Shown here: positions 1-64,000 of the stretch, in pieces | How the letters are laid out: every line of letters begins with the position of its first letter | How positions within the stretch are numbered: the stretch's first letter is position 1 | Notes under the pieces: model-generated | Seen by the model: the letters and a program-made list of their open reading frames with translations, nothing else | Told to the model about the DNA's origin: nothing | The model's database searches: none | Assembly: GCF_025602895.1 (NCBI RefSeq) | Contig: NW_026516234.1 | Span: 62,001-126,000 of the forward strand | Source: Polychytrium aggregatum | Taxonomy: Eukaryota > Chytridiomycota > Chytridiomycetes > Polychytriales | Direction: 5' to 3' | DNA length: 64,000 nt | Position numbers and translations under genes: made by a program

Positions 1-461
1 CAAGGCTCCCGAAATTGGTGGGTGGCATCGATTTGATTCACTTTTCAGGGCTCTACCTGTGTCTTTCACAACCGAATGGGTCTGCAAATGCATGTGTGCA
101 CAGTCGCAGTTATTCATGCTCTGAACTACTGTGTCTTATAGCCACGGCTGCAGCCCCAGGGACTGCCCCAGTCCAAGCCACGGCCCCAACGGCCCCAGCA
201 GCTACTCCCCAAACCACCACCCAGGCTCCCCGAGGAGGCCTGTCGATCCGCGGCCAGCAAGCCAACCGAGCCCGCGGTGGCGCCAACATCGTCAATCGTG
301 CCCTCTCTGCCGAAGGCCAGCAAGTACGTGCGGGTCAGCCCGCTCAGCGTGGCGGCCCCGGCGGCCGGGGTCGAGGACGAGGCGGCATGCGAGGCGGTGC
401 TGCCGGTGGAGCAGGCGGCCACCAGCAACCTGCGGCACGAACCGATGGCTCGAGCAACTAA
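1..461 (+). CDS. 3' end of an RGG-rich protein (partial)
   Basis: The window opens inside a gene. A likely last exon starts at 142 after a TTATAG acceptor and ends at the TAA at 459-461; a GTGGGT donor at 18 gives a plausible 124-nt intron. The encoded tail of about 106 residues is rich in Ala, Pro, Gln and Thr, then Arg/Gly, with RGG, GRGRGRGG and RGG repeats near the end. RGG tails are typical of RNA-binding or ribosome-associated proteins and are usual targets of arginine methylation, but no folded domain is visible here, so the product cannot be named. The upstream part lies outside the window. The neighbouring gene converges from the minus strand with about 150 bases between stop codons. 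Confidence 0.5.
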   Translation, partial: RLPKLVGGIDLIHFSGLYLCLSQPNGSANACVHSRSYSCSELLCLIATAAAPGTAPVQATAPTAPAATPQTTTQAPRGGLSIRGQQANRARGGANIVNRALSAEGQQVRAGQPAQRGGPGGRGRGRGGMRGGAAGGAGGHQQPAARTDGSSN

Positions 462-615
462 AGGCGGATGCCAGCCGCTCTCAAACCACCCGATTTGACC
501 GGCTGCCCCGCTCGTGTCCACAAAATGAACTCCCGCCGAACCCAAAGCGCTCGATCTTGTCCAATCGCCGATACGCGAGGAGCAAATGCAATACATGTTC
601 AATCGATCGATCGAA

Positions 616-3408
616 TCAACTGCTGAGCAGATTCTGGACGGTCCAGATCCAGTACACGCCTGGATCCGGTTGGATGCTGAAAACATAGTAGAATTCCGTG
701 TCCCGCTTCTGGAGCCTGCGACGATGTCCGTTGCCGACGGAGTGCTGAAGTGGCTGCTCGAGGATCTGCTGGTATGCAGCGACTGGACAAACCGAGTGGG
801 TGGAGCATGGGGTTGCTCCCGATCCCGATGAAGTCGCCGTTGCCGTTGTCGCCGTTGTCACCGTTGTTGCTGAGCCCGTGCCTGAGCTCTGCTGGCTTGC
901 ATATTGGGCCAGTGTCGAGGCGCCTGTTTCCGTCTGTGAGGCCGATGCAGTGCTCGGTGTGAGAGGGGATGCTGAGGCGGTGCTCGACTGTGCACTTGAG
1001 ACCGTCGTGGCTCTGTATGTGCCGTTTGCATACGGCAGCTGCATGGTGGTGTTGCTGGGAGGCACCTGCGACGGAACCTGGCCTGCCGGCAGGGCGGCGT
1101 GAGGCAGGATGACAGCCGCAACGGTCGATGTTGCCTGGGTGGCGGTCTGGTTCTGCACGGCAGTGTTCTGGCCGGCCATCTGGGGCGACTGCGGGATATA
1201 GACCGAGGAGACAACGATGCCGGTCGAGGTAGTGGCGGCCGTGGTCGGGGTGTTGATGCACGGCAGGGCATTGCTCATGTTATTGGCGATGGTGAAGCCT
1301 GTGCGCTGCAGCGATATCGCAACCAGGATGAAGAAAACGGCCTTCTCGATGCTGATGTAGCGGGCACACATGGCGGCGACCGAGATTGGCACTGGACTCG
1401 AGTCTGCCAGCGGTAGTAGATGAAGTGCCTCGGTGGTGTCGTGGTGCGGCTGTACATCAATGCGATGGGTTTTGTTCTCACGCAGGCCCGGGCGGGCTTG
1501 ATCAGCCAGCTGCATCGCGGACACATCCTCTGCCGTCGAGACAACAGCCAGGGCTCGGCTGAGACGCTTGAGCCGCAACTTGAGGTACATCAGGCTCAAG
1601 ATGTGAAAGATTGATCTGGCGAGGAGAATCACGCCGAAGCGCTCGCCCATTTCCTTGCCAAAGCTGGCGCCGTACCGCTCTTCCTCGATATGGAACAGGC
1701 AGTAGTTGAAGAAATCGACAACCAGCTCGGTCTGCAGGACCCCAAGAAAGATTGCTGTGATGTAGTACGTGGACGAGATGGAGAAGCAGACGAGGATGTC
1801 GGCAAGCAGCGACTGGCCAGCCTGGAGGATGCGAGTCTGGATGCCCTTGAGCTTGGAGTCGATGCTGGATGGCTCGACGGCGAGGAGAGTATTTTGCATA
1901 TACCGTCCTCGGAACCAAAGTAGCGCACGGGTGCCGATGTCCGTGTCGGAAACGATGATACAAAGCCCTTGGAAGAGAAGCAGCAGGACAAAGGAGACCA
2001 TGTTGCCGGTGGAGGCCCAAGGGTCGCTGAACTGATCAGATGCCCGAGTCAGTCTCGAGAAACGGTGACGGCGACGAGGCCGGCTTGGAAGACGATGGCT
2101 CTGGCGTCTCTATAAACGATCCCTCACCTGGAAGAAGATACACGAAAAGAACTGGAGCAAGCGTCAGTCCAAACTGGATGCGGCATAGCATATTTGAAAG
2201 GGCATGTCGCTGAGAGGCCGAGTGGGCTGAAAGAGCATGCCGCTGAAAGCCTACCTGCTGTGCGAATTGTACCGGAAACAGCAGCGCAGGCCCGCCGCTC
2301 TCGTCCAGAGATGCCCATTTGTATCTGGAGTTGGTTGCGACGACAGCATGGTACCCCAAAAACATACCAGCAGATCCCTGCACATTAGAACAAAACATTC
2401 GATCGCCGGCATTTGCCCCGATAACATCCTGGCCGAGGGGACACATCGAGATGGCCGAGTCCTACCCGTATGGGATGAGGCGACGGATGACTTGGAAGAC
2501 AATGTGGAACACGACCGTCATGAGAAAGTAGTAGCCCGTCCCGTTGCTGCTGAAGGCAAACAGGACCGAGCCGCCCATCTGCGGCATCATGGCGACGACC
2601 CACAGATACATAACGAGGTATCCGGGAGCCCGGGCGATGGTGCGGCCGTGTTTCTTGGTCCCGTGCATATCCACTAAGGTTACTGCCGCGGCAAGCACAA
2701 GAAACCCCCAGATTGGCCCGCTCATGAGCGCCCAGTAGGCATACAAGTTGCCCGAGAGATCCAGCAGCTGGAAGCACAGCAGAAGACCAAACCAGGCTGT
2801 GATCCAGACGGCCATCAGAGCTTCCATGGCACGGCATCGAGTCGGCTTGGCGACGGGATGAAAGCGGCCAAGATAGAACGCGAGGGCGAGCGGGAAGCCG
2901 ACAAATTCCCAGCACGAGCCCACAATCACCGAGACGAGCACCCCTGGCAGATAGATTGAGTGCGAGAGCGTCCCGTAGACGGAGCCGACCTTGTTGGGGA
3001 GAGCCAGGCCGACCCGGATCAATGCCGCCAGCAGCGAGAACACAATGGCCATGCGGCGCTGGGTCGGCGGCGACGGAAACATGATCATGACGGCAAGGGC
3101 CTTCCACAGGAAGTTGAAGTACATGTTCATGAGATCTGGATGCACATCGGGCGGAGCCAGCGTGAGGGCCAGAGCACTGTCGGTGTGCCGATGCCGTGCG
3201 AAATCAGAAACGACGATTGTCGAGCCAAGCAGGCGCAAGAAACCATACCCCATGTGAGCGCCTCGAGGATGCTATTCCCAGCGAATAGCGTGTAGAAGAT
3301 GGTGATATCGAGGTTGGGCCAGCCCACAGATACCAGTGTGATAAGGGCCACGGCGAGCAGGAGCTTTGAGCGGGGGCCGTAACGACCCATGGCGACCCCA
3401 AGTGCCAT
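616..3408 (-). CDS. Multipass membrane protein of unknown function, 759 aa, with micro-exons
   Basis: Five exons can be joined in phase: 3249-3408, 2467-3135 (donor GTAGGA starts at 2465; exon edge 2466), a 10-nt micro-exon 2368-2377, a 24-nt exon 2128-2151, and 616-2031; total 2280 nt. The first two exons encode about seven hydrophobic segments; the last exon adds more membrane segments (around FSDPWAS, then STYYITAIF, FFNYCLFHI) followed by a Ser/Thr/Ala/Gln-rich region of about 170 residues and a short conserved-looking end. I recognise no family. The overall plan (membrane core plus long low-complexity tail) resembles lineage-specific fungal receptors or transporters, but that is only a guess. 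The start at 3408 is the first ATG ahead of the first hydrophobic segment. The upstream 500 bp is shared with the divergent kinase gene and contains a 12-bp tandem repeat. Confidence 0.6.
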
Positions 3409-3568
3409 CGAGCGATGCGATCGATGTGCAGTCGCCGTTGCTCTTGATGGCGCCTGATGAACAACGAGTCTGCTGAAAGGCTTTCCAATCAGGCCCGGCG
3501 GGACCGATCGCCTGCGACGGCGTTTGAGAATATCAAACCGAGTCCGACACTGCGCATCGACGATGGTG

Positions 3569-3660
3569 CGAATGTATGTGCGAATGTATGTGCGAATGAA
3601 TGTGCGAATGGATGTGAGAATGGATGTGCGAATGGATGTGAGAATGTGAGAATTAATGTG
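3569..3660. repeat. 12-bp tandem repeat in a divergent promoter
   Basis: Imperfect units of the type GTGCGAATGTAT / GTGCGAATGGAT / GTGAGAATGGAT repeat about seven times. It lies between the start of the minus-strand membrane protein gene (3408) and the start of the plus-strand kinase (3924), so it sits in the shared regulatory interval. Unit number is likely to vary between strains. Confidence 0.85.
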
Positions 3661-3923
3661 GGAATACCTGCATGCAAAGTTCATGGGCACTGCATGGTTG
3701 TCGCAGGGATCACAGCCAGCCCGAGACAGCAGCCCATGTCCATTTCCCAACACCCCTGGCCCGTCCGAATGGCCATGTGCGTCCCGCACTCATGGTCCCA
3801 TGGGCAGCCAAAGGGATTGCTTGCTGGCCGAAAATCGCCCGCAATCCACCTCCCCGCCATCGCATCGCTCCCGTCCTCGATCATCTCAATCATCTCGATT
3901 ATCTCGATCTAGGCACTACCAGG

Positions 3924-4799
3924 ATGAGCGACCGCCCTGCTGAACAGGAACCTCAAGCAACGAGACGCTCGCTGGAGCTCAACCAGAGACCCACCGGCCT
4001 GACTGGCATTGCAGCCCTGCCCCAGAGAGGCACCCTTGTCCCGGCCTCGCCCATGACGCCCATGGCATCCACCCCGCCGCTGATCCCGACGATCCTGGGC
4101 CTGACGCCGCAGGGCCTCCCGCTGGATATGCCGGCGCTCTCGTCCAGCTTTTGGACACCAAGACTTGAGCCCGACGAGGCTGCCGAGGCCGGCAGAGACC
4201 CGATGCTCATCTTTGTCCTTGGCGGGCCAGGCTGCGGCAAGGGAACGGTCTGCAGCCGCTTGATCTTGGAGATGGGTCTGATTCACTTGAGCATGGCCGA
4301 GGTGCTCCTCCAGGCCGCCGACGCTCATCCTGAGAGCACCACGGCCGACGAGATCCGCCAGTGCATGGCCCAGGGTGTGCTCGTCCGAGACGACATTGTC
4401 ATCCGCCTGCTCCGCAACCGAATCTACTCGATGCCTGGAGAGACTTTCCTGATCGACGGATTCCCGCGCAACATGAAGCAAGCCTTGATGTTTGAAGACC
4501 AGATCGCCGCCCCCGACCTCGTTCTCTGCCTGGACTGCCCAGAAGCCGTCCTGGCCGAGCGTCTCCAGGCGCAGATGCAAATGCAGACGCCAACGGAACC
4601 GGCTCACCCGAATGCCCGGGCTGTCATAAGCAAGCGGCTCAAGAGCTTCTACCAAGATGGCGTGCCGGTCATCGAACGTTATCAGAGTCTGGGACTAGTT
4701 GTACGGGTCGATGGCCAGCAGAGCCGAGCCGAGGTCTTTGCCAAGGCCAAGGCTGCCGTTGAGGGACTTGTGCAGACCGCTTTCGACACAGAGGCATAG
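3924..4799 (+). CDS. Nucleoside monophosphate kinase (UMP-CMP/adenylate kinase family)
   Basis: Single exon, 291 aa. The C-terminal two thirds are a P-loop kinase of the adenylate/UMP-CMP kinase superfamily: Walker A GGPGCGKGT at about residues 100-108, the NMP-binding DGFPRN motif at about 178-183, and the expected charged helices after it. The enzyme would transfer phosphate from ATP to a nucleoside monophosphate. The usual phosphate-site serine after the P-loop (LSxGDLLR in UMP-CMP kinases) reads LSMAEVLL, so substrate choice is uncertain and activity may be altered. The first 95 or so residues are a proline/threonine-rich extension absent from housekeeping UMP-CMP kinases (about 200 aa), suggesting a divergent paralogue. 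Met at 3924 is chosen because it precedes the kinase frame and follows an in-frame stretch without protein-like composition. Confidence 0.8.
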   Translation: MSDRPAEQEPQATRRSLELNQRPTGLTGIAALPQRGTLVPASPMTPMASTPPLIPTILGLTPQGLPLDMPALSSSFWTPRLEPDEAAEAGRDPMLIFVLGGPGCGKGTVCSRLILEMGLIHLSMAEVLLQAADAHPESTTADEIRQCMAQGVLVRDDIVIRLLRNRIYSMPGETFLIDGFPRNMKQALMFEDQIAAPDLVLCLDCPEAVLAERLQAQMQMQTPTEPAHPNARAVISKRLKSFYQDGVPVIERYQSLGLVVRVDGQQSRAEVFAKAKAAVEGLVQTAFDTEA

Positions 4800-4946
4800 C
4801 AGCAGTCAGCAGTCAGCAGTTGTATTCAGAGAAGTATTGCGAGTCGAATCGCTGGCTGCACAGAGCATCCTTATGACTCCATTTTGTTGGCAGAGGCAAA
4901 TCATCCATAACAAAACGGATACCAAACATCGCTGGCTGGAGTATCT

Positions 4947-6540
4947 CTATGGGTGGGAAGCTTTGATGCCGTGAGTGAGTGTCGGAGTGAGTGTCGATGT
5001 GACCATGGCTCCCGATCCAGCCGATGACTTCTTGGAGTATATGAAGCCCAGGAGTCCGGCGAGGGCCGTCAGCACCCCGATCAGCTGCAGCGAGTCGCCC
5101 GCAAACCGGGCATCCTGGTCGGAACGATGGACCAGGACAAGGGCCGTGAGAACGATCAGGAGCGACTTGAGATGGCCAACCTGCCGATGGGCAAAAGAGG
5201 TTCAGCAGGATGGAGCGGGGCGTTACATCCACAAGCTACTGTGCTCTTCCGAGGCTGTTTCAATTCGATGGACCCGATGCGATGCTCTGACGAGGATGCA
5301 GTCCGTCTGAGCCATGGTCAAGCAGCGTTCGTGGTCCCGATACTCACCAGATAGAAGGTCGGGGTGCTGCACAGATAGACCAGGCCAAAGTCCAGACTGT
5401 TGGCAAGGACAGTAAGGACACAACTGAGTCCAACGACCCAGACAGTCTCGCCCGGCCGTGCTGGGCAGGCAAGATCGTGGTGATGGTGGCTGTCGGTGCC
5501 GGTGGCCTCCTTGATGCGAATGTACTCATAGGTGTTGTGGGAATGAGTCGCGGCCCCGAGAAACGCACTCCACTCGGATAGAGCCAGGGCCGAGGGCATC
5601 TCAAAGACAAGGCTGCCAGCGAGACAGATAATGGCAACATATGGCGTCACCAACTGGATGGTTTGGAAACCAAATCGACCGAGCCGGGCATGGATCGGCC
5701 GCGAGGGCGCCGTGTTGGTGAGGGCGGTGGCAACGGCCCCGAGTAGGCCCCACACAATGCCGACCACGTTGCGCCAGTAGTCTCGAAAGGTGGCCAGACC
5801 CACGCCGGCGAGGATCAGGGCGATCGAGACGGCCGTTCCGTTACTGCGGCGAGTGCAGGTGTGGGCTTGCAGGAGCGCCGTCAGCGGAATGCTCAGGATC
5901 CTGCAGATGCGAGTGCGAATGTTGATGGGGGGAAGGATCAAGCCAGAGTCAGCAGCGCGCAGACAGAGGTATCGTGGACATCCGCTGGCGATGTCAGGAA
6001 TCTCGATCGACAGCGTCCGTCCTGGAAGCATATTTTCCCAGACAGTCGTCGTTCCAGCCCAGCAACACCACGCAAGAATCGACGATGCCGGTGAGAATGC
6101 CAGCAGAGGCACCGCATCCTGTCTGACCTCAGTGCCTGAGATGTCCCAACGGTGTTGAAGGCCAGACTGCAGTTGGTCGACAGCGTTCCGACGGCAAAGG
6201 TCAGGGCCAGTCCAAGACCGCCGGTGATGTTGGGCAGCCGCAAACATCGCTTCACCGCCCTCCAAAGCGAGAAACGCGCAGTCGAGAGCGGGTTGTCCAG
6301 AAAGTAGTCGCGCAGGCCCCTGGAGGGTCCAAAGGGCTCAAAGTGATCAAAGTCAAAGGCGATCGTCGCGAGCGAGATGGTGGCCCAGCGCAGGGTATGC
6401 TGCAACGAGGTCAGTGCAAGTGGGAAGGGGAACTCATGCAGGACGCGTTTGTTGACGATGACCAGGGCCGCTGCCATCACCAGCGATACGGCCGCCCACA
6501 GCAGTATCAGCACGGGCGAAAGGTCGGGCTTGAGCGCCAT
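4947..6540 (-). CDS. Triose-phosphate/nucleotide-sugar transporter (SLC35/TPT family)
   Basis: Three exons join in phase: 6128-6540, 5348-5900 and 4947-5180 (1200 nt, 399 aa). Introns are 5901-6127 (weak GTCAGA donor, CTGCAG acceptor) and 5181-5347 (GTGAGT donor). The product has about ten hydrophobic segments. Family hallmarks are visible: VNKRVLHEFPFPLALTSLQH in the first part, a NTVGTSQALR motif before the first junction, a GVGLATFRDYWRNVVG segment, and a C-terminal VGHLKSLLIVLTALVL helix followed by GLLGFIYSKK. Members exchange phosphorylated sugars or nucleotide sugars across Golgi/ER membranes; the substrate cannot be read from sequence. Reading straight through the first intron would give an apparent frameshift, which the phase-correct splice removes. 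The gene converges with the kinase gene (about 150 bp between stops). Confidence 0.8.
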
Positions 6541-7461
6541 AGCCGGGAGGATGCGGAGCTCTGGCAGGGATGAGGGATGGCCCGATGGCCGTGGATATTT
6601 GGCAGCAGCTGGCGATTCACAACAGCAACAGCAAGGGCTTAGTGATGCTGGGTGATTTGATGATGGCACAGGACACACTGGCGAGCTTCGACGACAGCCT
6701 GGGGCAACTATGGCACTGATTTGGACAGCAGAATGGCAGGCATCAGCAATGGGACGGGGAAGGGCAGCCGGCCGCGTTGCGACGACGGCATATCGATCGA
6801 TGGCGTGATCATCCAACATACCATCTGGCCAGATGGACGACAGCGACAAGCAGAATGCACTTGCGGGGAAGCCATTTTGCTGCTGCCAGGGCATCCGCCG
6901 TCGTCACATGGACTATTGGATTGGGTCGATCGATGCCAATCAACTGCGTCTGCCATCCATCGGCCGTCTTGGGGCAGTGCCAGGCAGCTGAGCCGGGCGG
7001 TGAGGCAGCCGGAGTGCACAAGTATATGCGGGCGAGAGGACGGCCGCTGTGGGACTCTCCCGCTCTCGAAGACAGCACCACCCGCAACGGAGGTAGGTTG
7101 GCCGAGGAGTCGACAGAGTGCTGCCGCCGCCAGGAAGGTGTGATGGATGAGTGGTGATGGATGCGTGATGGATAGTGGCAACCAACGGAAGCACTTGCAG
7201 ACAGTCTGGTTGGTGTCCGATGTGCGATTCTGCATATCCGCCGTTGCGTGCGCCGCAATGTTCACTGATTCTGCGCTGTATCGGCTCGGGTGGATCCGTC
7301 GGATGTCCCGACGCAATTATCAACGGCGATACTGTTTATGATGATAAAATGGCAATCCCTGCGACGATGGATGCCGGCAATGTTGGGACGATAAAACGGC
7401 GATATGCAACAATCAACATCGGCAATACCCGCACTGATGAACATCACCAGCAAAGCCCGCA
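6541..7461. other. Divergent intergenic region
   Basis: About 920 bp separate the start of the SLC35-like gene (minus) from the start of the F-box/ankyrin gene (plus). Open frames here are short, lack homology and look like shadows in GC-rich DNA. No clear TATA box or tandem repeat was found. The interval should hold both promoters. Confidence 0.5.
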
Positions 7462-8229
7462 ATGCTGCACGACCTGCCTCCGGAAATCGTCATCCAGCTG
7501 CTGGCCCGGTTCACACGGCTGCGGGATCTGTACATGTTCTTGACGGTCTCCAAGCGCATCCGCTCGCTCTACCACAGCGAAGTCCTCCGCAACATCCGCC
7601 GGATACTCTCGTCCCTCCCGCCTTCGACCCGAAGCCAGCTCTTGGTCTGGGGCGCCGAGAAGGGCAACCTCGGCTTCCTGCGGCACCTGCTTTCTTGTGA
7701 CATCCTTGTCGATTCCCCTGTCAACTCCTTGGCCGACTCCTCACAGCTCAAGCATCCAACCCTTCGAGGCGACAGCAAGCTCGGGGAGGAGCTCTCTGAG
7801 CAGAACCTGCCTGTCCCCACAGTCAATGTCCACGAAAACGACGATCAGGCACTCCGGATTGCTGCCGAGAATGGCCATGTCGATGTCGTCAGGTTCCTGC
7901 TCAAGAGCGGGGCGAACGTGAGAGCCTGTTTTGACCATGCGCTTCGATGGTCAGCAACCTTTGGCCACACCGAGGTGGTCAAGACCCTGCTGGACCACGG
8001 CGCCAACATCCATGCCTGCCAGGACTATGCCCTGCGCTGGGCCTCGAGGTTTGGCCACTATGATACAGTCATGGTCCTGCTCTCCAGGGGGGCTGATCCC
8101 CGGGCCAAAGACTCTGAGGCCCTCCTCAACTCCAAAGAAGCTGGGCACTCCTCCATCGCAAAGCTGCTGATGCTCTATGACCGGAGAGACGAGGCCGACG
8201 ACAATCGACCCGCCATCGACGCCGAATGA
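7462..8229 (+). CDS. F-box-like and ankyrin-repeat protein
   Basis: Single exon, 255 aa. The N-terminus (MLHDLPPEIVIQLLARF, then a leucine-rich stretch ending VSKRIRSLYHSE) has the pattern of an F-box helix bundle. Residues 125-245 hold three to four ankyrin repeats: DDQALRIAAENGHVDVVRFL, a second with LRWSATFGHTEVVKTLLDHG, a third with LRWASRFGHYDTVMVLLSRG, and a partial last one. Proteins of this plan normally act as substrate adaptors for SCF ubiquitin ligases, the F-box binding Skp1 and the repeats binding the client. That role is inferred from architecture; no client can be predicted. Such proteins are highly expanded in chytrid genomes. Confidence 0.75.
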   Translation: MLHDLPPEIVIQLLARFTRLRDLYMFLTVSKRIRSLYHSEVLRNIRRILSSLPPSTRSQLLVWGAEKGNLGFLRHLLSCDILVDSPVNSLADSSQLKHPTLRGDSKLGEELSEQNLPVPTVNVHENDDQALRIAAENGHVDVVRFLLKSGANVRACFDHALRWSATFGHTEVVKTLLDHGANIHACQDYALRWASRFGHYDTVMVLLSRGADPRAKDSEALLNSKEAGHSSIAKLLMLYDRRDEADDNRPAIDAE

Positions 8230-8528
8230 CCTTGTATATTGCTTCAACATGACGACTGTACCTGTGGAGACGGCGCATGGTCGCAGCTCGTTGTCGAGAG
8301 GACCAGAGATGGCATCGAATTGGCGATAAGAGTGGTGCTCGGATTGTGTGCGAATGGTGATCGTGCAGCTGTCGATCGAGTGAGCTTGAGAATCCGTGGC
8401 ATTGGAGGTGGGGTGACTATGGCTGAGACGGACCATCGACAAATCCATTGCCCAACTCTTGGTCGACAAAGTCAATGTCCAGCAACGAGGTGGGATGCTT
8501 CAATCATCGATGGCTTGATGGCGCATGC

Positions 8529-9833
8529 TCACGACACAGCCTTGCGATCGGGCACAAGGTGATAATTGTACAAATAGTACTCGGTGCGGGTCCGGCGGTA
8601 GGAGCGAGAGAGCTCGACGGCCTTGAGGTCCTGTTCGAGCCTCGTGACCACCTCGTCGTCCATATCCTTCAAGGGATGGAACTGCAGCGGCTTCAGTCCA
8701 TTGGCGACGTTCGTCTGCGAGAGCTCGTCCGTGATGGTCTTGATGGCGCTCTCGAGCTCGGGCGACGGGATCCACGCCACCTTGCGCTCGTCGATGAGCT
8801 TGCGTAGGGTGCGAAAGCCGTAGTGGGCGCGGTAGTGCGAGTTGACCCGGAAAACGTTGTAGGTGAAAAACAGGTTGGCCAAGGCAACATGGACCTTGGC
8901 GATGTAGAGCGAGCCGGGGAAGAAGATGGACCAGATCACGAGCATCCGCCTGTGCTTGTCGTCTGAAGAAAGCGTAGAGAGGGCCTGGTCAGCGCTTGGT
9001 CGCGGCGACGGCCGCAGAGATGCCAGTGATGGCCGCAGAGATGCCAGTGATGGCCGCAGAGATGCAGGTGGCCGTCGTAGAGATGCAGGTGGCGAACGCA
9101 CCTTGGATCCAGTTTGAGATTTGGCTCTTCAGCAGAGCCTCGTTGAGGCTGGGCGGATAGAGGAACTCGATCTTGCAAGGCAATGGTGACGGTAGCATAC
9201 CAAGAGGGTCGAGACGATGCAGAGGACGCACCGATGGAGGCAGAGGCAACAGCGTCATGTCAGCTACTACGTTCATGTTGCTTCGAGGCTCAAGCGGCTG
9301 AATCGCAATGCCGGATCAGCGATATCCATGACTGGGTCGCCAGATCAAGTCACAGAGCTGGATCGACAAACAGAGCCACAGTATGACCCATCATCTGCTG
9401 CTGGCTGTGCACAGCGGCCGAGCCTGTTGAAATCCTCAGCGATGATCAGCGCCAGCTTCCTTACATTCTGGGTGATGCTCGGGACCGTCTTCAGAAAATA
9501 CTCATCGACGGATCGGCGAGTGACCCAGCGACTCACGGTCTTCCAGAGGCCGAGAGCGGCTGGCGACGCCAGCGAGCACGAATGGCCCAGCCGGTTCCAG
9601 TAGGCGGCAAAGAAATCCGAGATCTGATAGCGCCACTTGCGGAAGACGTAGCCCAGGACGAGGGCCGAGCGCTCAAAAGGGGTGCGCGGGGTCAGGAATC
9701 GGGAGTGGAAGACGACATTGCCGTTGATCGTGGGCAGCACGATAACCTGCAGTGTCAGAGGGCTCGCGGGCTTGGGCAGCGGAAAGCGTGCAGGCCTTGG
9801 GACCGGCCGGGCGATCTGGGGCAGACGGAACAT
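8529..9833 (-). CDS. Mitochondrial K+/H+ exchange-related protein (PF10173-like)
   Basis: Three exons join in phase: 9465-9833, 9102-9171 and 8529-8962 (873 nt, 290 aa). Donors are GTAAGG and GTGCGT. The protein starts with a basic, proline-rich leader, then VIVLPTINGNVVFHSRF, a conserved-looking WRYQISDFFAAYWNRLGH block, DEYFLKTVPS, IEFLYPPSLNEALLKSQISN, and a hydrophobic hairpin around FFPGSLYIAKVHVALANLFF followed by FRVNSHYRAHYGFRTLRKLI. This order matches my recollection of the fungal family linked to mitochondrial K+/H+ exchange (yeast YDL183C-like), which sits in the inner membrane. The family call is from remembered pattern rather than a search, hence moderate confidence. The second intron (8963-9101) contains an in-phase 21-bp tandem repeat. 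The stop at 8529 lies about 300 bp from the convergent ankyrin gene stop. Confidence 0.55.
9009..9093. repeat. 21-bp tandem repeat inside an intron
   Basis: Units of the form GATGGCCGCAGAGATGCCAGT are repeated three times nearly perfectly and decay over one or two more units. The array lies entirely in the second intron (8963-9101) of the mitochondrial K+/H+-exchange-like gene. It is open in several frames, which creates spurious ORFs. Confidence 0.85.
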
Positions 9834-10019
9834 GGCTGCGGCCGACAGCACCTGAGGCGAGCAGATGGATAGATGCAGATGGCGATTGATTGCGGAGGGC
9901 CAACAACGAGCACAACAGATTGACCGCGAATGGCGAGAAGACGGCGAGGAGGCCTCTCGCCGTCTCGGAGAGTACATTCGCAATGAACGAGACCACAGGC
10001 CCCACATCTTTGTATTCAT

Positions 10020-10805
10020 TACAGTCAATCCAATGAAAAACGGGACACCAGTGATTTTGAGCATTGGCGAGTGTTGTCACTCAACACATCGTGTGCTGGC
10101 CATGACCATTCTGTGTTTTGAATCAAGGACGCCATGTATTCGATGGAGACATGCTGGACAAACAGCTGTACTTCAGCCTGACCCGGCGACGGCGATTCAA
10201 GCGACTCGATCTCCACAGCAAGCGACAGCGCACCGTCCACGAGATGTGCAAGCAAGTCATCGACCAGGCACCACCGGAGACCGAAGTGGTGATTGCCTTT
10301 GGGAATGCATCCTGGAAACAGGGGAAGGGATATGCTTCCAGTCCCAGGAGACTCAGGTTTGCCAAGTACTTTGAGCAGTTCCACCACCACCAGAGAGGCC
10401 CACCAGACCGATCCATCTCCAAGATCCATGTGTGCTCTGTGAACGGGTTCAACACATCCCAGGTGTGCTCACATTGTCGGGAATTCAAGCGACTCGAGTC
10501 ACCCGAGCATCTTGATATCGAGAAACCACACTTTGTCCGGAGCTGTGCAAGCTGTCATACGCTGTGGGATCGAGACATCAATGCAGCCAGGAACATGATC
10601 TCGGTATGCCAGTCGATCATCGCCACAGGAGATCGACCGGGTGTATTCAAGACTGTGCTTCCCAAACCAACCAAAACCACTCGATTGCCAACCAGGACGG
10701 GAAACAATCTCATGGCTTGCTCACTGGGCCTACCGTCAGTCAGCGGGCTTTAGACATCTGAAGCCAGAAAGGGAAAGTGTCCCGTTTATTTCTGGATAGA
10801 CTGTA
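10020..10805 (+). mobile_element. Fanzor-bearing TIR element, internally deleted
   Basis: The element is bounded by TA dinucleotides (10020-10021 and 10804-10805). Left end TACAGTCAATCCA, then AAAACGGGACAC; the right end, read on the other strand, is TACAGTCTATCCAG then AAACGGGACAC, giving imperfect inverted repeats of about 28 bp. TA duplication and CAGT-type ends are what Tc1/mariner-type transposons show, and Fanzor1 proteins are known passengers of such elements. The interior holds the C-terminal third of a Fanzor (10106-10753) and about 85 bp of 5' sequence ending GTGCTGGCCATGACCATTC, which is shared with the two miniature copies at 13560 and 44416. In those copies the ATG of this motif opens the reading frame, so it probably marks the original start codon. 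No transposase is present; the element must depend on one elsewhere. Confidence 0.85.
10106..10753 (+). pseudogene. Truncated Fanzor (eukaryotic TnpB-like RNA-guided endonuclease), C-terminal part
   Basis: An open frame runs from 10106 to the TAG at 10751-10753. It has no ATG before the conserved region, so it is a remnant. Counting residue 1 at 10118: residues 20-48 are a basic helix, EVVIAFGNASW lies at about 55-65, and VNGFNTSQVCSHC at 108-120 is the RuvC-II region followed by the first zinc-ribbon pair (C117, C120). The second pair is C143/C146 in SCASCH, and RuvC-III is WDRDINAARNM at 150-160 with D153 as the expected catalytic acid. The position that is Glu in bacterial TnpB RuvC-II (VDEF) is Gly here. 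Published work on Fanzors reports such a loss with a compensating glutamate elsewhere, so this fits Fanzor rather than bacterial TnpB. The RuvC-I aspartate and all nucleic-acid-binding lobes are missing, so this copy cannot cut DNA. Confidence 0.85.
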
Positions 10806-11012
10806 TTCAAGGTGTGGCGAACGATTACTTCAGTGCCACAGATTCCCAATCGCACAAATAGGGTAGTCGAAAACAATCCAACGGAGGGAATGCGCATTCA
10901 TGGTGCAGACGGATGGACATTTCCCTGGAGTTTGCTCTTACACATGAGGTGATTTGACGGCGCATGGGCGACTGATCCGCAGTCGACCATACCTTTGGAA
11001 TATGAGATGCAG

Positions 11013-11056
11013 TCACCAGCACCAGCACCAGCACCAGCACCAGCACCAGCACCAGT
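11013..11056. repeat. (CACCAG)n hexamer repeat
   Basis: About seven consecutive CACCAG units, 3' of the LtrA-like gene. A 13-bp unit (GAGATTGTACAGA type) repeats three times just downstream at about 11066-11098. Confidence 0.85.
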
Positions 11057-11141
11057 ATCAGCACAGAGATTGTACAGAGATTGTACAGAGATTGTGCAGA
11101 TGGGTCAGTACTGCACCAAGGACAAATGACATACGCAGAGC

Positions 11142-11212
11142 ACGACCAGCATGACCAGCATGACCAGCATGACCAGCATGACCAGCATGACCAGCATGAC
11201 CAGCATGACCAG
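11142..11212. repeat. (TGACCAGCA)n 9-bp repeat
   Basis: Seven to eight perfect copies of a 9-bp unit, immediately 3' to the stop codon of the LtrA-like gene (11219-11221). Read on the minus strand it gives Trp-Ser-Cys or similar low-complexity peptides, so an ORF through it is not real. The LtrA terminal codons GAGGAGTAAGT contain a perfect GTAAGT donor, so an alternative splice into this repeat cannot be excluded. Confidence 0.85.
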
Positions 11213-11218
11213 TAAAAC

Positions 11219-13384
11219 TTACTCCTCAAACAGGGCCAGCGACATCAGGAGGCCAACAATCGTGCCCATCAGCGCCAGCATCGACAGACTCTCGCCCCAA
11301 ACCGCCAGGACGACCATGGCAACGGCCACTACAGTGCGCATGACGAACCGAATGGTGTCGGACACACGCCGGTCGTGGCACGGATAGAGCTCGTGGGCCA
11401 GCGACATCAGAGTGAGACTGATGATCGCGATGCTGCACCCAGCAGCGAGGATCCAACGATGTGCAGCGGTCACGGCGGGAGCCGGCAGGTCCGCATTCAC
11501 AGCGTTGGCATGCTCAGTGACGACGTAACCCATGGCCGAGCCAACCGCAATGAGGGAGGAGTGGAGCGGAATGTGCAGCAAGTACCATGTCCATCCGGCA
11601 ATGGCCTTCCGGCGAGCCGCATGCACGTAGTAGTTGCTGCTGTCGATCGCAAAGTAGATCCAGTGGAAGAAGATGGCGATGAGCACTCCAAAGATCGTGG
11701 CCAAAAACGACGTCGAGATATGAGGCGAAGGCGAGTCCCAAAGGAACCCGACGACGATCTCGCCGATGACGATCAGAGTCAGGGCACCGTATCGTTCGGT
11801 GTTGTGCTCGATGTTGATGGCGAGCCTGTGGCTGATTTTTAGATACCGTCTGGAATGGCGATGGATGCGTTAGCTGACAACACGGCCCATGAATTCGAAT
11901 GTATCCATGTGTCCGGCGATCGAGCAGGTTTCCACAGTCCTAATCGAGGCCAAGAGTCTTGGCTGCGAGAATTGGTGCTCCTGATGGGTGGATGGACATG
12001 TGCTGGAATGATGCGACGGACTTACCGAGTGGCCAGCGCGCACATACTTGGAAGAAACAGGTCGCAAAGTGACGATATCCACCACAGCGGCGTGCGATAG
12101 GCAGCAGGAAGAAACACCGATGCCAGCCAGGGAATGGTGGAAAAATAGTGTCCGAGCTGGTAGGGAAAGACATCCTTCCAGAACTGATTTGCACGGAGCC
12201 GAGCCGGCAAAGAGGGCGAGTAAACCGTGTCAAGTCGAGGCTGTCGCAGCCGCCTGCATCGACGCTTGTAGCGGCCACTGCAGCCAGTCGCCGCAGCACA
12301 CACCGGCTTACCTGTCGAGAGTGATGGTTGCCCATGATCACAAAGACAAAGTTGAGGACCCGGAGAATGATGAACAATATGATGAAGATATTGGCGGTGG
12401 AGCTGTCGCCTTGGTCAAAGATGTGGACAATGTTGATTCCCATTGCCGAGACGAGCACGGTCATGGCCCAGGTGAAGAGACGGTGGACGAAGCCATCGGC
12501 TCCGTAGCGGTTGACGTTCATGTGGATCATGGACCAGGAGCTAGTCAGAAAGTGTGTGCGCACGGTTGGGTGTCAGGGAGGGGGCAAAGTGGATGTGAGC
12601 CGGCTTGGACGAGGAAACCGAGTTTGAGCGATATCGGCATGACGGCTGGCGAAAGCGTACTTCCAGACAACAAGGAATGCCAGCATGTAGCTGTTGACAG
12701 CGATGCCATCGACATTGTCGTGCTTGAAGAGATAGCCTGGGTCGCAGAGGGGACGGATTGCCGACGTGCAGGACGCTGTCAATTGGTGGTGCGGCGAGCC
12801 GTGAACGGCGGATTGTTGCTGATGCATTTTGGGCAATCGCCATCGGGCGACCCAGCCACATACCAAGCCGGTCAAAGGCAGCAACATAGACCAGGTCGAG
12901 GAACAGCTGATATTCAAAGGGTCAATTATCAGTGGTGCGAGCCAGGCGCTGGCTAGTCGTTCGGTTGGATGCTTCTTTGTGGCTGCTCCACTCGTTGCCC
13001 ACCCTCGCTCGGTACGAAAGCTGCTCATTGACGGCCACCCACCTCGTCCCAGGTGACCTTGCGAAGCGATTTTTCCCGGTAGAGGACGCCATCGATAAAG
13101 TACTGGCGAGGGCGGATGGCGGGAAACAAGCTGTGGAGATGCTCGTCGACTTCAGGCAGGAATTTGATTTGCCCTCGCTGGCCAAACTCGGTGAAGGTGT
13201 GGTGGTGCTCGACGGCGACCGCCTCGAGATGGTGCAGATTTCCGCGGCGATCTGTCTCGGTCACGACTGCGGTGACATTGGTGCTCGAGTCCTTGGAGCT
13301 GAAGGGCTCCTCGGAGAAGGGCTCCTCGGAGTAGATCTCCTCGGGATCGTTGCCGATGTAGATGCCTCCTCCTTCGGTGTCCAT
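11219..13384 (-). CDS. Low-temperature-requirement A (LtrA) family membrane protein
   Basis: Six exons join in phase: 13043-13384, 12864-12906, 12661-12736, 12312-12540, 12026-12183 and 11219-11831 (1461 nt, 486 aa from Met at 13384). The 43-nt second exon encodes LFLDLVYVAAFDRL, the family's signature first membrane helix. Later landmarks are YLFKHDNVDG, MNVNRYGADGFVHRLF, NHHSRQ, HRLAINIEHNTERYG followed by LTLIVIGEIVVGF (the conserved ERYG...GE block), and HWIYFAIDSSNYYVHAARR. LtrA proteins have about ten helices and an unclear molecular role. The N-terminal region is proline-rich and acidic. The open frame continues upstream to 13609 into the terminal repeat of a miniature transposon, which would add 75 residues; Met13384 is used because it is the first not supplied by the transposon or lying in its flank. 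Confidence 0.85.
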
Positions 13385-13559
13385 CGGCCGGGGATGCAGG
13401 CGAGACGACGGGGGCAGATGGGGCGAAAGCCGAGGGCGGTCGGCTGGCGGTGGTTCAGCCACTTGTTTGGGTGGCACAGGCAGCCCCAGCAAGGGCGGCG
13501 GTTGCACATGTGGCACAGGTTGGGGTGGCTGGGCTCTGATTCCAGATCGACGGTGGTGA

Positions 13560-13871
13560 TACACTTTATTCAGAAAAAAACGGGACAATATAGCCGTTTC
13601 CATGAACATGTAGTATGTGATGTGCTTGCGTCAAGCAAAGCCACAAGAAATAAAACAGATCACTTTGGCAGCCTCCGAGTGAAAACCACCGGTCGCTCTC
13701 CGATCTCCACAATCGACTTGCACACTGCGATCATGTTGCGCGCCGCATTGACGTCGCGATTCCACACCGTCTGGCGAATGGTCATGGCCAGCGCGCGATG
13801 ATATTGGGTAGCAAAATATTCGATGAATGGTCAAAAACCCGGGTGTCCCGTTTTTTATTGGATTGCCTGTA
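13560..13871 (-). mobile_element. Miniature Fanzor-derived TIR element, copy 1
   Basis: 312 bp between TA dinucleotides. On the minus strand it begins TTACAGGCAATCCAAT then AAAAAACGGGACACC (matching the left end of the 10020 element) and ends with CGGG..TTCTGAATAAAGTGTA (matching its right end). Inside are about 85 bp of 5' sequence up to ATGACCATTC, a 41-codon Fanzor C-terminus (13660-13785) and about 100 bp of 3' noncoding DNA with a perfect 6-bp hairpin (13623-13637). It is about 97% identical to the copy at 44416. It sits directly in the 5' end of the LtrA-like reading frame. Confidence 0.88.
13660..13785 (-). pseudogene. Fanzor start codon fused to RuvC-III tail (41 codons)
   Basis: The frame reads MTIRQTVWNRDVNAARNM and ends TRRLPK then TGA. 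WNRDVNAARNM aligns with the RuvC-III motif WDRDINAARNM of the longer Fanzor fragment at 10565, and the following VCKSIVEIGERPVVF aligns with VCQSIIATGDRPGVF. The start ATGACCATTC is shared with the 5' end of the longer element, so the frame is the two ends of one gene joined by an internal deletion. No catalytic protein can result; retention may be because the region also encodes the 5' part of the guide RNA, which in known Fanzor systems overlaps the 3' end of the gene. Confidence 0.8.
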
Positions 13872-14184
13872 ACAGCGACGGTGAGAGCATCTGCTCAGGA
13901 TGACTGGCAAGTCTGGGTCAGCATCCGTAACAGCAACCAATCAACTCCTGTTCCCGAATTACCGACAACGGCGTCATTTGGCGGACGATACATTCATAGA
14001 AGCCATGAATAACGTTTACGATACAACATAGAATACACGAATGGAGTATGAGGCGGATACAGAACGGAGCGAATACCCAGCAACCCAAACGCACAGTGAA
14101 GCATTTTGGAAATATTTAGTCGCCACATTCCACTCGCATGAGGCGCGGGCCCAGCCATCCGTCCGTGCATCAGAGTGCTCTTGC

Positions 14185-15668
14185 TTAGAACTTCTTGAGA
14201 TGGTTCAGAGGAACATAGCCTCGCTGCCCCGTCTCGCACTCGGCCAGACCCCACTGGTCCGGCAGCTCTTGAAGCACCACCAGTCGCTGATGCATCACAA
14301 TGGAAAGCTCGTCGGGCTGCTCGGCGGGTCGCGTGCAGATGACCTCGCGAAAATCGAGCCTGGGGAGGTAAATCAGCGACTGCGGTCTGGGTGTTGGGGT
14401 GGCGGCGGAGGTGAGGGAGGGCGAGCGGCCGACGGTCAAAGTCGATGTCGCTGGCGATGATGGCACCGCAGCGTACGGCGGTGGGGCGTCGATGGGATGG
14501 GGCTGTGAAGTGGTGATTGCTCCCGAGGCAACCGGGGCCGGGAAGCTGGTTGATGAAGCTGTCTTCCCTGGCGCACTGCGATCGGATGTCCCGACCCGAG
14601 AGGTGCCCTGAGCCGAGGATGGAATGTCAGAGTGGCGGAAGGCGGCCTGGCGCTTCTCTGAATCCCGAGCCAGGTTTGCTTCGTGTTGCGGAGCATCAAC
14701 GACAATCCGGTCGACTTCAGCCGGGGTAACGATGTCGGCTTGGTACGCCTGAGCAGGCTTTCGATTGTTCCTGAAGCAAACAACAATCAAGCCGACGAGG
14801 AGGATGCTGCCACCCACGATCGAGGCCGCCACAACGATGGTGTTCATGTTTGAAGTATCGGATGCGACATTACCGGGGCTGGCAGGCAGGGCAACAGCCG
14901 GGGTCGGCTATCGATCGATTTGTCAGGAATGTAACCAGTCAGTCAAGAGCCAGAATGAAACCGTTGCGGTCGATGCGCCTCAGAACTTACCACCGATCGA
15001 GTTTGGGTATCCGTGGTAGCGATGGGGAAGTGAGGCGAGGGAGGGGCAAATGGAGCTGGTGGCGGCGAAGGAGGGGGAGGCGGAAGGGGCGACTGCTGTG
15101 GTGGTAATGAAGATGTGGGGGGAAGGACTGGCGGTGATGCAGGAGGAGGTGGTGATGCAAGGGGGGGTGGTGGTGATGCAGGGGGGGGGACCGAGGTGGT
15201 GGTGGTAGTGGTGGCAGTAGTAGTAGTAGTAGTAGTGGTGGTGGTGGTGGTGGTGGCCGTAGGCGGGCGAGGAGCAGGGGCAGCGGGGTCGACCGAGAAG
15301 AAGGGGCTGGCCTTGAAGTAGCCCTTTCCGTTGCTGGCCAAGATGTAGGTGTCGCCCTGAGAAGCGCTGGGGGTGAGCGAGCTCGGGATGGTGTAGGCGA
15401 GCTGGCCGGCGCTGGGGGAAGCAGTGCCGATGTACTGGTTGGCCTGCTGGCCGTTGACGGTACGGGTCAGGGTGAAGGTGAGGGTGTCGCCGAGGCTCAG
15501 GGCAGGGCCGGAGGCGGGAGAAGCACCGACGGTCCAGGCGATGTTAATCTGCGAGCCGGCGGCAGGATGATCGCCCTGGCTGGGGCTGGTGAAGGCGATG
15601 GACTCGGCGAGGGCGACGAGGGAGCCCGAGAGGACAAGCAGGGCAGTCGAGAGCGAGATGAACTTCAT
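14185..15668 (-). CDS. Secreted Kre9-like domain, Thr/Pro stalk, TM helix and cytoplasmic SH3 domain
   Basis: Two exons in phase, 14991-15668 and 14185-14907 (466 aa; GTAAGT donor). Residues 1-20 (MKFISLSTALLVLSGSLVAL) are a signal peptide. Residues 22-125 match the Ser/Thr-rich GPI-anchored/Kre9-Knh1 N-terminal Ig-like family (FTSPSQGDHPAAGSQINIAW near its start). A long run of Thr then Pro/Ser follows (about 130-215), typical of an O-glycosylated stalk. Exon 2 encodes a hydrophobic helix (VVAASIVGGSILLVGLIVVC), a proline-rich juxtamembrane region, and a C-terminal SH3-like domain with DELSIVMHQRLVVLQELPDQW and GYVPLNHLKKF. This plan suggests a cell-wall sensor that links the outside to proline-rich partners inside, by analogy to other fungal wall sensors. 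The function is inferred from architecture. Confidence 0.8.
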
Positions 15669-15750
15669 TGTGATGGTTAGAGGAAGGTCAGAAGCGATGT
15701 GGGCTCTGAGAGACTGACTAGAGATACTGGAGCTGGGACATTTGTGGGCC

Positions 15751-15760
15751 TATTTATCCG
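15751..15760 (-). promoter_or_regulatory. TATA-like box of the Kre9/SH3 gene
   Basis: On the minus strand the sequence reads GGATAAATAG, 83-92 bases upstream of the ATG at 15668. Position and composition fit a TATA element. Confidence 0.4.
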
Positions 15761-15793
15761 AATCGGTGCCGAGAAAGTCGGAGTGTTGACCAT

Positions 15794-16084
15794 TCAGAAA
15801 TAGAAACCATCACAAACCAAATGATCAGTTACTGCAAAATGCTCCATGACAACAACCTTGAAGAATGGGTTTCTCCAAATGCGTCCTCCTGAAACCTCTG
15901 TGTGTGTCACTACTTTGAGAGAAACACAAGGCTCTTTGGTTCCGACTGAAGAGGCGACCGCCGTTTTTGAAGCTGGCTCTGAGTAAGTCCTCCGGCTTTT
16001 ATTGGATGCACGAAAATACAAGACTAGTGTCCATAATTTCCCTTGCTTCAACAGGGTCGGATCTTTCTCAAAATGCCTTCCCAT
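15794..16084 (-). CDS. Unrecognised 96-aa open frame
   Basis: An ATG-to-TGA frame of 96 codons in a stretch that is less GC-rich than the surroundings. The product is moderately basic, has no signal peptide or membrane helix, and matches no family I know. Its codon use differs from neighbouring genes, and it lies between two minus-strand genes next to an imperfect palindrome at 16151-16200. It could be a decayed transposon fragment or chance. No intron signals improve it. Confidence 0.2.
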   Translation of the reverse strand: MGRHFEKDPTLLKQGKLWTLVLYFRASNKSRRTYSEPASKTAVASSVGTKEPCVSLKVVTHTEVSGGRIWRNPFFKVVVMEHFAVTDHLVCDGFYF

Positions 16085-16150
16085 TGGATCTGGTCAAATC
16101 CGGTTTGGGTGCCACCCTCTTCAAAGGATTAGTCCGTGTGGACTGTCCTG

Positions 16151-16200
16151 CTAACAAAGTAGTGCCAGCCATACTGCGCGCTGGACAGCACTTTGTTGGA
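16151..16200. repeat. Imperfect inverted repeat
   Basis: Arms AACAAAGT...CCAGC (left) and GCTGG...ACTTTGTT (right) can form a stem-loop about 45-50 bases long with internal mismatches. It lies in the 3' flank of the P450 gene. It may be a transcription-end structure or the end of a decayed element. Confidence 0.5.
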
Positions 16201-16473
16201 GGCTGGGTGTTTCATCCCAATATGTCAGCGCAATCGACCCTTGCACCCGGGCTGGTGCGCGGGAGCAAAGGAGCGTCGACGACGCAACGCACAAACATGA
16301 AACCAAGGGTGGGGGATATGCGGGCCACAGTTCGCGATGCTGAGGCGAAATGCATCTCGAAATCATCACTCACAAGCCCACACAGTCGATCGCTGGACAA
16401 TTTTGTGGCCATCAGAGTGTATTCAAGCTCATATGAGGATTATGAATTGGCCGAAGCTGCTGTGCGCACTGGC

Positions 16474-18033
16474 TCAGAGCACACGGAGCTGGAAGGGAAT
16501 ATCATGCTGCGGCGGCAGGATGGCATAGTCAGGACGGGTGTCGAATTCGGGCACGGGCTGCAGCAGCTCAAAGTCGGCATGGAGCAGCGACTGGATGACA
16601 AAGTGCTGGATCTCGCGGCGGGCAAAGACTCGGCCAGGGCACATGGACGGGCCGCCACCAAAGGGAGTGAGGTTGTTGCGCACGGGACGGCCGTCTTTGA
16701 CAAACTTGGTGTCGGAGGAGGCTAGGAAGCGACTGGGATCGAAATTCTTGGGGTTGGGATAGACCTCGGCGTCTCTGTGGGTTGCATAGGGCACACAGGC
16801 AATGGTGTCGCCCTTGCGGATGCGGAACTGCTGCTGAGTCGACTTGATGGTCAGGATCTGGTCTTTGGCAGCGATGCGGTTGAAGAGGCCGATCGCAGTG
16901 AGCCGCAGGGACTCGGAGATGCATGCCATGAGAATGGGGTAGTCCGACTGCGACTCCTCGGTGGCTTTGGCGTCGTCTGCGCTGGCCGAGGACTCTGTGG
17001 AATCGGAGCCGTTCTGGGACTGCTTCAGCTGGACGGCGGCAATCTCGGCCTTGACGGCGGCGTGCCATTCGGGGTTGCTGACGATCAGCGCCAGGGTCCA
17101 CGAAGCAGCGAGCAGGGTATTCGAAGCAGCGGCCCACAGCAGCGAAAACTGCAGTTGGTCATGCTGGATGGTTGAGAGCGAGCGGGAAAAGGTCTCGTGG
17201 CGAGCTTTGGCAATCTGGCTGATGTTGGTGTTGTCTTCCGAGTCATAGGCCTTCCTGAGGTCGCTGGCGAGTTGGTGCTGCAGCCGACGCAGATGCTGGA
17301 CAAAGATCTCGGGCCCGCCAAACATCAGAGCAGCAAAGTTGCGGTCAAACTCTGCAAATCCGTCGTAAAGGATGGTGGGGTCGACGGCTTCACCAAAGAT
17401 GGCCCGGGTGGTGGCATGGAAGAAGATTTTGCGGCAGAACTCAAAGAAGCCGGGCAGCTGCGTCCACTGCGCATCCGGACCTGTTGCTCGAGGCAGGTCC
17501 TGGAGAACGGCCTGCAGCTTGGCCTTGAGCTGGTCGGTGAAGGACACCATCATCTGGTCGAGTGCAGCGCCGTGGAGCAACTTTTTGTACTGGATGTGGA
17601 CATCGTCGTGGATGTGGGTCAGGGCGTGCGGCGGGGTCAGGAAGGCCTTGTCGTTAATTTCTTCGACAACGTCGCGGAAGCGCAAGTCGGTGGTGTTCTT
17701 GGTGATGGTCGGATGGGTGAATGGGTCCAGCACAAAGGTCATTCGGCGACCGGCAACAAAGAGCGTGAAGCATTCGCCGTGGGTCTTGCGGAGGGTCTGG
17801 AGCAGCTCGGGTCCGAGGGTGCTGAAGGTCAAGGCGGCGCCCATGAATGGCATCCAGCCAGAGACCAGCGGGGGTTCGTCGTGGAAGCGAAGGTACTGGC
17901 GATAGACGAGGCGGCCACCAAAATAGGCAGCAGCGACCAGCGAGGAGGTGCCAGCGATCGACAGCAGAGATTGCTGCGAGAGCGCCGAGGAGAGTTGCTT
18001 CCAGTCGAGCAGCGATGAGGTGTCGACAAGCAT
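16474..18033 (-). CDS. Cytochrome P450, CYP7/CYP8-like
   Basis: Single exon, 519 aa from Met at 18033. An N-terminal helix (LLSIAGTSSLVAAAYFGG)anchors it to the ER membrane. The haem-binding motif is FGGGPSMCPGR with Cys465 as the thiolate ligand. ESLR is the K-helix ExxR, and DPSRFL follows the PERF-type region. In the I helix the usual acid-Thr pair is replaced: LLWAAASNTLLAASW. This Asn-Thr pattern is known in CYP7, CYP8 and CYP39 (bile-acid and prostacyclin enzymes), and overall spacing fits that clan. The reaction would be oxidation of a sterol or lipid. Unusually for this genome there is no intron. The frame stays open 108 codons upstream of the Met, but those codons are low complexity and overlap the divergent promoter. 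Confidence 0.85.
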   Translation of the reverse strand: MLVDTSSLLDWKQLSSALSQQSLLSIAGTSSLVAAAYFGGRLVYRQYLRFHDEPPLVSGWMPFMGAALTFSTLGPELLQTLRKTHGECFTLFVAGRRMTFVLDPFTHPTITKNTTDLRFRDVVEEINDKAFLTPPHALTHIHDDVHIQYKKLLHGAALDQMMVSFTDQLKAKLQAVLQDLPRATGPDAQWTQLPGFFEFCRKIFFHATTRAIFGEAVDPTILYDGFAEFDRNFAALMFGGPEIFVQHLRRLQHQLASDLRKAYDSEDNTNISQIAKARHETFSRSLSTIQHDQLQFSLLWAAASNTLLAASWTLALIVSNPEWHAAVKAEIAAVQLKQSQNGSDSTESSASADDAKATEESQSDYPILMACISESLRLTAIGLFNRIAAKDQILTIKSTQQQFRIRKGDTIACVPYATHRDAEVYPNPKNFDPSRFLASSDTKFVKDGRPVRNNLTPFGGGPSMCPGRVFARREIQHFVIQSLLHADFELLQPVPEFDTRPDYAILPPQHDIPFQLRVL

Positions 18034-18341
18034 GTTGGAGGTTGGACCGGGTTGAGTTGGCGGGGAGTGCGGCGACACTCGCAAATATATCCAAAAACCT
18101 GTCTCGGTGGCGAGGCAACGGACCAGGATATCGACGGCAAATTGCTGGGTGGCTGAGCTCTGGGAAGCAAGGGGACGGCGGCAAAACGGCAAAACGGAGG
18201 GCAGATCGATCATGGCGCGGCGGGCATTGGCGATGGATCGGGTTGGCTGGCTGGTCGGGTTGTTCATTCCGATCGCATCGCCATCTGCCTCGCTGCACAC
18301 CACCACCACCACCACCACCGGCCCATCCATCCGCTCTCGAC

Positions 18342-19840
18342 ATGGCCCAACTCTCACTCGAACACAGCCCAGACATCTTCGCCGTCGTGTGCTGCAACGA
18401 CAGCTTCCAGCTTGCCCTCGACCTGAACACCATCAAGACCCTCCTCCGAGTTTGCAAACGAGTCCGCCCTCTGCTGAGCTTCAAGCTCGCTCGTTTCCAC
18501 ACCTGGTGTCAAAGGCCGAGCTCTGTCGCTCTGGCGAATCGCTGCAGATCGGCCTGACCCCCAGCGAGACGATTGCGCTCTCGCTACACTGCGAGAACCA
18601 AGACACTGGCAGCCAGTCCTGGCTCGTTGCTCTGGCGGACCAAGGAAACGCATCTGCCTCCTATCTCCTTGCCAGGGTCCTGCAAATCGAGCTTCACGAA
18701 GTGCGGGCGGTGGACTACCGTGCGTTTTCGTCCATAAAACCGCAATTTATCCACCGGCTCAAGTCGGCAGCCGATTCTGGCCATCCAATGGCACAGTTCT
18801 ACCAGGCTGGCTGTTTCCTCAGCGGCTCTGGATTCGACCGAGACCACGCAAAGGCCGTCGAGCTGTACCGCAGTCTTGCGGATCGCAGAATCCCTCGGGC
18901 CCAAGTCGCTCTCGGACGATGTTATGAGAATGGCGAAGGTGTCGATCAAGACTTTGACTCAGCCATCGAGTGGTATTCCAAGGCAGCAAACCAAGGCAGC
19001 GAAGACGGTCGACTCCACATTGTGTTCCTGCAAGCATGGTTCTCGTTCATCGGCCGTGGTGTCGAGCCGAGCGACATCGATGCCTTCAACCGCTGGCAGG
19101 AAGTCAGCATCCAGTCCACCGATCCGATCATCAAACCCATCGCCACTCACATGGTCGGATGGATGCACTACCTTGGCCGGGGCACCCAGCGATCTCAGGA
19201 AGAGGGAGCCAAGCTCATCCGAGAGAGCAAGTCAAAGGACTTCCCTCTGGAAGAAGACAACTCTCTGGCTGGATTCAATCATGGCAGCTCCCACTCACCC
19301 GCATCTCGCAAGTTCCACCAGCTGTGTGAGCTGGGATCGGAGCGAGACTGGCTCTGCAAGCACTTGATGGCTGTGTGTCTGATGAACGGACTCGGAACTG
19401 CGGAGGATGCAAAGAAGGCGGCGGGTATGTTTGAGCAGCTCGCCATCGACGGTCACAGCGACAGCCAAGTATGGATTGGAAGGTGCTGCTTCTACGGCAG
19501 AGGAATATCCGAGGACAACGACAGGGCACTTGAGTGGTTCAGCGAGTCGGCACGCCAAGGCAACTCGTATGGGCAGTGGAAGGTTGGTGTGTGCTATTCC
19601 AACGGATACGGAACCGCTGAGGATGTTGCCAAGGCAGCAGAGTGGTATCGCCGGTCGGCCGAGCAAGGAAATCGATACGGACAGGGCTGTCTCGGCGTGA
19701 GCTTTCTTGATGGCCGCGGGGTTTCCCACGGGCCATCGACCACCCCGAGAAGCACGGCAAGTGGCTGTGATATCAATGCAATTGGACAGATGAGAGCCGA
19801 GGACAAAATAATAGTATTCTTTCCAACCGCAGATGTTCGC

Positions 19841-19871
<31 letters not shown>

Positions 19872-19930
19872 TCGTTCGTTCGTTCGTTCGTTCGTTCGTT
19901 CGTTCGTTCGTTCGTTCGTTCGTTCAATGA
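18342..19930 (+). pseudogene. Sel1-like repeat protein with a probable frameshift
   Basis: The N-terminal frame starts at 18342 (MAQLSLEHSPDIFAVVC..) and encodes an F-box-like leucine-rich start ending LLSFKLARFH. The main frame then continues in a different phase from about 18504 (LVSKAELCRSGESL). The switch falls at a CACAC run (18498-18503): removing one AC would give one open frame. Downstream are at least six Sel1/TPR-like repeats, each with an AxxxxxxGxGxxxDxxKAxExYxxAAxxG pattern, such as GRCYENGEGVDQDFDSAIEW and GVCYSNGYGTAEDVAKAAEW. Sel1 proteins scaffold signalling or ER-degradation complexes. The end is uncertain, because the frame runs into a TTCG microsatellite encoding repeated Arg-Ser-Phe-Val. 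The break could be a true lesion, a sequencing error or an unrecognised splice. Confidence 0.6.
19844..19925. repeat. (TTCG)n microsatellite, about 20 units
   Basis: Uninterrupted tetranucleotide repeat TTCG for 82 bases. A four-base unit cycles through all three frames, so each insertion or loss changes the reading frame at the 3' end of the Sel1 gene. Confidence 0.95.
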
Positions 19931-20435
19931 GAGAATCGACTTTGCTTTTGCGGCTGCGCCTCTGTTTGTCCGTCTTTGCTGTCCTCTTTGCCGCTGCCGC
20001 CACTTCGACCCCCATGCGCTGCCCCCACCACCCCCACCACCCGCGGCGGCTTATTCGGACAGTCATCGCTTCAATGCACTGCCGTTCAATTCAGGCAGCG
20101 TTACTTGTCCGCCTGTGCCCGACCGCTTGTGCCCGCCCGCTGCGCACCCCCCACGCCACCGGCCCGCAGCACAGCACAGGCCCCGACTTGCCTTGTCGCC
20201 GTCCGGATGCGGGCGCCTGTGGCCGTGCACGGATCGCGCCCACGCCGCGTCTGCCTGCCCGCCCATGCGCCACCGCCTTCGTGTCGCGTGGAACATTCGA
20301 CGCCGTCTCCCTCCCCGCCCATGGCTATTTAATGCTCTTCCCGCGGCCTTCTCGCTCGGGTTCGCACTTTTGTTCCTTCTGGCTTTTGTCGCCCAACGTT
20401 CTCGATCGATCGGCCCTGCAGTCGCCTGTCCAGCC

Positions 20436-22081
20436 ATGAACCCCCTCGCCGTCCGCTCCTGGGCATTCGCCTCTCTGGCTCTTGCGTCCCTCTTGGCCGC
20501 CGCACCCGCTGGCCACGATCTGAACGCTCTCCGACCCTACATCGGTGGCCACCAGGCCGCCAACCTGGCCACGCTCCCCTCGCTGCAGATTCCTCCCCCC
20601 ATGCCCAAGTGTAAGCACGTTTGTCTGTCGGCAGCAATGCGGGATATGCCATGACGTTACTGACCCTGCCAATCAACCATGCTGTCCCCCTTCCCATGTC
20701 TCCAGCCTGGCCGCCGGATGATCAGCAGCACTTTATCCCTGCCTCGTTCCTCGCCGACCCCCTTGTCCAAGAGTAAGCTCTTCGGCACATCCTTCTTCCC
20801 CGACTGGACCATCTCGAGTGACCGTCGATCCTCCGCCTCGCTGCTTACCCCACCTCATCCCCCTCTGTTTGGATCCCTCAGCGCCCTGGCCTATGTGCAA
20901 GCCGTGGTGCCCGCCAGTATCCTCAACATCCCTGTGTCGACCTACGTCAGCGGACCCACTGTCAAATATCTCTCTGATCGTGAGTGTCTCCAAGACAACG
21001 TTGGCTTGTTGCGACGCATTTTGCTCCATTCTGGTCCATGTGCTGGCCTGGGCAAGTGCTTCACGATAAAAGTCCCCGGGACACTCACCCCCTGCTCTCG
21101 CTCTCTATCTCTGCACGCCACCCACCCTGCCCCATCCATGATCTTGCCGCAGCCGTCGCCAACTGCTACTGGCCCGCGAATCAATGCGTTCGCACCACTG
21201 CCACCGCAAACTACAAGCCCGATGTCTTCCAGTGCCCCCAGCAGAGCACATGGGGAATCTCCTTTGACGACGGACCGACCAACGACACCGTCAACCACTA
21301 CGACTCCATTGCCATCCGCGCCCAGCTCGACAAGATGAAAATCAAGGCTACCTTCTTCATTGTCGGAACAAACCTCATCGAGAGCCCAAACATTGTCCTG
21401 GACGAATACAACGACGGCCACCAGATCGGCGTCCACACCTGGACCCACCATCCCCTCACCTCGTGCACCAACGAGCAGATCGTTGCCGAGATCAAGTACA
21501 CCGAGGCCCTGATCTACAAAACCATCGGCCAAGTGCCCAACTTTTTCCGCCCTCCCTATGGTGACATTGATGACCGTGTCCGCTCCATCCTTGGTGCCCT
21601 CGGCTACACCATCACCATCTGGGACAAGGACGACTTTGCCGCCGACCAGGCCACCACCTCGACTGCCATCGCGCAGGGCCTGATCAACAACGTCACCTCG
21701 CAGTGGCTCCTCCCCAACCAGCCCGGATTCGTCTCCCTCAGCCACGACATCACCCCGTTCACCAGCGAGGTTGTCCTCGGCTACCTCAAGTACATTGATG
21801 CAAACCGCGCCAGCATTCCGCTGACCATCGAGCCCGTCGGAACCTGCGTGAACCAGCCCTGGTACCGCTCCAACTCGACCTCTGCCACCTCAAGCGCGTC
21901 CTCGTCCGCTGCTGGTGCCTCGGCCACCGGAGCCTCCGGAGCCGCGAGCACTGCAGCCTCCACTGCTCCTGCCGGTAGCCTCAGCGCCTCCGGTGCCGCT
22001 TCGACCCGAGCCATGTCAGCCAGCACCATTGCAACGGCCCTTGCCACCGCGGCATTCGCTCTCATTGCCGTGCTCGCCTAA
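20436..22081 (+). CDS. Chitin deacetylase, GPI-anchored (CE4 polysaccharide deacetylase)
   Basis: Four exons in phase: 20436-20610, 20706-20772, 20882-20979 and 21153-22081 (1269 nt, 422 aa). Signal peptide MNPLAVRSWAFASLALASLL. The NodB/CE4 domain is in exon 4: motif 1 FDDGPTNDT (catalytic base D152, metal-binding D153), motif 2 HTWTHH (metal ligands H208 and H212), motif 3 RPPYGD (R246). The enzyme removes acetyl groups from chitin to make chitosan in the cell wall, outside the plasma membrane. The last 80 residues are Ser/Ala-rich and end in a hydrophobic tail (ATALATAAFALIAVLA) as expected for GPI attachment. Length and domain order match fungal CDA proteins. Cell-wall neighbours at 14185, 22888 and 25127 suggest a surface-protein neighbourhood. 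Confidence 0.92.
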
Positions 22082-22887
22082 TAAGCCCACTTGTTACAAG
22101 GGGCTTTCCGCCGTCCTCTCACCCATCATTTCCCGGCCACTGTGGCTTCGAGGGACCAAGCCTTATTTCCTCTATTACTACTCCGTGTGGTGTTCCACTC
22201 GATGTGGTGCCCTACTCCGTGAGGTGTCCTACTCCGTGTGGCGTCCTACGCTTGATGCAAGCATTGTCTTTCGGGCCCACTCTCTCACTTTTTGAGCATC
22301 ATCCGCCAAGGCCCATTTTCAACCAGCCCATCGGCTTTTAGTAGAAGCAAACCTTTTCATTTCATCCTCACCCTATTTAAACTCATATCATTCCCCTCCC
22401 CCACAACGAGCCCAAGAACGAGAGCGAACAAAAATATGGATAAACTCAAACTTTCCCCCCCCCGAGAGTGTGGATCACTACTGTTGTTTCCTTCCCCTCC
22501 CCCTCAGCCAGAAAATACATGCATACGGTGCTCGTTATGTTGAACTAACAGACCCAGTCTCGTTGGCATGTGCGCGCTATTACTCTATATCAGAAGGCGT
22601 CGAGGACACGGCGGTCGTTCTTGGAGAGGGATGGGACAGCAACTCCCTGCCATTGGTGCACGAGGCAGCAATCGTCCCTCGCCATCTTTAGGGCGTATTC
22701 AACGGCGGTGTATAATAATGACGTAGGCTCACGACGGCGTATCAGGCAGAGAGACATAGTATTCATAGCTTTCACTAACAGCAGGAACATAGATTAGTAC
22801 CGCGCATCGCGAGCAGCCAAGTCTTGGATGAGTAGGTTCACCGGTAGATAGTACTGATGGTCGAAGGGGCTGCGAAGGCACCATCAC
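22082..22887. other. Intergenic region between convergent genes
   Basis: About 800 bp between two stop codons. It includes three to four imperfect 16-17-bp units of the type CTACTCCGTGTGGTGT at about 22177-22250 and long pyrimidine tracts. No supported gene. Confidence 0.5.
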
Positions 22888-24117
22888 TCAGCGAGTGTAT
22901 GCAGGCGGGTTGGGGTCGTACATCTCCAGCTTGGTCGGTCCTGATCCGCCGACGGGAGCATACGCCGAGCTGCCGCCGCCATAGCCCGAGTTGGCGGCGA
23001 GCGGTGCGCTGGAGTATCCGTCGTATGGCATGGAGGTGGCTGGGTTGTTAAAATCACCCTTGCCGGAGCTCGCCACCGTTGTGATGGTACGGGGATGGTG
23101 GGCGGCAGGAGCGCCGGTCACATGAGGCTGGTGAGGAACATAGGCGTCTGCCGGAGGCTGAGGCATGCCGGAAGCAGACTGGACGGGCACGAGCGCAATG
23201 TCCTGCGATGGCACTGATGGAGGGGCTCCGTTTGGTGTATAGCTGTTGCTGTGGGCTGGGGCGTACATCGGAAGAGGGTTTGGGGATATCGGATTGGGCT
23301 GGAACGGGGCCGAGGTGTCATACTTGCCACTTGGCAGCCGGTTGGCGGACTGGTCAAAGGTCGGGTTGGCGGGTTGATAGGCGAACTGGTTACCGGGCTG
23401 GTTGCCGAACTGGTTGCCGAACTGGTTCGAGGGTGGGTTGGCGGACTCGTTGAGGATCGGTATGGGCTTGGATCGCCGAGAGCGGTAGACGAGGAAGCCG
23501 ACAATGGCGATCACAGCCACGGCACCGGCGGCACCTCCCGCGATGGCGCCAATAGGCAAGCTGGAATCGCTGCTGTCGGAAGAGGAGGGAGACGAGGCCG
23601 GACCAGATGCAGGAGCCGAACCAGGAACAGGGACATGGCTCGATGTAGCAGTTGAACCAGGGGCGGGGACGACCCTAGATGTCGCAGTTGTGCCAGGGGC
23701 GGGGACAGGGCCAGCTGCAGTAGTTGACGGCGAAGCGACGCTGCACTGCGTAGGAGTCCAGGTGGACGGGAACGAGAAGGTGCAAAAGTTGCTGCTGTCG
23801 CCAAAGAACAGGTCGCGGCAGGAGACATAGGGCTGGCCGGCGACAACACCAACGACGCAGGCAAAGTTGTCGTCTGTCGTGGCGCACGGGCTGATGGCTT
23901 GGTCCGAGAAGCTGCATCCGTTGAAGTTGCAGCACATGCGGGCGAGCAGGCGATGCTGCGAGTCCGAGGCCATCAGACTCTGGGCGCTGGTGATGTATTG
24001 GGGGGACACGCCGATGCAGTTGCCGGCGGTGAGGGTGCTGGTGGGGATGGTGCAATCATAGGTGCCCGGCTGGCTGCCTTGGACGCAGATCTGATTGACG
24101 CAATAGGTCTGGCTCAT
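22888..24117 (-). CDS. Cys-rich ectodomain, single TM, Pro/Gln-rich cytoplasmic tail
   Basis: Single exon, 409 aa from Met at 24117. The first 130 residues carry about twelve cysteines (CVNQICVQG, CCNFNGCSF, CATTDDNFACV, CRDLFF, CTFSF), suggesting a disulphide-bonded extracellular module. A Pro/Ala/Ser/Thr stalk with PVPAPGTTATS-like repeats follows, then a TM helix (IGAIAGGAAGAVAVIAIVGFLVY) with a basic stop-transfer RSRRSK. The tail has repeated NQFGNQ units and ends NPPAYTR, with a PPxY-like motif that could recruit WW-domain ubiquitin ligases. No signal peptide follows this Met, so a short upstream exon encoding one may be missing. The frame is open upstream to 24699 but that part does not look like protein. 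No family recognised; the plan resembles the Kre9/SH3 protein at 14185. Confidence 0.65.
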   Translation of the reverse strand: MSQTYCVNQICVQGSQPGTYDCTIPTSTLTAGNCIGVSPQYITSAQSLMASDSQHRLLARMCCNFNGCSFSDQAISPCATTDDNFACVVGVVAGQPYVSCRDLFFGDSSNFCTFSFPSTWTPTQCSVASPSTTAAGPVPAPGTTATSRVVPAPGSTATSSHVPVPGSAPASGPASSPSSSDSSDSSLPIGAIAGGAAGAVAVIAIVGFLVYRSRRSKPIPILNESANPPSNQFGNQFGNQPGNQFAYQPANPTFDQSANRLPSGKYDTSAPFQPNPISPNPLPMYAPAHSNSYTPNGAPPSVPSQDIALVPVQSASGMPQPPADAYVPHQPHVTGAPAAHHPRTITTVASSGKGDFNNPATSMPYDGYSSAPLAANSGYGGGSSAYAPVGGSGPTKLEMYDPNPPAYTR

Positions 24118-25017
24118 GGCGGGTGAAGAGATCGTGCGTAGATGTCGCTGTGTGGGAGTAGGATCGACCGGAGCAGGATCCGACCAAGGGAAGAAACCTT
24201 GGAGAGCCGAAGAAACAGCGAGGCTTTTCTGGCAGTGGCAATGCACCAGCCATACCGTGGGGCTTCCGAGCTGGTGGAGGCGAGGGGGGAAAACAGAGGA
24301 CGGGCAACAGAGGACGGGCAACAAGAGGGACAGCCGACCCGGCGCCGTGCGCGCACGATTTGTTTGCTTTCCATTTTCGCCCGCGTGCAGTGGTCTTTGT
24401 CGCTGGAGAGTCGATTGCTTGCAACTCAAAACGTCTTGCACAATGGCTTGCGCCGACACGACAACGTGGGACATGGTCAACTCGAGATACACATGATCGA
24501 CGCCCAAGAGGTCATGACGACAGAGCACCCAAGGCCGCCAACACGGCAAGAGAGCCTTCACCCCAGCCCCTGAGGACGAGTCTTTGCTCACATGCTCCGC
24601 GCCAGGCGGTTGCGGATGTGCACGAATCTTGGCTGATCTCTGGGGCGGACCGGCTGTGAGGGAATTGTCGAGCCAATCCAGTGCCAGATGTGTATACACT
24701 CCGGCTGATCACTTGGGCTGGATTAGCTGTGGGGATTGTCGAGCCAATCCCCCCCCCGCACCGCGCGCGCCGGCTTGTGGTGCGAGTTGCACTGTGCCGC
24801 TTCGCCTTCACAGCATCGCAGGCGGCAACAAGCAGTCCGGCTATGGAGGGTCTGGCCTCGATCACATGCGCTGTACTTTATCTTGTTCATTTCGGCAGAA
24901 AACGATCACATCCCAAACAAATCCATACAGCCGCCGTCGCTCTGCCCGGTGCAACGCTGCAAAGCAGACCAGGCAGGCAAAGCCCAGCGGCGATGTACTT
25001 CGCCTCCGGCTCTAGAA

Positions 25018-25025
25018 TATAAAAA
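25018..25025 (+). promoter_or_regulatory. TATA box of the small secreted protein gene
   Basis: TATAAAAA, 109-102 bases upstream of the ATG at 25127, followed by a CT-rich leader. It is the clearest TATA element in the window and suggests strong or regulated expression. Confidence 0.65.
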
Positions 25026-25126
25026 CCACCCTCCCGCCGCTCTCACTTCCACCACCATCACAATCCGCCTCTTCGACCACCACTTCGACCGCCACTACCA
25101 CCACCACTACTTCTACCGCTACCACC

Positions 25127-25624
25127 ATGCAGTTCAAGCTCTCCTGCCTCATTGCCCTCGCCGCTGCCTCGGCCGTCCAGGTCCAGGCCCAGGCTACTCC
25201 TGGCGCCCAGCTCTGCACCTCCATTGGCATGTGTGTCAAGAGCACGACCACCGGCAACTACTGCTACGATGACATCATGCAGAGTGCCCAGTCCCTGGCC
25301 ACCACAACCGACCCCGCCGCCGCTGCCAAGATCCTGTGCACCCAGTGCTACCACGATGTGATCGTCTGGTTCGAGAGCAACTCCGCGGCCAACCCCACTA
25401 CCGCAAGCCAGTTCCAGGCCATGACCACTCAGATCAACTCGGTCTGCGGTGCCAACTTCCTGAGCAACTCGCCCGCCCCCGCCGCCAGCTCCGCTGCTGC
25501 CCCCGCCACCTCCGCCCCTGCCCCCTCCAGCCCTGCTCCCGCCAAAAGCTCGGCCGGCACCTCCAAGCTCTCGCTCGGCGCCGCCCTCATCGGCGGTGTT
25601 GCTCTCGCTGCCACGATGTTCTAA
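25127..25624 (+). CDS. Small secreted Cys-containing GPI-anchored protein
   Basis: Single exon, 165 aa. Signal peptide MQFKLSCLIALAAASAVQVQAQ. The mature part has six cysteines (LCTSIGMCV, YCYD, LCTQCY, VCG) over about 90 residues, then an Ala/Pro/Ser-rich linker (about 115-145) and a C-terminal hydrophobic tail (LGAALIGGVALAATMF) typical of a GPI signal. Proteins of this kind sit on the plasma membrane or wall. No enzymatic motif is seen. Strongly biased codon use (C-ending codons) and the good TATA box point to high expression. Confidence 0.8.
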   Translation: MQFKLSCLIALAAASAVQVQAQATPGAQLCTSIGMCVKSTTTGNYCYDDIMQSAQSLATTTDPAAAAKILCTQCYHDVIVWFESNSAANPTTASQFQAMTTQINSVCGANFLSNSPAPAASSAAAPATSAPAPSSPAPAKSSAGTSKLSLGAALIGGVALAATMF

Positions 25625-25833
25625 TCGTCGATGAATATCGAGCCATCTGCCTCACCCTGTACATGTTCTATGATTGGCATCGTAAGCCCTCCTATATGTC
25701 CCATGTACTTTTATATATCTCTCTGTCAACACATACAGCAGCTATTGCTTGCCAATACATATGTTTGTTGTCAAGTCATCCGTTTGCAGCTTCTTGCCTT
25801 CGTCGCTCCCACGCGGCAAATCTTGTTGCATTC

Positions 25834-27271
25834 TCAAGTGGTGTGGCTCAGCGCGCCGCTATACCCAAATCCTTTGGGTCCAAACTTCTTCCCATAACAT
25901 GAGCGACAGAAGATGGCGCTGTCTCGTTCGGCCACCGACGACGAGTCCAAAGTCCGGTTGCATTCGCTGTTGGCCGTCCCCCATCCCGTTGTGGCAAACA
26001 TATGTCACCGCGAAACCAATGCCAGCCGCCAGCAGCAGTAGGATTAGATCCATTGGCAGACACCGCGAGCTCCGTCAGTGATTTCTGCTCGTGAGCGACA
26101 GCACTTCGCGGCCATAACTTGCAGATGCGAACGAGAGCACTCACGAGCACAGGAAGCAAGACTTGTGGTACTTTGTGTTTCCAGGGCCAAGCGCCTGCTC
26201 GGCAAAGTATACGGCCTTTCCACAGCGAGGGCACATGTCGGTCGAGCCAAAATTGGGCTTGGTGCTTGGTGCAGCTGAAACAGAAGCTGCCATGGGTGCT
26301 GCTGTCGGTGGTGCTGCTGGTGGTGGTGCTGGTTCGGCAGAAGCAACGGTGCCCGTCCCTGGTTCGGCAGTGCCCTGGCCCTGGCCCTGGTTGGACTGGG
26401 GCTTGCCTTCACAGTGGAGAAAAGCACCACCACCGCAGCCGCCGTATCCTGGCCCCATCACACGAGACAACGACCGTCAAATATCAATGAAATGCTTGCC
26501 GACTCTTGCGCGGGCTTCTTCATTGAGTTTCCATGTCCGGTGAATCCCATCGGCCGAGCCAAAAACTCTCCCAGGCTTGATCTGACCCCATGCACCAGGC
26601 AATTGAATACCGTCACATGTCTCTCAAGACCCATCAGAGATCAGGACTGGATGTCTCGTCGCAGGTCCGATGGCCTCACCTTTGGGACCAAAGAGCTTGC
26701 CATAGCAAGACTTGCAGTAAATCTCTCCGGCGCTTTCAGTCAAAGTGGTGGACTCGAGTCGTTTGCGGCATTCCTGGGCCCAGAGGCGATGAGCACGACC
26801 GGGCAGCAACAGGAGCAGCACATCGCAGAGCCCATCGGATTGAATTCGAACCACGACGCCATCATGGTTCGACGGTGTCTATCGCCGGAATCGTATCCCT
26901 CACACTCACCTTGCAGCTGAAGCAGCTCTTGTGCCAGGCCGAGCCTGCTCCGATAACCTGAATATCGAAAGACGGAAGGAGTAAGGCTCAGAATCCGACG
27001 AGGATATCGCTCCTTGTGAATAAGAGCGGACAGAGCACCGAGCGCCGAGCCCCGACGGAAACGGTCGTGTTGATTCCAAAGTGAGAATCGCGTGTGGGAA
27101 TGGACAGGTGATGGATAGTGCTGATGGTTGTGGTAGTGGTGGTGGAGGTGGTGTCGTGCAGCATCGTGACGGAATTGTTCCCATCCTCCTGGGAACTCTG
27201 CGAACCTCCTCGGCCTTGTATACGGATTTCGAACAGCGAGGACATTTGGTTGCTCCTCCCAGACCAGACAT
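25834..27271 (-). CDS. Two-LIM-domain protein (CRP/CSRP type)
   Basis: Five exons in phase: 27206-27271, 26910-26957, 26680-26773, 26145-26448 and 25834-25966 (645 nt, 214 aa). LIM1 is built from exons 1-3: [13 protein letters not shown], then WHKSCFSC, then [12 protein letters not shown] and [15 protein letters not shown] Gly-rich GYGGCGGG follows, as in CRP proteins. After a Pro/Ala/Gln linker, LIM2 reads [53 protein letters not shown]. All eight zinc ligands are present in each domain. CRP proteins bind actin-associated partners such as alpha-actinin and stabilise actin bundles. The first donor (GTTCGC) is weak but the join is supported by LIM1 continuity. Exon boundaries fall inside both zinc fingers. 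Confidence 0.9.
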
Positions 27272-27679
27272 GGTGCCGTGCGATGGGTTGGAGGCAATCA
27301 AACACCCAGGATGGAGACCGAGTAGAGCAACCGCAATTCAAATGCCCCGATGGCTTGAGAACAACCCTCCTTTCGGGACAGGCGAGGGAATGAAGGAAAG
27401 AATGAGGTGATGCTGATGCAAGCCAGCGGTGCATACGCCATCGATTCTTTGCAACCTGATCCGATCGGGGTGTGGCAGCACATGATCCATTGGCCAGACA
27501 CTCGACAAGATGTACTATCGAACGAATCGGGTCTGGTGACTGACCGAACACATTCCCGCCGAGTACTTGCGCCTTTGGAGATACAATCGCTCATATTGTC
27601 CTCCAGAACGGGCAGTGTATCCTTCAAGACACACGAGCAAATCGGGTGCTGCCACCATTGGGTTATCCTCAGCGCCAAC

Positions 27680-28037
27680 GCTTAAATCCGAAACAAACGA
27701 GACACACGCCCATCCCATTTCCCAGCGATATGTGAGACGTCCCGCGGAGAGCAAAGCCATAAGACAGGAAAACGATCACCTCTGCAGCCTCTAAGCGAGG
27801 GACACGAGTCGCTCTCTGGTCGCCACAGCCGCCCTGGATACGACCGTCATGATGCTCTTGGACATACTGAAGTGGTGGCAACTTGTGCAGGCTGTGAAGC
27901 ATCGCAGTGCAGCGGTGCGAAGATCAAGACTGCGGTGCTTGGCCATCGTAGCGACGGGTGGGTGTGTATTCAGGACCAGAAAAATAACAACCCTGACTTA
28001 GAACAGGAGGTCCCGTTTCGTTTTGGGAAAGCCATAA
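27680..28037 (-). mobile_element. Decayed miniature Fanzor-derived element, copy 3
   Basis: Ends resemble the family: AAATCC.GAAACAAACGAGAC on the left (compare TATCCAGAAATAAACGGGAC) and GGTCCCGTTTCGTTTTGG on the right (compare TGTCCCGTTTTTTATTGG). Internally, GCAAAGCCATAAGA.. through CGCTCTCTGGTCGCCACA aligns with GCAAAGCCACAAGA.. through CGCTCTCCGATCTCCACA of copies 1 and 2, by eye about two-thirds identical. The RuvC-III codons are damaged and include an early stop. Boundaries are approximate. Confidence 0.6.
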
Positions 28038-28071
28038 TCCACCTCTAGAGCAGCAGAGACGGCAACTCGCA

Positions 28072-29388
28072 TTAGGAAGAGCGACAAACGACGATGTACA
28101 CAAGCTCCAAACAGTATCGTTCCCACACTTTACTCTCATCAACCGCTCGCCGAACCGAGTCGATCCGATCCGATCCGATCCGATCCGGGCAGTGCAGCAA
28201 CAACGACAAACCTGTTGTCGTCAGCTCCTCCGGATGTGAAGATGGAATCGTGGCAGGATAGAGACCAACGAGCCAGCCGAGCTGGATCTTGAGCTCCTCG
28301 TATGCATCGCTAAAGCCGTGGTCGCCGTTGCATTCGCGACAGTGATGGCCAAGATTTCGAGCCCATTCGCTCACAAGGGTCGTTCCGTAGAGCCTGCCTG
28401 CTTTCCACAAAGCGGAATGAATCGGTGCCGCAGCGGTACAATACGGTGAGTGTTCTTTGTATGTGGTCGAAGCAGGAGGGGACAACAGCGTCGACTATCA
28501 ATATGGATTGAACGGCTGGCCCACAACCACAAGCACAGCCCCGATGTAATGGAATACAATTCAATGAAATACCATTCCCTTCCATGAATCACACCACATT
28601 ACTGCGCCAGCAACAGCCGCTCGACCAGGATGGCTCCGTCTCCACTCACCTTGGTCTCGGAGCCGCCGTCCGATCTCGACCAGGACCAAGCGCCACTGTC
28701 TGGCCAGACGGCGATAGAGCTCAATGCGAGTTTCGAGATTGTGGCTGGGGTTTTGCCAGACGGGCAGGCGATGAACCACCTCAGTGGCCAGGTGCAGATA
28801 CGCCAGGGCATCGACGGGGTAGCTCGCATCGATGGCCAGGCCCTCCGGCTCCCGTCCTGCGCGCGGCTCGGTGAAGTAGTCGAGGTGAAAGACCAGCGAG
28901 TCCTGCAAGGCCGCCAGGGCGGGGGCGACCCGGTTGAAGGCATAGTCGGAGCAGCGGTCGGGTCCCCATCGAGAGTATGGGAACGTTTCGTTGAGTCGCC
29001 GCTCGAGCTCCAGTAGGGTGTGCTTGGCGTGTGGGATGCTGAGAGCCGGCATCAGCCCCCTGACGTCTGAATCGAGCTGCGGATGCTGCTCGACGAGGCT
29101 GGCGACCAGATCCTGCAGCTGGGAGCGGTCGAGGGTCGCGAGCAGGCTGTGGAGACCCGGCCGTGACGTTTGTGGCGAGATGGGCGGCTCAGAGAGAGCA
29201 GCCAAATCGTTTGGTGAGGACCGGGAGACGAGTTGGGGATTCGCTGTTGGCTTCATGCGTTTGAAGTAGGCGTCCGATTCGGTTACCGACGAGACGCACT
29301 GCATCACAGCGGAACCTTCGTCGGCAGCCGAATAGTGGCGATGATAATGGTGGTGGTCTTCTATTGATTTGCGCTTCAGGGACAGCAT
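28072..29388 (-). CDS. STS1: Cut8/Sts1 proteasome nuclear tether, paralogue A
   Basis: Two exons in phase: 28650-29388 and 28072-28397 (about 354 aa). After a charged N-terminus (MLSLKRKSIEDHHHYHRHY) comes the six-helix-bundle domain of Cut8/Sts1: LHSLLATLDRSQLQDLVASL, LELERRLNETFPYSRW, DYAFNRVAPALAALQ, AYLHLATEVVHRLPVW, then IELYRRLARQWRLVLVEIG and, in exon 2, LVSEWARNLGHHC and ELKIQLGWLVGL. The family tethers 26S proteasomes at the nucleus and helps degrade mitotic regulators. A possible GTTTGT donor at 28211 could splice away the last 46 residues, which are not conserved with paralogue B, so the C-terminus is uncertain. It lies 830 bp downstream of paralogue B in the same orientation. Confidence 0.8.
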
Positions 29389-30216
29389 GGCGATTCGGCC
29401 AGTGTCCGCCATGAGGAGTGCACAGGGCAATGCGAGCAACAGAAGGAGCAGTGGCCGCCGACAAATGAGCAACAACACGCGCGAATAGGTTTCGACGCGG
29501 CCGAGGCGAGATTCGCAAAGTAGCGACGTCGGGAGCCTCCAGGAGCGAGATGGACGGTTGTAGAGGAGCAGTGGAGAGTGAGGATCGTGCAGCCAAGCGG
29601 GAGGGACGAGACCAGCACCCGCAGCCGACGGCTGCCGCCATTTTGCATCCATGATATGAGCAAAGCCCGCGGAAATCCTCGGAGCAGCAGCCGTCGAGGA
29701 CCTGAGCCTCGAGGCGATGCAGATCTCGCCCGGGTGGGACCACACTTGCAGACCAATATGAGGGGGACACGAGAGGGCATCGTGGAAGATGAGCGGTAAG
29801 ATGGCCAGCGCGCAAATCGCTTGATGTATTGTAGCTGGGGGAAGGGGAGGGATGCGTCACAGGGCAGCCGGGGCCCGCCTTGGTCGTCTCGAGAAGTGGC
29901 TCGTCGCCTCACCAAAAGGTGTGCCATTTGCTGATCGCAGTGAGAATATCGCTGCGACAAACCAGTGGCGGAGCGCTGATCGCCTCAGACAGCAACGGGT
30001 GGATGCAAAGGGAGTGTTGATGAACACAGACCAAAAACGATGTGGGAATAAATAGAAAGATGCAATCCTGGTGACGCAGATGCGGTGGTGGTGGTGGTGG
30101 CGAGTGAGTTGCGCGTTCAGAGACAGGGCTGGTTGATGAGCCCGTGGGAGCCCTGCAGAGAGCCAAAGACGGAGCGGCCGGTGGACATTCGACGCAGGGG
30201 GCTTGAGTCTGATAGA

Positions 30217-31741
30217 TTAACCAGCGCGAGGGCAAGGCGGGCGAGGCAGGGATTTGGATTGCCACAGGAGGGTTTGAGCAAGTGCACAGTTGGGTGGATT
30301 GACAGGCGATATAGCGGTGGTTGGTGGTTGTGGTGGTGGTGGCGATGGCAACGGTGCCGTTTCCGGTTTGGGGCGCGAGGGCACGAAAGATAGCAACAGT
30401 CCAAGATGCATCAGTATCGTGATTGCCGAACATGAGGCATCGCCCTGATCCAGAGCGGCAGTGACCCATGAGCCGCAGCGAGCAGCGATCAGGAGCCAGC
30501 GAAACTCACCAAGTGACGGATCTGGCAGACCAGATCGTGGGTTCAGGCCAATGAGCCAACCAAGCTGACGCTTGAACTCTTCCAGAGCCTCGTCAAAGCC
30601 GTGGGCACCCTTGCACTCGGTATAGTGGTGGTTGAGACTGCGGGCCCAATCACCGATGACGCTGGCGCCAAAGATCTTGCCTGTGAGGGATGGAGGGATA
30701 GAGAGCAGTTAGGGAGGGTACAGCCAAGTGTATAAAGCGATACGAACCCACATCCGGACAACCACACGACTAGACAACCTAGCCATCCCGCAACTGCCCA
30801 GGACGCACCTTCTTCCTTGAATCTTCGGCCGATTTCGATATAGGCGAATCTCCAGGCACGAGCCAGCTGTACGTACAGGTCCGTGGTGGTTTCGATATTG
30901 TGTGTCTGTGGACGAAGAGAGTGGGGAGGGATTTAGTGGATGGAGTAAAGGCCGGATTGATGTGTGGGAGATCATCAATCAGAGCTGAAGCATCGAGACA
31001 TGTGAAACGATGAGCAGGACCTGGCCATCCACATTCGAGCACGAACGAAAGACATCCGGTGTCGTGCGGGAGGCGCCGGAGAGATGAGGGAGTCACCACC
31101 CACAGCGAAGGGCTGAGGATTACCTCGTTGGTCCAGCGGGGAAGACGATGCACCAGGCTGGTGACAAAGTGCAGGTATGCCATCGAGCACTGGGGGAACT
31201 CGTGGTACATGGACTCGGGATACGATTGCGGCAGGGTGAAGAAAGTGAGGTAGTGGAGGACCAGCTCCTTGAGCTCAAACAGGTGGGGGCGCACCCGGTT
31301 GAAAGCATAATCGGAGCGGTCCTGGCCAAACTTGGAGTACGGGAATGCGTCATTGAGCTTCTTCTCGGCCTGGATCAGAAGCGCCGAGACGGTGGAGAGC
31401 GTGGGCCGAGGCACAAGCGAGGTGATGGAGGCGTGGAGGGCGGGATGGGCAGACATGACTTGGGTGATGATGCCGATCAACTCAGCCTTGTCCAGGGTGG
31501 CCAAGAGTTTGGGCAGATGGGGATCGACAGAAACTGCGGGGGCCGCAGGCTCCGGTGCAGCGACAGCGACCGCATGGGGCTCGATGGACGGAGGGGGCTG
31601 CGAGAACAGCGGCTGCGAAGAATCGGGCTGCTGGTAGTGGCTGGGACGGATGCGCTTGGGAATAAGCACCGATCGCTCATCCTGCTGCATATCCATTGCA
31701 GCGTCGGCGGTAGGAGGCGCCTTTCTCTTGAGCGAATACAT
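30217..31741 (-). CDS. STS1: Cut8/Sts1 proteasome nuclear tether, paralogue B
   Basis: Three exons in phase: 31124-31741, 30809-30905 and 30217-30680. MYSLKRKAPP at the N-terminus resembles the Cut8 lysine-rich start. The domain reads PKLLATLDKAELIGIITQV, IQAEKKLNDAFPYSKF, DYAFNRVRPHLFELKEL, AYLHFVTSLVHRLPRW, then LYVQLARAWRFAYIEIGRRF and IGDWARSLNHHYTECKGAHG. An extra intron relative to paralogue A splits it after PRWTNE. A GTGAGT donor at 30509 may end exon 3 at 30510, in which case a short final exon is missing; reading through gives a proline-rich tail ending at 30217. The shared RRF..EG/RRL..QG splice position shows the two genes arose by duplication. Confidence 0.8.
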
Positions 31742-32216
31742 GGCGGGGATTGGCCAGGAGTGAAACTGGTGCGGCAGCAAACTGGGTATGCTGGATATAC
31801 TGGGAAATCGAAGCAGCACAACGACGACCAGGATCGTCAGGGGTCGCAGCAGTGGCAGTAGTAGCTGCAGTAGAAGACGGAGGCAAAGAGCGACTGAACT
31901 CTGATGCTTTAGAGCGAAGGAGCGGTGCGGCAGACGAAATGCCCTGAGGAGATCAGCGGCAGCCCAACAGAGGCGATGACGTGGAGGCGATGGAGAGCAA
32001 GAGGAGGAAGAGGAGGAAGCGCAGGAGGAAGGGCAGAAGGAGGAGGGACAGCAACGGAAGCCAAAGCACGGGGCGAGATCGGGACGAGACCGGACGAGAG
32101 GGCGGCGAGAGGGCTCTCGGAGAGAAGCATTTGAAAGAGGGACAAAAATAGATCAATTCACGATACATCAACCGAACAGGCAGCATCACCTGATCGATTC
32201 GACTCGTGAGTGGTAG

Positions 32217-32263
32217 GACTCGTTTGGTTGACTCGTTTGGTTGACTCGTTTGGTTGACTCGTG
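32217..32263. repeat. 13-bp tandem repeat upstream of the tRNA
   Basis: GACTCGTTTGGTT repeated three and a half times, about 115 bp 5' of tRNA-Ser. Confidence 0.9.
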
Positions 32264-32376
32264 AGTGAGATGAATTGTGAATGGTTGGAATCGCCGCCGC
32301 TTGATCGCCACAATGCCCAACTCGATTTCTTAGTATGTTCAAATTGGGCTTGGAAATAATGCCAGTCACAATCAAA

Positions 32377-32457
32377 GTCAGGATGTCCGAGTGGTTAAGG
32401 AGTTGCACTCGAAATGCAATGGGCTCGCCCGCGCAGGTTCGAATCCTGCTTCTGACG
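32377..32457 (+). tRNA. tRNA-Ser (CGA)
   Basis: 81-nt type II tRNA without intron. Acceptor stem GTCAGGA pairs with TTCTGAC (with one G-T pair), discriminator G. The anticodon arm TTGCA-CTCGAAA-TGCAA gives anticodon CGA, reading UCG serine codons. A long variable arm (GGGCTCGCCC) and the T loop GGTTCGAATCC are present. A TTTT Pol III stop follows at about 32463. Confidence 0.95.
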
Positions 32458-32832
32458 CTGTCCTTTTGTCCCTCTCATTTTGGTCTGCCTCTCGTTTGTT
32501 TTCAGCACTTTTGTCTCAAGCGCTCATGTTCCAACTCTCCTGTCCATCACCATGCGACCATGGATATGTGTACTTTTGTCGGCACTCGCTTGCCCATGCA
32601 TCTCTTCTCTCGACAACCATTCCTTCGCGCCCCGTCCAGTCCATGTTCTCCCATATCCCGCTCGGGACTGCCACTGGCCAGGCCGTCGTTCGCGCTGAAG
32701 TGCTTGCTCGACGCTCCCCCCCCTCCTCTGCTCGCATCTGGCATGCTCCGATCCTTGACCTCCGGCGCAACAAGCCCCCTCGCTCTCTACTTCTCGCGCC
32801 GCTTCGTAAAACTACCGTTGCCGTTGCCGCAT

Positions 32833-35073
32833 ATGCTGCCCAACAAGTCCAGGCGTGTCCATGATGGCCCTGATAGTCCATCACAGTCCCAGCGGTCCGC
32901 TCCTTCGGATCGAGACAACGAGCCAGACTATCGATCCAGCAATCGAGCCGGCGCTGCACCCCCTGATAGAAATAGCCACCATCCCAACGGCCGGCCGGAT
33001 AGCGGCTTTGGCAGTCGATCCGAATACCGCCAGGGCCACCGCTTCAATAGCCGCCCCGGCAGCCACCCGAGCAACCGCTTCGATGGTCGTCAGGGCACCC
33101 CCTCCAACAATCGATTCGACAGCCGCTCCGAGACCAGATCAAGTCCTGCGTTCACTACCCACCCCGGCCAGCTCGACGGGCCCCCCGAGGGTGACTGCAG
33201 TCCCCGCATAGTTTTCCCAGTGCCAACAAAATCAGATCTTCGCAGACCCAACTCCGGTCTTCCGGTAGCTCAGTACAAGCAGCCGATGGAGATCGGGTTC
33301 TTCTCGTTCGATCACCAGCGACAGATCCATTTCTTCAGTGATCAGATTCTGGTAATGCATTTGCCTCGCGCATCGTTGTGTCTCCCAGTCCGCCTTGCCG
33401 ACCAGAGCACATACATCTGTGCTCCACAGCCGCAGGACGCTCATTCTTACGAACTATCTGTTCAAGAAATGGTATCGTCCACCGGCCCTCGACCAGTCGC
33501 TTCTGGCCGGCTATCCCGACCTCTACGCACCCCGGGAGGACATTGACGAGCACCTCGATGGCCTCGTCACTTTCATGCAGGCCTTGAACCAAAAGCAAAC
33601 GGAAAAGTCCCTCGAGCCGTTCACCCCCAACTTTTGCACCTGTAAGCCCTGGGTGGCAGTGGAACGCCGCCTGCATGTGTGGCCTGCAGCATATTCGTTT
33701 CCTCGTTTCCTCGTTTCTTCGTGCACTCTGATGCCCGGGCTGCTGTCGATCATTGATCAATCTCTATCCGGGTCGCAGGGCGGGGCCTTATGACCAAGAT
33801 CATGTGCACCCCGTATGCAAACGAGCCCTGGGAACTGGGTCTCACCCTCTTCGAGGTTTGTATATATCCCATGCAAGCCTGGTCTGGCGGATCCAGAGCT
33901 GCTCGCCCTGGCTATCGAGCTCACCGGTACTCAATCTGCACCAAAGGGTACCATCTACATTGAGGAGCACAAGTTTCCGTCAAAGTACTCAAACATGAGC
34001 CCCGAGGAAGACCGCCGCATGACCTACATGGGGTGAGCTCCCGTCCATGTCGTGGCTTGTCCTGGGCTGCTTGTGTCTGCATCAGACCGCAACAACGATG
34101 CTTTGCGTGTGCATACGCACGCTGGCACGGTTCCCACAACCAACCTGCTCCCTTTGCTCTGGCATCTCGCTCTTGTGGTGGCTATATTGGTATTTGCAGA
34201 TACAAGTTCGAGAGCATATCTACCGCCGATGTACCGCCCTCCGAGCTGGATCCGTCCAGCGACTCCACCGAGCCCAAGCTCATCAACACGAACGAGCAGT
34301 TCTGTTCCGTCTGCAAAACCAAACTGGGTGATCTGTCCCTCATCATCGGCGGCGAAGTCGACTGCCAGACCGAGGGCGCCCGCGATCCTGCAAATCCCTC
34401 TGCAAACTACATCGAACTCAAGACCAACAAAGTGTTCAAGCACGAGCGGCAGCAATTCAACTTTGAGAAGTAAGCGCCTGCGAGATGAAATGGCTGCCGC
34501 CTTGATGCTGCTGCCTTGATACTGCTTGCCTTGATGCTGCTGCCCGGTGGATTTTGATGTGATCCGCAGATTTCGGGTCTTGGTGCAGACATTGATGAGC
34601 TTTGCACACATGCTGCTTGCCTCGTCCGCCTCGCTGGCACCCTTTTCTTTTTTGAATGGCCATCGACACCCGACTCTTCGTTCCATCGTGGCTCACGGTT
34701 CCCTTGCTTGCCTGCTGATTGTCGCTTTGCGACATTCGATAGATTCAAGCTCCTGCGCATCTGGGCGCAGTCGTTTTTGCTTGGCATCCCCAAGGTTGTT
34801 CTTGGGTTCCGCACAGAGGAGGGCATTCTCTCCCATCTGGAAACCATGAACACTCTCGAGATCCCCCGAAAAGTCCGCGAGAAGCATCTCTGGGATCCCA
34901 ATGTGTGCCTTGGGTTCAGCTATGCGCTGTTACGCTGGGTCAGGAGCCATGTGGTTCGCGACGATCCAAGAGGAGCCTATACCCTGCGCTTTAGCCCCAG
35001 CATGGGCCAGGTAGAGTTGTTGCCGTTCGATACCAAGTTCGAGTTCCTCCCGTCAAGCTTCTACGCAAGATAG
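32833..35073 (+). CDS. RAI1: Rai1/DXO decapping nuclease
   Basis: Six exons fit in phase: 32833-33351, 33389-33641, 33779-33855, 33947-34032, 34200-34469 and 34743-35073 (1536 nt, 511 aa). DXO/Rai1 landmarks appear in order: MEIGFFSFD, WYRPPALDQSLLAGYPD, TWRGLMTKIMCTPY, GTIYIEEHKF, MTYMGYKFES, the active-site GEVDC and YIELKT (metal-binding acids), WAQSFLLGIPKVVLGFR and a C-terminal beta region. The enzyme removes faulty 5' caps from RNA and partners Rat1/Xrn2 in the nucleus. The N-terminal 110 residues are Arg/Ser/Asn/Gly-rich and disordered. The first intron would be only 37 nt, which may hide an error. An alternative acceptor at about 33875 would add 24 residues to exon 4; the one used matches the family. 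In-frame ATGs upstream (such as 32742, with a leader-like sequence) could also be starts. Confidence 0.88.
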
Positions 35074-35411
35074 CGCAGATTCAGCAACACAACAGCGGCC
35101 TTTACCACGTCTTCAGCGAGGATCGCCCCCCCCCCTCCTCTCCACCTCTGGACTTATCCTTTGTAACTGATCGCAGTCTTGGACAGGCGAGTCATGGATA
35201 TGTAGTATATTGACGCATCGAGAGGCAGACAAGCTCGCGGCTAAGCAAGAAGACCACGCATTACTGTTTTTGCAACATGAGCCAAGGTTGCCTTCCCTGT
35301 ACTGATGCCGTCAGCCCCTAGCAAGGGCAGGGGTGGCTACTACCGCACGTTCCGGTTGGATATTGGTCCATTCATACAAGCAACACCATATCCACGAATG
35401 CGCATGCTGGC

Positions 35412-38400
35412 CTATCGGGCCCCAGAGCTGGTGTTGATGGGGTCGAATTTCAGCGGCCGGTGACGGAGCCCGGTGTTTGCGCCGTGTGCACTAAGGATGC
35501 TTGGACTCGGCTGGGCCGACGAGGAGCTCAAGCCGCCATTCAGATGGTGGGCCTGTGAATGCGGCGAGTGCGGTGCGCCCTCATTGAGCTCCTCTTGTCC
35601 TGAATTGGGAACGGATACCCTCTCGGGAGCGTTCTCCCAGCTATCCCAGATCTTGGACAGCTGGAAGCCTCGAATACGATACTCTGTGTAGCCTGAGATG
35701 AGCTTGACAGGAATAAACTTGCGCATCCGGTCGTTGGGGGAGTAGCCGTCACAGCGCTCGCGGACCATCAAAAAGTTGGCGGTCACGAAGCGTTCGTGCA
35801 GACGGGACGAGCTCAAAGGCAATGGGGCCAGCTTGTCGGGGTCGGCTGGCGCTTCAGGCACAAGGTCGAAGGGCACGGAGGTGTCCCGAGCGTGCCCGCG
35901 CTTGCGGGAGCTTCGTGTCTTGATGAGGTGCAGAGGCATTGGAATGCCCATGGGCACTCGCGGACTGATGCCAAAGCGCTTCATCCAGTACACATAAGGC
36001 AGCAGGAGTGGCGACACGCCCCTCATGTTCATCCTTTGCTCGGTCGTGACGGCTGGCACGCGGCTGTCGATGTGGTTGACAAGGCTAAAGAGCAGACGAA
36101 CCCCACATTCTGTCAGCCTGGCTCAGCTGCCGAGGGATCCGATGATTGTGACTGGGAGGACAAACGACGAGCGTATCCGGGCGAGGGTACGGGCTGCAAG
36201 GGGTGATCCGAGAACGACTTGAGACAACAGCTTCGCTCGCGATACTTACATTGCCCACTGATAGTGCCAGTGAGTCTCTGAGTTCTCATAGACATCCATA
36301 AAAGTCTTGTTGAGCATGGCGATGAAGAGGTTCAGAAGCAAAATGGCTGACCCAGAGGATACAACAAGATGCGTCAGTCACTTCTCCATCACAGCGTCCA
36401 GAGCGCCAAAATATTGGACTAGCGACATGGAGCGCCCAGAGTCACCCGCTTCGCTCCTGCTGCAGCCCAAACAATCCGACAGCCCACCGGTGACGATTTG
36501 GTAAATCGAGTACGCGATCAGGGTGAACGTCTTGTCGATGGAGGTCGAGAACTCGTCGAGCGGCTGTCCCTGGCCAAAGAGGAATCTGACACAAGACACG
36601 GAGGAGCCACCATCAGCCTTCAAGCCGATATCGAACAAGTCAGTCACATCAAGCACAGCCGGACACTTGCAGCCTGGCCAGGGCCAAACCTACCCAAACT
36701 GCGACAGCATAGCAATCGATGCGCTGGACCAGTGCACTGCGTCGGGGTTGCTGTTGCCTGAGTGGTCTCTCATCTGCAGACTAAAGATTTGAGCACTGGA
36801 AAAGAACGTGATGGCATAGATCACCGACCAGATGACTAGATCCTGGGTGATGCAGCTCCACATGGCCACCACCAGCGTGCCCACGCCTGGGAAGCCCACT
36901 CCAAAGTAGAGCGAGCGGAGCCAGCCGGCCAGAGCAAGGAGGATAACGGCGTTGCTCTCCAGTAGGTACTGCGTCCCTTGGTATTCGCCGGGAACGGGGG
37001 CATATCGGATCACGACGATTGCTGACACGAGGAACATGAGCGACCACGTGGTAAGGTCATAAAACCACACGAGGATGTTGGAAGGGCCCAGGGGAGTGAT
37101 CAGGGACCTGGCCTTGTCCTGGAGCACAGAGAAGAGCTGCGATGCAGTGGTTGACTCCGGACTTGAGACAGGGTTTGGAGTCTGGGCTCGGGTCTGTCGC
37201 GTAGCGGTGTCGGGGGTTCTGGCGGCTGAGGATGCGCCGGAGCCAGATCCAGGAGTCGGGCGGTAGGACGGCCACTGCTTGCGAGCAAGCGAAAACATAA
37301 CCTCGCGGACGGTGATGATGGCGACGAGTATGACCGACAAGGCTTCCAGCACACCCCGGAGGCACTGCGCCGCATTATGGCGCCAGCCCGAGCCTTGGAC
37401 GATGAACACCTTCCACTGTTCGTAGCGCGAGGGCAGCAGCATGAACGAAATCGAGAACGCCACAATAAAGACGATATGCAGGTACAGGTCGAACTTGAAG
37501 GCCCTGCGCACCGAGGCCTCCCACTTGAGGCGCAGGACCGAGTGCATGATCGGGTGTGCCAACAGATGGTGGTACCCCTTTTCGATGGCCACCTTGATGG
37601 CCGACTTGACGCGGATGGTGGGCGAGAACTTTGTGAAGAGATGGGAATATTCGCCGCTGTTGATTTGGCCATCGGTCAGATGTCGCACGAGAGGGGTGAG
37701 GGCGCCAGTTTCGGTGATGTCCTTGTCTCTCCAGGTATCGATCTCGTCGACCCTGAACATGTACGAGCGAGACATGCCAAACTGTGTCGCGCAAAGAAAA
37801 CATGGTCATGCCAAGCTGGTCGTATAGCCACGGGGCGCTACCGGAGGTGGCATTATCTGGCAAAGCGCTGGCTGCGTGTCGTTATCCTCGATGCAGTCGG
37901 GCTGCTCCTTACCTCCCACATGGGGACCTTCATCTTGTCAAGTATTTCAGCATGTCCGCGATAGATGGCCAGGAGAAAGGGTGTTTGATTGTCGTTGTTT
38001 CGGATATTAAATGGGTGGGATCGGGAGGCACGTCCGTAAACCGAGTCGCAGTAGCGGACAATCACATCCCAGCAGCTTTCCTTCTGAGAGTTCGCAGAGT
38101 TGAACAGACCCCAGTACGCCAAGATCTGCAGTCGGTCAGATGAATCAAGAGCACGCTGCGTTAGAATGGCCAATGGGCACAGGGGATCTTCACGGAGATG
38201 GTCGTGAGGGCGACCCGCCGGTATTGGGTACTCGTGGTGATATGCGCTGACTCACATGCAGCACAGTGTTGCCTGAAAATGCGAGCAGCGTGGTCAGTAC
38301 TGCGAAAGGATTGCACATCCGAGCGCCATACCACACGCATACTCTCTGCCCTATCATCACTCACTGCGGTCGATCTTGGCACCCATGCAAACGATGTGAC

Positions 38401-39940
38401 GGCAGCGGTACAATATCATCCCATCCCTTCTGGCTCATCATGATTTGGCTGGCTGTTTGGAACCCCACCATTATCCTCGACTGCACAAGATGGCCCGACG
38501 GTTTGGACACAGCCGGATCGCTGTCGTTTGCGGAAGTTGCCGTAGCGCTCCAGCAGCTTCTCCACAATCTCGTTCGATCCAGCAACGGCGGCAAAGGACC
38601 TGTGAGCGGTGCGCATTCATTGCGATGGCACAAGAGATGACGGCAACGACACACCATACAGTGAGCGGAGGGCTGCATGGTATCGGACAAACGCGCGGGA
38701 TAATACGGAATCGACCCGATGCGCAATGATGGTGCGGATCTGTCGCCGGTTTCCTCAGTTGACTACTCACAGGACGGACTTGCTGGGTATGTTTGTAAGA
38801 AACCAGACGGCGTTGTTGTGATGGCAGCGAGGCAGTATCGGGGCCATCGGCGCATGATAGAAGAATATGATCAGTACCAGCGGTCAGGATGGCCAATGTT
38901 TTAGGCAGGACAACATCAACGTGCTTGGACCAGAGCCATACCCGTAGTACATGTAGCCGTTCTGCTCATCGGGTCTGAATGCGGCACCGGACAGGGGAGG
39001 CGGAGCGTCCAGCCGAGTGCTTTCGCTGCTGTCATTGTTTCCCTCGGTCGGGCCAGCAGAGAGCATCTGGCCGCTGGATCCCGAAGTTGCATCAGGGGTC
39101 TCATCGGGGAGAAGGGGCTCTGGGTCGTTGGAGTAGTTTGAGAGCGCGGACGCTCTTCCGGACACGGGGCCAGAGTCGTCGTCATTTGGATCAAACCAGT
39201 CGTCGAAACAGGGCTCGCCGACGCTATGGTCGCAGCAGGTTTCTTGGCCACCATTCTCCACGAGAAGATCGAATATGGCGCGATGGCCTTTGACGGCAGC
39301 GAGGTGAAGCGGCGTCTCTCCTTGGTAGCGGCCCTCGCCGTATGGCTCGTTTGCCAACCAAGAAGAATACTTTAGCAACAGCTGGACGATCCTGTACGAT
39401 CCAGACGATGTTGCATCCACTCGATTTCCACTGGCGTCGCGCGGGTTCGGGTCGCTGTTGAGAATGGCGACGTGCAGCAGGGTCTCGTTTTCCTCGCCTC
39501 GCTGACGGATCTCCTGTCCGAGCTTGCGGGGGAGGCTGGCGGGAGGTTTCTCAGGATTGATCTCGGCATGCTTGCAGAACTTTGAGTAGTCGCCTTCCCG
39601 GGCGGCTTTCCACAAGGGACGACACAGATGCAGATACTGCTTGAAGGCTGGTGGCGGCGATGTCAGGGGATTGGCGGGCCGAGCGAGCGGGGTGCGAGTA
39701 CATTGCTAAGATTAGAGTCAGATGTAGTGAGGCATAGGCAGAAGAACAACGAGAGACAACGAGGCATGGCGAAAGCCAGTCCGCAGCGCAGCCCACGACA
39801 GCAGACCAAGCCAAGCCTGGTGGAGGTTGCCAGGGGATGGACATTGCACCTGATCCATGGGCGGGTGTGGGGATTGGGAGCTGGTTTCCGGTCCTTTCGA
39901 GGAGCGATGTCCACGAGGACGATTGTTCGGCTGCAGCCAT
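35412..39940 (-). CDS. TRPV-like cation channel with N-terminal ankyrin repeats
   Basis: Ten exons fit in phase: 39850-39940, 38942-39647, 38469-38599, 38365-38433, a 17-nt micro-exon 38256-38272, 37913-38125, 36694-37781, 36488-36585, 36250-36346 and 35412-36084 (3183 nt, 1060 aa). The N-terminal third has TRPV-style ankyrin repeats: ENETLLHVAILNSDPN, GETPLHLAAVKGHRAIFDLL, SFAAVAGSNEIVEKLLERYG, NTVLHILAYWG, NQTPFLLAIYRGH. Then come six membrane segments, a long linker after S3, a pore region, and an S6 reading IVTAILLLNLFIAMLNKTF split by a phase-matched intron, followed by VYENSETHWHYQWA (TRP-domain position). The C-tail is proline-rich. TRPV channels pass calcium and other cations in response to heat, stretch or chemicals. 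The intron between 38433 and 38469 would be only 35 nt, so that junction is least certain. Confidence 0.82.
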
Positions 39941-40316
39941 GAGGAATGCGTCGATGAGGTGCGATGAGGTGCGATGAGGAACGAAGGATGAGCGCCGTGG
40001 CCGATGGACCGAAAGCGATGAGGCAGGTGGGGGGAGGGCGAAAGCCTCGTCCAGAAACAGGACTGCACCTTGGACCGGAACCCCACCTGGAACACGGCTG
40101 TCCTCCCGAGTGGGGGATCGAAAGCGGCAATGGTCTTTGGTTGGCGCGGTAGAAAGGTGGGGCGGGGCAAAACCGGAAAGGCGTCCAAACCGACGCTGAT
40201 ACTTTCCCAGACAAGGCGGGCAATTCATCTCCATCCCCGAGGTCAGCCCATGGCTCCAATATCTCTGCGGTCAATCGTCAATTCTCACGGGGATTACTCG
40301 TCCATGTTGGCGCGAG

Positions 40317-41075
40317 TCACTCGTCAATGCACACGGGGATCATTTCGCCAAGCGGCAGGGCCTTCTCAAGATACTCCCTATAGTCCTCTTTGGCAAATGT
40401 CGTCGTCACGACAACGCAGAACTCGGGGCGGCAGAGAAAACACCCTGTATCCATGTCCTCGTCGCGCACGACAGAGCGCCAGTATCGCTCCTCGTGGAAG
40501 CGCCGGCCCCCCTCGACCAAGAGATCGGCAGTCGGGAAGGTCGTTGGCCCCGTGAACTTGCTCTGGAAGTCGACGGCGGTGTTGGCCATGCGGATGACCA
40601 GCGTCTTGCCGTACTTCATTGCGCTGACGAGCGTCCGGCGCATTTCCTCGAGCGCCTGCGCGAGATCCATGGTTTTCTGGATCGATACTTGCGAGAGGAA
40701 CTTCTTGGCATCCACAAAGAGCCCGCCGTATTCGCTCGCGTACGTGAAGAAGGCGTCGGTGTGTCCTGCCCTGTCGAGGATCAGGGGCGTGTATGGCCGC
40801 ACAGGATGCGTGAGGATGGGCTTGATCGCATCGACGAGTCCTTGGAGCTGGATGCGGCGCAGGCCGGTCTCAAGCGGCACAAATGCTTTCGCAGAGTCGT
40901 CGGCGGGTGAGTCGATTTTGGGCGTGCGGCTGCTGGCGGGTGGCTCATGGCTCTCATGGGCACGGTGTCGGGAGATCTCGGGCGGGCCGGCTTTGGGTGG
41001 CCTGGGGGCTGGGTTCTTGTGGGGTTTGGGCGCGACTTTGGCCGACAATGCGGGTGCCCCAGCCTTCTTGCTCAT
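40317..41075 (-). CDS. Unassigned 252-aa protein
   Basis: Single exon. The first 75 residues are basic and Pro/Ala/Lys-rich (MSKKAGAPALSAKVAPKPHK). The rest is a folded-looking domain: PYTPLILDRAGHTDAFFTYA, FVDAKKFLSQVSIQKTMDLA, ALEEMRRTLVSAMKYGKTLV, FCVVVTTTFAKEDYREYLEK. This order of beta strands and helices is reminiscent of the ATP-binding-like C-terminal region of IQ-motif/ankyrin proteins and, more distantly, dynein AAA5 (a lid segment that reads PLxLDxxG), but I cannot confirm it. It has no Walker A. If correct, a link to cilia would fit a zoosporic organism. The gene lies 380 bp upstream of the TRPV-like gene in the same orientation. Confidence 0.55.
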   Translation of the reverse strand: MSKKAGAPALSAKVAPKPHKNPAPRPPKAGPPEISRHRAHESHEPPASSRTPKIDSPADDSAKAFVPLETGLRRIQLQGLVDAIKPILTHPVRPYTPLILDRAGHTDAFFTYASEYGGLFVDAKKFLSQVSIQKTMDLAQALEEMRRTLVSAMKYGKTLVIRMANTAVDFQSKFTGPTTFPTADLLVEGGRRFHEERYWRSVVRDEDMDTGCFLCRPEFCVVVTTTFAKEDYREYLEKALPLGEMIPVCIDE

Positions 41076-41302
41076 GGTTCTTCTTGGGCGGATGGGAGAG
41101 AAGGATGAGCGTAACGTCGCTTGACAGACGGATGCAGCGCATCGCGAATGCGAGACTCAAGCAGTCGGCGTGATTGATGCGCACATTGTCTCCAGGGCGA
41201 TGGTCTCCTCACTTCCTCGCGCGCCACTGTCTGATGAAACGACAGGTGTATTGTCAATGCGATCTGACAGAACCCAGGCAGAGAATGGCTATGCAAGAAC
41301 AG

Positions 41303-43873
41303 CTAGAAGGGCGCGGGCGAGAACGACGGCAGGGACGGATTTGAGTACTTGGATGGATGGCCGTCGAGCAGAATGCAGTGGTCGTGGATGACTTGCAGGG
41401 CCTTGGCGGCCTTGCTGCATTTGACGACGACCGAGATGTTGGTTTCGGGGTATCCCTGGGAGATCATCTCGACGTTGATCTGGTCGACGGGAGTTGGGGA
41501 CCGCGCGAAGAAGGGTCCGGGAGCGGGTTAAGCTTGAATAGCTGGTCGAATCGCAGAGTCAGAGACTACTCCTCCCTGTGCACTGCCCACCACCCGACAC
41601 TTACGTGGTTCCGTCCGAGGATGCTAAACACCATGCCAGAGATGCCGACGGTGTGCTTCATTGCCTTGCCCACCAAGCTGATGATGGCCCGGTCGGGTAC
41701 GATCGCGACGCTGCCCAACTTGCCAAGCTCCTGGACGGCGGGGCCCAGCTTGACCATAAGAGCGTCGTCGTCCTGGCTCTGGGAACCAAAGTAGATCGCG
41801 ATCGACACGTTGATTTCCGATGTCGAGACCAGGTCCGAGACAATGCCGTGCTTGTTGAGGACAGCAAAGACCTGCGACATGAACTCGTGCGAGACGTTCT
41901 TGCGGTTCGATCGCACTGAGACCACGATGATACCCTCCTTCATCGTGATGGCCGTCGGTGGGTATGTTGGGCGGTCCGGGAGCTGCGTCCAGAATTCCTC
42001 CGGAGACTCCTCTTTGATGATGGACACCGACCTGGACATGTCGCTCTCGTCGTCTCGGTCGTTCTCCTCCTCCCTGGGCTCAATCAGCGTGCCGCGGCCT
42101 GAGGGATTGAATGTGTTGAGGATGCGGATCGGGATGCGCTTGTCGATCACCTGGTCCATTGTGAATGGATGGATGACCTCGGATCCGTAGTATGACAGCT
42201 CGGCTGCTTCCTCGGGGGTAATGCGCTCCAGCAGCTTGGCTTTGGGGACCTTGCGCGGGTCTGCTGTGAAGATACCGTCGACTTCCTTCCAGATCTGGAG
42301 CTCACAGGCACTAGTGCCGACGGCAGCAAGCGCAGCGGCGAGGTCGGTGTATCCTCGACCGATGGTTTCGAGCATCGAGCCGGGGATGGGACCAAAGAAA
42401 CCTGCAGCAGCCAGGGTGTGGATGAGCCTTCTACTACCGACCCAAGCGATGCAACGATGCCAGGAGAGTAGCACGGCGCACTGAGCTCGTCTGTGTGAGC
42501 AGGCCAGATACAGCACAACAAATACACACCCGTCAGCACGGGAACTCGATCGCCAAAGTCTCCAAGCCGCTCTTGAAGTCGGACGGCGATGTAGTCGTAA
42601 AAGGACTGATCGATGGCCTTGGCATCGAATCGGTTCGCCTCAATGATGTTTTCGAGGTTGACGTAGAATGCGTCGACGCCCTGGTCGCGCAGGGTATAGG
42701 TGAACAAGATGGCCGAGAGCTTCTCGCCGGTGCTGATGACGACGTCCCTTGACTTTGGCGCCAGTTCGCCAATAACCTGGGCAATCGTGGGCAGTCACAG
42801 GGAAGTGTGAGACGTGGCGATGAGACGAGGCAGTAAGGACGAGACCCGAGCAACGAGACCGAGTCCCAATCATTCGAGCCGGAAGATGCTTTGTCGGTAC
42901 CACTGGGTTTGGGTTCAGGTGAGGCATGATGCGCCAACCAACACCAGGCCGTTGCTGACACCATGGCCCAGCGAAACCTAATGGCTTCGTCGATACAACT
43001 CCGTCGACAAGGTGCCAGACGTGCGATAGTGCTTACCTGCGCTGCGGAGAGAAACTCGCGAATCCGACTGCACTCTGTCAGAATGAGGCGTTCAGCCTCG
43101 TCGCCGAGCTGTGGCGACCGGATGGCTTTTCGGATGGCAATGATATGGTCGCGCTCGATGGCGGCCATATATCCCAGAAAGCGCTTCTGCTTGGTGTCTT
43201 CCTGGAGGGCGTCATTCAGGGCAGCCAGCAGCCTGGAAGGCAGACAATCAGGGGTCTCAGTTTGATCCAGAGTGGATGGGCGAATGTGCAGATATGGATG
43301 CGCAAGCGACACCATCGCTCCGGCGGCGTTACCGGCTGGTTGTGCCTTCGCTCTTGACCTGCTTGCTCATGGCGGAGAGGACAACGATAAGGCGGTTCCG
43401 AACAACAGTATTCCTGTGAAGAGATCAGCGCCGTAGGGACGAGATAGGATCGGAGCCCGGTGAGCCGGAATGGCGATATGCGAGAGACGGACGGCCCACA
43501 GGACAGGCGCCAGAGAGACAGGAGCAAATACGCAGAGAGCCGGGTAGTGACGGATCGGCGGTGCGATGCAGGGTGGATCCATGAGGGCAAGCAAGTGCCC
43601 AGAATGGAGTCCACAGGCCACTGCAGATCAGAATAGACACAGCAGCAGACCGACAAGAGAGCGATGCAGCCGCCCTGCTTGCCAGTGCGGATGCAGACGA
43701 CGACATGGTGAAAGGAAACACGCAGACATGGGTGAGCAAACGCACTTTACAATCGCCGCAACCTCCAGGAGGCGCTCGCCCGAGCCGACACTGGTGCCGC
43801 CATATTTCTGGACAATGATAGGCCGGCCGGTCAGGGTTCCGGCAAGAGAATTGCTGCTGTGGCTCGTCTTCAT
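41303..43873 (-). CDS. HOM3: Aspartate kinase
   Basis: Six exons in phase: 43746-43873, 43333-43413, 43037-43232, 42530-42776, 41605-42401 and 41303-41479 (1626 nt, 541 aa). The N-terminal kinase signature VQKYGGTSVGSGERLLEVA is clear, followed by RLIVVLSAMSKQVKSEGTTSR, VISTGEKLSAILFTYTLRDQG, VPVLTGFFGPIPGSMLETIGRG and TDLAAALAAVGTSACELQIWKEVDGIFTADPR (substrate and nucleotide sites). Two ACT domains follow (around IIVVSVRSNRKN and INVEMISQGYPETNISVVV). The enzyme makes beta-aspartyl phosphate, the first step to threonine, methionine and homoserine; the ACT domains give feedback control by threonine. The final exon ends in a short Pro/Ser tail. Monofunctional, as in fungi. Confidence 0.93.
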
Positions 43874-44310
43874 GGAGACCGGGATGATGCGATCGACGGG
43901 GCGATGGTGATGGGTTGGCGGGGAAAGTGTGTCAACGACGGCAGGGGCTATATCAGGGATGCGGGTCCAGGCGGGTTCGGCGAACGCTGTCTTGTTGTAA
44001 TCCTGACAGAATCGGCGTCCGGGTGATGCGGTGTGGATGGAATGCGGCCTGTATCGGGTTGTGTCGGGTGATATCGGCCAGCTGCAGATGCAAACGAGGA
44101 GTCTGTTCAGGTTGGGGGCGGCAAAAAAAATGACGCCAGCGAGCGATGCGATCGCGCCATGATATGGGGCAAGGCGCACGTGCGGGCTGAGGGCTGTGGG
44201 GCGCTGCGGGGGGCTGGGACATGTGCATGTCGATATTTGGGAAGCACTCGGATGGGGGGGGGCATTGGCGACGAGATGGCGAAGCGCACGAACGACGATG
44301 AGATGCGGAA

Positions 44311-44391
44311 GCAGTAATGGATCTCATCAGCCACGAAGCAGTGATGGATCTCATCAGCCACGAAGCAGTGATGGATCTCATCAACCACGAA
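44311..44391. repeat. 27-bp tandem repeat, three units
   Basis: GCAGTGATGGATCTCATCAG plus CCACGAA, three nearly identical copies, immediately 5' of miniature Fanzor element copy 2. Confidence 0.92.
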
Positions 44392-44415
44392 GCAATGTCA
44401 ACCAATGAGGCGATA

Positions 44416-44729
44416 TACACTTTATTCAGAAAAAAAAACGGGACAACATAGCCGTTTCCATGAACATGTAGTATGTGCTGTGCTTGCGTCAAGCAAAGCC
44501 ACAAGAAATAAAACAGATCACTTTGGCAGCCTCCGAGTGAAGACCACCGGTCGCTCTCCGGTCTCCACAATCGACCTGCACACTGTGATCATGTTGCACG
44601 CCGCATTGACGTCGCGATTCCACACCGTCTGGCGAATGGTCATGGCCAGCGCGCGATAACATTGGGTAACAAAATATTCGATGAATGGTCAAAAACCCGG
44701 GTGTCCCGTTTTTTATTGGATTGCCTGTA
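44416..44729 (-). mobile_element. Miniature Fanzor-derived TIR element, copy 2
   Basis: 314 bp between TA dinucleotides, same orientation and structure as copy 1 at 13560. By eye the two differ by about ten substitutions and one A insertion (97% identity), so they moved recently. The left and right inverted repeats, the 6-bp hairpin (44481-44495) and the ATG-to-RuvC-III fusion are all kept. The element ends 517 bp upstream of the gene starting at 45246. Confidence 0.88.
44518..44643 (-). pseudogene. Fanzor start codon fused to RuvC-III tail (41 codons)
   Basis: Same frame as in copy 1: MTIRQTVWNRDVNAACNM, ending TRRLPK then TGA. Relative to copy 1 there are a few amino-acid changes (R to C, A to T, K to R, I to T) yet the frame is intact. 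Both copies keep the same deletion junction after ATGACCATTC, showing descent from a single deleted ancestor. Confidence 0.8.
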
Positions 44730-45245
44730 ACACCAGGAGCGATATCCGCCACACGGACATGGCAATCGTTCGGCTCTCGCTCGTTGTCGCTGACTCTGTG
44801 GATGCCGATGTTAGCGAACGATCGCCATTTCCCCCACTCACTCACTCACTCACTCGCTGGTAACATCCAGTACCGCCGATACTTCCTAACAACATACGAA
44901 TATTACCGAACAACACCAATACACCAATACCACACAATACACCAATACCACACAATACATCAATACACCAATACCACACTTACATCAATACACCAATATC
45001 GCTCTCGTGCCCATGCAGCCGTGTCGCTTCCCTGTCGCCCCATCGCTCGGCCTCGCATTCGGCCTCGCCAAGACCGTGCAGCGCGCCCGCTGTCCCTCCG
45101 CCGCCACTCGGGCTCTTCCACGATCGCATCTCGCATCTCGCATCGGCTTCTCAACGCTCCAAAGCTCCTCAGACATCGCCTGGCTCGCATCGCATCGCAT
45201 CGCATCGCACCTGACCTCGACCCACCCACCCGCTCGCTCGCCCCT

Positions 45246-46112
45246 ATGCTCATGAGCAACGCCCCACCAGAGTCGGACGACGCCACCCCCAATCTCGGGT
45301 CCATCATCAAGAGCCTCGATCTGGTCTCGTCGCTCCTCAACTCATCGGACAATCTGCGGCAAGCGCTACACACCCTTTGTGCCGTGATGGACTCGATCGT
45401 CGAGAATGTCGAGTCCCTTGGCCTTGTGCCTCATCCCGCTCCTGCGTCAGATCAATCAGCACTCTTGCCATCGTCCGTGGCTCTGCCTATCCCGCCGATC
45501 TTGACGCTCGATACACCCGTATCGGCACTGGCTGCCGTCGCTGCTGCGGCCGCCGTTAGCGCTGCTACGGCATCGATAGCGGCGAATCCGAGAGCACTGC
45601 TCGGGCCCGGTCCTGCGACGGAAGGAGATCCGTCCCAGTCAGTCGCCCTCTCATACGAAGATCAGCTCGAGTTCTGGGACTCGATCAACGACATATGGCT
45701 CCTCACTATCCGCTCGGGCACAAAGTCTCTCTGCGTCGGTACCTTGGTCACGCCTCAGCTCACCGACGGTGCGCTGGCTGGAGCCGAGCAGCCATCTCAT
45801 CCGATGAACGCTGCCGACGCCTCGACATCGCTGCCGCCATCGCCCTCAACCACTCTGTCCAACCAGCCGTCCATAGCCGAGCAAACCGATGTTGTAATGA
45901 CCGACGCCATCAGCTCTATGACCACCAAGGACTGGGCGGCGATTCGGGAGTCTGTCAATGCCTGGGCCGACGTGCTGGAGTGGTATGGACTGGTGGACTA
46001 TCAACTTGGGTTTGCAGAGGAGGAGATTGTGCAGGCGATCGATCAGCAGATCCTCAACACCGCTCTCCAGGACGGAGAGCCTGCCGAAAATAGCTCTGCC
46101 GCCTCGTCATGA
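45246..46112 (+). CDS. Unassigned 288-aa protein
   Basis: Single exon from Met at 45246 (MLMSNAPPESDD). The first 55 residues predict a helix (LGSIIKSLDLVSSLLNSSDN), then Ala/Pro/Ser-rich spacers, then two helical blocks (YEDQLEFWDSINDIWLL and DWAAIRESVNAWADVLEWYG) followed by FAEEEIVQAIDQQILNTAL. No signal peptide, TM helix or known motif. The frame is open upstream to 44685, where it enters the terminal repeat of miniature element copy 2, but the intervening sequence is repetitive (ACCAATAC units, CATCG units) and unlikely to be coding. Confidence 0.5.
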   Translation: MLMSNAPPESDDATPNLGSIIKSLDLVSSLLNSSDNLRQALHTLCAVMDSIVENVESLGLVPHPAPASDQSALLPSSVALPIPPILTLDTPVSALAAVAAAAAVSAATASIAANPRALLGPGPATEGDPSQSVALSYEDQLEFWDSINDIWLLTIRSGTKSLCVGTLVTPQLTDGALAGAEQPSHPMNAADASTSLPPSPSTTLSNQPSIAEQTDVVMTDAISSMTTKDWAAIRESVNAWADVLEWYGLVDYQLGFAEEEIVQAIDQQILNTALQDGEPAENSSAASS

Positions 46113-46131
46113 CAAATCGAGCAGTTCTCCG

Positions 46132-46521
46132 ATGGCATTGGATGTCGGCATCCGGGGCCCTAGCCTCTGGCAAGAAGACCTTGACGTTTCTCTGGCGCCA
46201 TCAGCAACAGCCATAGCAGCACAGGCAACACCGGCAGCGACACTGGCGCCAAAGGCAGCCGCTGCAGCGTTGCCGACTGCTCCTTCTCGCATCCATAATC
46301 TCTTTGATCTCATCTTTGGACCTTGTGTGTGGCCGCCGCCGCCGCCGACCACGCCTTTCCCCAAACCGACTCTCGAGCCAGACACACCGGAACTCCCGAT
46401 GCTCGTTAGCGCTGTAAATACACTCGAATGCACTCCAGAAGCGACAAGATCATCTCGATTGCTATTACGGCTGCTTGCTGACACCGCTGCGACTGCGACT
46501 GTCGATTCAGGGATTAGGTGA
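46132..46521 (+). CDS. Doubtful 129-aa open frame
   Basis: An ATG frame of 129 codons starting 20 bp after the stop of the previous gene. The product is Ala/Pro-rich with a hydrophobic HNLFDLIFGPCVWPPPPP segment and a helix near the end. It could be a separate small gene or the 3' continuation of the previous one through an unseen splice. No family recognised. Confidence 0.25.
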   Translation: MALDVGIRGPSLWQEDLDVSLAPSATAIAAQATPAATLAPKAAAAALPTAPSRIHNLFDLIFGPCVWPPPPPTTPFPKPTLEPDTPELPMLVSAVNTLECTPEATRSSRLLLRLLADTAATATVDSGIR

Positions 46522-46611
46522 GCGCAGCTGCACGGGGCATAATGTCCCCAAGATCACCACCACCTCCTCTACCGATGCTTCGGACCACTCAGCCTGTCTG
46601 CGTCGCTGGTC

Positions 46612-49600
46612 TCAGAATCCCCATCCAGGCTTGGCGTTCTTCCGGGCCGATCCATCGCCATACATCTGGTTCCACTTCTTGAGCTCCATGAGCGTCTGCA
46701 TATCGTCGGTGAGGGACGGTGGAACCTCCTTGAAGGCAACCTCGAAATGGCTCAGATTCAGAGTCCGTCCAGGGTAGTGCTGTTCGTCAGAGGGCTGGGG
46801 CGAGGAGTTTGATTTCACAGGGGCCGATCCGTGCTTGACTGACTTTCCAAGGCCCGATGTTGACGGCGCCGTCTGCAAGAACTGAGTCCAGTCGTCAATC
46901 TCGTCTGCACGCTTGAGGACGTCGGCGGTGTCGTGGCCAGGTGCCTTTGCAGTCTCGTTTGATGATGCTGCATCGGCGGGGTCGGCCTCGAGCACGCCCC
47001 GCACGACTTGCTCCTTGACGCTGCTCAGTGCCGCAGCCACGCAAAGGTTCTTGAGATCACTGCCTGAATAGAACTGCGTCCGCTTCGCGAGCTCGGGGAT
47101 CGAGACATCCGCAGTGAGGGTCTCGCCCCGCAGATGCAAGTCGATAATCTTTTCGCGCTGGCTCTCGGTGGGCAAATCAACTGGACACGGTGTTGAGCAT
47201 TGGGGAGGTGAGGGGATGGAGCTCATGTCAGTCGATATCCAAAGGACCGCCTCGGAGCACAGGTATCCTCGATGGCTGTAGGGCCCAGTGTCACAGGCCT
47301 CCATGCTCATCATGAGGCCTGAACCAGACCAAGAGCCAATCACGGGCAGCCTGGAAACCAACAAGCGCATGGGTCGAGAGAAATCGGTGTGGCCATCAGC
47401 AACATACCCAAGATCCTCCGCGGCATGCGCCGCAGAATCGCGTCGTCCAGGTCGAACGGCCGATTGGTGGCGCCCATGATGATGACGCCGCCGTTGTTGG
47501 AGTTGAGTCTGCAGAGAGATGCAAAGGGGTGGATCAGCATCCAGGTTTCCATGCCGAGTATACTTGGCGTCGGAGTGCTTTTCATACACACACGCTGGAT
47601 GGCCAGCGACACCGATGATGTGCTGCTGGCGGAAGCACCCGGTCAACTTACCCGTCCCATTCGCTCATAAACTCGTTGATGATTTCTCTCCGACTGGAGT
47701 TGGAGCCGTCGCTGCGACGGGCCCCAAAGAGGGCATCGACTTCATCCAGGAACACCACGCAGGGTGCTAGCTTCCTGGCCAGAGTGAAGATGGCCCGAAC
47801 GTTCTTTTCGCCCTCGCCAACATACTTGTCAAAGACATCGCTGAGCGAGACGTTCATAAACCGAGCACCGCCACTCTTAGCGACGGCTTTGGCCAGCCTG
47901 CGGAGGGCCAGGGTGTATGAGACACGCCAACGTTAGCCCACGGTGATCTTGGTAGTCGGTTGCAATCAAAGGGAGCCCTCGCGGCACACCGCTCCCACTT
48001 GGACACATCTGGCTGCTGGATCAGTCACCACGACGTGGCCCAGAGCCAAGAAGCCCAATCGATGGCTGATGGCTGATGGTTGATGAGTGATGGTCAGTGA
48101 TCGATGCTCCCGCTCTATCGCTGTACGTACATGGTTTTGCCGGTGCCAGGAGGACCAAACAAGAGGACACCGTTGATCGAATGACGCCCGAGAATGCCGT
48201 TCTGGAAGTGGTGGGGTTGCAGGAGCGGCAGTGTCACCAGCGTCTGCAGCGCCAGCTTGGTCGGGGCAGGGAGAACCATGTCCTTGAATCCCACAGGGAT
48301 AGTGTCTATGAGAGACCGCATCACACGAGTCAGCAACCGGGGTCTATACAGAAGATATGCATCCGGATGCTTCACTCTCCCACCGATCTACGAGTTTGCT
48401 TTGTCTTGGATGTGCTCTGTACCTGCGTCCACAACAGTTGCAAGTAGCTTCTTCTCGTATGTGGAGAGCTTGTGTCCTTGGCGCTCGAGCAGTTTCTTGA
48501 TGCTCTTGGAGCCCGCTGGGCGACTACCTGGCGCTCCAGACGGCTTGGATGTCTGCGAAGTTGATTCTGTCTCGCGCGACGCTCCGAGTCCGTCGGTCGG
48601 TATGGGGTCGTTGGGATGGGTCGTGGTCTGCGAGGGTGAATGAGCGCCGGGGACGGGTGTGCCGTCAACACGCTCCTCCTGCTCCAGACCTTCATCGTTT
48701 TCGGTGATGGTTCCCTTGATGTTGCGAGGAAGATGGGCACCTTCGCTGTGTTCGGACGAGGCTGCCGTCGAATCCACGAGGATGGTGTTGTATGCGCCAC
48801 CACTTCCCGAGTCCGAATCGCCGTCGTTGTCGCCGCCATCCAGGCTCGATGCCGCCACACGGTCGCCAACCTTGAGATAGAGTTGATCCTTTTGGTACAA
48901 CCGCAGAGCTTGGAGCAGGTGGATGCTGGTCAGGTCCAACGGCTCACGCCAAGTGTCCCACTGCAGTCCGCCAGAAAGCAGGGCGTCCACGATGGCCAAG
49001 CGCTCGCCGATGGCGATGCGGATCCACTCTTCCATCTCGCCCGCAGTCCAGACTCGCTCCTGCAGCTGCACAAAGATCTCGTCGATTTCCTTCGAAACCG
49101 TCACAGGAGATCGGCTGCTGCTGGCGCGATGCTGCGTGCTGCGCTCCGAGACAGCCGATGACGAGTCGGTGGCTCGATTGGAGGCATGGGCGGCGTCGGC
49201 CGTGTTGTTGCGCACGAACTGGTCCACAAGCAGGTCGGCGTCGTGCTCCCGGAACTCGCGGAGGCGGATGCCGCGCTCGGAGCAGACGAATCGCAGGTTC
49301 TGTAGATTGACTGTGAGGATTCGCTTTTTCTCGTCGACATCGAGGCTCTTGAGCCAGGCGATGAGGGGCTGCTCCTCGCGGTTGATGTTGGACTCTAGTG
49401 GCTGCGGCTGCGGCGGTCGGGCTGAGGATTCTGGGTCGGCCTCGCTTTGCGACGACGGACGCGGGTTGTTTGCGGGATCGAGTAGATGCAGCAGAGGCGG
49501 CGCTGGCGGGGGCACCTTCACCTTGGAAAAGACCTCGGTGAGATGGTCGACAGGCGAGTCGAACATGATCTCGTCCGTCCAGAGATTCTCAACATCTCTC

Positions 49601-51640
49601 CTGCCAAGTGACGAGCCGTCTTCTGGATCATCAGCCATGTAAACGACGTTCTTGTTGAAGAGCTTGGCGTAGTTCTCGACGCTGCGATGGAGGTTTCTGG
49701 ACTCGAGCACGCTCGGTGTTGATCCGCCAACGAGAACGACGGGCACCTGGTATGTCGTGCGGGCTATCTGGACGCATCGCAGCAGGGTCATCAGGGCAAT
49801 CATGCCGTGCTCGCCTCCGCCCTCCAGCATGTCGTTCAGGTCCTTGATATACAGAATGAGCTTGCGGCGTCGCGGCGGTGGCGGCGGCGGAGAATGTGTA
49901 AAGTGCGATCCCTCAGATGCATGCGATGCAGCCGCAGAATCCGATGGCGAAGACGCGGCTGCAACAGTCCCGGTGGCAGAGGTAGTGGCAGCTGATGCAA
50001 CCGATGCAGCCGATGCAGCCGATGCAGCCTCTGCTGGCGCTGTATCTTGGGTGCTGTGGGCCAGCAGGAAGCGCATGAGGTACTCGACGGCGTTCTTGAG
50101 CTGGAGCTCGGTAAACTCCTTGCCATAGAGCGTCCCCTCAAACAGGCGGTTCCCGCCCGAGAAGGGCTTGCCGAAAGCGCTCCATCCGAATCCGGCTGCA
50201 TCGTTGGTGCCATCATCGGAGAGACCCGCGCCAGGGGCAGCGCGGATATGGAATTGGCCGATGGAGATGGGGTTGGCCGGAGACTTGCCTGGGACTGCAC
50301 CGCCCGGAGGTGTGCCCGTGGGCTTCGCCGAGCCAACGCCAGCAAGCCCGTCGTGCTTGCCGGGGACAAAGCTCAGATTCAGCACCAACGGCTGGTTGAG
50401 CGAGGTAGCCGGTCCCTGACCCTGTCCTTGTCCTTGTCCAATCTTGAAGTCGACGACGGAGATGCCGCGCTGTTTCAGGTTCTTCACAAACGCAGCCAAG
50501 CTATCCGGATGCGAGCGTGTGCCGAATGGAAGAATGTCCCAGGAGCCGTTCGAGGGGCGATGTCCAGATCCCTTCTCATCGTCGTCGGCTTCCTCTTCTT
50601 CGTCATTTTCCTCATCGGCATCGTCATCCTCGCGAGATCGAGAGTCGTAGGGTTCGTACAGGCCAGGTGAAAACGATTCACTGAACTGGACAGGCATGTT
50701 GAGATCGGGTTCTTGACGACAGGACAGCACGCCAACAGTAACAGCGATGCGGAAGGAGATTGGACGGCAAAACAGACAATTCTATGTTAGTCCCGCGAGG
50801 CACATGCCATTCGACCTCTTGTGCTAGCTGTAGCTTTGCCGCACTCGATCCCATCCTCGGCATAGCGGGGTGAATTGCATCGAATATATCCTCTGGCGGC
50901 AAGATGTGGACAAAGAGCTCCAAATATCCGTCCGTGCTCGCCTTGCCCTTGGTATATTAGTTGTCGTATGGCGCCCATGTAACACCCCAGATCGGTCCCT
51001 CGATGTCCTTACCTCGAATACTGAAGATTCCCGATCCCCCATGGGCCTGATCCACTTTGTGGGCAAAGTCGAGGAAGCTGAGGTAGTCCAGGGAAAGAAA
51101 GTCGGCCTGGGTTTCGCCCGCGATGGCCTGGACAGTATCTTCCAGATAGCTCACGGCGCCGGGGTGTGGGCACGACAGGATGATGTTTCGTTTCTCATAG
51201 CCCGAGAGAGCGGCCCGGGTCTTGGAGAGGAGAATCTTTCGGACATGCTCCAGGTGCGGGTACTCAAGGGTCTTGAAGTTCAGATCGTTCTTTTCGTGCG
51301 GCAGCAGTTTTTGCACCAGCACGGCTCGGGCAGCGAGATAGGCCGAATGGGCATGCCTCGAACGCTGCTCGGCAGAGGGCGAGTGCTTGGGCGGCGTGCC
51401 TGACGATGCCGGCGGTGGCGGCGATGATCCTGCTGCCGAGTCCCCGCTGTCCGCGGATGTCCCGAGAGGTCGACGAGATCGCGGTCTCGGCGACGGAATG
51501 GACAAGCCCGATTCGAACGAGTGCTTATGCCGAGGAAACTGAGGCCAGAAGCTGGCCTGGAACTTGCGACACCGCGGGACGAGGGAGCTTGGATGGCGCA
51601 GCGACGATATCCGGAGGCGACATATCCTGGATGGCAGCAT
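46612..51640 (-). CDS. Large mitochondrial-type AAA ATPase (Msp1/ATAD1-like C-terminal domain)
   Basis: Six exons in phase: 51013-51640, 48423-50711, 48131-48305, 47652-47897, 47408-47508 and 46612-47180 (4008 nt, 1335 aa). The N-terminus [20 protein letters not shown] is basic and hydroxylated, as for mitochondrial import. Near residues 130-210 is [31 protein letters not shown], a degenerate nucleotide-binding region. The centre is acidic and then long and mixed. The C-terminal AAA domain has GPPGTGKT (about 1023-1030), a pore-loop region [14 protein letters not shown], Walker [13 protein letters not shown] (D1081, E1082), sensor [18 protein letters not shown] and arginine finger. The segment [20 protein letters not shown] is the usual linker of Msp1/ATAD1-type ATPases, which pull misplaced proteins from membranes. 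Full-length homologues exist in other fungi as large mitochondrial AAA proteins; the exact substrate is unknown. Confidence 0.85.
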
Positions 51641-52399
51641 GGGTGCCTGTCTGCTTATGGCGGCGAAGGTAGAGACGAGGAGCAGGCGAGCAGCAGGCGA
51701 GCAGCGGATCCTGCAGACGGGCGATGGCAGCTCGAGGGGACGAGGCAACAACGATCGCGAGCATGATGGCAAAGCCGCAGCCAGACGGGGCTTTTTTCTT
51801 TCGACATGCGAAACAGGCCGAGACCAGCGAGGACGCTCTCGGGGGTCTTGTCGGGCAGCGAGGGCGAGGGCGAGGGGCTTGTCGTCGGCCCACCACAGAC
51901 AACATGGACCATGCTGCGGGCTGCGATTGCAGTGCATCCCACACCTCTGCCAGCCAGCTGCGAGCACTGTCTCGATCCACAGCGGGAGTTTTCATGACGG
52001 ACGGCCCACTGGATCTGACCCTGCTTTCTGCTGCCTGCATATACACATGTATGTGTGCACAGCGAGCTCGTTCACGCAAGAGGAGTAGTTCCAGGACAAC
52101 AGCGACGATGACTTCAGCGGCAATGTCTCTTGCCGAGAACAAGCAAGTCCGGTCGGGGAGGGGGGAGGGAGCACAATATGCCTCCCGCTCGCCAACCGAA
52201 TCGACTCGATCCTTTCTGATCCGGTGCATGGCGGATTGCATGCATGCGAGTGAGGTCAGCCCCGCCAACCAGCTGCAGCCACAGCCCGGCCTGCCCTTCC
52301 CAGATTGGTGCAGCGAAGATCGAGGCGGCCATCGGAGATTTTGCATTCTGCCATTCGTTTTGGCAGTAAATCACAGGTGCGAGAGATTGAGGGGGGGGG

Positions 52400-52406
52400 T
52401 ATATAT
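52400..52406 (+). promoter_or_regulatory. TATA-like box upstream of the bZIP gene
   Basis: TATATAT directly after a run of nine G, about 450 bp before the ATG at 52853. If used, the 5' leader would be about 420 nt. The interval 51641-52852 (1.2 kb) between the divergent AAA and bZIP genes otherwise shows no supported gene. Confidence 0.35.
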
Positions 52407-52852
52407 CCGGGCAGGCAACTTTTGCTCGTCGGGTGCACTCTGTTCTCTTGCTTCGACCGGCTGAGGTCTTGATTGAACCGAAGAACGCATTCGCTGCCAT
52501 CTGGCAACCCGCAGCAGCACCATTCGAAGCCAGTAAGTGAGTTTCGAGCCCGGCCGTCGCATGGATGCTGCCATGACCTCGAACGCGGGGATCACAGTCG
52601 AACGTGATGGAATTCAGTGCGATTCGACGTGTGATGCGGTGCAATGAGATGCGGCGCAATGCGATAGACTCCAGTGCTTTGTATTTCAATGCGACATGCT
52701 GCAGTACTTTCGGCTTACAGAATCCTCGATGCGTTGTGACCTGCTCTCCGGCATCGACCGGCACCCTGACACTTTTGCTCACCAATGACACTCGCTTCTG
52801 CCGATGCCAACTGCTTCACCAGGGATATTGACGTACTCGCTCCCACGCCGAG

Positions 52853-54496
52853 ATGCTCAACGGCGGCTCTGATTCTGCTGCAATGTCCTCAGCGAGTGCC
52901 GGGTCCCACAGCCCCACCGACCTGCCCCGGAACTACCTCTCCGACGAACCAAATGCACCGCCGGCCCTGTCTCTGGGCGATGCCATGCTGTCTCCAGGCG
53001 AGCCTTCCTCTGACTTCAGCGGCACTCTCGAAGGCAGTGCCCCCGTGGAGGGCCATGGCGGCATCGACAGCAAAAGCGGTGGCTTGGTATTGTCGCCGCA
53101 AAAGTCTTGCCCGGCAATCGATACCCCGCCCTCGTCGGCCTGCAATCCAGAAGGCAGCAGCGCCGCGGCATTCTCACTCCATCATCACTGCCCCGGCGAT
53201 TCTGTCGGTTCGCTGCTTGGCCAAAGAGATACAACGCCGACCATTGCAGCCGCGGCACCTGGAGCTGCAGCAGACCCAATCGCACCCGAGTCGACCCTCC
53301 TACACGTCGCTTCGACCACGCAGCAAGCAGCATCCATCTCACACGAAGCGGCATTCCCACCTGCATCGCCAGCCCAAGTCGCCTCCTCGACACCAGCACC
53401 CGAGATCGCACCCGCTTTGGCACCGCCAGCTTCTGGGTTCGCATCCGAATCCACTCCTGTGTCCGCATTGACACCAGCCAGCGCACTCGCTCCGTCCTCA
53501 ACCTCGTCGCCCGGCTTTGGCCGAGCCTTCTATCATACTGCATCTGTTGTGCTGGAGCACCCACACCCGCTCCCACACCCACACTCGCTCCCGATTCCAC
53601 ACTCACACTCATACTCCCACCCCCACTCGCATCCACATCCACATCCACACTCACATCTGCATCCCCCGTCGGCGCTTCCATCGACTCAGAATCCAAAGAC
53701 GCACCCACAGGGTCTATCTGAGCCACACGAGTATCGGCGATACCATCCTTACGCCGTCTCGCCCCCCGGCCCAAACGCTCAGACGCCGCCAAACTACTCG
53801 ATGGCCGGAGGCTATCCCAGCGCAACCCGAGGGCTGGGCAGCCACCACCACAGCCTGGCTCACAGCAGCTCAGGCGAGGATGACTCGGACGACGATGCCA
53901 TGTCGTCGAACGGCCCCAACGACACTGGCGCCACCAAGACATCCGAGGAATTTGCGCTGGACGATAAGCGGCAGCGGCGTCTGGTCCGCAACCGGGAGGC
54001 TGCTCGGAGGTAGGCCACAGGAGATCTGCAAGCAAGCCGACCGAGGCAGAGCGATCGGTGACTGCTGTGCTGCTGGCCATGGCGATGGACGATGAGTGAG
54101 GGTCTGAGCGAGGATGGTCGTTGTGGGAACGAGCAAAGCCCGGGCGCGATAGAATCTGCGTTGGAGTGGAGGGGGCATATAGAGGTCTCGGACATGAGCC
54201 ACCAGAGCAAAAGTAGCCTCCTGTTTCGTCTGGACAATGCGCCGTGTCCTCTGCCGATCACCACATTCTGTCCCCGGGAATCTGCAGCCATTTCCCTCTC
54301 ATACACGTCTGAACAATCGGTCTCTCCCTGCAGGAACCGCCTCAAAAAGAAGGAGTGGATCTCCAATCTCAAAACCCACAACGAAAAGATGGGCGAGATC
54401 AACCAGGAGCTCAAGAACCGCATCATGATCTTGCAGGACGAGCTGGCGCATCTGAAAGCAATACTATTCAACCACGGCATCTGCAACTTTGAATAG
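52853..54496 (+). CDS. bZIP transcription factor (CREB/ATF-like) with His-Pro tract
   Basis: Two exons in phase: 52853-54009 and 54334-54496 (1320 nt, 439 aa; 324-nt intron). The basic region spans the splice: RQRRLVRNREAARR then NRLKKKEWISNL, matching the N-x7-R signature of DNA-contacting residues in CREB/ATF-type factors. The zipper LKTHNEKMGEINQELKNRI continues to the end (CNFE). The first 370 residues are disordered: Ser/Ala/Pro-rich, with a His-Pro/His-Ser tract around residues 240-275 (HPHSHPHPHPHSH) that could bind metal. The tandem CCACAC/CACTCC DNA behind it is repeat-prone. The family binds CRE-like TGACGTCA sites as dimers and often controls stress responses. The intron splits the basic region, as in many fungal bZIPs. 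Confidence 0.9.
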
Positions 54497-56528
54497 CACT
54501 TGAGGACGAGGCGCCGTGGCAGAACTGTCAGGCGCGCCCTGCAGAAGAACGGGGACAGGATTGGTTGTTAGGTCCGTCGAAATACAAGTCTTTGCGATGA
54601 GGCACACCACACGCCAAATGCAGGGGTCTTGCTGTGGGAGCGATGGGGCTGTGGCCGGGCTTGTGATATCATAATTTGTCACGACGATTCTTGCCGGCCA
54701 TGATTGTTGGGTCAAAGACTGAGAAACCACATCTCGGGGAGCCGGTGCAGAGGTTCGCGATCGAGTCCAGGCGATTGAGTCTTGAAACACTCGACCGGCG
54801 TTGTCCAGACGAGCATTGGGACTGGCGGCGCTCTCTTCAACCACTCGGCGATCGAGAGTGCCTCGGATCCGTTGGACCCACCCTTTCGATACCATCGTCG
54901 TGCTTGTCTTTGGAACCTGTGGGACCAACCGCGGCGAGGATAGCCTGGGGCTATAGGCGGTCCTGTATCGCGGCGGCTGCAATGAGCGGACACACTGTGC
55001 ATACCGCCTGAGGAGAAAGCAGGGTACCTGGATGAAGACGAGTCCGGACAGAGTTCGGGGACAAGCCATAGGCTGAGAGGCGACAGGCAGAGAGAGAGAG
55101 AGAAGAAAAAGCCTGGTCCAGATATGGCGGGCTCGCGGATGATACTACTCTCCAATCCAAGTTACATGTCACTTTTTGTCTGCAACAGACGACAAAGTGA
55201 GATGTGGACCTGGAAGTGAAGACGCAGTATGCACAGAGAAACCAGGGAAGGGAGGGGCCTTCGGCGGTCGGTGCAGCAGCAGAGCGCCGGGGCTGGGGAG
55301 CCGGGCAGCATTCTCCCTGCGCGGCGGCGCGACCAGAGACCAAGACGATAGAGACCAAGGGGAAAGACAGGCGGAAAACAGCCGAGCCGGCGATGCAAAC
55401 CAAGGTGAGGCAGGAGCGAGTCGGCATATTTATAGACGGGGCGAGGCCGAGGCAAGCGGGACAGGAGAGGGTCAGCTGAGCCAAGGCCGGTGATCCCTCG
55501 GCGGTGTGGTGCAAGCGCAGACGGGCTGTGTTCGGGACGAGCTGGGCGTGTCTGAGTGTGTCTGAGTGTGGTTGAGTGTCGAGGTGTGCAGTTGGGGTCA
55601 TGCTGGTGGTGCGAGCTCGGTGGTGGTGCGTTGCAATTTGAGCGATGCTCGGCATATGGTGCGGGCGTCGCTGCAGAATCAGCGCCCCTGGGATGGCTCC
55701 GAGGATCATGCCCATCGACATACAAGTCGACATGCTCATCGACATACAAGTCGACATGCCCATCGACATACATATCGGCATGCGCATTGACATCGAAGCA
55801 ACGCATCGCCAAGCACATCGAAACAGCACATCGAGCCGATCCGCAATTTGAGTGAACCCCCCCCCAAACGGCATTGGCCCGCGCCAGGGTGGCCACAGAG
55901 CGCCGCGCGAGGTCCGGACCACTGACGGACGCTGCGCAGCCGGCGACAAGGGCGAGGCGCTCGCACGTGACGGCCGTGGCGAACCGCTCGGGGCCGTCCT
56001 GTCGGCTGCGCACGGGGTGCTTGGCTTCGTCCATTGACAGGCCCGAGGCAAAGGCGAGCCTGCGGGAAACCAAGACCAGCAGGCCCCAGATCGAGTCGAT
56101 GCGGCGGGATGTAAAGGCGCCTTTGGGACGGAGGCCGCTGTCGCAGGTGCAGATACGGCTGGCCAGCAAGCACCCAGGTCCCTCACACTGTTTTCGTCGT
56201 CCCGCTCAGGACCAGTGGAGGCTGGCGCGACGGCCACGAGCCCCACCAGACTGTGACCCCTCGACCGGCAACGTCCCTGTTTGGTTCGCCTGGCAGAGTC
56301 TTGGTGATCTGGATGCAGGAGATCTGGGTGCGGATCTGGGTGCTGCCTCTCCATGATGCGTTGTCCGCTCGTGTTTGCAGCATCCACCAGGGCCACAGAT
56401 GTGCCGTCGCAAGCGAAGATATTCGCTCAGACAGAAACCCCGGGCCACCCGACTCGATGGACTGTTGGGATCATCACAGCGGGTAAAAGCCGGGTATGTA
56501 ATCGATAACTCTAGGCACTTGGGTCAAG
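54497..56528. other. 2-kb region without a supported gene
   Basis: Several long GC-rich open frames on both strands (for example 55162-56169 minus) show no recognisable domain and no good splice signals. A minus-strand TATAAATAT at 55426-55434 could be a promoter for a small gene ending near 54500 (a short frame MACPRTLSGLVFIQ followed by a GTACCC donor lies at 55028-55069). A 24-bp repeat lies at 55713. I cannot call a gene. Confidence 0.4.
55713..55795. repeat. 24-bp tandem repeat
   Basis: Three to three and a half units of the type CATCGACATACAAGTCGACA+TGCC. The unit holds an internal GTCGAC palindrome, so the array can form short hairpins. Confidence 0.85.
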
Positions 56529-58291
56529 CTAAAAACCATTATTTGTCCAAGAGGGGGCGCATTCAAGAAAGTCAAATGGAGATTGCGGCGGAAGAACGAC
56601 ATTGTCATTCGAAAGGGGAGGGTGCGTCGACTTGCTCTGCGTCTGAACTAGATCAAACAAGCTGACTGGATACAAAGGAAGATTGAGCGATAGAAATGGG
56701 TTTTCAGGATGCGCTCCGGGGGACGTCATCGCCGGCGATGATATGCCTGTGCTCTCGTAGTCAAGCCACTGGGCGGTATCGGGACGGCTCCGGAGAGTGT
56801 CATGGCTCGACGAATCGTTTGGGAAGAGGAAGGCCGTCAGTGGAAGGTCCGGAGTTGTTGGGGGAAGTTTGGGTGTGGGGAAATCGTACGGGGCGAAGGC
56901 ATAGGCAAGTATGTCGGCAGTGCCTGTTGAGGCGACTGAGTCGCAGGCGATGTAGCCCGATGGCTCGGTCGGAACATGTTGTAGCTTGAGGGGCTGGCTG
57001 TCGTCCATGTGGACATCGGGCATATTATCTTTGAGGGACTGGAGGAGCTTCTTGTCCACAATGAGAGTGGCGAGATCAATATGGGCTTGATAGTTGAGCC
57101 AGTTCGAGTAATCATCGGTGCGATTTACTTCGTTAAACTGAGAAACATCAGTGAGCGGACCGCTTGGAGACACTGACATGGTTTGCTTTGGCAGGGTTTG
57201 TTCGGACATGGTTCGTTCCGGCAGCAGGTCGCAGATATGACCAGATGGATCGAAAAGATCCTTGCCGAGCTGCTGCAGAGGCAATACCATTTCCTTCTTG
57301 GTGAAGGCAAAGACATTCACCGTGGATTCTGCAGGGATTGTCGGGTGAGCCATTGGGACGACAGGTGCATGGGGGCTCGCGATGCTTTGCTCCGGGGTAA
57401 GCGCTGTGGCTAATTCGCTCATGCAAAATACATCGACGGAGGCCGACTCTGGCGGAGGCACTTGGGGCTGGCCATTGGGAACAGCCGACCTAGAGTTGAA
57501 GGCTTCAGTCGACTGGGTGGGTAACTGGTGAAAAGTCTCGGACCAACCCGCGATGGGACTGTGAGGAAAGGTGAGGATCGACTGTTAGCTATGGTGGCAA
57601 GTGCAGGCATGATGCGAGGCGATAGCTGGGTCAGTAAGAGCAGTTACATACACTTGCAGGAAGTTGGCAGGACCAGTATTCTTGGGGAGGAGTTTGGCCT
57701 GCTTTGGTCGGGGGCGGTGGCGGACAGCTGGTTGAGAGTGCATGCTGGCTTGGGCTTGGTTCCTCGTATGCACATTCAGGAGTATGTCGACAAAATCGGC
57801 ATGGTTGGCGGCGCCCGAGAGCTTCTTGAGACAATGGAACCTGTCCTGAACCGCGGGGGAGACCCAAACTGTCCATCTGGCAGACTCGACCATGGTCTCG
57901 CTGCTTACGGTCGAGGAGGCCGCATGTGGCACCCGCACAGAAGCGAGGTTGGCGGGAGAGTGCTTCAAGAACATGTCGAATTCATCCAGCAGATTATTGA
58001 CAAAGCGGGGATATGGCTTCCGGAAGGCGGCCTGGTGTTGCTGCGAGGCGGGTGCGGAAGGAGCCAACGTCAGGAGCTGTCTGGGTGCAGACGCAAGGAC
58101 GGAACGGAGCAGATAGAGAGCCTCTCCGATGCAGCCCCGGGTCCGACCCACTCCTGGGCCCCTCGCTGCAGACATGTCTCACAAAGTTGCCAATCAGCAC
58201 ATACTGCTGGGTCGACACCAACCTTTTTGAGCTTCAGATTGCGGCGGTCTCCCCTGAGAGGGGACTCGGTTGGGTGGTATGAGCGAGACAT
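56529..58291 (-). CDS. Unassigned 495-aa protein
   Basis: Three exons in phase: 58223-58291, 57652-58040 and 56529-57558 (1488 nt). Exon 1 encodes MSRSYHPTESPLRGDRRNLK; exon 2 a compact region (KPYPRFVNNLLDEFDMFLKH, then WTVWVSPAVQDRFHCLKKLS and NHADFVDILLNVHTRN) that looks like a conserved alpha-helical module; exon 3 a long acidic, Pro/Ser/Thr-rich region with many DxxxW/LD motifs, ending FDFLECAPSWTNNGF. The order of a small N-terminal module followed by an acidic disordered region fits a transcription regulator, but no DNA-binding domain is seen. A TATATA at 58402 lies about 110 bp upstream of the ATG. Confidence 0.6.
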
Positions 58292-58399
58292 GACGTAGAT
58301 GGATTGGCAGAGCGAGACTGAGAGTCGGGCCGGGTTGAGAAGGCAGAGGCGGGCGGGTGCGTCGATGCGGGCGAAGACGACCAGCGCCGCGGGGGGGGG

Positions 58400-58408
58400 A
58401 ATATATAG
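58400..58408 (-). promoter_or_regulatory. TATA box of the 495-aa protein gene
   Basis: Minus strand CTATATATT, about 110 bases upstream of the ATG at 58291, directly next to a run of nine C on that strand. Confidence 0.5.
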
Positions 58409-58411
58409 GCC

Positions 58412-60627
58412 GATGGCGCTGGTGGCAATGGATGGCATCGGTTTGAGATGTCATGGCGGAAGGTTTTGACAAGGACCGAGCGACCGCCTCCAGCCAACCA
58501 AGGGCCGAGGGTATGAGCGCCAGCCAATCGCAGATCGCGGGGCTGAAATAGCAAAACGCGGACGACGGCCACCCAAGCCCGTACACCTCTCCAGAATAGA
58601 ACATGAAGACAGCCACGCGGATGTTCTGAAACTGGCGGCGAGGCGCTTGCGAGTGGCCCAGCACAGGCGACAGAGTGGCATGCACCTCCCGATGAATGTC
58701 TGCCAGCCCGAGCCGGGTTGCGATCGAGCATGACACCGTCATCCTGACAGGACCGCGAGTTGAATCCACGACGCCATGTCCTGTCCGCGATATCACCATG
58801 CGGCTCGACTTGGATTTGCCCAGTGGACTTCCGACAGTGTCGCTCACATCTGCCGTACAATGTCATCTATCGGAAACGCCGCTATTCACAGCCATGCCGT
58901 GCTGCGACTGTGCGCACTTGATTTGCCCTCGTCAGAGACTGGCATCCGGGAACAATAGAGGTGCGTCTGTGGAGTCGCTCCTCAAAGCGTGGTTCCGCTG
59001 GTGTGGTAATTCTCGATTATGTAGCGGCTTGGGCATCGGGCATCGGGCATCGGGTTCGAGATGCAGCGCGCCCGTGGCCGAAGCGGCTCTGCCATACAAG
59101 GCGCCAGCAGAGGTTGGAAGCAGAGGCAGTGTATATTGGTCAAAAGGCATCCTCCCGTTCCAGATCAGCCGGGACCTATCTCGCTCAGACAGCACGGGCG
59201 GGGGTCTGCGTCAGCAGCAGACCAAACCGCTTCTTGAGAGTGACCCGATGGCGGGAGTACTTGTCGTCGGGCGAGAATCGGGCAGGATGCGCCGACTTGG
59301 TGACTGTGCCGTCAGCGGTGAGTTTCTATCGGCCATGGAATCGAGGGCGATCCGATTCATAATTGGTTAGAGTGATCCCGGTCGACAGGTGCGTTCGAGA
59401 TATTGCCGTATCGAATGAGCCAGTCCATTCCGGTGTTGACAATATGGATTTCCAAACGCCACAGAGCCCATGAGTCGCCGCGTTCCATCCGTCCGTTGCG
59501 CGCATCACCGTTGTTGCGGCCATTCGTTAACGGTCAGATCGCCAGACAGAGCGGCATTGCATCACCACGGAATGTCCATCAGCATGGACAGCGGGGCCAC
59601 CGTTATCCAGAGGGTTCGTTCATCGAGCATGATCAAGCAGCCAGCGAGCATTTGATGAGCCGTACCCGGAAAACAAGCAGAGCGAGAAGTATCAGTGCGT
59701 CACTCAGGTACCGGATCTCATGCTTCGATCGATGCACTCTTCCAGCAAGCCAGCGAGCCGGCGATGGGCTGTCGGCTCTCTCTGATCCGCGAATCTTCCA
59801 CAAAGCACCCGATCCTTTTCCTCATCCATCATCCATATCCCGGCGACAGGTTCACGCCGGCCCGTACCTTGAGGGTGTACACTCGCTTGCCAGCGGCGTC
59901 CTTGCTGTACATCAAATGCATGGCTGATGATCTGCGACGGACAGGATGGATGTTAGACCCAGTTGCGGCGGCTCTGTGGGATTCGGCGCGGCCACGCAAC
60001 GGCGCCGCGGTATTGCTTTCAGCCAACTCTGCGTCTCGATGCGCACCTGGTTTTGCGCTGGCGTCGGAGAGGGGTGTGGTCTGGCGAGTGGGTGGGCTGG
60101 CCTCTCGATCGTTGGTGTGTGCTGGGGGCGGAACGGCAGCGGCAGCGGAGGGATCAAAAAAAGTTCGGTCTCCACACGTGACCATTTAATTTGGGTGGCG
60201 GCTCGAGCCGGCTGCAGTGCCGGATGGAGCCGCGGCTGGAATGCGTAATGAAATTCATTGTGAGGAAGCACTTTTCAAGCACTCCCAAACCTGTTCTTTG
60301 CGCTTTTTGTTCCCATCTTTGCTCCATCTGTGCTCCATCTTTGCTTCATCTTTGCTCCGATCTCTGGTCTGGGCACAGCCTTGACCCGTCGACACCCCAG
60401 CTATCAACCAGCTATCAGCCAGCGATCAACCAGCGATCAGCCAGCGATCAACCAGCTCGCCTGCAGGCCATCGCCTTGCTCTTCCACCCCCTTCCTCGCG
60501 CTTCCGCCATCCGCAAGCCGCTCGCTCCTGAGAGTTCATTCGCAGCGGACACACCAGCCCGTCCTCCTCTCTGCTCTCCTGCTCCCCTCCGTTCGCTCTC
60601 CGGCTGCACGGATCCCAGCGTCCGTAA
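58412..60627. other. Intergenic region, no supported gene
   Basis: About 2.2 kb between divergent genes. Long open frames on both strands (for example 58696-59370 plus) have no recognisable domain or splice support. A GGGCATC unit repeats at 59033-59056. A CACGTG lies at 60175, and near 60405-60455 a CAGC(G/T)ATCAACC-type unit repeats four times just before the transporter gene. Confidence 0.45.
60175..60180. promoter_or_regulatory. CACGTG box upstream of the SPX transporter gene
   Basis: Palindromic CACGTG, within CCACACGTGACC, 448 bp before the ATG of a PHO91-like gene. In yeast, Pho4 binds CACGTG in promoters of phosphate genes. The match is a six-base core only. Confidence 0.35.
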
Positions 60628-63600
60628 ATGAAGTTCTCGCACTCCATCCAGCTAAACTCTTCCCCAGAGTGGGTCGAGTACTATCTGTGAGTGCCTTTGC
60701 TAGAGACCGCCCACGGCTTCCTCTCACGCCATGAGTCGCAGGCCTCGGCCCCGGCTCAGCACCGCTTGATCCTGCACCGAGCACATGGATGCTGAGCAAC
60801 TCGATCCACACTTGTTGTTTGCCGCGCACTCTCGGGTGGCCGATTCTCTCTCTTCCGCGGCATCGCTCCGACGCTAACACTGGCATTATCCCTCTCGCGG
60901 CGTTGCTCCGTTGCTCCGTTTAGCAACTACTCCAACCTCAAAAAGCTCATCTATGCCTTTGAAAAGGCGTCGTTGGGCTTGGCCCCCATGCCAACGTCGC
61001 TCAACCAGCTCGAGAGCGAAGCCGCCCCCGCCGCCCCCGCCGCAAGCGAAAGCACTCCGCTCCTTACCAACTCGCCTTCTTCGGCCTCGCTCGTCTCCGA
61101 TCCCGATGCCGTCTTCACCACCGCCCTCGATGAACAGCTTGAAAAGATCAACCGCTTCTACCGAACCAAGGAACGCGATTTGTTTCTCGAGGTCGAGGCC
61201 CTCCACAACGATCTGAGCTACCTCGAGGCCGTCAACGACGAGTTCGATGTCGTCGTCGACACCAGCGCCCTCTCCACTTCGGAGGGCGCCCCTGAGCAGC
61301 CCGTCACTCCCAGCAGCGACGCTTCGTTTTACTCCCAAGGTCCTTGGGGCTCGGTCTCTCGCCGGCATTCGAGCCAGTCCGGCTTCCGCGACAACACCGA
61401 GCGCCGCATCATCGGCGTCTGGTCGTCAACCCGCGACAGCGAGATGAAGCAGCAGCGCAAGCTCTTCCGAAAAAAGGCAACCGAGCTCTTTGTCATCCTC
61501 TCTGAGCTTCAGTCCTATGTCGAGCTCAACTACACTGGCTTCACCAAGATCCTGAAAAAGTACGAAAAGGTGACTGGGCGCCGGCTCAAGCGCACCTATT
61601 TGCAAAAGGTCGAATCCTCCTACTCGTTCCGCGCCAACACCAAAGCCAGCCTTGCCGAGCAGCTCGACCGTGTCATTGCTCTCTATGCCCGTATTGCCAC
61701 CGAAGGTCGCATCAGCCTCGCCAAAACCGAGCTGCAGAGCAACTTGCGTGAGCTCATCGTTTGGGAGCGCAACACCATCTGGAGGGACCTGATCGAACAC
61801 GAGCGCAAGAGCCAAGCGATCGAGCTCAAGCCCGCTGTTGTCGAGAAGGATGAGACCGAGCGTGGCGGCCAGTGGTCCATCTGCGGTCTCAAGATTGCTC
61901 TGCCGTTTGTATCCGCCAAGCCCATCAGTCTGCTCGTCTCCATTGCCCTCTTTGGATTTTTGCTCGCCTACCCGATCTTGGACTCTCCCGAGCAGCAGAA
62001 CTGTTTGGCCATCCTTGTGCTCGCCTCGAGTTTGTGGGCTTTTGAGGTAAGCTGATCCAGCGGCAGCAGTGAGCGGAGCTCGGCAAAATGGCGCTCTGAA
62101 ACTGCTGGCATCGTCCGGGTGCTTTTGCTGGTGCTTGCCGTCCGCCATCCAGCCGATATGATCGATTTCAGCAAGATCACCAACGCTGCAGCGGGAGGGG
62201 CAATTGGACCAGTCCCTTGCGTGCGAGCCATCCCAGCCTCTTACCCACGCATCGATAACTCCCAACCTTACAGTGCACCGAGCTCTTTGTCACTGCCATC
62301 CTGGTGCCTCTGCTGGTCGTTGGTCTCCGTGTTCTTCGTGAGCCTGTGGTCAACAAAGACGGCTCAGTCAGCTACGTTCGCATGAGCGCCAAGCCTGCCG
62401 CCAAAAAGATCTTCTCAGACATGTTCTCGCCCGTGATCATGCTGCTCCTGGGTGGCTTTACCATCGCCGCCGCTCTCACCCGATACGGCATTGCCAAGAA
62501 CATTGCTGCCTTTGTGCTGGGCAAGGCCGGCTCAAGACCCTCGACCGTTTTGCTCGCCAACATGTTTGTTTCGACCTTTGCGTCCATGTGGATCTCGAAC
62601 GTCGCGGCCCCAGTCCTCTGCATCTCGCTGATCCAGGTATGTCTGCGTGAGTCTTGGACGAGCCGCCACCGAAATCGTGCGGTTGGGACTTGAAATCCGC
62701 AGCAGAGTCCTCCTCATCATCGCCCGACGAGACCCTGGACCGCTCTGCTCACTAACGGGATCTTCTCGCTCGACACCTCTCAGCCGATCCTCCGCAACCT
62801 CCCGCGCAAGTCGCCCTATGCAAAGTGCCTGATCCTTGGCATCGCTATGGCTGCCAACGTTGGCGGCATGGCCTCGCCCATCTCGTCCCCGCAAAACATC
62901 ATCGCTATGAGTATCATGCAGCCTTCCCCCAGTTGGCTTCAGTGGTTCATGATCGCCCTCCCCGTGTGTATCTTCATCGATATACTCATCTGGGCCCTGC
63001 TTCGACTCATGTTCAACCCCAACGGACAAGAATCAGCCGATCTCCAACCCCCGGAGCTCTTCCAAAACAACCAGAGCGGCGGCATGGCATCCATGTCCCG
63101 TACGCAGTTCTACATTCTCTTCATCACTATGCTCACCATCTTCCTGTGGTGCATCGAGTCACAGATCGAGCAGTATGTTGGCGAAATGGGTGTCATTGCC
63201 ATCTTGCCGATCCTTGCGCTCTTTGGAACCGGAATCCTGCCCAAAGACGAGCTCAATGCGTTCCTGTGGCCCGTCGTGCTTCTGGCGATGGGCGGAACGG
63301 CCCTCGGCAAGGCTGTCGAATCATCGGGACTCCTCACCGAGATGACCCAGCAAATGGCTCCTTATTTGAACGGCCTCTCGGTCTTTTGGACGGTCGTGGT
63401 GTTCTCGGGCCTGGTTCTGCTTGTCACCAGCTTTATCTCGCACACCGTTGGCGCTCTGATCATTCTGCCTGTTGTGGCGCAAGTGGGCGCAACCCTCCCG
63501 GATCCTCGTGCGCGAACTCTCGTCATGGCTACCAGTAAGTGCTGCCCGATGACGGCTATCGCGCCAGACGCATGCTTTCCTAGTTGCTTGTGGGAACTGC

Positions 63601-63968
63601 GGTGGCGTGTGCTTGGTGTCGGCGTCCCTCTTGGTGGTATACATCCTTTCTCTCTCGGTGCAGCCCATCCTCTATCTGGTTCGCTATCCAAATCCCCACA
63701 TCCCTTCGGCTCGATTCTCCTCGGCACCAAGCCGTCGGCTAACTGCTCCTCAACTTGCTTGTCACCAGCCCTGATGTGCAGTGGCGCCATGGGCCTTCCC
63801 GTCTCGTCGTTCCCCAACATGAACGCCATCTCGCAGGAGGATCCCACTGGAGTCAAGTGGCTCAGCGTCGCCGATTTCCTTTCTGTCGGCGTTCCGGCTG
63901 GATTCATCGCCTACGCGGCCATCATCGGCATTGCCTATCCGATCATGGAGTACATCCACTTTGGATGA
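60628..63968 (+). CDS. PHO91: SPX-domain low-affinity phosphate transporter (DASS family)
   Basis: Five exons in phase: 60628-60686, 60924-62046, 62274-62636, 62784-63534 and 63769-63968 (2496 nt, 831 aa). The N-terminal SPX domain starts MKFSHSIQLNSSPEW, VEYYLNYSNLKKLIYAFEKA, and continues with FYRTKERDLF and LRELIVWERNTIW; lysines in ETLKKYEKVTGRRLK-type helix (here KILKKYEKVTGRRLK) are the inositol-pyrophosphate site. The transporter part has about ten to twelve helices with divalent-anion-symporter motifs: SNVAAPVLCISLIQ, NVGGMASPISSPQNI (sodium/substrate site) and TLMCSGAMGLPVSSFPN. Yeast Pho91 exports phosphate from the vacuole and its SPX domain responds to cellular phosphate signals. 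Length and order match that family. Confidence 0.93.
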
Positions 63969-64000
63969 GCAAGTCGTCCACAGAACGCTCCCGCAGCTTT

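Follow-up and report, generated by a model that had tools for sequence, protein, structure and literature searches.

A Tc1/mariner-type transposon family with two alternative predicted Fanzor modules in the chytrid Polychytrium aggregatum

Several described systems place Fanzor proteins in or near transposable elements. For SpuFz1 and the Spu-1 elements of Spizellomyces punctatus, 42 full or partial Fz loci and 134 ghosts have been reported, the bases CA are conserved upstream of the left repeat at Fz and ghost loci alike, and the TAM of SpuFz1 was measured in vitro to be CATA (Saito et al. 2023, PMC10432273). According to the available part of that paper no transposase is flanked by the Spu-1 repeats, and its authors suggest that Fanzor aids transposons, possibly in trans. 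A Fanzor1 with a TAM of the TTA type is already known from GtFz1, which uses TTAAN and has a wRNA overlapping the end of the ORF, as is predicted here (PMC10432273, PMC11423790); one sentence of PMC11423790 swaps the order of CATA and TTAA, and the results given there use TTAA for GtFz1. For GtFz1 the available text of Saito et al. (PMC10432273) reports neither inverted repeats nor a clear link to a transposase. Fanzor1 together with a mariner-like transposase and TA duplications occurs in PGv-1 and PUl-1 (Bao and Jurka 2013, PMC3627910); PGv-1 and three relatives are described as single-copy, and neither a flank rule nor a guide RNA was found in the available part of this description. The same source contains the Sola2-Fanzor elements DFa-1, DFa-2 and DFa-3 and PPa-1, PPa-4 and PPa-5, which have nearly identical 5' regions followed by unrelated Fanzor-bearing 3' parts, the Sola2 transposase being mostly deleted in DFa-1 and DFa-3 (PMC3627910). 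As far as the available text goes these elements provide a precedent for the exchange of modules; they belong to another superfamily, and no passage comparing the versions in their target flanks was found in it.

The elements of Polychytrium aggregatum described here are like Spu-1 in that a predicted Fanzor1 lies within inverted repeats with conserved bases outside the left one. They differ from Spu-1, as far as it is described in the available text of PMC10432273, in encoding a transposase between the repeats and in having a predicted TAM of (W)TTA rather than CATA. In addition, two Fanzors are found on practically one transposase, and one of the two, FzA, also occurs in CACTA-ended elements. 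With PGv-1 and PUl-1 they have the predicted Fanzor1, the mariner-like transposase and the TA duplications in common, whereas their ends number in the hundreds. As read from the sequence, what is new is a set of mariner-Fanzor elements with their own transposase, a high copy number, Fanzor modules that have been exchanged, and flanks obeying a rule which tracks the module. No title listed by a literature search, conducted mostly without subscription papers, indicated an earlier description of such an element.

The analysis started from a window of 64,000 nucleotides (assembly GCF_025602895.1, contig NW_026516234.1, positions 62,001 to 126,000), in which a preliminary description had placed a TA-flanked inverted-repeat element with a Fanzor fragment. 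Its borders proved to be exact to the base. The element occupies positions 10022-10803 (782 bp), and the inverted arms at 10015-10048 and 10777-10810, which take in the TA and some bases next to it, show 79% complementarity over 34 nucleotides (Table 1). The part of the left end that is kept reaches into the start of the transposase gene, whose ATG lies at 10102. At the deletion junction, bases 10119-10134 (TGAATCAAGGACGCCA) correspond, as judged by eye, to the sequence found at the transposase stop and beyond it in relatives, L009 among them, and the 674 bp after the junction correspond to bases 3118-3786 of the full-length element. Only the C-terminal part of the Fanzor is left, as had been noticed, and the remaining portion, estimated as a third in the preliminary description, is closer to the last quarter (about the last 213 of 913 codons). 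Judged by its sequence, the window copy has been reduced by deletion from a Tc1/mariner transposon; it is non-autonomous and catalytically dead, and taken by itself it is an ordinary derivative.

Table 1. Features of the Fanzor-bearing element and its relatives in the window (positions are those of the window)
Feature	Position	Strand	Remark
Left TA, target site	10020..10021	.	T precedes (...CATTA)
Left terminal inverted repeat, CAGTCAATCCAATGAAAAACGGGACACC	10022..10049	+	arm comparison; family pattern of left ends
Left end kept	10022..10111	+	90 bp, matching bases 1-94 of the full-length A element
Deletion junction	10112..10129	+	
211-codon ORF, in the frame of the FzA C-terminal part from 10130 onwards (roughly residue 701 of 913 codons)	10118..10753	+	
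GGG (G) codon at the site of the relocated RuvC-II glutamate	10445..10447	+	GAG in 27/27 other FzA copies compared
Zinc ribbon CSHC...CASC (PF07282)	10466..10555	+	
RuvC-III WDRD	10565..10576	+	
Predicted wRNA-scaffold region, 121 nt; overlaps ORF end and right inverted repeat	10683..10803	+	prediction, modest covariation
Right terminal inverted repeat, GTGTCCCGTTTATTTCTGGATAGACTG	10777..10803	+	arm comparison
Right TA, target site	10804..10805	.	
FzB ghost, 308 bp: about 100 nt of left end and last 214 nt	13562..13869	-	second derivative in window
FzB ghost, 310 bp, same class as the ghost at 13562-13869	44418..44727	-	third derivative in window

The 211 amino acids of the window ORF match the Pfam domain PF07282, a zinc ribbon of the TnpB/Cas12f type, at 7.6e-10 (39.3 bits, cut-off 26.3), and both the zinc ribbon CSHC...CASCH and the stretch WDRDINAARNM are present as previously described. 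According to the available text of Yoon et al. (PMC10711439), Fanzors are marked by the DPG motif of RuvC-I and by a glutamate that lies six residues ahead of the zinc ribbon. The latter points to the position read as VNEF in the family, where the distance from the glutamate to the first cysteine of the zinc ribbon is six in both FzA and FzB. The window copy reads VNGF at this place, and this had been taken for a Fanzor trait, which inverts the actual situation: the family keeps the relocated glutamate, and among the FzA copies compared the window copy alone has changed GAG to GGG. VNGF as a hallmark of Fanzors was rejected because all 27 of the other FzA copies compared, a set that contains duplicated loci, have GAG. 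In an alignment of twelve Fanzor proteins of the family the DPG of RuvC-I, the PF07282 domain and the RD after the zinc ribbon are found in all twelve, and the relocated glutamate in eleven, with lysine in L047; outside this alignment, L019 has QD in place of RD. In the window copy the DPG is deleted, and since RuvC-I is missing and the relocated glutamate is lost this copy is considered dead. When family profiles were compared with the PDB, SpuFz1 came out on top of both lists, in line with the anticipated best match to a chytrid Fanzor1, and TnpB and Cas12-type chains ranked after it. These matches are weak (E 0.0049 for the C-terminal parts and 0.067 for the full-length profile), but the alignment with the C-terminal profile extends nearly as far as the end of the SpuFz1 chain (residue 1030 of 1032).

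The surroundings of the element have a G+C content of 54-62% per 2-kb step of the window. Tandem 9-bp repeats of the AGCATGACC and AGCACCAGC types lie near the element at 11018-11228, and gene-like ORFs at 3672-4799, 7462-8229, 16474-18357 and 62847-63968 contain adenylate kinase, ankyrin-repeat, cytochrome P450 and citrate/sodium symporter domains. A lone TGTCCCGT at 63094 is probably due to chance; otherwise positions 62001-64000 show no similarity to either reference element.

Full-length proteins with the C-terminus and the ends of the window copy, the relatives that the preliminary description had proposed to look for, are found in the same genome (64.68 Mb, 418 contigs). With the 211-amino acid query 150 matches were scored, the best 150 of 1580 first-look candidates, the weakest of them at 2.8e-109, which is far from any chance resemblance. 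Among these 150 there are 37 FzA frames of at least 750 amino acids, by a count which reads through stops, and 31 of the 37 contain no stop within the matched part. The left-end sequence, allowing up to two mismatches, matches 378 times in the genome, and its reversed control does not match at all. Raw copy counts are too high, as loci are seemingly duplicated in the assembly: the 100 flanks listed contain 74 distinct ones, about a quarter being repeated. Copies are often paired with identical flanks (C56/C190, C13/C331, L051/L063), and the assembly seems to contain duplicated haplotypes or segments.

The full-length element L023 measures 3786 bp between its TAs and consists, in this order, of the TA, the left repeat, a transposase frame of 325 codons, a TGA, a Fanzor frame of 913 codons, the right repeat and the TA. 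Its transposase frame contains a DDE_3 domain (Pfam 2.9e-24) with D-34-E spacing (DD34E), its Fanzor frame GIDPG and E-x6-C, and the first methionine is codon 16 of the former and codon 18 of the latter. One TGA (L023:3904-3906, minus strand) parts transposase and Fanzor, both of which lie in one reading frame; readthrough or a shared transcript is possible from this arrangement. The Fanzor frames of full-length elements range from 790 to 913 codons. Fuller relatives with the same ends thus bear out the assignment of the window element to a Tc1/mariner-type element with a Fanzor fragment, and the term passenger, used for it before, turns out to be too weak for an element that encodes its own transposase. 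The right TA is present in 31 of 33 entries, one locus being counted twice and L035 and L065 being altered, and, among 74 distinct right flanks, in all but one. The left TA belonged to the search pattern for most entries and is not independent evidence there; it holds in the window copy. All terminal repeats start with CAG, except for the right end of FzB elements, which alone has CAC. Purifying selection on the transposase and Fanzor genes is shown by dN/dS values of 0.19-0.36 in five groups of sequences.

Another finding was that two Fanzors occur in this family. FzA and FzB are only 41-42% identical; FzB has about 790 amino acids, and 49 of its 57 scored matches, which span the query nearly or wholly, contain no stop. 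The first 1000 bases of FzA and FzB elements, on the other hand, are 97% identical (970/1000), and this similarity stops near the transposase stop. For the transposase a dS of 0.077 was obtained between the FzA and FzB groups and of 0.055 and 0.062 within the groups, in a sample of four FzA and five FzB copies. These nine copies have a single fixed transposase difference between FzA and FzB, which lies at frame position 2, before the first methionine; position 325 is unaligned in the FzB sequences, the frames ending with A in the FzA elements and with G in L035. In these comparisons the Fanzor together with the right end behaves as a module that was swapped downstream of a transposase which both element types have in common. 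Had gene conversion acted on the transposases of two older elements, the result would look no different.

The composition of individual copies was read at 40 left-end sites among the 100 matches listed. The first 20 listed were read over 4.7 kb, one of them stopping at a contig end, and a further 20 over 1.4 kb; nine listed sites lying within the range of this second set were passed over, and because several of these were already known to bear a transposase, short copies are over-represented among the 40. Long copies were found at 26 sites, comprising 14 with FzB, one with FzA (L037) and 11 read over their first 1.4 kb only, which matches the FzB element. Ten sites have short copies with both ends. 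The remaining four belong to neither class (L051, L063, L057 and L049): L051 and L063 are a single duplicated locus whose right end is absent from the stretch read, as it is in L057, and L049 has a left end of the FzB type and an interior broken by what appears by eye to be a gag-bearing LTR retrotransposon.

FzA was also encountered in a second kind of element. Of 20 long-frame FzA loci that were fetched, five are transposase-Fanzor elements (L013, L016, L017, L022 and L023), 14 have common flanks of the CACTA type, and one, L027, is unlike either class; it combines a long FzA frame and the mariner right end with a 5' part resembling neither the transposase-bearing nor the CACTA-type elements. 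The CACTA-type flanks are also found in three short FzA copies, L002-L004. CACTA ends and 3-bp target duplications define the CACTA/EnSpm superfamily. The elements concerned, called A2 here, have CACTATCAATTTTTT...CATAGTG ends. Their right end CATAGTG (CATCGTG in L003) is located about 250-350 bp past the mariner right repeat, and their left end CACTATCAATTTTTTCC is readable in 11 of the 14 long and in the three short copies, L018 being altered and L021 and L024 having no clearly readable left end. Both ends could be read at 12 distinct loci, the duplicates L010 and L004 being omitted, and 8 of them show a 3-bp target duplication by eye; a scripted count, which includes duplicates and has wrong left ends in six loci, yielded 9 of 17. 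Left ends of the A2 type occur 122 times in the genome, with none for the control. In the A2 elements themselves no CACTA transposase has been noticed; in the genome as a whole PF02992 (Transposase_21) has 29 matches. About the last 17 transposase codons precede FzA in the A2 copies inspected for this (L009, L021 and L002), and the mariner left end was sought in the 14 long A2 copies and not found. In mariner copies the sequence after the right repeat varies by locus; in all 17 A2 copies fetched the mariner right repeat is followed by a variant of TAAGTATCT, so that the guide would be frozen if this sequence is the guide. FzA remains under purifying selection in these elements, with a dN/dS of 0.34 among the 14 long A2 copies.

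The flanks of the insertions follow a rule on one side. FzB and FzA ends were distinguished by the base at position 4 of the element (G versus C or T), which means that the type is assigned in part from one left-end base; this typing agrees with the Fanzor 3' end in 23 FzB and 9 FzA loci and also with the FzA gene of L037. For FzB the left flanks were taken from the first 100 of 131 matches to a whole-genome pattern with a base other than G at position -8, and identical octamers were removed. Among the 74 distinct flanks thus obtained, 71 have T at -3, compared to 12% expected before TA in the window (p 4e-61), and in 57 of these 71 A or T is found at -4. The mirror base on the right side, A at +3, is present in 15 of 73 distinct flanks from the first 100 of 132 matches (12% expected, p 0.045). 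When exact left ends of both types are taken together, the base before TA is T in 187 and another base in 16. In the contig range common to both lists there are 90 T and 2 other bases for FzB and 9 T and 8 other bases for FzA (Fisher 2.4e-6), one end with fourth base A being left out. The FzA-type flanks, 19 in total and ten of them from loci with the FzA part read, contain 17 distinct ones. T is found in 9 of these, which differs from FzB (Fisher 3.5e-5) and is above the 12% background (p 5e-5), and G in one versus 32% expected (p 0.018). Some preference for T is common to FzA- and FzB-type ends and, since the FzA-type flanks are also enriched in it, the transposase may account for a share of this preference. 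The flank was readable in 15 of the 40 full-length ghost matches, and by eye 14 of these have T and one has A. The last base of the element, just before the right TA, is G in each of the 53 tails read (with duplicates counted). The right junction of the element itself therefore does not have the TTA motif, and this G would spare the element from cutting there.

At the opposite end, RNAalifold applied to 21 distinct FzA tails (30 before identical ones were removed) predicts that the right repeat pairs with a strand lying about 100 nucleotides inward of the end. In this long-range fold standard pairs occupy 98% of the cells versus 18-62% when the strands are slid, the two helices between the strand and the right repeat are paired in 99-100% of cells, and two-sided changes are found at 2 of 20 pairs. 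A local fold, derived from L027, yields 90.6% versus 30-51% and two-sided changes at 3 of 39 pairs. In neither fold does the count of pair types exceed that of shuffled controls, the observed number being reached in 83 and 165 of 500 shuffles; the relatedness of the tails limits the weight of all these pairing statistics, and the two folds compete for the right repeat. Folding energy is only moderately low, with z of -1.5 to -2.0 for four FzA tails and -0.88 for one FzB tail. Of the FzA ghosts, the smallest (L067 and L070) retain at the 3' side the final 116 bases of the reference element, a stretch starting just before the folded region, and among the ten both-ended short copies 62 to 663 nucleotides are retained on the 5' side and 116 to 729 on the 3' side. 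The FzB ghost class yielded 40 near-full-length matches of 92-100% identity that were scored, out of 1161 candidates. FzA codons overlapping the folded region have a dN/dS of 1.0 in one block of 15 codons and 0.33 in the last 14 (10 usable pairs). From these models the 3' end probably encodes the guide RNA of the Fanzor; its features favour a guide RNA, yet would fit subterminal binding sites too.

The explanation we consider probable is a two-gene transposon of the Tc1/mariner (DD34E) type with a guide RNA at its 3' end, which is retained through Fanzor and TAM and shares this benefit with ghosts in trans. The transposase would cut the element out and paste it in at TA. The Fanzor, guided by the sequence just past the right end, would then cut the restored empty site, the element-bearing copy would serve as template for the repair, and the element would be put back. 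That cutting of the empty site keeps the element is inferred by analogy to TnpB work, as discussed in the available part of PMC10432273. Insertions beside the TAM of the Fanzor, predicted to be 5'-(W)TTA for FzB, would persist as a consequence of the cutting of the empty site and the repair restoring the element, and others would be lost. Short ghosts which keep the 3' end would benefit in trans. The TTA is read as the TAM of FzB, again by analogy, since it stands at the same place as the S. punctatus motif, outside the left end and continuing into the TA, is one-sided, and tracks the Fanzor module rather than the transposase, from which we infer that the Fanzor, more than the transposase, determines which insertions persist. 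Tentatively, the family might even represent a natural swap, in which the TAM of the Fanzor decides on the survival of transposon insertions, those of ghosts in trans included, and in which the FzA captured by CACTA elements, with its frozen guide, has been freed from homing.

Instead of a TAM, the one-sided TTA could be a target preference of the transposase complex, that is of the transposase and the element ends, with the Fanzor being uninvolved. T is enriched at -3 next to FzA-type elements as well, which have practically the same transposase, and the right ends and the fourth base of the left end differ between the elements, so that the orientation of the integration complex could differ. 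As the terminal repeats of FzA and FzB elements are not the same, an effect of the DNA ends on the flank is also possible. TA is palindromic, however, and a preference of Tc1/mariner in the cutting step should show on both sides, whereas the mirror A is in slight excess at most; and the transposases of the nine copies compared have no fixed difference at aligned positions from the first methionine onwards, while the rule differs (71/74 versus 9/17). We regard this explanation as unlikely. Somewhat unlikely, too, is that the 3' end, of which at least 116 bases are kept, is retained by chance or for subterminal binding sites of the transposase rather than for a guide RNA. The sample on retention is small and non-random (10 both-ended short copies among 40 sites), the ranges retained on the 5' and 3' sides differ only slightly, and the RNA of the FzB tail is not unusually stable. 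Against this stand the nearly complete pairing of the inner strand with the right repeat in FzA tails, a contrast of dN/dS within the folded region which makes the evidence for a coding constraint mixed, and the S. punctatus ghosts, which in the available account retain sequence resembling the wRNA region of Fz loci (PMC10432273).

Two further explanations concern the nature of the window ORF. A functional truncated Fanzor under selection, for example a DNA-binding regulator, would agree with the frame being open for 211 codons and with the many short copies that have open frames of about 230-330 amino acids among the best 150 of 1580 candidates; the ORF has neither RuvC-I nor the relocated glutamate, though, and choosing the best-scoring 150 candidates favours intact frames, which makes such a function very improbable. 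Bacterial or viral contamination by a gene of the TnpB rather than the Fanzor type is hardly conceivable. The zinc-ribbon model is common to TnpB and Cas12f, and chains of these types rank after SpuFz1 in the PDB list, but hundreds of ends on many contigs with differing flanks, the DPG with the relocated glutamate, and the DD34E transposase speak against it. In one scan of IMG/VR contigs for viral relatives 41 stretches matched the peptide pattern and none was confirmed.

With a transposase, two Fanzor modules, ghosts, and a flank motif which tracks the module all present in one genome, the idea of retention by Fanzors becomes testable. The TAMs predicted for this purpose are TTA for FzB and a looser rule disfavouring G for FzA. 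The question which this family addresses is the role of Fanzors for their transposons.
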